From the IMG/VR virus record IMGVR_UViG_3300031718_000041, positions 1-24,978 of that record: DNA of 24,978 bases. One strand, given 5' to 3'. Source of the stretch: a virus. The position numbers were made by a program, and so were the translations under genes. Within the stretch, counting starts at the first letter, position 1. Each line of letters starts with the position of its first letter. The notes under the pieces were generated by a model, which did not search any database, had not been told where the DNA came from, and worked only from the letters and a program-made list of their open reading frames with translations. Positions 1 through 24,978 of this stretch are shown here, piece by piece.

Positions 1-137
1 ATGTTCGGAAGAACTTTACGTAAAGTGGCATAACCGAGATCGATAACGTCTGGTTGATTACCCGTGTTCGTATCTCGCGGATAGCATTTTCGACGAGTAG
101 ATACAGAAGGCTTATCAAATTGTGCGACAGAGGACAT
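1..137 (-). CDS. Unknown protein, N-terminal part only (cut by window edge)
   Basis: An open reading frame starts with ATG at 137 on the minus strand and runs without a stop through the left edge, giving 45 residues beginning MSSVAQFDKPSVSTRRKCYP. It lies 50 bases downstream of the next minus-strand gene (188-598), so both could share a transcript. The fragment is polar and basic, with no signal peptide, membrane segment or motif I recognise. No clear Shine-Dalgarno sequence precedes the ATG. The reading is supported mainly by the open frame and by same-strand packing; the rest of the gene lies outside the window and no function can be given. Confidence 0.5.
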   Translation of the reverse strand, partial: MSSVAQFDKPSVSTRRKCYPRDTNTGNQPDVIDLGYATLRKVLPN

Positions 138-187
138 AATTCATACCGTTTCTATTTCGGGTAATGACTGAGGAGATGATATCAGAT

Positions 188-598
188 TTAAGATTTCTTG
201 TCAATACAGGGATGAGCAAATAACATCCCATCACACATAGAGAGAACATCTGGATACTTTGCGAGTTGCTTGTTGATATCTTCAACAAACTTAAAGGAAA
301 CACTTCTGAAATCTAACGTTAAAATAACCATATCGCTCTTAGGTATTTCTGCTACGCCGTCTTTGCAAGTGACGTAATTCATATTCATAAATACGATATC
401 CCTTCCATCGCCAAAACTTAACATACCATTAAACTTAATGCTAGAATCGGATAAATCTTTGAGAGCGTCTTTGCTAATGGCATTCGCAAGACAAGTAACT
501 CTGATGGAATCATGGTCCCAATCTAGTATCTCCACATTCAACGGTTCATAAAGAGCGTCATTGTTTTTAACGAAGCTTAAAGTCCAATGTGGTTCCAT
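188..598 (-). CDS. Hypothetical protein, 136 aa
   Basis: This is a 136-residue soluble protein starting MEPHWTLSFVKNNDALYEPL. It has alternating hydrophobic and polar stretches, such as GDGRDIVFMNMNYVTCKDG, that suggest a small beta-rich fold. A helical segment (about residues 100-118) follows. There are no membrane segments, and the two cysteines near the C-terminus (CDGMLFAHPC) are not a classic zinc pair. It is divergent from the ferredoxin gene at 662. The 64 bases between their starts must hold the promoters of both, or the ferredoxin is read from promoters inside this gene. I do not recognise a family. Its size and place beside tail genes fit an accessory phage protein, but nothing shows its role. 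Confidence 0.65.
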   Translation of the reverse strand: MEPHWTLSFVKNNDALYEPLNVEILDWDHDSIRVTCLANAISKDALKDLSDSSIKFNGMLSFGDGRDIVFMNMNYVTCKDGVAEIPKSDMVILTLDFRSVSFKFVEDINKQLAKYPDVLSMCDGMLFAHPCIDKKS

Positions 599-661
599 AG
601 ATTCATTGTAACAGAATTGTTTGAAAATGCAATTCTCTTATTAGGAAAGATATATAAAGAG

Positions 662-943
662 ATGACCTACGTTAGAAAAAGTTTACCCAAGAAACTTGCA
701 ATAGTTGATGAAGCTAGCTGCACGGGCTGCATGGCTTGCGTCAACACCTGCCCGGTCGATTGTATCTACGAAAAGGACTCAGATATATATCCGCAAAAAC
801 TGGTCACTATTGATCTAGACATATGTATCGGATGCGAACTTTGTGTGCATATCAAAGGTAAGAAAACTGACCCTTACGAATTGACAGTTTGTCCTTGGGA
901 TGCGATAGAGATGGTAGATACTAATTTAGTTAAAAGGAATTGA
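662..943 (+). CDS. Bacterial-type 2[4Fe-4S] ferredoxin with an expanded second cluster motif
   Basis: A 93-residue ferredoxin, a small soluble electron carrier. The first motif is canonical, CxxCxxCxxxCP (C20, C23, C26, C30). The second starts CIGCELC (C55, C58, C61), but its last cysteine comes 15 residues later (C77, in VCPWDAIEM) instead of three. By family knowledge the fourth cysteine of each motif ligates the opposite cluster. I chose the ATG at 662 because an AGGAAAG-rich leader precedes it and the ferredoxin fold begins soon after; an upstream in-frame extension to 587 would add 25 hydrophobic residues that look like leader DNA. The stop is one base before the ATG of the neck gene, so a metabolic gene is transcribed with late virion genes. 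Its partner is unknown, and no reductase or oxidoreductase lies beside it. Confidence 0.9.
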   Translation: MTYVRKSLPKKLAIVDEASCTGCMACVNTCPVDCIYEKDSDIYPQKLVTIDLDICIGCELCVHIKGKKTDPYELTVCPWDAIEMVDTNLVKRN

Positions 944-944
944 A

Positions 945-1478
945 ATGATTTGTAATCCAGACGGAACTCCATACGAATTAAATCACCAACTTATTACATT
1001 TGACCCCACGAATCCGATACACGAGTTAATAAATGAGTGGGACAACGAAATGATCAATATAAGTGGATCTCCAATTCTCTACTACGAAGTATTCATACAA
1101 TCAAATACTGTTGACCCTCTTTATATTGAAGACCGTGGCAAGATGTGGTCTCCAATACCTTGCCAACTAATGGCTTGGTATGTTCCTCTTGCGAGTCAGA
1201 ACGCTCAATCTGAGTTTGGTATAGATGCTCTAGAAGAAATTGAGTTTCAATTAAACTACCAATCGGTGCTACAAACACTAGGTCATCCACCGAAAGTTGG
1301 CTCTCGCATATACAGTCCGCACAGGTGTCAGAACTGGATTATTATCCAGCGTGATGCGGCTGATTTTATTTTATGGGGAACAGTTAGATTGAAGCTTCAT
1401 TGCTCGGTTTTCCAAGAGGATTTGGCTACTGGAATTGGTCGTATGACTGAAAGCACGCCAACCTACAAAATCAATTAA
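945..1478 (+). CDS. Neck / head-completion protein, T4 gp14-like
   Basis: A 177-residue protein likely to join the head portal to the tail. Residues of about 90-165 follow the pattern I know from T4 gp14: a strand segment IEEIEFQLNY, then PPKVGSRIYSPHRCQNWIII, where gp14 has a PKEGDLIYFP motif followed by an aromatic-rich strand. The N-terminal half contains YYEVFIQSN and MAWYVPL strands, matching the ECYYVPRE region of gp14. The family call rests on these motifs remembered from T4 and on synteny, since a gp15-like gene follows at 2110. An AAGGA Shine-Dalgarno sits just upstream, within the last codons of the ferredoxin gene. The protein is shorter than T4 gp14 (256 aa), lacking its C-terminal tail. 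An alternative is another head-tail adaptor such as gp13. Confidence 0.65.
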   Translation: MICNPDGTPYELNHQLITFDPTNPIHELINEWDNEMINISGSPILYYEVFIQSNTVDPLYIEDRGKMWSPIPCQLMAWYVPLASQNAQSEFGIDALEEIEFQLNYQSVLQTLGHPPKVGSRIYSPHRCQNWIIIQRDAADFILWGTVRLKLHCSVFQEDLATGIGRMTESTPTYKIN

Positions 1479-1666
1479 CATCGTCCTTCTTTAAGTATTT
1501 CTGCTTTTATTTGAGCAAGGGCTTCATCTATCCTATCTTCTTGTGTAGGATATGGACCGCGAGACGGTGGTTCTGCCTCAAACTCAATCTTAAACTCAGC
1601 GAACACTTTGTAAAAGGGACAATAAGTATCAGGATCTAGCATCGTTGGACTTACAATTACTTTCAT
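1475..1666 (-). CDS. Small hypothetical protein, 63 aa
   Basis: A 63-residue acidic protein beginning MKVIVSPTMLDPDTYCPFYK and ending in a predicted helix (EDRIDEALAQIKAEILKEG). The middle is proline-rich (EAEPPSRGPYPTQ). Its stop overlaps the end of the convergent neck gene by four bases. It is the last of three small minus-strand genes. Its leader (ACTCTTATAGAGAATGAAA, including the ATG) is nearly identical to that of the next gene upstream, which suggests a shared expression signal or duplicated leader. I recognise no family. The start is supported by the leader repeat. Confidence 0.6.
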   Translation of the reverse strand: MKVIVSPTMLDPDTYCPFYKVFAEFKIEFEAEPPSRGPYPTQEDRIDEALAQIKAEILKEGRC

Positions 1667-1680
1667 TCTCTATAAGAGTA
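1661..1680 (-). repeat. Leader repeat, copy 1 (start of the 63-aa gene)
   Basis: The 20 bases ending inside the first codons of the 63-aa gene match the 20 bases at 1899-1918 at 19 of 20 positions. On the minus strand both read as ACTCwTATAGAGAATGAAA, with the ATG being the gene start. The core CTCT-TAT-AGAG is a short dyad in this copy. It could be a promoter element, an operator or a translation signal. Confidence 0.6.
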
Positions 1681-1682
1681 AA

Positions 1683-1904
1683 TCAAGTATTGAAACTTAA
1701 TATTTCTACGTGGTCTTCACCATGAATTGTGGGAAGAAAAATACGATCATAATTTTCAGGCCAGCCACTGAAATCGTGAGAAGTTTTCCTAGATTCCACT
1801 AGTTGGGTGGCTGCCGGTTCTAACAGACTCCCCGTTCTTACAGTAAACACTACCACTCCATCGAACTTCTTTTGCTTCCTTGTCTTTTTAGTTGTTGTTT
1901 TCAT
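1683..1904 (-). CDS. Small basic hypothetical protein, 73 aa
   Basis: A 73-residue protein with a very basic N-terminus (MKTTTKKTRKQKKFDGVVVF) followed by a short beta-prone segment and an aromatic, acidic C-terminus (SGWPENYDRIFLP). The lysine/arginine run suggests contact with nucleic acid or ribosomes, but no domain is recognisable. It is the middle gene of a small minus-strand cluster and overlaps the end of the 57-codon reading frame upstream by 17 bases. Its leader is the second copy of the 19/20 repeat described at 1661, and the ATG falls at the same place in both copies, which supports this start. Confidence 0.6.
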   Translation of the reverse strand: MKTTTKKTRKQKKFDGVVVFTVRTGSLLEPAATQLVESRKTSHDFSGWPENYDRIFLPTIHGEDHVEILSFNT

Positions 1905-2061
1905 TCTCTATATGAGTATCAAATAAATATTTCTTTTCTATTTTCGGCGGATGTACCTCCAAAAATAATCTTTTGGGAGGAGTAGGCAGCCGGAGTTTCT
2001 CTACAACAATTATGTCTTTTTTATCCCTAATTCTATGAGTATTAAATAAATGTAAGGTCAT
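1888..2061 (-). CDS. Very small hypothetical protein, 57 aa
   Basis: A 57-residue reading frame starts with ATG at 2061 and ends with TAA at 1888. It is basic and proline-containing, with EKLRLPTPPKRLFLEVHPPK in the centre. It fills most of an otherwise empty 205-base gap and is collinear with the two small genes downstream. Against it, the two ends encode similar peptides (LFNTH and LFDTH) only because a short DNA repeat occurs at both ends. A hairpin (1956-1980, CCTCCAAAA pairing with TTTTGGGAGG, one bulged G) also lies inside, so the region may instead be regulatory. I give it modest confidence. Confidence 0.35.
   Translation of the reverse strand: MTLHLFNTHRIRDKKDIIVVEKLRLPTPPKRLFLEVHPPKIEKKYLFDTHIENENNN
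1899..1918 (-). repeat. Leader repeat, copy 2 (start of the 73-aa gene)
   Basis: Second copy of the 20-base leader element, differing from the copy at 1661-1680 at one position. It overlaps a further near-repeat on the plus strand, TATGAGTATYAAATAAAT, found at 1911-1928 and 2034-2051 (17 of 18 positions). Three related AT-rich elements thus lie within 400 bases in front of small genes, as expected of phage promoters or operators. Confidence 0.55.
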
Positions 2062-2064
2062 TTA

Positions 2065-2080
2065 ATATAATTATAGCAAG
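2065..2080 (+). promoter_or_regulatory. Candidate phage late promoter, site 1 (before the gp15-like gene)
   Basis: The sequence ATATAATTATAGCAAG lies 30 bases before the gp15-like gene. It matches two other intergenic plus-strand sites, ACTATATTATAGTAAG (6381-6396) and ACTTTATTATAGCAGA (11281-11296), sharing ATTATAGYARR. Because the phage encodes a gp55-like sigma factor, an AT-rich -10-only late promoter is plausible. Similar heptamers also occur by chance in this AT-rich DNA, so this is a hypothesis. Confidence 0.35.
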
Positions 2081-2109
2081 AAACGATAATTCTACTGCTA
2101 AATAATTAC

Positions 2110-3132
2110 ATGACGCAGAAGCATTTGCCTCCATGTAATGAACCTCCGGTAGACCCAACCACTCTAAACCAAGATCCGCCAGTACCTTTCTGTGCGGACG
2201 ACGGTACTCCCAATCTCAATCGAGTAGGTTCTGAATTACCAGATATAGGGTGGTTTCAGGAAAATCTACAAAAGAAGTCCGGTAGCGGTTCAGCCGATAT
2301 TTGCGACCCGCAGACCAAGGGCTTTATATACAATGACCTCAATACACCGGATCGCGATGTAATTTATCGTTATTCAAGAGCCATACGCGGAGCTGATGAA
2401 GCCATGCGTGATTTGTTTAGCGACATTGTAATAATTGATGAGAACAGCAAAATCTGGCCTGTACCTATCATTTGGGCTACACAAGAACGTGCGGTTGCCT
2501 GGATACTACAAGCTAATGTCCGTAAAGACAATAGTTTAGTAGTCGATAGAATTAGGTTACCCCACTTGGCGATACACGCAACGAGCTACACATTCGCCCC
2601 AAAGAGATATATTTATCATAAGGCTGTCGATTATACAAGAGACCTTAAAGAAGCATATAGAGAAAAAGAGAGAGAAAGTCATCGCGAAGCAAGTCAACTA
2701 ACCAAACCGGCTTTTACTACACAAGAAAAATACAAAAGAGACACTGTGTTCGGTCGTCCGTGGGGCATACCGATTGATATTACTTACCAATTAGTGGCTT
2801 GGGCTCTTTATGAAGAGGATATGAACGAAATATTAGAACAAATAATGCCAAAAATAGCTCCGATGGGATATATACGAGTTAGAGGAGTACCGCAAGAAAT
2901 AGGCGTCAAATTAACTAGCATCGCTAACAATGTAGATACTAACCCTGGCGACCAAAAAATGCGTGTATTCAAGTATCAGTTTGAGATGGTTGCGGAATCG
3001 TATATGCCGTTGCCAATAGTTAGAAAGAAAGCATTATTGAAGACACGAGTGGCTATAACAGATGGAATCGGCGAAGATACCAGCCTTGTTATAGAGAGAA
3101 TAGAAAATGCTGTAAAGGAACTTGATATATGA
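2110..3132 (+). CDS. Tail terminator / sheath-stabilising protein, T4 gp15-like
   Basis: A 340-residue homologue of T4 gp15, which forms a hexameric ring capping the tail tube and sheath and binding the neck. Matching features appear in the order known for gp15: RYSRAIRGADEAMRDLFSDI (about 87-106), a V/I-P-I-x-W/Y-A-T/S segment (VPIIWATQERAV), a proline-started strand set (LPHLAIHATSYTFAP), and DITYQLVAWALYEEDMNEIL followed by EQIMPKIAP. The last is close to the MIYELSIFTRYEDDMFQIVEQILPYFQP stretch of gp15. Residues 1-70 form a polar extension rich in Pro, Asn and Asp that T4 lacks. Residues 170-205 are an inserted charged helix. The stop overlaps the next ATG by four bases (ATGA), so translation is probably coupled. 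A candidate late promoter lies just upstream. Confidence 0.85.
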   Translation: MTQKHLPPCNEPPVDPTTLNQDPPVPFCADDGTPNLNRVGSELPDIGWFQENLQKKSGSGSADICDPQTKGFIYNDLNTPDRDVIYRYSRAIRGADEAMRDLFSDIVIIDENSKIWPVPIIWATQERAVAWILQANVRKDNSLVVDRIRLPHLAIHATSYTFAPKRYIYHKAVDYTRDLKEAYREKERESHREASQLTKPAFTTQEKYKRDTVFGRPWGIPIDITYQLVAWALYEEDMNEILEQIMPKIAPMGYIRVRGVPQEIGVKLTSIANNVDTNPGDQKMRVFKYQFEMVAESYMPLPIVRKKALLKTRVAITDGIGEDTSLVIERIENAVKELDI

Positions 3133-3347
3133 TAGAAATCACTAATAAAGGTAAAGCGCCGGTACAATTAATAATAAAGTCCAAATTAAGAACAAAACAA
3201 TTCACTTGTTTGAATCTTCCAGGGAGAGGTGCTGGTAAAAATGTGTATTTATTACCAGAAGAAAGATATACGGAATATATCACTCGCGTTGAGAAAATGG
3301 GATTAATACAGACTAGATATATACCTAATAGCGCATTAGCGAATTAA
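3129..3347 (+). CDS. Small tail-module protein, 72 aa
   Basis: A 72-residue basic protein starting MIEITNKGKAPVQLIIKSKL, with an N-terminal strand-rich half and a C-terminal helix (EERYTEYITRVEKMGLIQTR). It starts inside the stop region of the gp15-like gene (ATGA overlap) and ends 15 bases before the sheath gene, so it belongs to the tail operon. A small gene at this place, between the terminator and the sheath, is known from other contractile-tail clusters, but I cannot assign a function. It could be a tail assembly factor or a minor virion component. T4 itself has gp16 and gp17 (terminase) here, and this protein is not related to them. Confidence 0.75.
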   Translation: MIEITNKGKAPVQLIIKSKLRTKQFTCLNLPGRGAGKNVYLLPEERYTEYITRVEKMGLIQTRYIPNSALAN

Positions 3348-3362
3348 GAGGGAGATTAAGAC

Positions 3363-5708
3363 ATGGCAATTTTATCGGGTTTTCCACCTTCTAACACAAT
3401 TAGTCCTAGCGTCCGTATAACCGAAATTGACAATAGCTTCATAGCAACAGCACCGCAAACTAGTGCGGCTGGCGTTGTTGGTTTCGCAAGCAAAGGACCA
3501 ATTAATATACCCACAATTATTAATACACGAGCCCAATTAAATACTGTTTTTGGTTATCCACATCCTGAATCTGGCGACCCATATTTAATATATGCAGGAA
3601 TGCAATACTTGAATGTCGCTAATACATTGTATGTTGTTAGAGTTGCTGATGATGCAACAGTAAGCGACGAAGCGGCACAATTAGCATCGGTAAATGTGCC
3701 ATCAGCAGGTAGTATTATTCAAATCATTGCTTCTTGTGCTGGCTCTTATGTATTCGCAGTTGATAGTTTCTTCAGTTGGAAATTGAACGGTATATTGGCT
3801 TCTAAGGCACTTGTTGTTTTGGCGGGCAGTTATAGCACCGACGATCTTGTAACAGACCTTAATAATCAGTTAAATGCTGAATTTGATGGTATTCAGTTTT
3901 ACAATTCCCCTGGTGATTTTCTAGGACTTGAAACAATTTGGGCATTCGGTCCAGATGCTTCTCTAGAATTAATCAGCATTCAAGATTCTATCTACGGGCC
4001 AGGAAGCGTATGTTGTATGGGAACCAGTATGACAGTGGCTGAAACTATCGGCGTCAACGATCGTTATCCCAATAACGCATATCAAACTGGTGGAACATAC
4101 GATTTCACCGGCCTAACCGGCCTCAATATCCAAATCGTAGTAAGCGGCTCGAATAATGTTAATATAGATAATATTATTCAGGTCATCGATTTGAGCGATT
4201 TGGAGGGCATGTCTAACACCCTTGGTCAAATCATAACTGAAATTAATTCACAACGCGCAGGTTTTGGCGGAACTCTTCCTGGTGGTTGGCAAGCCCTGGC
4301 TGTTGGCAATCAATTGGCGTTCGAAACACTTACAAGTGGTCGAGATGCACAATTACTTATTAAGAGTGATTCAACAAGCAACACCATATTCGGTTTTACT
4401 AACGTAACCGCAGTCGGTACGAGCCCAGCCGGAACTTCTGGAAGTGTTGCGATTGCTACATTTGGTATCGTTAATGGGGCTGCTAATCTAACTGGGCAAG
4501 TAACATTTACAGTTACAGCAGATACTCCTGGTATCGATGGTAATGCTACTCAAATTGTTATCACTAACAACATTGCAGAAGGTAACTTTAATATTCAAGT
4601 ATATAATAACGGCGGACAAGTCGAAGCTTGGGGGGCTCTCGTTAAAGACCCAACTAGCAGTTATTACGTAGAATCGTTTATCGCACTGGTTTCAGATTGG
4701 ATTAGTGTGATAGATAATACTGCTGTCACTGGTCCGCCTCTAGACGGAACATATTCTCTATCTGGTGGTACAGATGGTATTCCGTCTGATCCGGATGCCC
4801 AAGACGCTCTAATTATAGGCCAAAGTGCATCATTCACCGGAATATATTCGCTATCTGATCCGGAGCAAATTGATATTGATTTGTTCATTGTCCCCGGTCA
4901 TGCTTCTACGGCGGTAGTTGCTGCTATGTTAGATATGTGCCAGAACTTCAGACAAGATTGTTTGGCGATTATTGACCCACCATTTGGTTTGACTGTTCAC
5001 GAAATAGTTCAATGGCAGAATGGTACACATCCATTGAATACAACGCGATTTGATTCTGATTTTGGTGCTCTATACTGGCCGTGGCTAAAATATACCGATG
5101 TATTTAATCTAATTGATGTCTGGGTACCACCATCAGGTTCGGTTATAGCTACCATTGCAAGATCGGATCAAGTTTCCGCTCCTTGGTTTGCTCCAGCCGG
5201 AGTAACTCGCGGAGTGGTAAATGGAATTACGGACGTATTTACGAGGCCATCGCTCGCAGAAAGGGATTCAATGTATGGGAATAGAAATGCGGTTAACCCG
5301 ATTATCTCGTTCCCAGACATTGGCGGATTCTTGATCTTTGGTCAGAAAACACTACAAAGGACGCCTTCTGCCCTGGACCGTATAAACGTCCGCAGAATGA
5401 TGTTCTACATTGAAAAACAGATTCGTGTATCGGCTCGCCGTTTACTCTTCGAGCCAAATGATCAAACGCTTTGGACTCAATTTATACAGTTGGCATCTGC
5501 TATATGTAATGCAGTTATGATCGGTAGAGGAATGTATGCGTTCGTAGTTAAATGCGATGCGACATTAAATACGCCAGATGTAATAGATAGAAATGAAATG
5601 CACGCTCAAATCGGGGTACAACCCACAATAGCTGCTGAATTCATATTCATTGAATTCAGCATTAACCGAACAGGTGATTTTTCGCTACCCAGCAGTAGCA
5701 CGTTCTAA
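3363..5708 (+). CDS. Contractile tail sheath protein, T4 gp18-like
   Basis: A 781-residue sheath subunit that stacks around the tail tube and contracts at infection. The N-terminus has the sheath signature SPSVRITEIDNS followed by a conserved domain (AAGVVGFASKGPINIP, about 35-50; ANTLYVVRVADD, about 86-97). The C-terminal third is the most conserved part of the family: YWPWLKYTDV (571-580), VNGITD (619-624), INVRRMMFYIEKQIRVSARR (674-693) and the terminal strands AEFIFIEFSINRTGDFSL. Residues 115-470 are an expanded middle region, longer than in T4 gp18 (659 aa). It seems to contain two related modules (about 120-235 and 245-350), each with a strand, a TDDL/SNTLGQI-type helix and a TSGRDAQLLI-type strand. 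AGGGAGA lies before the ATG, and the tube gene follows 11 bases after the stop. Confidence 0.95.
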   Translation: MAILSGFPPSNTISPSVRITEIDNSFIATAPQTSAAGVVGFASKGPINIPTIINTRAQLNTVFGYPHPESGDPYLIYAGMQYLNVANTLYVVRVADDATVSDEAAQLASVNVPSAGSIIQIIASCAGSYVFAVDSFFSWKLNGILASKALVVLAGSYSTDDLVTDLNNQLNAEFDGIQFYNSPGDFLGLETIWAFGPDASLELISIQDSIYGPGSVCCMGTSMTVAETIGVNDRYPNNAYQTGGTYDFTGLTGLNIQIVVSGSNNVNIDNIIQVIDLSDLEGMSNTLGQIITEINSQRAGFGGTLPGGWQALAVGNQLAFETLTSGRDAQLLIKSDSTSNTIFGFTNVTAVGTSPAGTSGSVAIATFGIVNGAANLTGQVTFTVTADTPGIDGNATQIVITNNIAEGNFNIQVYNNGGQVEAWGALVKDPTSSYYVESFIALVSDWISVIDNTAVTGPPLDGTYSLSGGTDGIPSDPDAQDALIIGQSASFTGIYSLSDPEQIDIDLFIVPGHASTAVVAAMLDMCQNFRQDCLAIIDPPFGLTVHEIVQWQNGTHPLNTTRFDSDFGALYWPWLKYTDVFNLIDVWVPPSGSVIATIARSDQVSAPWFAPAGVTRGVVNGITDVFTRPSLAERDSMYGNRNAVNPIISFPDIGGFLIFGQKTLQRTPSALDRINVRRMMFYIEKQIRVSARRLLFEPNDQTLWTQFIQLASAICNAVMIGRGMYAFVVKCDATLNTPDVIDRNEMHAQIGVQPTIAAEFIFIEFSINRTGDFSLPSSSTF

Positions 5709-5719
5709 AGGAGAAAATT

Positions 5720-6349
5720 ATGGGAACATCAGTATCAAGTAATCCTATGAATATGGGATTGGGCCGTATTGGAGCAAGCGATATTATTTTCAAGCGTAAG
5801 TTTCGTTGGCTTTTCGAAGTTCAGATTCCATGCCACAGTGGTAACGACAACGGTTTGATTCCAGGTTCTTTCGTTAAAGTATCATCAAGACCAAATATCG
5901 ATTTCGAAGAAACCCAAATTGACTTCTTGAACGGTCGTACATGGATACCAGGTAAAGCTACGTGGCAAACCATTACTGTTACTTATATTGACGTGGCAAC
6001 TGCGGATATATTGCCGCTCTATAACTGGCTTGCTTCTGTATATAATTTTACAGCACAAGCAGCAGGGTCGGATATCACTCTAAGTAATACAACGAGCGCT
6101 AATTTGACGATGGGTAATCGACAGGACTGGGCGGGAATCGCTACTCTGACATTATTCGATGGTTGCGGAAGTTGGCTCGAACAATGGGCATTGAATAACT
6201 GCTGGCCACAAGCTATTAACTGGGGTGATTTAGATATGGAATCATCAGACATGGTAACAATCGAACTAACCTTGCGTTACGACAGTGTTGGTTATGTAAA
6301 TTACTGCCCAGGATTCAGCGTCACTCCTTGCTGCACTCCTTGTGCTTAG
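5720..6349 (+). CDS. Tail tube protein, T4 gp19-like (first copy)
   Basis: A 209-residue tail tube subunit forming hexameric rings inside the sheath. Family features seen are the N-terminal RKFRWLFEVQIP strand (about 26-37), KVSSRPNIDFEETQIDFLNG (about 53-72), WIPGKATWQTITVTYID (about 76-92) and the C-terminal ATLTLFDGCGSWLEQWAL followed by WPQAINWGDLDMESSDMVTI. The last ends in LTLRYDSV, typical of gp19-like proteins. It sits directly downstream of the sheath gene with a GGAG ribosome site (AAAGGAGAAAATT). The C-terminus carries an unusual cysteine-rich tail (CCTPCA). A second, diverged copy lies at 6608 after a 258-base non-coding stretch. This copy is probably the main tube protein because it is paired with the sheath gene. 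Confidence 0.92.
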   Translation: MGTSVSSNPMNMGLGRIGASDIIFKRKFRWLFEVQIPCHSGNDNGLIPGSFVKVSSRPNIDFEETQIDFLNGRTWIPGKATWQTITVTYIDVATADILPLYNWLASVYNFTAQAAGSDITLSNTTSANLTMGNRQDWAGIATLTLFDGCGSWLEQWALNNCWPQAINWGDLDMESSDMVTIELTLRYDSVGYVNYCPGFSVTPCCTPCA

Positions 6350-6380
6350 AAAATATCGTAAAGTTTTTGTGTATAAAATT

Positions 6381-6396
6381 ACTATATTATAGTAAG
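6381..6396 (+). promoter_or_regulatory. Candidate phage late promoter, site 2 (between the tube genes)
   Basis: ACTATATTATAGTAAG shares ATTATAGYARR with the sites at 2065 and 11281. It could drive the structured RNA candidate or the second tube gene. Its last bases overlap the 5' strand of the proposed outer helix at 6392-6398, so if transcription starts a few bases downstream, that helix could not form. Both readings cannot be fully right. Confidence 0.3.
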
Positions 6397-6584
6397 TACC
6401 TATGGGCCATAGGGAATTGACGATTGGGGAGAACGCATCCTCTACTTACGTAGTTGAGTAAAATCAATGAAGTTGAAGCAAGATAGTTCGTTGAACCAAA
6501 AAAGCTTTATCGCTTGCGATGAGGTAGGTCACAAGAGTGGATACAAAGACCTTGGTAGGAATAATATTTTACCAAGGTCTTTGT
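6392..6584 (+). ncRNA. Candidate structured non-coding RNA between the tail tube genes
   Basis: The 258 bases between the tube genes hold no convincing gene but several strong foldbacks. GTAAGTA (6392-6398) pairs with TACTTAC (6443-6449), enclosing hairpin CCTATG-GGC-CATAGG (6399-6413) and hairpin GGGGA-GAACGCA-TCCTC (6426-6442, one G-U). Two of the three junction strands have no unpaired base, giving a compact three-way junction. Next come a small GTTC-GTT-GAAC hairpin (6486-6496) and an 8-bp stem with a CUUG tetraloop (6505-6524, two G-U pairs). A perfect 15-bp stem (6543-6584) closes the region. All pairs were read by eye, with no covariation or energy test. It could be a phage small RNA, a leader for the second tube gene, or a mobile-element remnant. 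I match it to no known class. Confidence 0.4.
6543..6584 (+). terminator. Perfect 15-bp stem-loop before the second tube gene
   Basis: ACAAAGACCTTGGTA (6543-6557) pairs with TACCAAGGTCTTTGT (6570-6584) around a 12-base loop. No run of U follows (the next bases are CATTTAAT), so it is not a classic intrinsic terminator. It could be a partial terminator that lowers expression of the second tube gene, an mRNA stabiliser, or a processing site. The ATG of the next gene is 23 bases downstream. Confidence 0.6.
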
Positions 6585-6607
6585 CATTTAATAGCCGGAG
6601 TTAATTT

Positions 6608-7210
6608 ATGGTTGACATGGGATTAGGAATATTAGGCAGTCCTTCAACGTGCTTTCGCCAGAAGAATCGCTGGATGTTCTCTATTCCTAATCTCATTGGT
6701 GTATCGGGGCCAAGCTCCTCTATTCCGATGCTTCCCCCATCAAAAGCGGCAAGACCCAATATTGAATTGAAAGAAGTGGAAGTTAGGCATATTAATGAAA
6801 CAGTTTATTATCCAATGAAGCCAGATTGGAAGCCACTTCAAGTCACTTTATATCACATAGGAGCATTTAATAATAATCCAATTTATAATTGGCTACTTGC
6901 TGCCTATAACCCTACTGCCTCTCTTACGGGTACTTGGTCTCCTTCTGTTAATAGTGGGAATGCAGTTGCCGCAGCAAGCGGAAATCCGGTATCTAGTTTA
7001 ATACAACCATATGCCTCGCTGGATATGTATGATGGATGCGGTGGATTCCTTGAAAATTGGACATATGAAGTAGTATGGCCTCAAACCATAGATTGGGACA
7101 CCCTGGACATGGAAACTGGGGAACTAGTTTATATCAATTTAACACTACGTTATGCCAGGGCATATTTCGGAACTTCACTTGGTCTTGCTTTGCCGCCTTT
7201 GCCGGGTTAA
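6608..7210 (+). CDS. Tail tube paralogue, T4 gp19-like (second copy)
   Basis: A 200-residue paralogue of the tube protein at 5720. Aligned by eye, both share MGLG-I-G near the start, RW-F-strand, SRPNI/ARPNIE, PxWxxxxVT, IYNWL/LYNWLASVY, DGCG-L-W and WPQ-I-W--LDME followed by LTLRY. The sequence between about residues 95 and 135 differs, being rich in Ser, Ala and Asn. It lacks the cysteine-rich tail of the first copy. A GGAG site (GCCGGAGTTAATTT) precedes the ATG. The distance and structured spacer suggest separate expression, perhaps for a minor tube, tube-tip or baseplate-proximal ring. Its stop overlaps the convergent gene at 7207 by four bases. Confidence 0.88.
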   Translation: MVDMGLGILGSPSTCFRQKNRWMFSIPNLIGVSGPSSSIPMLPPSKAARPNIELKEVEVRHINETVYYPMKPDWKPLQVTLYHIGAFNNNPIYNWLLAAYNPTASLTGTWSPSVNSGNAVAAASGNPVSSLIQPYASLDMYDGCGGFLENWTYEVVWPQTIDWDTLDMETGELVYINLTLRYARAYFGTSLGLALPPLPG

Positions 7211-7458
7211 TCCTCAAAACTCTCTGGAAACTCTCTTTTAAGAATCTCGCGGCACGCATGTAGGGCGTCTTCTAATTGTTTCCCTTTAATGCCCATTACG
7301 CGACAAGCCCCACTTTTATTTAATCTGCCTTTTTTAGTATAAACTTTAGATTCGTTAGAAAGGAGAGCTTCAACCAAAAGATCGTATCCATGATCTTTGA
7401 GTTTTTGTATAAGTTCATTTCTTTCTAGGATGTCGATAGAAGATTGTTTTTTTGTCAT
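7207..7458 (-). CDS. Small helical protein downstream of the late sigma gene, 83 aa
   Basis: An 83-residue, charged, helical protein. The stretch GRLNKSGACRVMGIKGKQLE followed by DALHACREILKREF looks like a helix-turn-helix-type bundle. I chose the ATG at 7458. A TTG at 7494 overlapping the sigma-factor stop (TTGA) would add 12 hydrophobic residues and has AAAAGGA immediately before it, so coupled initiation there is possible. It is the second gene of an operon with the gp55-like sigma factor. This position would suit a co-activator such as T4 gp33, but I see no sequence match to gp33 and treat that only as a testable idea. Confidence 0.65.
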   Translation of the reverse strand: MTKKQSSIDILERNELIQKLKDHGYDLLVEALLSNESKVYTKKGRLNKSGACRVMGIKGKQLEDALHACREILKREFPESFED

Positions 7459-7490
7459 GTAGTTAATTGTACAAATTAAAAATATATAAG

Positions 7491-8024
7491 TCAATCCTTT
7501 TCATTATTCTTTCTATCTTTTGGACTTATCTTGGATTGTTTATATCCTTTGGTAGATTGTAAGAAATCACCATACTTCTTCTTCAATTCATTATAGTTCC
7601 TAGCTGATCGCCACAATTGCCTAAAATGATTTAGAACACAAGTCGTCATATAGTTAAAAGCTTTGCCTTTAGATGGATTAAATCTTCCAATCTTCTCAAA
7701 ACAGATAAATACACCTTCTTGTATCGCGTCATCTGGGTCAACATTATAGAACTTAAAACATTGTACAATATTTCTGGATAACTTATAAAAATTGGCTGCC
7801 AATTGGTCTTGCGACATCTCAAAATTGGCTTTCATTTCATCGTATCTTTTTTTATGTTCATCCAACGCCGCAACATCATATTGCCTATTTCTTTTAATTT
7901 TCCTATTTATTGTTTCTTCATAATCTCTAATAATTAGCTCATATCGAGATTTGTACTTCTTAAAAGTTAGGAAGTTATCTATAGTACTCTCAAAACTTTT
8001 ATTATTTAGATATTCATTTGTCAT
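7491..8024 (-). CDS. Late-transcription sigma factor, T4 gp55-like
   Basis: A 177-residue protein whose residues of about 75-150 form a minimal sigma-70 region 2: AANFYKLSRNIVQCFKFY, DPDDAIQEGVFICFEKIGRF, and FNYMTTCVLNHFRQLWRS leading into NELKKKYGDF. The last part parallels T4 gp55 ([20 protein letters not shown] then VAKKYSYF). No region 4 is present, as in gp55 (185 aa). The lysine-rich first 70 residues form a charged, probably helical extension and the C-terminus is a short basic tail. By family knowledge such proteins replace the host sigma on core RNA polymerase and direct it to AT-rich late promoters of TATAAATA type. The gene is divergent from 8069, with 44 bases between starts. A TTGTCA box over its own start codon could serve the divergent gene. 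Confidence 0.85.
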   Translation of the reverse strand: MTNEYLNNKSFESTIDNFLTFKKYKSRYELIIRDYEETINRKIKRNRQYDVAALDEHKKRYDEMKANFEMSQDQLAANFYKLSRNIVQCFKFYNVDPDDAIQEGVFICFEKIGRFNPSKGKAFNYMTTCVLNHFRQLWRSARNYNELKKKYGDFLQSTKGYKQSKISPKDRKNNEKD

Positions 8025-8068
8025 ATGGCAAACCGGAATAATATATATCTACTTTCTTTATTTTTCTC

Positions 8069-8251
8069 ATGGACATATTTCAATTAATGTCAGAAATCGT
8101 GCGAACTCCAAATAGTATAAAGCGATATCAAGATTTATTAAAGTATTACAACAGTAATAACAAGATAAAAGAAGTATCAGATATATCATATTTAATAGAG
8201 CAGAAATTTGGCAAAAATGAAAACAATCCTGACCTTCATACCCAAAAATGA
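8069..8251 (+). CDS. Small helical hypothetical protein, 60 aa
   Basis: A 60-residue, lysine- and asparagine-rich helical protein beginning MDIFQLMSEIVRTPNSIKRY. Its last 35 bases overlap the start of the TPR protein at 8217 in another frame (+1 relative), so translation of the two may be coupled. The helices (SIKRYQDLLKYYNSNNK) resemble one TPR-like hairpin, consistent with the downstream gene, but the match is weak. The leader is U-rich with no evident Shine-Dalgarno. A TTGTCA box (8019-8024) followed by TATATA after 18 bases is a weak promoter candidate. It could be a real small gene or the 5' part of a longer gene broken by a frameshift. Confidence 0.5.
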   Translation: MDIFQLMSEIVRTPNSIKRYQDLLKYYNSNNKIKEVSDISYLIEQKFGKNENNPDLHTQK

Positions 8252-9086
8252 CTCTATAATTGACAGATTGATAGAGTCAGCACGAAAATACGATTACGAG
8301 TTAGAAACAGTAAGCAATAATTTCAACAGAAATTATTCACAAGTATTAAATAATTGCTTAGAAGAATCCAAAAACTACTTATTCCTAAATCCTTGGGAAT
8401 ATATTATAAGTCCTCCGCAAAAAACAGATAATTTATGCTATGTTTCTATAATTGATGGAGAAATAATTAGTAAGGAAATAAGGATTTTCCCAGGCACATG
8501 TAAGTTCGCCAACCCAGTATATCCAATCATTGATAGTTCCACTAATAATCTTTCATGTTGTGTAATAGGTTCTAGTTCTACCAATTTTAGATACGACCCC
8601 AATCTGGTCTATGAGTGGAGAGCGAAAGAACCCTTAAATCCAAAGCCTCTTTATTATCAAGCTATCAGTCTTCTACAACAAGGAAAATATAAAGACTTTC
8701 TAACTACATCATCGCAATACATGAGAATGAATCCTAGCATCAGTATATCTGGGACTATGAACAAATATTATTACGCTTTAGTTTCTTTCACAGTTAACAA
8801 GGATTACAAATCAGCTATCCAAAACTTAATACAATGTTTATCAATCAATATATGTATGGCTGAGTTTTGGTGCTTACTGGGAGATATCTACTACGAATTA
8901 AATGATTATAATAAAGCCATTGACTTTTACCAAAACGCTTTACTGTTGGGAAGTAGAAGACTTAGGAATGACAAATGGCCGATGATAGTATCAAAATATG
9001 AAGAATATCCTCAAAATATGATTAAATCCTGCTTAAAATTAACCGAGAACAACCATTTTATTTTACCATTGACAGACGACGCTTAA
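8217..9086 (+). CDS. TPR protein with degenerate glycosyltransferase-2-like N-terminus
   Basis: A 289-residue protein. The N-terminus (MKTILTFIPKNDSIIDRLIE, then ELETVSNNFNRNYSQVLNNC and SKNYLFLNPWEYII) follows the layout of GT-A family-2 glycosyltransferases, where a DADE/DxD metal motif normally follows the hydrophobic strand. Here that place reads LFLNPWE, so the metal-binding aspartates are missing. IRIFPGTCKFANPVYPII resembles the RLF-(x)-F-x-G/P-x-VHE region of TPR glycosyltransferases. From about residue 140 there are TPR-like helices (NPKPLYYQAISLLQQGKYKD; AEFWCLLGDIYYELNDYNKA followed by IDFYQNALLLG). ATG 8217 is preferred over a TTG nine bases earlier. It may be an inactive transferase used for binding, or simply a TPR protein. 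The fold call rests on pattern memory only. Confidence 0.6.
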   Translation: MKTILTFIPKNDSIIDRLIESARKYDYELETVSNNFNRNYSQVLNNCLEESKNYLFLNPWEYIISPPQKTDNLCYVSIIDGEIISKEIRIFPGTCKFANPVYPIIDSSTNNLSCCVIGSSSTNFRYDPNLVYEWRAKEPLNPKPLYYQAISLLQQGKYKDFLTTSSQYMRMNPSISISGTMNKYYYALVSFTVNKDYKSAIQNLIQCLSINICMAEFWCLLGDIYYELNDYNKAIDFYQNALLLGSRRLRNDKWPMIVSKYEEYPQNMIKSCLKLTENNHFILPLTDDA

Positions 9087-9117
9087 TATGATACTATTAC
9101 GATAGAGGAGGGTGTAA

Positions 9118-9747
9118 GTGGATAAAAGCTTCAATAACACCAATCTTATGCGTTATAAAATACATTCAGAACATGTAAGTAGCTTTGCCCCTAGGATAGG
9201 GTTTAAGGTATTTGAGATTATAAAAGATGATACCGATACTATACGCATATTAACAGGTAGTGAACTTTTAAGAACACCAATGGTTAAACATAAGCAGGCT
9301 AAAGGAGATCGCTGGTTTGAAATATCAATGGTTAAAAATGGCGTTTATCATGCCGCCTGCGAACAAGAGGCGGTAATAAAACTTTTGCACTTAAATTCAC
9401 TTGCTAAGAGTAAATTACGATCAAATCGTTATCATCAGCGACCTTCGGAAAGGTTCTTTGGTTTCTGGGGTAAAGTCTTCGGCGAGAACATGGATACCAC
9501 TTGTGGCACTTTTCTTTCGGAATCTTATAAGCCGGGATTTCACGTATTCTTATCAATTGTCGATGCTTATCAATACATGAGAAAACTAAGGAGAATAACA
9601 GATGGAGATAGGATTTATAGTATCTATAAGGTAAATTATTACGGAGAAATCACAGAACTAGTGGATGATAGTGTTCCTGTTGATAGTGCTGAGTATATAA
9701 AGATTAGAGAAGAGGTAGATATATCTCAGAACAATATCTCCAAGTGA
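9118..9747 (+). CDS. Hypothetical protein, 209 aa
   Basis: A 209-residue soluble protein starting at GTG 9118, which has a strong GAGGAGGG site seven bases upstream and no competing ATG nearby. The centre is basic (SLAKSKLRSNRYHQRPSERF). The C-terminal half has a pattern seen in several phage unknowns: KPGFHVFLSIVDAYQYMRKL followed by YSIYKVNYYGEITELV, suggesting an alpha/beta domain ending in antiparallel strands. Cysteines occur at CEQ and TTCGT without a metal motif. Its stop overlaps the convergent gene at 9726 by 22 bases. I cannot name a family. Confidence 0.7.
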   Translation: MDKSFNNTNLMRYKIHSEHVSSFAPRIGFKVFEIIKDDTDTIRILTGSELLRTPMVKHKQAKGDRWFEISMVKNGVYHAACEQEAVIKLLHLNSLAKSKLRSNRYHQRPSERFFGFWGKVFGENMDTTCGTFLSESYKPGFHVFLSIVDAYQYMRKLRRITDGDRIYSIYKVNYYGEITELVDDSVPVDSAEYIKIREEVDISQNNISK

Positions 9748-10109
9748 TTCACTACGACTGTGACCATATTTTCCCATCTAGCTACATCTAATTGTACCCT
9801 GCCCTTTGGAATCTTTTGTAAATGACCTTCTAATTCATCTATCGTGCAGTTTATAACTTGCCAGTTATTTTTGGCCAGGGCTTCCAATTCCTCATCTGGA
9901 TCACTGATTTCTCTATTTGGGAAATATTCAGCTATTTGCTTTTTTGCCTCTTTAAGAACTTGTCTTATATATTTATTGTGGCAATGTCCGCAACCGGGAT
10001 TCTCTACAAACTTCTTTGCTCCTTCCTGTAGACTTTCTGGCAAAGATTTGCGGAATCGCTCATCTTTAAGTGCGTGCTTTACGTCTATTTCTCTTATAGC
10101 TTTCATCAT
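9726..10109 (-). CDS. Hypothetical protein with CGHCH motif, 127 aa
   Basis: A 127-residue charged protein. An N-terminal helical region with several Lys/Glu pairs is followed by NPGCGHCHNKYIRQVLKEAK, where CxxCH could bind a metal. Only one such pair is present, so a zinc site would need His residues or a dimer. A C-x2-C-H is also the haem c attachment motif, but no signal peptide is present, so cytochrome is unlikely. The C-terminal part (WENMVTVVVNHLEILF) is strand-like. The ATG overlaps the stop of the zinc-ribbon gene upstream by four bases, so it is translationally coupled. It is the last gene of a five-gene minus-strand cluster. Function unknown. Confidence 0.68.
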   Translation of the reverse strand: MMKAIREIDVKHALKDERFRKSLPESLQEGAKKFVENPGCGHCHNKYIRQVLKEAKKQIAEYFPNREISDPDEELEALAKNNWQVINCTIDELEGHLQKIPKGRVQLDVARWENMVTVVVNHLEILF

Positions 10110-10336
10110 ATCTTTTTAATTCTCATTCCTCTTCCACATTTGGGACATTTGTAAATCTTAGGCAAATGGCAAAACTCTGACGGAATTGTTTTATTTTGTT
10201 CGTCCAATACAGGAATATTACGCTGTATTTTTACTCTTGGCACTTCTTTCAATTTGTGGTCTTCAATTTGCGAACCATCTGTAACCCGATTGTATCCGCA
10301 AATCTCGCAATATATCCTATATATTTTAATCCCCAT
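10106..10336 (-). CDS. Small zinc-ribbon protein, 76 aa
   Basis: A 76-residue protein with two CxxC knuckles: CEICGY at residues 10-13 and CPKCGRGMRIKKI at the C-terminus, a pattern typical of a zinc ribbon. A further cysteine (FCHLP) lies between. The spacing of about 50 residues between knuckles is long, so the intervening basic loop (KEVPRVKIQRN) may itself be functional. ATG 10336 follows immediately after the stop of the membrane-protein gene (TAG-ATG), and its end overlaps the next gene by four bases, so it is firmly embedded in a co-translated cluster. It may bind nucleic acid or protein; the partner is unknown. Confidence 0.72.
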   Translation of the reverse strand: MGIKIYRIYCEICGYNRVTDGSQIEDHKLKEVPRVKIQRNIPVLDEQNKTIPSEFCHLPKIYKCPKCGRGMRIKKI

Positions 10337-10687
10337 CTATGTCATGGCCTCGTTGTCCTCATCTAACTTCTCATCATCGGCTTCATCATCAAAATAATGA
10401 ACTATACTTCCTTCTAGTTTATCCAACCATAAGTCCCCAACTGTCGCCAGAAAACTACCAGCACATCCCAGGAGAAAAATCGTAGCCCAAGAAAGATTGA
10501 ATAGTATATACCCGCAAAGTAGCCCTACCCAGAATCCAGAGCATGTTGAGCAAGTGAGTAAATCGTAAATATAAGTCCAATCCTTAAAGAACTCTCTTAT
10601 TGGCTTGAATAATGAAGAATTGACTACGATATTAGTCATACCAATGACACTTAGAGCAAATAAAACTATCAAAAATAGAACTTCCAT
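10337..10687 (-). CDS. Small membrane protein with CSTCSGFW motif
   Basis: A 116-residue membrane protein. Residues 2-22 (EVLFLIVLFALSVIGMTNIV) form one transmembrane helix. A loop carries LLTCSTCSGFWVGLLCGYIL, with cysteines at the membrane edge, and further hydrophobic helices cover about 50-86. The C-terminus is strongly acidic (DDEADDEKLDEDNEAMT) and probably cytoplasmic. The CxxCxGFW element at the start of a helix resembles small DUF1360-like membrane proteins of phages and bacteria, from memory. GAGGT precedes the ATG. The gene lies in a tight cluster with zinc-motif proteins. It could alter the host envelope or act at lysis or superinfection, but nothing in the sequence proves this. 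Confidence 0.72.
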   Translation of the reverse strand: MEVLFLIVLFALSVIGMTNIVVNSSLFKPIREFFKDWTYIYDLLTCSTCSGFWVGLLCGYILFNLSWATIFLLGCAGSFLATVGDLWLDKLEGSIVHYFDDEADDEKLDEDNEAMT

Positions 10688-10690
10688 AAA

Positions 10691-10894
10691 TTATACCTCA
10701 AAACTTATCTTTTCAACACGATTAGCTTCATTGACACAGGGGATGAAAACTACATCCCATCCACTACTCTTAACGGCTTCAATCTGGGTCTTGTTAGTAG
10801 TCCTGGCTGTTTCTATGAGGGACTCATGAGTGACTCCCTTGTCAACCATATCAGAATTAACATTTATATAAAAAATTACTATACCTTTTAACAT
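10691..10894 (-). CDS. Small hypothetical protein, 67 aa
   Basis: A 67-residue protein starting MLKGIVIFYINVNSDMVDKG. It has a hydrophobic strand at each end (GIVIFYINVN and WDVVFIPCVNEANRVEKISF) and a helix between, giving a compact alpha/beta pattern. There is no membrane segment long enough for insertion and no known motif. A good TGGAGATAAT leader precedes the ATG, and the membrane protein gene follows after three bases, so it is part of the minus-strand cluster beginning at 11280. I recognise no family. Confidence 0.65.
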   Translation of the reverse strand: MLKGIVIFYINVNSDMVDKGVTHESLIETARTTNKTQIEAVKSSGWDVVFIPCVNEANRVEKISFEV

Positions 10895-10908
10895 ATTATC
10901 TCCAAAAA

Positions 10909-11280
10909 TTAACGCCAGAATGTGATATATAAGTTATCGCAATCGCGAAATGTAGAAAAGTAAAAGTTTTCTTTTATATCACAGAGAGCCGAACCTACAT
11001 CGTCAGATATAGGTACGGCAAGGTTTTTAACAGAACTATAATCTAACTTAGTTAAGTTAATTTCCTCCCCTAGGACATTTTCAATTACTTGTAAATCATC
11101 ATCAGTTATGTTATTGAGAAAATCTAAAATTGCCTTTCTAGCCATAGAACGCAACATAGGATTTCTTTTTCCGACTGTCCACAAATGATAATGTTTCAAC
11201 AATCTGTGGGGTAATTGATCTTTTACATTTTTATTATAAAAAATTACACTTTCTACATTTGAAAAATTCAAATCTACCAC
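10909..11280 (-). CDS. Hypothetical protein, 123 aa
   Basis: A 123-residue protein and the first gene of the five-gene minus-strand cluster ending at 9726. It starts MVDLNFSNVESVIFYNKNVK, has a basic helical middle (RNPMLRSMARKAILDFLNNI) followed by an acidic helix (TDDDLQVIENVLGEEINL), and ends in strands (NFYFSTFRDCDNLYITFWR). It is divergent from the gp26-like gene, with 27 bases between starts. A candidate late promoter for the plus-strand gene (11281-11296) directly abuts this start codon. Promoters for both directions must therefore overlap or lie inside the opposite gene. No known domain is visible. Confidence 0.65.
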   Translation of the reverse strand: MVDLNFSNVESVIFYNKNVKDQLPHRLLKHYHLWTVGKRNPMLRSMARKAILDFLNNITDDDLQVIENVLGEEINLTKLDYSSVKNLAVPISDDVGSALCDIKENFYFSTFRDCDNLYITFWR

Positions 11281-11296
11281 ACTTTATTATAGCAGA
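11281..11296 (+). promoter_or_regulatory. Candidate phage late promoter, site 3 (before the gp26-like gene)
   Basis: ACTTTATTATAGCAGA lies 12 bases before the ATG of the gp26-like gene and shares ATTATAGYARR with the sites at 2065 and 6381. GCAGAGG, overlapping its end, could serve as ribosome site. The very short leader is a weakness: transcription starting 5-7 bases downstream would remove most of the Shine-Dalgarno. Confidence 0.3.
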
Positions 11297-11307
11297 GGTT
11301 CAATAAA

Positions 11308-12429
11308 ATGACAGAATATAAACCCAGAAAAATTGATTTAAACGCGGAAAGTCCAATGAATATATTGGAGAAGAATGCTCAAATTAGGGCTGCCGCCCAA
11401 GGTAGTCGCGAAGAAGTAGAGGCAAGAGGCGAGGGATTAGCAGCAGTGCCCCAAGTGCCAGCACAAGGGGGGTTAGATATTAATGGCCCAATGGACCCGG
11501 TTTTTGCTGAAATATTACAACAACAACAAAGAATACAAGGCAAACCTTCGCAGATGCAACAGCCGCAACGCAGAGCAACAGAAAGAAGCTCTGATCCGAT
11601 GAGAATGGCTCGCGACCAAGGTATGCTAAAAACTAGTGATGATTTGAGGAATATACTCGCTAAAATTAAACAAATTACGTTTAATTACGACGAACTAATG
11701 TTGCCTTCTCGGGGGCTTTTTTACGATGATACTAATGGCCCAAGTAGCGGAATAGTACACTTGCGACCTATGACCGGAGCAGAAGAAGAAATTCTTGCCA
11801 CACCGCGATGGGCAAAAGGCGGCAAAGCGGTCGATATGATTCTTAAAAAGTGTATCGAAGAACCAATAGATCCCGCCAAATTACTTACAGTAGATAGAAA
11901 CTTCCTGTTGATTTTCCTACGGGGTTCTTCATATGGAACAGATTATGAAGTTGAAATTAAATGCCCAAACTGCGACACAAGATATGCAACTGTTATTAAC
12001 TTAAACTTGGAAGTTCAACTTTGTCCTGAAACTCTCACCGAAGATAGTTTGGAAGGCGATCTCCCAAGTACCGGTTTGCACTTCACATATAAATTATCAA
12101 CTGGTTTGGACGACGAAGCTATCAACAAATATCGCGACCAAAAAATCAAGTTCTTTGGTGAAGCGAATGACGATTCAATTCACGAAAGATTAGCCCAGTT
12201 ATTAAAATCAGTAGATAATATTACAGAGCACAGAGAAATTAAGACATTACTTAAACAATTACCGTCGTTAGACCTAAATCACCTAAGAAATACTATAATT
12301 GATCCGCCGTTCGGTGTAAATACAAAAGTACCATGTATATGTCCGTCGTGCTTGGAAGAATACGAACAAGAATTGCCACTAGAAAGCAATTTTTTCTTCC
12401 CACGCCGCCAAAAGGAGAGAACAGAGTAG
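11308..12429 (+). CDS. Baseplate hub / tail-assembly protein, T4 gp26-like, zero-frame product
   Basis: A 373-residue protein. Residues 1-115 are polar and low-complexity (QQQQR, Gln/Pro/Arg-rich). Residues 120-225 match what I know of the T4 baseplate family (gp26-like): LMLPSRGLFYDD, HLRPMTGAEEEILATPRWAK, a helix KAVDMILKKCIEEP, LLTVDRNFLLIFLRGSSYG and DYEVEIKCPNC. C219, C222, C345 and C348 (KCPNC and CICPSC) form a split zinc ribbon. T4 gp26 is about 208 aa and acts in hub assembly, so this homologue carries N- and C-terminal additions. Ten codons before its TAG lies a TTTTTTC slippery site in the correct frame, followed by a stem. This implies a second, longer product of about 447 residues. 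That layout recalls lambda gpG/gpGT-type tail-assembly chaperones. Confidence 0.82.
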   Translation: MTEYKPRKIDLNAESPMNILEKNAQIRAAAQGSREEVEARGEGLAAVPQVPAQGGLDINGPMDPVFAEILQQQQRIQGKPSQMQQPQRRATERSSDPMRMARDQGMLKTSDDLRNILAKIKQITFNYDELMLPSRGLFYDDTNGPSSGIVHLRPMTGAEEEILATPRWAKGGKAVDMILKKCIEEPIDPAKLLTVDRNFLLIFLRGSSYGTDYEVEIKCPNCDTRYATVINLNLEVQLCPETLTEDSLEGDLPSTGLHFTYKLSTGLDDEAINKYRDQKIKFFGEANDDSIHERLAQLLKSVDNITEHREIKTLLKQLPSLDLNHLRNTIIDPPFGVNTKVPCICPSCLEEYEQELPLESNFFFPRRQKERTE

Positions 12430-12487
12430 ATGAATTAGGAAATGAAATGGACCCTATTGACTGGGCCTGTACGCAATTATGGCGGCG
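12390..12487 (+). promoter_or_regulatory. Programmed -1 ribosomal frameshift signal
   Basis: T-TTT-TTC (12390-12396) is a canonical X-XXY-YYZ heptamer placed exactly in the zero frame (codons for F362 and F363 of the gp26-like protein). After a 6-base spacer (12397-12402), CGCCGCCA (12403-12410) is perfectly complementary to TGGCGGCG (12480-12487). This gives an 8-bp, GC-rich stem closing a 69-base loop in otherwise AT-rich DNA. Spacing and stem strength fit known stimulatory elements. A -1 slip bypasses the TAG at 12427 and reads on to 12650, adding 84 residues. The pairing was read by eye; a pseudoknot was not tested. Confidence 0.7.
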
Positions 12488-12650
12488 ATTGTCCGAAGAA
12501 AAATTCTTTTTCTTCTATCATTTCCACGGAATGAACTTAGCTGACTTTTGGCTACAAACTCCAATTGAGCGAAGTTGGATGATCGATAGACTTATTTCGC
12601 AAAGGAAAAAAGAAAACGAGGAAATAGAAAAGAGATCAAAAGCAAAATAG
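12396..12650 (+). CDS. Frameshift extension of the gp26-like protein, or separate 67-aa protein from 12447
   Basis: In the -1 frame of the gp26-like gene an open stretch runs to 12650. If reached by the slip at 12390-12396 it adds 84 residues starting LPTPPKGENRVDELGNE. If initiated independently, the first good start is ATG 12447 with AGGAAATGAA upstream, giving 67 residues (MDPIDWACTQLWRRLSEEKF, then HFHGMNLADFWLQTPIERSW and a charged C-terminal helix ending EEIEKRSKAK). The aromatic core followed by a Lys/Glu helix is like small tail-assembly proteins, and T4 has gp51 next to gp26. Both modes may operate. The coding potential of codons 12396-12446, which contain no start, would distinguish them. 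Confidence 0.7.
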   Translation, partial: LPTPPKGENRVDELGNEMDPIDWACTQLWRRLSEEKFFFFYHFHGMNLADFWLQTPIERSWMIDRLISQRKKENEEIEKRSKAK

Positions 12651-12657
12651 AAAGAGA

Positions 12658-12765
12658 ATGATGAGCAATTATTGGTTGAAAGTTACTAGAAAGAAAGAAA
12701 TTAAAAATATAGTCAAAAAGGCTATAGACAATTTCCGACAAAACAAAGTCAAAAAAGTTAAATAA
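12658..12765 (+). CDS. Very small basic protein, 35 aa
   Basis: A 35-codon reading frame (ATG 12658, TAA 12763-12765) encodes a highly basic peptide, MMSNYWLKVTRKKEIKNIVK and a continuing Lys-rich helix. AAAGAG lies just before the ATG, and the stop abuts the ATG of the next gene (TAA-ATG), which suggests coupled translation and makes it more than a chance frame. It lies in the gp26-like operon between the frameshift product and a probable virion protein. An amphipathic basic helix could bind RNA, protein or membrane. No family is recognisable at this length. Confidence 0.5.
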   Translation: MMSNYWLKVTRKKEIKNIVKKAIDNFRQNKVKKVK

Positions 12766-13518
12766 ATGGCAGATAAAACGACTGAAAGATATCAAAATCC
12801 CACTGAAAATGACAATGTAATTTTACGTCTTTTCACGTATAATTCTAACAATCCAGCCAGCGTTCTAAGCGTCAATAGTGTATCAATATACTTTCACGAT
12901 GAAACTTTAAGATCGGAAGAAAACCCACTAGGTTTGAGGTTGATAACAACCGTAGATGGATCAAATGTGGTATCAGATTGTGTTGGACACTATAATACTA
13001 CCGTTTATATCGACCCAACTTGCTTTGCCATAGGACACTATACAGATAGATGGAATGTAACATTTGAGACGAATGAACCTCCAGCAAATATAGATAACTA
13101 CTTTCAAGTTTATCCTAGATTATGGTATGCATCAAGCGTGCCAATTGTCTATGATTTTAACTTCACTTTTAGGCCCAACAGATTACGTAAAGGTTCTAAA
13201 CAATGGCTCATAGCAGAAGTAACACCAAATGTTCCTACTGCCAGTGATTTAGCTAGGTATTATGAAAATATAGCAATTGCTGGTGATCTTAAAATCTATA
13301 TAGAGTTTTTCTGCGGTGTATGTGTGCCACAAGAAGAAGATTTACGACTGATTGTAGATGGGGATTGCGTGCAATTTAGGGAAAAACTACACGGATATTA
13401 TCACTTAGATATGTGTGCTTTGGATATGGAATGCGGAATGTATAATGTGTGGTTTAAGTTAGAGTTCGGCGATAATTGCTACGTCAGTGACAAAATGCAA
13501 TTTCAAGTGTTCGAGTAA
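12766..13518 (+). CDS. Probable virion structural protein, beta-sandwich type, 250 aa
   Basis: A 250-residue protein dominated by alternating strands with few helices, suggesting two or three Ig-like or baseplate beta domains. Examples are NVILRLFTYNSN, VSIYFHDETL, GHYNTTVYIDPTCFAIGHYT (residues 74-93), RWNVTFETN and the C-terminal GMYNVWFKLEFGDN-CYVSDKMQFQVFE. Two halves may be related: GHYNTTVYID...GHYTDRWNVTFE and GYYHLDMCAL...GMYNVWFKLEF both have a G-Y-x-(strand) motif followed by a W-x-V/F-strand, hinting at tandem domains. It sits in the plus-strand tail/baseplate operon, so a baseplate, fibre-adaptor or decoration role is likely but inferred from context. Not secreted, no membrane segment. 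Confidence 0.7.
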   Translation: MADKTTERYQNPTENDNVILRLFTYNSNNPASVLSVNSVSIYFHDETLRSEENPLGLRLITTVDGSNVVSDCVGHYNTTVYIDPTCFAIGHYTDRWNVTFETNEPPANIDNYFQVYPRLWYASSVPIVYDFNFTFRPNRLRKGSKQWLIAEVTPNVPTASDLARYYENIAIAGDLKIYIEFFCGVCVPQEEDLRLIVDGDCVQFREKLHGYYHLDMCALDMECGMYNVWFKLEFGDNCYVSDKMQFQVFE

Positions 13519-13527
13519 GGAAAACAT

Positions 13528-13998
13528 ATGAAAAAGAAAACAGAAAAAGCAAAGAGAAATATTAAAGAACCGTCGCCTTGGGTTCCATCATCCTATATGG
13601 TCGATACCAAGTTGCACGATGTACAGACCATTACAGATTTTGAGTTAGAACCACTTAATAGTCCCGATGCTGGCAAACTTGTAATTTCTGTAGAATACGA
13701 TATGTTCAATAGAACAGTTACTTTGGGATTATTAGAAGATGATAAACTTAATGGTCTAAGATTTTTGATGGCTATTAAAGATATTTTTGATAGAGCTAAA
13801 ACACATCCGGACTTGAAAGGGAAAGACCAAATAGTATTTCGTCCGAAAACTGGTAAAGTCCCATATCCTCCCGCTATCCGGTTCGGTGGTTTATTAGTTC
13901 AAGGACATAGTTGTAAACTGCAAAAAGGAATGCTTAACGGCGCCGAAATGTACCACGAAGTTGTTATTGGCTTCGAGCGTATGGAGATTGATAACTAA
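13528..13998 (+). CDS. Probable virion-associated protein, 156 aa
   Basis: A 156-residue protein with a basic N-terminal tail (MKKKTEKAKRNIKEPSPWVP) followed by an alpha/beta domain. KLVISVEYDMFNRTVTLGLL, an amphipathic helix (GLRFLMAIKDIFDRAKTHPD) and terminal strands (YHEVVIGFERMEI) can be seen. AAGGAAAA precedes the ATG, nine bases after the preceding stop. It is the last plus-strand gene of this operon, and a 58-base gap to the convergent minus-strand operon follows. I do not recognise the family. Context suggests a tail or baseplate component. Confidence 0.68.
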   Translation: MKKKTEKAKRNIKEPSPWVPSSYMVDTKLHDVQTITDFELEPLNSPDAGKLVISVEYDMFNRTVTLGLLEDDKLNGLRFLMAIKDIFDRAKTHPDLKGKDQIVFRPKTGKVPYPPAIRFGGLLVQGHSCKLQKGMLNGAEMYHEVVIGFERMEIDN

Positions 13999-14056
13999 TC
14001 AATCTGGAAGGACTATAAGCGCACGCCATCTTGAGCGGCACATCACACATTCCTTT

Positions 14057-14314
14057 TTAATGCAAGACAATTTCGCGTCGTTGTTCGACCCAATCTACCA
14101 ATTTATTTGCTCTAAATAAATCCGCGATTGCCACTTCAGACCCAACTGGAACATCAACAAGTGCTGTTCTCCCAATTGGCATATAGCTCTCCATAGAACA
14201 TCCGTTGGTGTTTTCTACAGTACTTTTGGCTTGCTCGGCAGTAGTTCCGTCCTTAAATCCAACTGCAAGCTTACCAGGAACAAACTGATTGTTGGAACTT
14301 TTATAAGGGTGCAT
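14057..14314 (-). CDS. Stand-alone subtilisin (S8) prodomain-like protein, 85 aa
   Basis: An 85-residue protein resembling the N-terminal prodomain of subtilisin/fervidolysin-type serine proteases without any protease attached. Residues 11-20 (FVPGKLAVGFKDG begins at 11) match the family's (V)PGELIVKFKDG start. A helix of TTAEQAKSTVENT type follows, then GRTALVDVPVGSEV and a last helix IADLFRANKLVDWVEQRREI, parallel to the L-x-x-(N)P-V-x-x-(A/V)E ending of such prodomains. By family knowledge prodomains fold as ferredoxin-like units and act as chaperones and tight inhibitors of their protease. Its ATG shares one base with the stop of the VWA gene (TAATG), so the two are translationally coupled. 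It might inhibit a host protease or act as an adaptor. No S8 catalytic domain is in the window. Confidence 0.7.
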   Translation of the reverse strand: MHPYKSSNNQFVPGKLAVGFKDGTTAEQAKSTVENTNGCSMESYMPIGRTALVDVPVGSEVAIADLFRANKLVDWVEQRREIVLH

Positions 14315-15288
14315 TACACATTCCTGTTCTTGAGATTGACTCGATTGGAGTTAGCCAGAAATCCATCTTTTACTGGCTTTTCTGTTTTATTACTCACTAT
14401 TTTTGCGTTAGTTAGCCAACTACCTGATTTTACCGAAGTGGCAGATTTCACAGGAGCAGATTTGCCAATGATTGAAGCTAAATCGTTGTCCTTCGGTACG
14501 AAGTTAGCAAGAGCACCACCAGCAGCGTTATGATAGTTTGTAGAACAAGTAGCTCCTGCGGCTCTGACTTCCCCATAACGCTTTAAGCTACTTCTTGCAT
14601 TTGCGAATGCAAAACTGGTTGATTCTGCATCACTTGCATCCCATATAGCACAATTAGCTTCTTCTAATCCAGTTGCTTGGGCATACTGACGAATATAACG
14701 TTCTCCCTGTCCCATAATGGTAATAGTCCACCTACATCCTGGCTGGCCAATACCGAGTTTCTTGGTCAATTCGCGAACAGGGGTAGCTTTCTCATAAAGG
14801 TTGCTCTTACCCTTCGATACATATTCTTTACTGTCGCGTTCTTCTCCATCGGTAAATAGTACCACGAGGACAGCATCATCTGGACCAATGGTTCGCAGTA
14901 ATTTATCAACAACATATCCATGAGCGTCGAGCAACGCCGTACCACCTTCGGGTACATAATCTTCAAGTGCCGCTTCTTTTAGTTCGCTAATAGGAGCAAG
15001 CCAGCTATGCTCAAATACATCGGCATTAAAGGATACGGAGCAAAACAGATATTCATTATCTGGGTCATCCTTGGCATTCAATACCATTTGTTGTATTTGC
15101 TCATTAAGTCCTGTAACAGTAGCTTCTCTGACTTTTCTCATAGAGCCAGATTTATCTACAACCGGAACTACGATAGTTCTCTTTTTGCCGGATTTACGGA
15201 ATGAAGATGGATCGAGTCCTCCTTCTGGCAAACGAGGCGTGTTTTTCTCTACCCATTCACGATCAGTAATTTGTTTCTGTTCTGTCAT
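14314..15288 (-). CDS. von Willebrand factor A (VWA) domain protein with intact MIDAS
   Basis: A 324-residue cytoplasmic protein whose residues of about 36-200 form a VWA domain. The strand RTIVVPVVDKSGSM carries the DxSxS metal site (D45, S47, S49); T117 lies in PEGGTALLDAHG and D147 in VLFTDGEER, completing MIDAS. The domain continues to TITIMGQGERYIRQYA, with GLEEANCAIWDASDAESTSF near its end. Residues 230-324 are Ser/Ala/Lys-rich and poorly ordered. I prefer ATG 15288 (GAAAGGAAAAAAAATG) to an upstream TTG that adds 11 basic residues. It lies between a zinc-ribbon gene and the prodomain-like gene. VWA proteins usually bind partners in a metal-dependent way and often work with an AAA+ ATPase (MoxR type), but none is visible here. 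Confidence 0.9.
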   Translation of the reverse strand: MTEQKQITDREWVEKNTPRLPEGGLDPSSFRKSGKKRTIVVPVVDKSGSMRKVREATVTGLNEQIQQMVLNAKDDPDNEYLFCSVSFNADVFEHSWLAPISELKEAALEDYVPEGGTALLDAHGYVVDKLLRTIGPDDAVLVVLFTDGEERDSKEYVSKGKSNLYEKATPVRELTKKLGIGQPGCRWTITIMGQGERYIRQYAQATGLEEANCAIWDASDAESTSFAFANARSSLKRYGEVRAAGATCSTNYHNAAGGALANFVPKDNDLASIIGKSAPVKSATSVKSGSWLTNAKIVSNKTEKPVKDGFLANSNRVNLKNRNV

Positions 15289-15321
15289 TTTTTTTCCTTT
15301 TCTTTCAGTTGTTTTGTGCAA

Positions 15322-16494
15322 TCACAGTTTACAATGGTGTCTATTAGGCGTTCCGACATACCACTCTACCTTCTTAGGGTCATCAAGTGGCCCTTTTCCT
15401 ACTGAAGTACTTTCAGCAGGCCGTTTAGAAACTTTAAGAGCAGGTAAGGTGCCCAAATCAGCTAGTTCAGAGTATTTGATACAAGCCTTCGGACAACGCC
15501 GTTCAAGTTGCTTCTCTCCGTCTGGCAATTCCAACATATCCAGTAGATTATGTACCGAATCTACATTAACTTGTATTTCCCCGCTTTTAACAGCGAGATA
15601 CACTAACTGACGAGTACGAAGACCTATCCCTGCCCATGAACGTTGGGTATGGTCGCATGTTCCATCAGAACGTAGAGCCAATCCGTGATAAATTGGATTT
15701 TCGTCAGCAAGATTATCCGGACGATATCCAATAGGATGCACTTTCTTCCAGACGCCGCCAACTTGGATTTGAGGGCGCTGAGGGTAGCCATCATTTAATT
15801 CAAGGAGCAACTTAAATGTTTCCTCAACGTTTACTTTATCGCCATCAAAAACGATAAAGTTTTGTACGCCAGCAATATCTTTCAACCGCTTAGTAACAGC
15901 AGAGTCAGCTTCTTTGGGATTATAATGTTCAACTAATTCTCGATATCCCATCCTCTTGGCATACTTATCGGATACATAGCCGCCATGATCGGCTATATCG
16001 CCAGCATAATTATGATAACGCGAGGCGGCTCTACAAGAGTCCCGACTTCCAGCATCCCATCTTCCTGGTTGTGTCCGATCTTTACCGAGTTGTTCACCGG
16101 TATCAACAGCTTTACCGCAGGATGAACACAATTTAGCGAGATGGTTAAGGAGGTGTCCGCAGTGAGGACAAAACTCTAAACCTGTGTCCTTATCTCGGAA
16201 TATACCGGAAATAGCCTTAGCCAAAACTATCATCTTCTTACCATTTACTTCTGGTAAGCAGTCAGCGACTTCTTCATACTTGAAGCTTTTTAGCAACTCC
16301 TCAGTAGTACCGCCAACACTTTTAACATTAGCAATAAATTGGTCAATATCTACGTGACCAGGGCCTTCTTTTGGCAGGCAGTTCTTCGCGTATTCCGACG
16401 CATCTTCAGCGACAGCGAGTGGATTAGGCGGTATTTGCTCGTTATGCTTTTCCAACAATTCACGAACAGCCGACAACTTGTCTGTATAAGACAT
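15322..16494 (-). CDS. Zinc-ribbon protein of unknown function in the VWA operon, 390 aa
   Basis: A 390-residue protein. Residues 1-100 are helical. C109, C112, C123 and C126 (FCPHCGH and CSSCGKA) form a classical zinc ribbon. The remainder is a large region I cannot place, with conserved-looking features such as RSDGTCDHTQRSWAGIGLRT, a His/Tyr/Asp cluster (ASRYHNYAGDIADHGGYVSD) and a Cys/His-rich C-terminus (RRCPKAC; NRHHCKL). GAGGTG lies five bases before the ATG, in a polypurine mRNA leader (GAA repeats, 16502-16534). The VWA gene follows 33 bases downstream, so it is the first gene of a three-gene operon. By eye the operon is richer in G and C than surrounding genes (several 60-base lines reach 40-47%). 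That may point to separate acquisition or constraint. No enzyme family is claimed. Confidence 0.75.
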   Translation of the reverse strand: MSYTDKLSAVRELLEKHNEQIPPNPLAVAEDASEYAKNCLPKEGPGHVDIDQFIANVKSVGGTTEELLKSFKYEEVADCLPEVNGKKMIVLAKAISGIFRDKDTGLEFCPHCGHLLNHLAKLCSSCGKAVDTGEQLGKDRTQPGRWDAGSRDSCRAASRYHNYAGDIADHGGYVSDKYAKRMGYRELVEHYNPKEADSAVTKRLKDIAGVQNFIVFDGDKVNVEETFKLLLELNDGYPQRPQIQVGGVWKKVHPIGYRPDNLADENPIYHGLALRSDGTCDHTQRSWAGIGLRTRQLVYLAVKSGEIQVNVDSVHNLLDMLELPDGEKQLERRCPKACIKYSELADLGTLPALKVSKRPAESTSVGKGPLDDPKKVEWYVGTPNRHHCKL

Positions 16495-16640
16495 GTTTCA
16501 CCTCTTCTTCTTCTTTCTCTTCTTCTTCTCTTGCACGGCCCCTTGCCGCGCCACGATATTAACGTAGCATCTTTTCCACAAAAATCAACACTTTTCTCGG
16601 CTTGCAGACAACTTTTGAGGAAAAATCACTCATTTAAGAT

Positions 16641-17177
16641 ATGATTAACTACGACGATTACGATACCGAAGACCTTAGCCCTAAGTCAAAAAAGATTAAA
16701 GGGGGCAGAAAAGGTAAAAGAGGCGAGTTAGAAGCTTGTAAAATCTTTACCGAAAGATTTGGCGAATCATTCATAAGAACCGTAGGTTCTGGAAACCGAT
16801 GGGGAACCGTAGATATTCCGCAGTACGCAAAAGAAACTTTTACTGCTGATTTATGCGGACCTAACAATTTTCTATTTTGTCTAGAAATTAAAAATGGTTA
16901 CGATGATAAGATAGATGTAGGCAATCTGTTAGAAAGTAGCAATAAAACCTTAAACGAATTTCTTAAACATCTGTCCGCACAAGCCAAAGATTGTAATAAG
17001 AAACCAATGTTATGCTGGAAACGTAACAGGAAACCCTGGTTGGTATTTCTTACTATTAAAGACTTAAAGCCATATATATCTAAGTTCCCATCTAGGATGT
17101 CTTATGGGAACTGGATGTGTGTGTCCTTAAAGCACCTACTGGAAATACTGCCGGATGAGTTCTTCTATAAAATCTAA
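16641..17177 (+). CDS. PD-(D/E)XK nuclease, Holliday-junction-resolvase-like
   Basis: A 178-residue protein with the spacing of Hjc/resolvase-like PD-(D/E)XK nucleases. GGRKGKRGELEACKIFTERF (21-40) contains the first-helix glutamate and basic loop; FIRTVGSGNRWGTVD follows; TADLCGPNNFLFCLEIKNGY holds the acidic residue (D70) and the ExK pair in LEIKN. WLVFLTIKDLKPYI is the later core strand. The first 20 residues are acidic (MINYDDYDTEDLSPKSKK). Such phage enzymes resolve branched DNA before packaging or act in repair. It is divergent from the zinc-ribbon/VWA operon and overlaps the next gene by 23 bases. The exact substrate cannot be told from sequence, and a general nuclease or restriction-like role is possible. 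Confidence 0.75.
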   Translation: MINYDDYDTEDLSPKSKKIKGGRKGKRGELEACKIFTERFGESFIRTVGSGNRWGTVDIPQYAKETFTADLCGPNNFLFCLEIKNGYDDKIDVGNLLESSNKTLNEFLKHLSAQAKDCNKKPMLCWKRNRKPWLVFLTIKDLKPYISKFPSRMSYGNWMCVSLKHLLEILPDEFFYKI

Positions 17178-17352
17178 ACTAATATTTACGATAACCTTCC
17201 TGATTACAATCACTTTAATGTTAGTATCGTATAAACAAGGAGTTATAGATGGCTATCAAGAAGCAGAAAGGCGACAGACATTCTTAATACAGAAAACAGT
17301 GGAGGAAGCTATGATGCATGGGCTTCCGATTCCTGATCGCATACTCTGGTAG
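17155..17352 (+). CDS. Small single-pass membrane protein, 65 aa
   Basis: A 65-residue protein with one clear transmembrane helix (KLIFTITFLITITLMLVSYK, about residues 8-27), a short basic N-terminus and a helical, charged C-terminal tail (VIDGYQEAERRQTFLIQKTV). The likely topology is N-in with the tail outside. It overlaps the nuclease gene by 23 bases. The ATG at 17155 has GCCGG before it; an internal ATG at 17219 would cut the membrane helix, so I reject it. Small proteins of this build in phages include spanin inner subunits, holins and superinfection-exclusion proteins. The tail is shorter than usual for an i-spanin. Function is not determinable. Confidence 0.65.
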   Translation: MSSSIKSKLIFTITFLITITLMLVSYKQGVIDGYQEAERRQTFLIQKTVEEAMMHGLPIPDRILW

Positions 17353-17354
17353 TC

Positions 17355-17417
17355 CCCTTTGTCACCTTATCTTGCAACATCATCTTTTTTAATAAGATAA
17401 TGCCGGGCAACAAAGGG
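17355..17417. terminator. Bidirectional terminator between convergent genes
   Basis: CCCTTTGT (17355-17362) pairs with ACAAAGGG (17410-17417), and inside it TTATCTT (17367-17373) pairs with AAGATAA (17394-17400). The whole 66-base gap between the convergent membrane-protein and amidotransferase genes is taken up by this nested stem. It has no flanking U-run of classic length, but its place is exactly that of a two-way terminator. Confidence 0.65.
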
Positions 17418-17418
17418 A

Positions 17419-18783
17419 TTAAGAGTTTCCCTCAAGTAATACTCTGGCAGTTCTAGCCTCAGATTCGACGGTTTCAAGAGCCGTTACAAGGTCGGACAAA
17501 TCGTCATCCGAAGTTTGATTAGTTTCATATTGGTTTTTAGAACTTACATCAATTGCCTTTATATGTTCTTTTATAGTTTCACAAAGCGTGTGGATCTTTT
17601 TCAAGAGTTCACTCCCCCCTAACGTAGGTTTTGTTGACTTTTTCCTATTCTTAATCGAATCATTATATTGGGCTGCTGCCGGCCCATATCCTTCCCCCCA
17701 CTTACCACTTCGATGTGGATCATTATGATGTCCCGTCTCAGGAAATCCACCTGACGATAACGACGAAGTGGAAGAATTTACAATAATATTACCTTTCTTG
17801 ATAGTTTCTTTAGGCTCCTCATTTTTATCCAACCCACATATTAAGTTGACTGGAATTTTCTTATCTTCAACGATAGTACCGGTCTCTATATCTTTTTCCT
17901 CGCGAGTATGAGTTACGTCGCAGTCTATATTAAAAAGGCCATATTGTTTTTTATTTGTATTAACACTCGGATTCTCCTCGTCAATCGCTAGGAAGAATAT
18001 CTTTTCCGTATGAACCTCAATAAGTTTTTGCTTAGAAGTTAAAACCTCCTGGGCTTCTTTACAATCTCTTAAGGCATCCCACCATATAATGGGATCGGAA
18101 AAGAAAAAGATTTGTCCTAAAGTGTCTCGCATATCAGCTAGCCATAAGGGACGATATTCGTTCCTCCATAACCAAAGATGTCTTGTACCGTCTTCGAATG
18201 TTTCACCTAAAGCAACCGCCATATGAGCCGTACCAGCTAAACTCCAAACCTTACTGATACCACCAATACGAATCTTTTGATGTTCGGTAAGGTTAGTATC
18301 AAACTTATCACTGATACGACTAAAGGGCTCGCCTTCAGCTTGAATTATACGAAGCATGATCTCTGAATCACATTGAGAGATCATAGTATACTTCTTTTTA
18401 AGATAACTGTGTTCTGGCACTTTCCCATTATGGACTAGACTTAAAGTTTTGTTGCCATTAACAAAAGGATGATTATTCTTATTTATACTTGGTTGACCAC
18501 TGCCAGGGGTAGCAGAACGCGCGTGCATAAGAAGTAGATTAGGATTGAATTTCCTAACCTTTTTCCACATATTATCGTACTTTACGAAATCACTAGATCT
18601 AATTGGGGCCTTATGATAGATGATAGCAGCTTGTCCGCTTGGTGGCAGTTTTCCAGCCTGGGTGCCCCAAATACCAGTGGCATCAGAGCCCCTAATCTCT
18701 AACCTAGAGAGAATCTGCGATATTAACCGATAACTAATCGTAGGATTAAGAGATTCGCCTATCAGTCCAGCGATTCCACACAC
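17419..18783 (-). CDS. Free-standing class II glutamine amidotransferase (Ntn-type)
   Basis: A 454-residue protein. Residues 1-275 form a GlmS/PurF-type glutaminase domain: nucleophile C2 (MCGIAGLIG), RGSDATG (31-37), HARSATPGSG (R89), HNGKV (118-122, oxyanion residues) and QCDSE (D139), then the typical later strands (AHMAVALGE; HLWLWRNEYRPLWLAD; FFFSDPIIWWDAL). The start is GTG 18783, fixed because cysteine must be residue 2; GAGAGGAAA lies before it. Residues 276-454 have no synthetase, sugar-isomerase or PRT domain. They are polar, Ser/Gly-rich in the middle and end in helices. The enzyme should release ammonia from glutamine, with its acceptor supplied by another protein. Phage DNA or nucleotide modification and envelope-sugar amidation are possible. 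A good sigma-70-like promoter precedes it (18848-18876). Confidence 0.88.
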   Translation of the reverse strand: MCGIAGLIGESLNPTISYRLISQILSRLEIRGSDATGIWGTQAGKLPPSGQAAIIYHKAPIRSSDFVKYDNMWKKVRKFNPNLLLMHARSATPGSGQPSINKNNHPFVNGNKTLSLVHNGKVPEHSYLKKKYTMISQCDSEIMLRIIQAEGEPFSRISDKFDTNLTEHQKIRIGGISKVWSLAGTAHMAVALGETFEDGTRHLWLWRNEYRPLWLADMRDTLGQIFFFSDPIIWWDALRDCKEAQEVLTSKQKLIEVHTEKIFFLAIDEENPSVNTNKKQYGLFNIDCDVTHTREEKDIETGTIVEDKKIPVNLICGLDKNEEPKETIKKGNIIVNSSTSSLSSGGFPETGHHNDPHRSGKWGEGYGPAAAQYNDSIKNRKKSTKPTLGGSELLKKIHTLCETIKEHIKAIDVSSKNQYETNQTSDDDLSDLVTALETVESEARTARVLLEGNS

Positions 18784-18847
18784 TGATTTTTCCTCTCAAA
18801 ACTTCACAGTAGACCAAATGTAAAACAGAAAATGATCCGTTTCGTCC

Positions 18848-18876
18848 TTTTTACCACAAAACACGCTTAATGTCAA
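18848..18876 (-). promoter_or_regulatory. Host-type sigma-70 promoter for the amidotransferase gene
   Basis: On the minus strand TTGACA (18876-18871, a perfect -35) is followed after exactly 17 bases by TAAAAA (18853-18848, four of six matches to -10). It points at the amidotransferase start 65 bases downstream. The -35 box overlaps the stop of the preceding gene. This suggests early or middle expression by host polymerase, separate from late virion genes. Confidence 0.5.
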
Positions 18877-19124
18877 CGTCTGATCCCCTGATTTTTACCC
18901 ACGGGAGCAACATTAGGAACAGCGTTAGGATCAACATTACCTTTTTTAACTATCCTATCTCTTAAAGCAAACGGAGAACTGTTGCTTGGAGTAGGCACAC
19001 CGTTAGGTGGATTTTTAATCTTCATATGCCCTATTGTGCCCCCTCGCACAGCTATTCCGGGCTGTTCGGATGTCTTATCGTCGGTAGCGAAACTCCCCTC
19101 TAACCACTGCTTAAATCCCTGCAT
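18873..19124 (-). CDS. Small Gly/Pro/Asn-rich protein with capsid-targeting-like N-terminus, 83 aa
   Basis: An 83-residue protein beginning MQGFKQWLEGSFATDDK, after which it is low-complexity and probably disordered (PPNGVPTPSNSSPF; NVDPNAVPNVAPVGKNQGIRR). The first ten residues resemble the MKTYQEFIAEA-type peptides that target T4 internal proteins to the capsid and are removed by the prohead protease. The preceding gene's product begins similarly (MSDFKYFLLNEE). Its ATG shares one base with the stop of that gene (TAATG), so the two are co-translated. It may be an internal head protein or scaffold-associated factor. The resemblance is short and could be convergent. Confidence 0.6.
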   Translation of the reverse strand: MQGFKQWLEGSFATDDKTSEQPGIAVRGGTIGHMKIKNPPNGVPTPSNSSPFALRDRIVKKGNVDPNAVPNVAPVGKNQGIRR

Positions 19125-19591
19125 TAGAATCCCCCTGGCATTACGCCGGGTTGATACTGTTGCATCTGTTGTTGCATCGGATCAACTTGCGGTTGCTTAG
19201 GCTGTTCTGGTTTGCCCTTAGCCAGCTTAGCAGGTTCTCCTCCCATGTCAATATCAGAAACCGGCTCCTTCATCTTTCCGGTCATTCCCTCTAGGGATTC
19301 GATAGCCCCAAGGATAGTAGCCTTAACATCGCCTTTTTCTTCAATAGCTTTCATAATGCCAACACCAACTTGTTGCAGTTTTTTAAGATGGTTAAATTGC
19401 TTATCCGACCAATGACTGTGGAGTATTTTCCTAATCTGATTTACAACAGCTTCTGCCATTCTGTTTAATTGGCGAGAACCCAAGTGTTTCATATCACCCT
19501 TTAAATCGTGCAATGCGGTTAAAATATTAGATACTTTATGCGAAAAGTAGGAAGTTTCCTCGTTCAAAAGAAAATACTTAAAATCACTCAT
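19124..19591 (-). CDS. Helical protein with Q/P-rich tail, possible internal head protein, 155 aa
   Basis: A 155-residue protein starting MSDFKYFLLNEETSYFSHKV, helical to about residue 115 (TALHDLKGDMKHLGSRQLNR; KATILGAIESLEGMTGKMKE). A disordered Lys/Pro/Gln tail follows (KPEQPKQPQVDPMQQQMQQY). I prefer ATG 19591, which has GGAG nine bases upstream, to the ATG five codons earlier. The FKxFLxNE start is like the capsid-targeting peptides of T4-type phages and like many phage head-associated proteins. It is coupled to the gene downstream, which begins MQGFKQWLEG. The start lies 22 bases from the divergent MscS-like gene. A virion role is likely but not shown. Confidence 0.65.
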   Translation of the reverse strand: MSDFKYFLLNEETSYFSHKVSNILTALHDLKGDMKHLGSRQLNRMAEAVVNQIRKILHSHWSDKQFNHLKKLQQVGVGIMKAIEEKGDVKATILGAIESLEGMTGKMKEPVSDIDMGGEPAKLAKGKPEQPKQPQVDPMQQQMQQYQPGVMPGGF

Positions 19592-19613
19592 ATTATGACA
19601 CTCCATTATATTT

Positions 19614-20180
19614 ATGATAGTAGCCCAAATATTAAAGTATCTTATAAATCATTGGGTCGGTTATTTGAGCGGAACGATAGTAATCATTTTCACCGTGATA
19701 ATCGGGATGTACATCTCTAAGATTTTAGATGCTCTACTCCCGCAAATGAACAAAATCAGATTTATTTTAGACGGCAGCCTTAAAACTGCAATATGGACCG
19801 TAGGATTCCTAATTGCTCTTACCTTATTTGGATTAAATGTATCTGCGATTATTACGAGCCTTGGTTTATTGGGATTTGGTTTAGGTTTAGCATTAAAAGA
19901 CATAGTATCCAATTTTGTATCTGGTATAATGATTCTTATATATCAACCATTTGATATAGGAGATACTCTTACGGTAGGGGATTATCAAGGTAAAGTCCAA
20001 AGGGTAGATTTAAGATATACATGTCTTATCCAAGTAAAGGACGTATCTGGCGGGACGGGGAAAAAGTTTGCAGCAACAGACCAGATTCTTATACCTAATT
20101 CAACTATGTTTTCTGATATAATTATAGTTCACGAGATACATAAAGTTCATAACGATAAGAAGAAGGTGGTAAAGAAATAG
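19614..20180 (+). CDS. Small MscS-family mechanosensitive channel
   Basis: A 188-residue inner-membrane channel. Membrane helices lie at about 17-36 (YLSGTIVIIFTVIIGMYISK), 57-82 and 83-112. The last is the pore-lining MscS helix with GLLGFGLGLALKDIVSNFVS followed by GIMILIYQPFDIGDTL, the family hallmark. Residues 117-170 form the beta domain (VGDYQGKVQRVDLRYTCL; DQILIPNSTMFSDIII). The C-terminal alpha/beta cage of E. coli MscS (286 aa) is missing and a basic tail (HNDKKKVVKK) ends the protein. Its stop directly abuts the convergent pyrG stop with no spacer. Channels of this family open when membrane tension rises. In a phage it could protect the swelling cell, alter lysis timing or counter host defence; all of these are inference. 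Confidence 0.9.
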   Translation: MIVAQILKYLINHWVGYLSGTIVIIFTVIIGMYISKILDALLPQMNKIRFILDGSLKTAIWTVGFLIALTLFGLNVSAIITSLGLLGFGLGLALKDIVSNFVSGIMILIYQPFDIGDTLTVGDYQGKVQRVDLRYTCLIQVKDVSGGTGKKFAATDQILIPNSTMFSDIIIVHEIHKVHNDKKKVVKK

Positions 20181-21800
20181 TTATGTCTGGTTGTTTATTT
20201 GAGACATTTCTTTATTGTTCATAGCAGCATCTACAAGACCAACAAACAAAGGACTCGGAGATAATAAGTTCGAAGTAAACTCCGGGTGAAATTGCGTGCC
20301 GATAAAGAACGGATGTAATTCTTTATCTAGTTCCATAACTTCCACGAGGTTTGATTGTGGGTTACGCCCAGAAACTCTGAATCCTTTTTCGTTCATTTTT
20401 TCAATATATTCACTTGAAACTTCGTATCTATGCCTATGCCGTTCGCTAATATTACGTTTACCATATAACTCATTAGCTAAGCTCCCTTTAGTTAGCTCGC
20501 AATCATACGCACCCAATCTCATGTTTGCCGATTTGGTAGTTAATTTTTCTTGCCCCTCTACAAAGGACACTACTGGGTATGGAGTTTTCTTATCAAACTC
20601 TACACTGTTGGCGTTTTCTAGCTTACATATGTTTCTAGCAACTTCTATTACCATCGACTGGAGACCCAAACATATACCTAAAAGAGGAATCTTTTTTTCT
20701 CTGGCATAACGAATCGCTTTGACTTTACCCGAAACGGCTCTTTCGCCGAATCCTCCCGGAATTATAACTCCATGTATAGAATCAGGCATTGGATTACCCT
20801 TTTCTAAATCTTCGGCACTAATCCAACAAATTTCTATTTTTACATCATTCGCTATACCGGCATGCACCAGAGCTTCTTTTATTGAAGAATAAGCGTCAGC
20901 AGCGTCATACTTATGAACAATACCAATTTTAATAACTGCGTTGATACTATCAATTTTTTCTACGATGGCCCTATAATTATGAATCCTACATGATTTACGA
21001 CCCATATTCAATTTATCAGCCAACAAATCATCTAGATTAGATTTGTAAAAATTAATTGGAATCTTGTAAATCGAGTCAACGTCGGGAGCCAAAACAATAT
21101 CTTCTTCTGGAATAAAGTTTAACTGAGACACTTTTTGAAAGATATAGTTCGGAATTTGTCTATCTGACCTGCAAACTAATATATCTGGGTTGAGTCCATA
21201 TGACCTCAAATCAGCAATACTTCTTTGTAAAGGTTTGGTTTTGAACTCCTTGATATTCTCAAAATACAATATAGGACTTACAAAAATGATTAGACAATCA
21301 TGTTTGTACTTCTGTTTTAACTGACGGGCTGCTATATAGAAAGAACTAGATTCGTCGTCGGCACAAGTGCCTCCTATCTCGCAAAATACAATTTCATTGT
21401 CTTTGCCTAATTCCTCAATTCTATCTCTAATTTTTTGCGTTACATGTTGGACAACGGTAATCGTTTCTCCAAGGTATTTGCCGGCTTCTTGCTCTTCAAT
21501 TAGTTCTTTATATAAAGTTCCACTAGTATAGATGTTTTTCTTGCACATTTCAATACCAGTAATTCTTTCGTAGGTACCGAGGTCTGTATCGCACTCAATA
21601 GGTTCAGAGCCGCCTAAAACAAATGCCTCGCCATGAGCGTTTGGCCCAATGGTACCACAATCCACGTTATAGTAGGGATCTAACTTCATTATCTGGACTT
21701 TATGTCCACGTAATTTCATCAGCAACGCTAAACTCGACGCAACAAGCCCCTTACCAACCGAAGATATGCATCCTCCACAAACAATCACATATTTACACAT
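20181..21800 (-). CDS. pyrG: CTP synthase (glutamine-hydrolysing)
   Basis: A 539-residue full-length CTP synthase converting UTP, ATP and glutamine to CTP. The synthetase domain (1-265) has GGCISSVGKG (9-18, ATP loop), MKLDPYYNVDCGT (38-50), HGEAFV, DTDLGTYER and CEIGGT (E141). The class I glutaminase domain (about 290-530) has PGGFGERAV, GICLG with nucleophile C377, RHRHRYEV and HPEF (H505, E507). Two oddities stand out. The loop between HGE and LGTYER is two residues longer than in E. coli (GGSEPIEC in place of DDGAET), and the conserved GHYER histidine is threonine. SSVGKG and DCGTIG are also slightly off consensus. It overlaps the upstream endonuclease gene by eight bases and lies two genes after the ribonucleotide reductase. 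CTP made here can feed that enzyme directly. Confidence 0.96.
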   Translation of the reverse strand: MCKYVIVCGGCISSVGKGLVASSLALLMKLRGHKVQIMKLDPYYNVDCGTIGPNAHGEAFVLGGSEPIECDTDLGTYERITGIEMCKKNIYTSGTLYKELIEEQEAGKYLGETITVVQHVTQKIRDRIEELGKDNEIVFCEIGGTCADDESSSFYIAARQLKQKYKHDCLIIFVSPILYFENIKEFKTKPLQRSIADLRSYGLNPDILVCRSDRQIPNYIFQKVSQLNFIPEEDIVLAPDVDSIYKIPINFYKSNLDDLLADKLNMGRKSCRIHNYRAIVEKIDSINAVIKIGIVHKYDAADAYSSIKEALVHAGIANDVKIEICWISAEDLEKGNPMPDSIHGVIIPGGFGERAVSGKVKAIRYAREKKIPLLGICLGLQSMVIEVARNICKLENANSVEFDKKTPYPVVSFVEGQEKLTTKSANMRLGAYDCELTKGSLANELYGKRNISERHRHRYEVSSEYIEKMNEKGFRVSGRNPQSNLVEVMELDKELHPFFIGTQFHPEFTSNLLSPSPLFVGLVDAAMNNKEMSQINNQT

Positions 21801-23088
21801 TTGCTTTTTTGATCCATCTTCTAATTGTTACAGGATTTGCCTTCACTATTTTTGAGATTTTTCGTTGGCTCATACCACGATTGTGTAAATCAATCGCTTT
21901 ATTTACAACCTCTTGGTCATAGACAATCGAATGTTTATCGAGAGGAACATTTAACAATTTTTTGAATTTATTGAAGCCGCCTAATCGGCTAATTGCCCTA
22001 GATAAATAAGATTTATCGTTTTTCAATAGGTAATTATAGCTGGGGAAAACTCCACCGGTATCTTTCATAATTTCTAGGATTTCTTCTTTAACATTCTCTA
22101 CTGTTGCCCAACCGTTTTCTCTTTGTGCCTGAGGAATATTAAATTCTTTTCTTAAATTACGGAATCCACCGTAATATTTTCCAATTAAATGAATCAATCG
22201 ATGGTTGCCAATTTTCCTGAGATATGTTTCTGTCGGGAAATTACCGGTATTAGCTATAATATCAATAATGGAAGCAACAACGTATTCTTTAGTGACAGCC
22301 CCACACTTTGCATATAAATCATCTATATTAAATGGAATAACATAATTTGTATTGAGATTCAGACTATCCAATAGATCCTTCAGATACTGTTCTACAAAAC
22401 ACAAACTTTGCGAAAACACTTCCTCTGCTTCTATGGATACAAGTTTTAATTTTAGTTTTTGATATAATTGAGTTTTGATTTCTTTTTTAAGTATATAAGA
22501 ACTGAATCTTTCGGGATAGCCCCAGATTTCAAAATATATATTACCTACTTTGAAATCGTATCTATATTGTCTTTCATCGCTTATCTTACCATCAACTTCG
22601 TGAGGTATTCCGCAAGAATACAAAAACTCATCAAATATATATTCGCTAACACTTCTCAGTAAATGTCCATCTCTTGCCTGCATCAATCTATTGTACTTAT
22701 ATCCCATCCTATCGCAAACCGCCCTTATGCCTCCGAGTTTACGAATTGCTTTTTCTGCACCGCTTCCCAATTCTTCTTTTATCATTTCCAACCTTGGAAA
22801 ACCATTTTTAATCACTGATATTTTTTCAATCTCAGTGCTTAATTTGTTCCATGTCCATATTCTTGAATATCTACCTTCTATATTGATACCAGCAAGATTT
22901 AGATAGTAAACCAGGTCGTGCGAGGTTTCTCTTAAAGATTTACGAATGCCTCCTAAGATATCGCCGCGACCAAGTTCACTTAACATAGAAGTTGTTGGAG
23001 GTCTTTTTTCTATCTGATAAATATTTTTTAATTCATTTACCATCCAATTTATCCATTCCGGATTATTTGGTTCATGCTTTTTATTCAT
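21793..23088 (-). CDS. Putative free-standing homing endonuclease with repeated DNA-binding modules
   Basis: A 431-residue protein. A central domain (about 143-240) looks like a PD-(D/E)XK or Vsr-like (EDxHD-type) nuclease: SVSEYIFDEFLYSCGIPHEV with E149, YRYDFKVGNIYFEIWGY with D178 and E187, then KTQLYQKLKLKLVSIEAEEV. It is flanked by four related modules (about 20-70, 83-131, 268-318, 331-383), each with a P-x-x-x-x-L, a helix ending in a (G)GF/I-R/N motif and a short helix (LGGIRAVCDRMGY; YYGGFRNLRKEFN; LGGFNKFKKLLNV). A C-terminal helix-turn-helix follows (GMSQRKISKIVKANPVTIRR). AAGGA precedes the ATG nine bases after the reductase stop. It is AT-rich and inserted between two nucleotide-metabolism genes, a common home for such genes. 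No intron or intein is visible. A DNA-binding regulator is the alternative. Confidence 0.65.
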   Translation of the reverse strand: MNKKHEPNNPEWINWMVNELKNIYQIEKRPPTTSMLSELGRGDILGGIRKSLRETSHDLVYYLNLAGINIEGRYSRIWTWNKLSTEIEKISVIKNGFPRLEMIKEELGSGAEKAIRKLGGIRAVCDRMGYKYNRLMQARDGHLLRSVSEYIFDEFLYSCGIPHEVDGKISDERQYRYDFKVGNIYFEIWGYPERFSSYILKKEIKTQLYQKLKLKLVSIEAEEVFSQSLCFVEQYLKDLLDSLNLNTNYVIPFNIDDLYAKCGAVTKEYVVASIIDIIANTGNFPTETYLRKIGNHRLIHLIGKYYGGFRNLRKEFNIPQAQRENGWATVENVKEEILEIMKDTGGVFPSYNYLLKNDKSYLSRAISRLGGFNKFKKLLNVPLDKHSIVYDQEVVNKAIDLHNRGMSQRKISKIVKANPVTIRRWIKKANV

Positions 23089-23097
23089 TTTGTCCTT

Positions 23098-24978
23098 CTA
23101 CGCATAGCTCAATGAACAAACCCCGCCGCTACACGCTGATTCAGTCACAAAATTAGTTACATCCGATTCTTCGACCATCAAAGAATAATCAACCTCCTTA
23201 TATTCTCTGTTAAGATCACACCATAATTTCCAGTTATTGACATCCTTCAATAAGTAAGTAGTTTGTTCCAAATCCCCGTTGATATACCGGTTGGCAAATT
23301 GTTTCACTCTTCTGATCCAATCCAACTTAATCTCAAAGCGTTCGTCCTTCTCAGATTCCTTTAATGGGATGATACCGAGAGTAATATCGCAGGCTTCCCA
23401 TAGATTATTGTTGAAAGCATATAAACCATCTACTATCAGTCCAGAAGCCATCAATGCTCCAACGCCATATTTTTCTACAATTTCTTTAGGTGTATGAATA
23501 GCTGTGAAGGGTGCCTGAGCATAAACTTTGTCTCCACTTTCGGGGAGCAAACTAATCCCTGCAAAATATTCTTTGTTATCAAATATATAATCAGCAACAT
23601 CCTCCCATTCTGCTGGTCTAACCAAGCATGTATTACTTACATTATGTCTTAACCAGGGCTGCACACAATAGTCTGCCCTAGTACCAAATTCAATCCAGTT
23701 CTGGCGAGTCAATTTCACTTGTTTAAGTAGTTCAATAGCGCTTAAATCATTTTTAACTCGTCCACTTTCAGGAACTTCAATACAAAAAGAAACAACTTCA
23801 TCAGTTCCGTTAGCAGACCAGACACTTTTTTCAACAGCAATAGAATTAATTTTCTTGAAATATTGTAATGGAGCTTCCATCCAATTACCCTGAGCGCGGC
23901 GGATATATCTCCTGGCATGATGAGGATGAATACCACTTGCTGTTCCCAAGATACAACTCGTAGTTCCAGCGGGTTTAATTGTAGTAGCCCTGGAACATAA
24001 GTTAATACCGATTTTATCAGCGATTATTTTATTGACATCCAAAACTAATGTAGCCATTTTGCGTTGTAGTTCTGGGTCAAATAAAATCTTCGGAGAATCC
24101 ATCATACCAGTAATTGATACACCTAGTAAAGCTTCTCTTTTGACGATGCGTTCGGTTACTTCCCCTAGATAATCAAATTCGTCGTAGCCAGCTTGACATG
24201 TACCAATAATAGCGGCGGCTCGTGCGGCTGTCTCAAAATCATTTTCATTTTTAATTTTCTTGCCATTAATCTCCGTAAGATTACACATTTGCCATCCGGA
24301 ATTACCGTCGTCATCGTAGGCATAGAGCGATATTTCGGCACAGGGGTTGAAAAGGCATTCGGTATTATCAGAGAAAATAAAACCAGGCTCACCAAATTGT
24401 TTTACACATTCCATCAATTCAGAAAATTGTTCCCAACTTGTTTGATGTCGAACTAGTAAGGCAGAATTATTCGATCTAGATCGTTGGGGATTCTCTACAA
24501 ACCAATCGCCTGTTTTTGCTTTTGCCATCTCCGTATCATCAGGAGAAAATAAACAAATGGTAGCAGAACGTCTAACGCCGCCACTCAAAACAGCATCCGA
24601 TGCGTGCATAATAACATCATACGCATCAATAGGTCGTAACTTATTTCGATTTTCTTGTAAGCATCTGTCTAATACTATTCTTATTTTTTCGAGACCATTT
24701 TTAAGTGGCTTAGGACCAGGGGCTTTCCCAGAGGACGAGCGTAATGGAGAGCCCTCTGGACGAATTAGAGAATAATCAAATATTACATCGCAGCCACTGT
24801 ACTGAGGGAAATCTCCACCACCAAGATAGCTACTAATTAAAACACCAAGAGCGTCTGCCCACCCTTCGATACTATCTTCTATTGTATAAACTTTTTTAAC
24901 ATCCTTGCGTGAGGTAAAATAATGAAGTTTCTCTATATGGTGTTTTTGTACTGAGAATCCGGTGCCGCAACCACATAA
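23098..24978 (-). CDS. Adenosylcobalamin-dependent (class II) ribonucleoside-triphosphate reductase, C-terminal 626 aa
   Basis: The gene runs off the right edge; 626 residues are visible and perhaps 100-130 N-terminal ones are missing. From the edge inward: LCGCGTGFSVQKHHIEKL, SSYLGGGDFPQYSGCDVI, IRPEGSPLRSSSGKAPGP, HASDAVLSGGVRRSATICLF, the active-site FNPCAEISLY (thiyl cysteine and glutamate), WQMCNLTEIN (partner cysteine), TIKPAGTTSCILGTASGIHP and HARRYIRRAQ. The protein ends ACSGGVCSLSYA, a C-x4-C pair like the swinging thiols of Lactobacillus-type RTPR. The family reduces NTPs to dNTPs using coenzyme B12 and needs no oxygen. The frame continues past an internal ATG at 24609 with conserved residues, so that ATG is not the start. 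It is the first gene here of an operon with the endonuclease and pyrG. Confidence 0.93.
   Translation of the reverse strand, partial: LCGCGTGFSVQKHHIEKLHYFTSRKDVKKVYTIEDSIEGWADALGVLISSYLGGGDFPQYSGCDVIFDYSLIRPEGSPLRSSSGKAPGPKPLKNGLEKIRIVLDRCLQENRNKLRPIDAYDVIMHASDAVLSGGVRRSATICLFSPDDTEMAKAKTGDWFVENPQRSRSNNSALLVRHQTSWEQFSELMECVKQFGEPGFIFSDNTECLFNPCAEISLYAYDDDGNSGWQMCNLTEINGKKIKNENDFETAARAAAIIGTCQAGYDEFDYLGEVTERIVKREALLGVSITGMMDSPKILFDPELQRKMATLVLDVNKIIADKIGINLCSRATTIKPAGTTSCILGTASGIHPHHARRYIRRAQGNWMEAPLQYFKKINSIAVEKSVWSANGTDEVVSFCIEVPESGRVKNDLSAIELLKQVKLTRQNWIEFGTRADYCVQPWLRHNVSNTCLVRPAEWEDVADYIFDNKEYFAGISLLPESGDKVYAQAPFTAIHTPKEIVEKYGVGALMASGLIVDGLYAFNNNLWEACDITLGIIPLKESEKDERFEIKLDWIRRVKQFANRYINGDLEQTTYLLKDVNNWKLWCDLNREYKEVDYSLMVEESDVTNFVTESACSGGVCSLSYA

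Follow-up and report, generated by a model that had tools for sequence, protein, structure and literature searches.

Does the gp26-like gene of this virus yield one protein or two? The window analysed here, a 24,978-base virus record, contains a T4-type tail module, in which profile searches identified sheath, tube, and sheath-stabiliser proteins. The zero-frame product of the gp26-like gene matches PF12322 (T4_baseplate) over residues 146 to 363 (E = 7.7e-18; 65.4 bits, curated cut-off 24.5) and phrog_150 (baseplate hub; E = 5.6e-21). A first-pass annotation had proposed a programmed -1 frameshift close to the 3′ end of this gene, and the coordinates underlying the proposal check out. Specifically, the heptamer TTTTTTC is in phase, with TTT (12391 to 12393) and TTC (12394 to 12396) as its zero-frame codons. 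It is followed by the proposed 6-nt spacer (12397 to 12402) and, in the zero frame, by ten sense codons (12397 to 12426) and the stop, and the -1 frame is open for 84 codons (12396 to 12647), up to a stop codon at 12648 to 12650. The predicted fusion protein comprises 447 residues, because 363 residues would be joined to 84. The features are compiled in Table 1.

Table 1. Features of the gp26-like locus in window coordinates
Feature	Position	Strand	Basis
gp26/gp51-family zero-frame ORF, 373 aa; putative short form TAC-N	11308..12429	+	PF12322, phrog_150, AlphaFold model
Candidate -1 slippery heptamer T_TTT_TTC	12390..12396	+	phase from sequence; conserved in relatives
-1-frame extension, 84 codons plus stop; putative C-terminal domain of TAC-NC, predicted helical	12396..12650	+	open frame, alignment, AlphaFold, selection in relatives
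5′ arm of proposed 8-bp stem, putative	12403..12410	+	pairs with 12480-12487
Zero-frame TAG stop	12427..12429	+	sequence
Possible internal ATG in -1 frame; alternative 67-aa product	12447..12449	+	sequence
3′ arm of proposed 8-bp stem, putative	12480..12487	+	pairs with 12403-12410

The window was scanned for in-phase X_XXY_YYZ sites near the ends of all ORFs of at least 100 codons. Of the seven such sites found, only the one at 12390 precedes a long open stretch, which reaches 72 codons beyond the stop, compared to 35 codons for the runner-up. The combination of heptamer and open -1 frame in the window is more than chance.

Homologues were collected by searching phage genomes at the protein level and by scanning IMG/VR five times. 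A gp26-like ORF was present in 290 sequences including the window, 286 of which contained its 3′ end; in all 286 complete loci a second ORF overlaps this end. Clustering at 90% identity reduced the complete loci to 203 representatives. The second ORF lies in the -1 frame in clades A3, which includes the window, and A4 (Atu_ph07, Phosso, PA5oct), and also in the jumbo phages 121Q and CBB, which were checked separately. It lies in the +1 frame in clades A5 (Bacillus SP-15, Listeria LIS04, Streptococcus GXN1) and A6 (Flavobacterium immuto, Microcystis Mel-JY01, and about 70 environmental representatives). Loci L185 and L186 scored as A3 but have +1-type sites, and both are counted here in the +1 group.

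The heptamer T_TTT_TT[C/T] is in phase in 49/49 representatives of A3, 51/52 of A4, and 5/5 of the unassigned -1 representatives. These 105 of 106 cases compare with about 37 expected from the codon choice of each gene given its amino acids (A3, 15; A4, 20; unassigned, 1). The first-pass annotation had proposed checking in aligned homologues whether the heptamer, its phase, and the bases of a downstream stem are kept; heptamer and phase are kept in the -1 clades, whereas the stem bases are not (see below). Homologues without the heptamer and stops between the two frames, both set in advance as contrary outcomes, were looked for and, apart from the single A4 exception, did not occur in the -1 clades. 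In the +1 clades, TTT-[T/C]TT-T is found in 71 of 72 representatives (48 expected), and TTT/TTC-TTT-C and similar sites in 17 of 19 (12 expected); the evidence for codon-level selection is weaker here than for the -1 heptamer. Located at the same Phe-Phe position, TTT-[T/C]TT-T or TTT-C resembles the CUU_U of RF2-type and Listeria PSA-type +1 sites, a likeness in sequence alone that belongs to the +1 relatives and not to the window. A near-invariant TTT-[T/C]TT-TGG-CCT-GAC closes the gp26-like ORF in A6 (L212-L291, L007, L011), with the next domain in +1; in the Flavobacterium- and Microcystis-phage relatives, this looks like an RF2-type +1 site. A clear slip site was not found in a few A5 members (L201, L205). 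Five A5 members (L196, L199, L201, L205, L206) carry TTA/CTA-TTT/TTC-AAT-CCC-AGT, in which the +1 site is perhaps CCC_A.

Within 45 codons after the slip site, the second frame contains a stop in 0/201 representatives; in the same test, stops occurred in 188/201 for the remaining frame and in 201/201 for the zero frame. Among the relatives, pN of the second domain ranges from 0.11 to 0.16 and pS from 0.52 to 0.80, indicating purifying selection. Profile comparisons of the second domains by hhalign gave 98% for A3-A5, 94% for A3-A6, 92.5% for A4-A6, 92.6% for A5-A6, and 90.5% for A4-A5; A3 and A4 compared directly gave only 16%, with reversed controls at or below 2%. By this measure the second domains of all four clades, -1 and +1 alike, are homologous. 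The C-terminal extension of T4 gp51 scored 94% against the A4 domain (E = 1e-7; reversed controls ≤2%) and only 0.5% in the direct profile comparison with the A3 domain of the window's clade. The profiles thus relate the window extension to the gp51 extension as homologues through A4, A5, and A6 as intermediates.

The second ORF could instead encode a separate 67-residue protein, started at the ATG at 12447 by reinitiation or coupling and requiring no frameshift. Independent initiation is possible in this phage, as AGGAA is located a few bases 5′ of that ATG; moreover, ATGA start/stop overlaps occur in two relatives, Atu_ph07 and Phosso, and annotators list the second ORF as a gene of its own. 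However, the first 25 second-frame codons contain no ATG, GTG, or TTG in 58/71 representatives of A6, 24/56 of A4, 17/49 of A3, and 10/25 of A5. Independent initiation cannot therefore be the general mechanism, and the in-phase heptamer is nearly invariant while start codons are so often absent. The slip site of the +1 clade A6 is followed at once by the conserved domain, and in T4 gp51 the domain is present as an in-frame fusion. We regard a separately initiated protein as very improbable.

The stem of the first-pass annotation would pair CGCCGCCA (12403 to 12410) with TGGCGGCG (12480 to 12487). The two segments are perfectly complementary, so that the pairing holds as a sequence match, but it fails as a conserved or better-than-chance element. 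Its folding z-score is -1.17, with 24 of 200 shuffles folding equally well, and stems of at least 8 bp arise at that position in 16% of shuffles. Aligned relatives keep 28% of the window-stem pairs, compared to 16 to 51% for slid controls. Folding, shuffles, and relatives led us to reject the 8-bp stem as a required element. Within the window's clade, stems of at least 8 bp occur in 71% versus 13% after shuffling, an excess that is not decisive, since polypurine tracts encoding Lys/Arg and polypyrimidine tracts encoding Phe can form such pairs through composition.

Another stem, different from that of the window, is found in 22 A4 representatives (including L102, L106, L107, L111, L120, L129, L130, L135, L147, L153, and L173). 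It starts 3 nt after the heptamer and consists of 10 bp enclosing a 16-nt loop, its 5′ arm reaching into the zero-frame stop. In these 22 representatives, 87% of the cells are paired versus 33 to 53% for slid versions, a percentage favoured by selection because the rows were picked, after the stem had been seen, from 32 representatives with the stop at +15. The covariation score is 0.286 compared to 0.135 for shuffled alignments, and 0/500 shuffles reach it. Good evidence nevertheless comes from changes affecting both partners of a pair (A-U to G-C at columns 14/43 and U-A to C-G at columns 12/45), and the covarying A4 stem is likely a frameshift stimulator. In an A4 subgroup with the stop at +6 (L014, L098, L101, L124, L125, L138), candidate long-range arms change together between loci, for example GGCTCTTGC (+7) and GCAAGAGCC (+66) after the heptamer.

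The covarying RNA stem in one -1 clade also argues against slippage of RNA polymerase on the T run, which would supply a shifted mRNA in place of ribosomal slippage. The run comprises six Ts at the window site and seven in many +1-clade members, but six is below the length usually required for polymerase slippage. Moreover, the phase is conserved, and several +1-clade sites are interrupted by C (TTTCTTT; TTCTTTC), making polymerase slippage hardly credible. That an indel of sequencing or assembly split one continuous gene, as might be suspected where the break lies at a homopolymer in a lone environmental contig, is practically refuted by the recurrence of the break at the same protein position in 286/286 complete loci, isolate genomes included, and by a shift direction that differs between clades.

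AlphaFold was used to predict the structures of the 373-residue short form and of the -1 extension, which was aligned with 41 relatives (alignment A8); the input alignment consisted of the window and viral_contigs rows only. The short-form model reached a mean pLDDT of 91.6, and the slip codon falls right after its last folded element. In BFVD, this model matches a baseplate hub subunit of SP-15 (E = 1.1e-18) and also T4-like hub proteins. The model of the extension (mean pLDDT 83.7) features helices at residues 20 to 43, 48 to 54, and 56 to 83. A fold search of the PDB with both domains gave no match at E < 0.001, in a library for which the presence of a gpG structure was not confirmed; the gene is consequently classed as working like G/GT and not as a gpG homologue.

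Ribosomal -1 frameshifting in the gp26-like gene, with products of about 373 and 447 residues as first proposed, has strong comparative support, and the gene very probably encodes a tail-assembly chaperone pair composed of a short TAC-N and a -1-frameshifted TAC-NC. Most ribosomes would stay in the zero frame and produce the 373-residue gp26-like TAC-N. A smaller share, holding Phe-tRNAs on TTT and TTC, would slip back by one base at T_TTT_TTC and translate a further 84 codons, which yields the 447-residue TAC-NC with its helical addition. If the pair behaves like lambda gpG/gpGT, the tape-measure protein would be covered by many copies of TAC-N and few of TAC-NC; these chaperones would bring in tail-tube subunits and depart before completion of the tail. 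The comparison establishes a conserved site and phase, an open frame, selection, homology of the second domain, and kinship with T4 gp26/gp51, and from these we infer slippage, its rate, and the chaperone role of the two products.

Of the traits of the lambda G/GT type, the window gene possesses an overlapping open second ORF and a conserved in-phase slippery site; the lambda site, GGGAAAG, is unlike T_TTT_TTC, and Zn-ribbon-type cysteines set the gp26 family apart from gpG/gpGT. In lambda, many short and few long copies are present on the tape measure, and the extra domain recruits the tube protein (PMC5009743). T4 has been described as the exception to the conserved G-T frameshifting of long-tailed phages (PMC5009743). 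Its gp26 and gp51 are listed as hub assembly chaperones, with gp51 being required and absent from the finished particle (PMC3004832). Both T4 proteins belong to PF12322 and align lengthwise, with an extra tail on gp51; T4 therefore encodes the short and the long form as two genes. These are separate, divergently oriented, and free of frameshifting, whereas the window contains one gene and would reach by frameshift the extra C-terminal domain that gp51 carries.

A T-rich -1 site also ends the TAC-N gene of Vandenendeviridae and Andersonviridae (polyT, GTTTTT), phage families other than that of the window, and there the downstream ORF is likewise misannotated as a separate gene (PMC12846349). 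As described in papers citing Vladimirov, Gautam and Davidson (2022, Virology 566:9-15), some T4-like phages encode the short form and a long fusion in separate genes (PMC10885494), and polyT -1 sites occur in T4-like TAC-N genes (PMC12846349). In view of this prior work, as represented in the citing papers, novelty of T4 gp26/gp51 as a short/long chaperone pair was dropped. The first-pass statement that the architecture was unfamiliar for gp26-like proteins is, going by the same citing passages, only partly right, as T4-like chaperones and polyT sites had been reported (PMC10885494, PMC12846349).

What may be new is the use of two shift directions within one homologous gene family, together with the covarying stem. 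Judging from the loci compared, predicted frameshifting in the gene family of T4 gp26/gp51 is nearly universal once the T4-type relatives examined are set aside, and its use, in two directions, is far wider than database annotation shows. In the records examined, the extension is annotated as a separate gene or left uncalled and the long form is missing, an annotation that is corrected here. One protein position with -1 shifts in some clades and +1 shifts in others offers a natural experiment on the evolution of shift direction and stimulators. A scenario that could go either way is that frameshifting at a fixed Phe-Phe site is ancestral to PF12322, that -1 and +1 were switched with the domain unchanged, that stems were gained or rebuilt per clade, and that T4 gp26/gp51 represent a derived duplication that took the place of frameshifting.

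In the SP-15, LIS04, and immuto relatives, the gene order is tube, gp26-like gene, small ORF, and tape measure, with the sheath preceding the tube, an arrangement in keeping with the proposed chaperone role. In the window, where no tape-measure gene was identified, sheath and tube are located upstream of the gp26-like gene with other genes in between. The tail-tube protein (PF06841) is encoded at 5720-6349 (+); the product of 6608-7210 (+), which has no Pfam match, resembles it by eye, so that a tube duplication is possible. Other genes of the window encode a 4Fe-4S ferredoxin-like protein (587-943, +), a Sigma-70 region 2 protein (7491-8024, -), a GATase_6 glutamine amidotransferase (17419-18783, -), an MscS-like channel (19614-20180, +), a phage-encoded CTP synthase (20181-21800, -), and a fragment of the ribonucleotide reductase large subunit (23098-24978, -).
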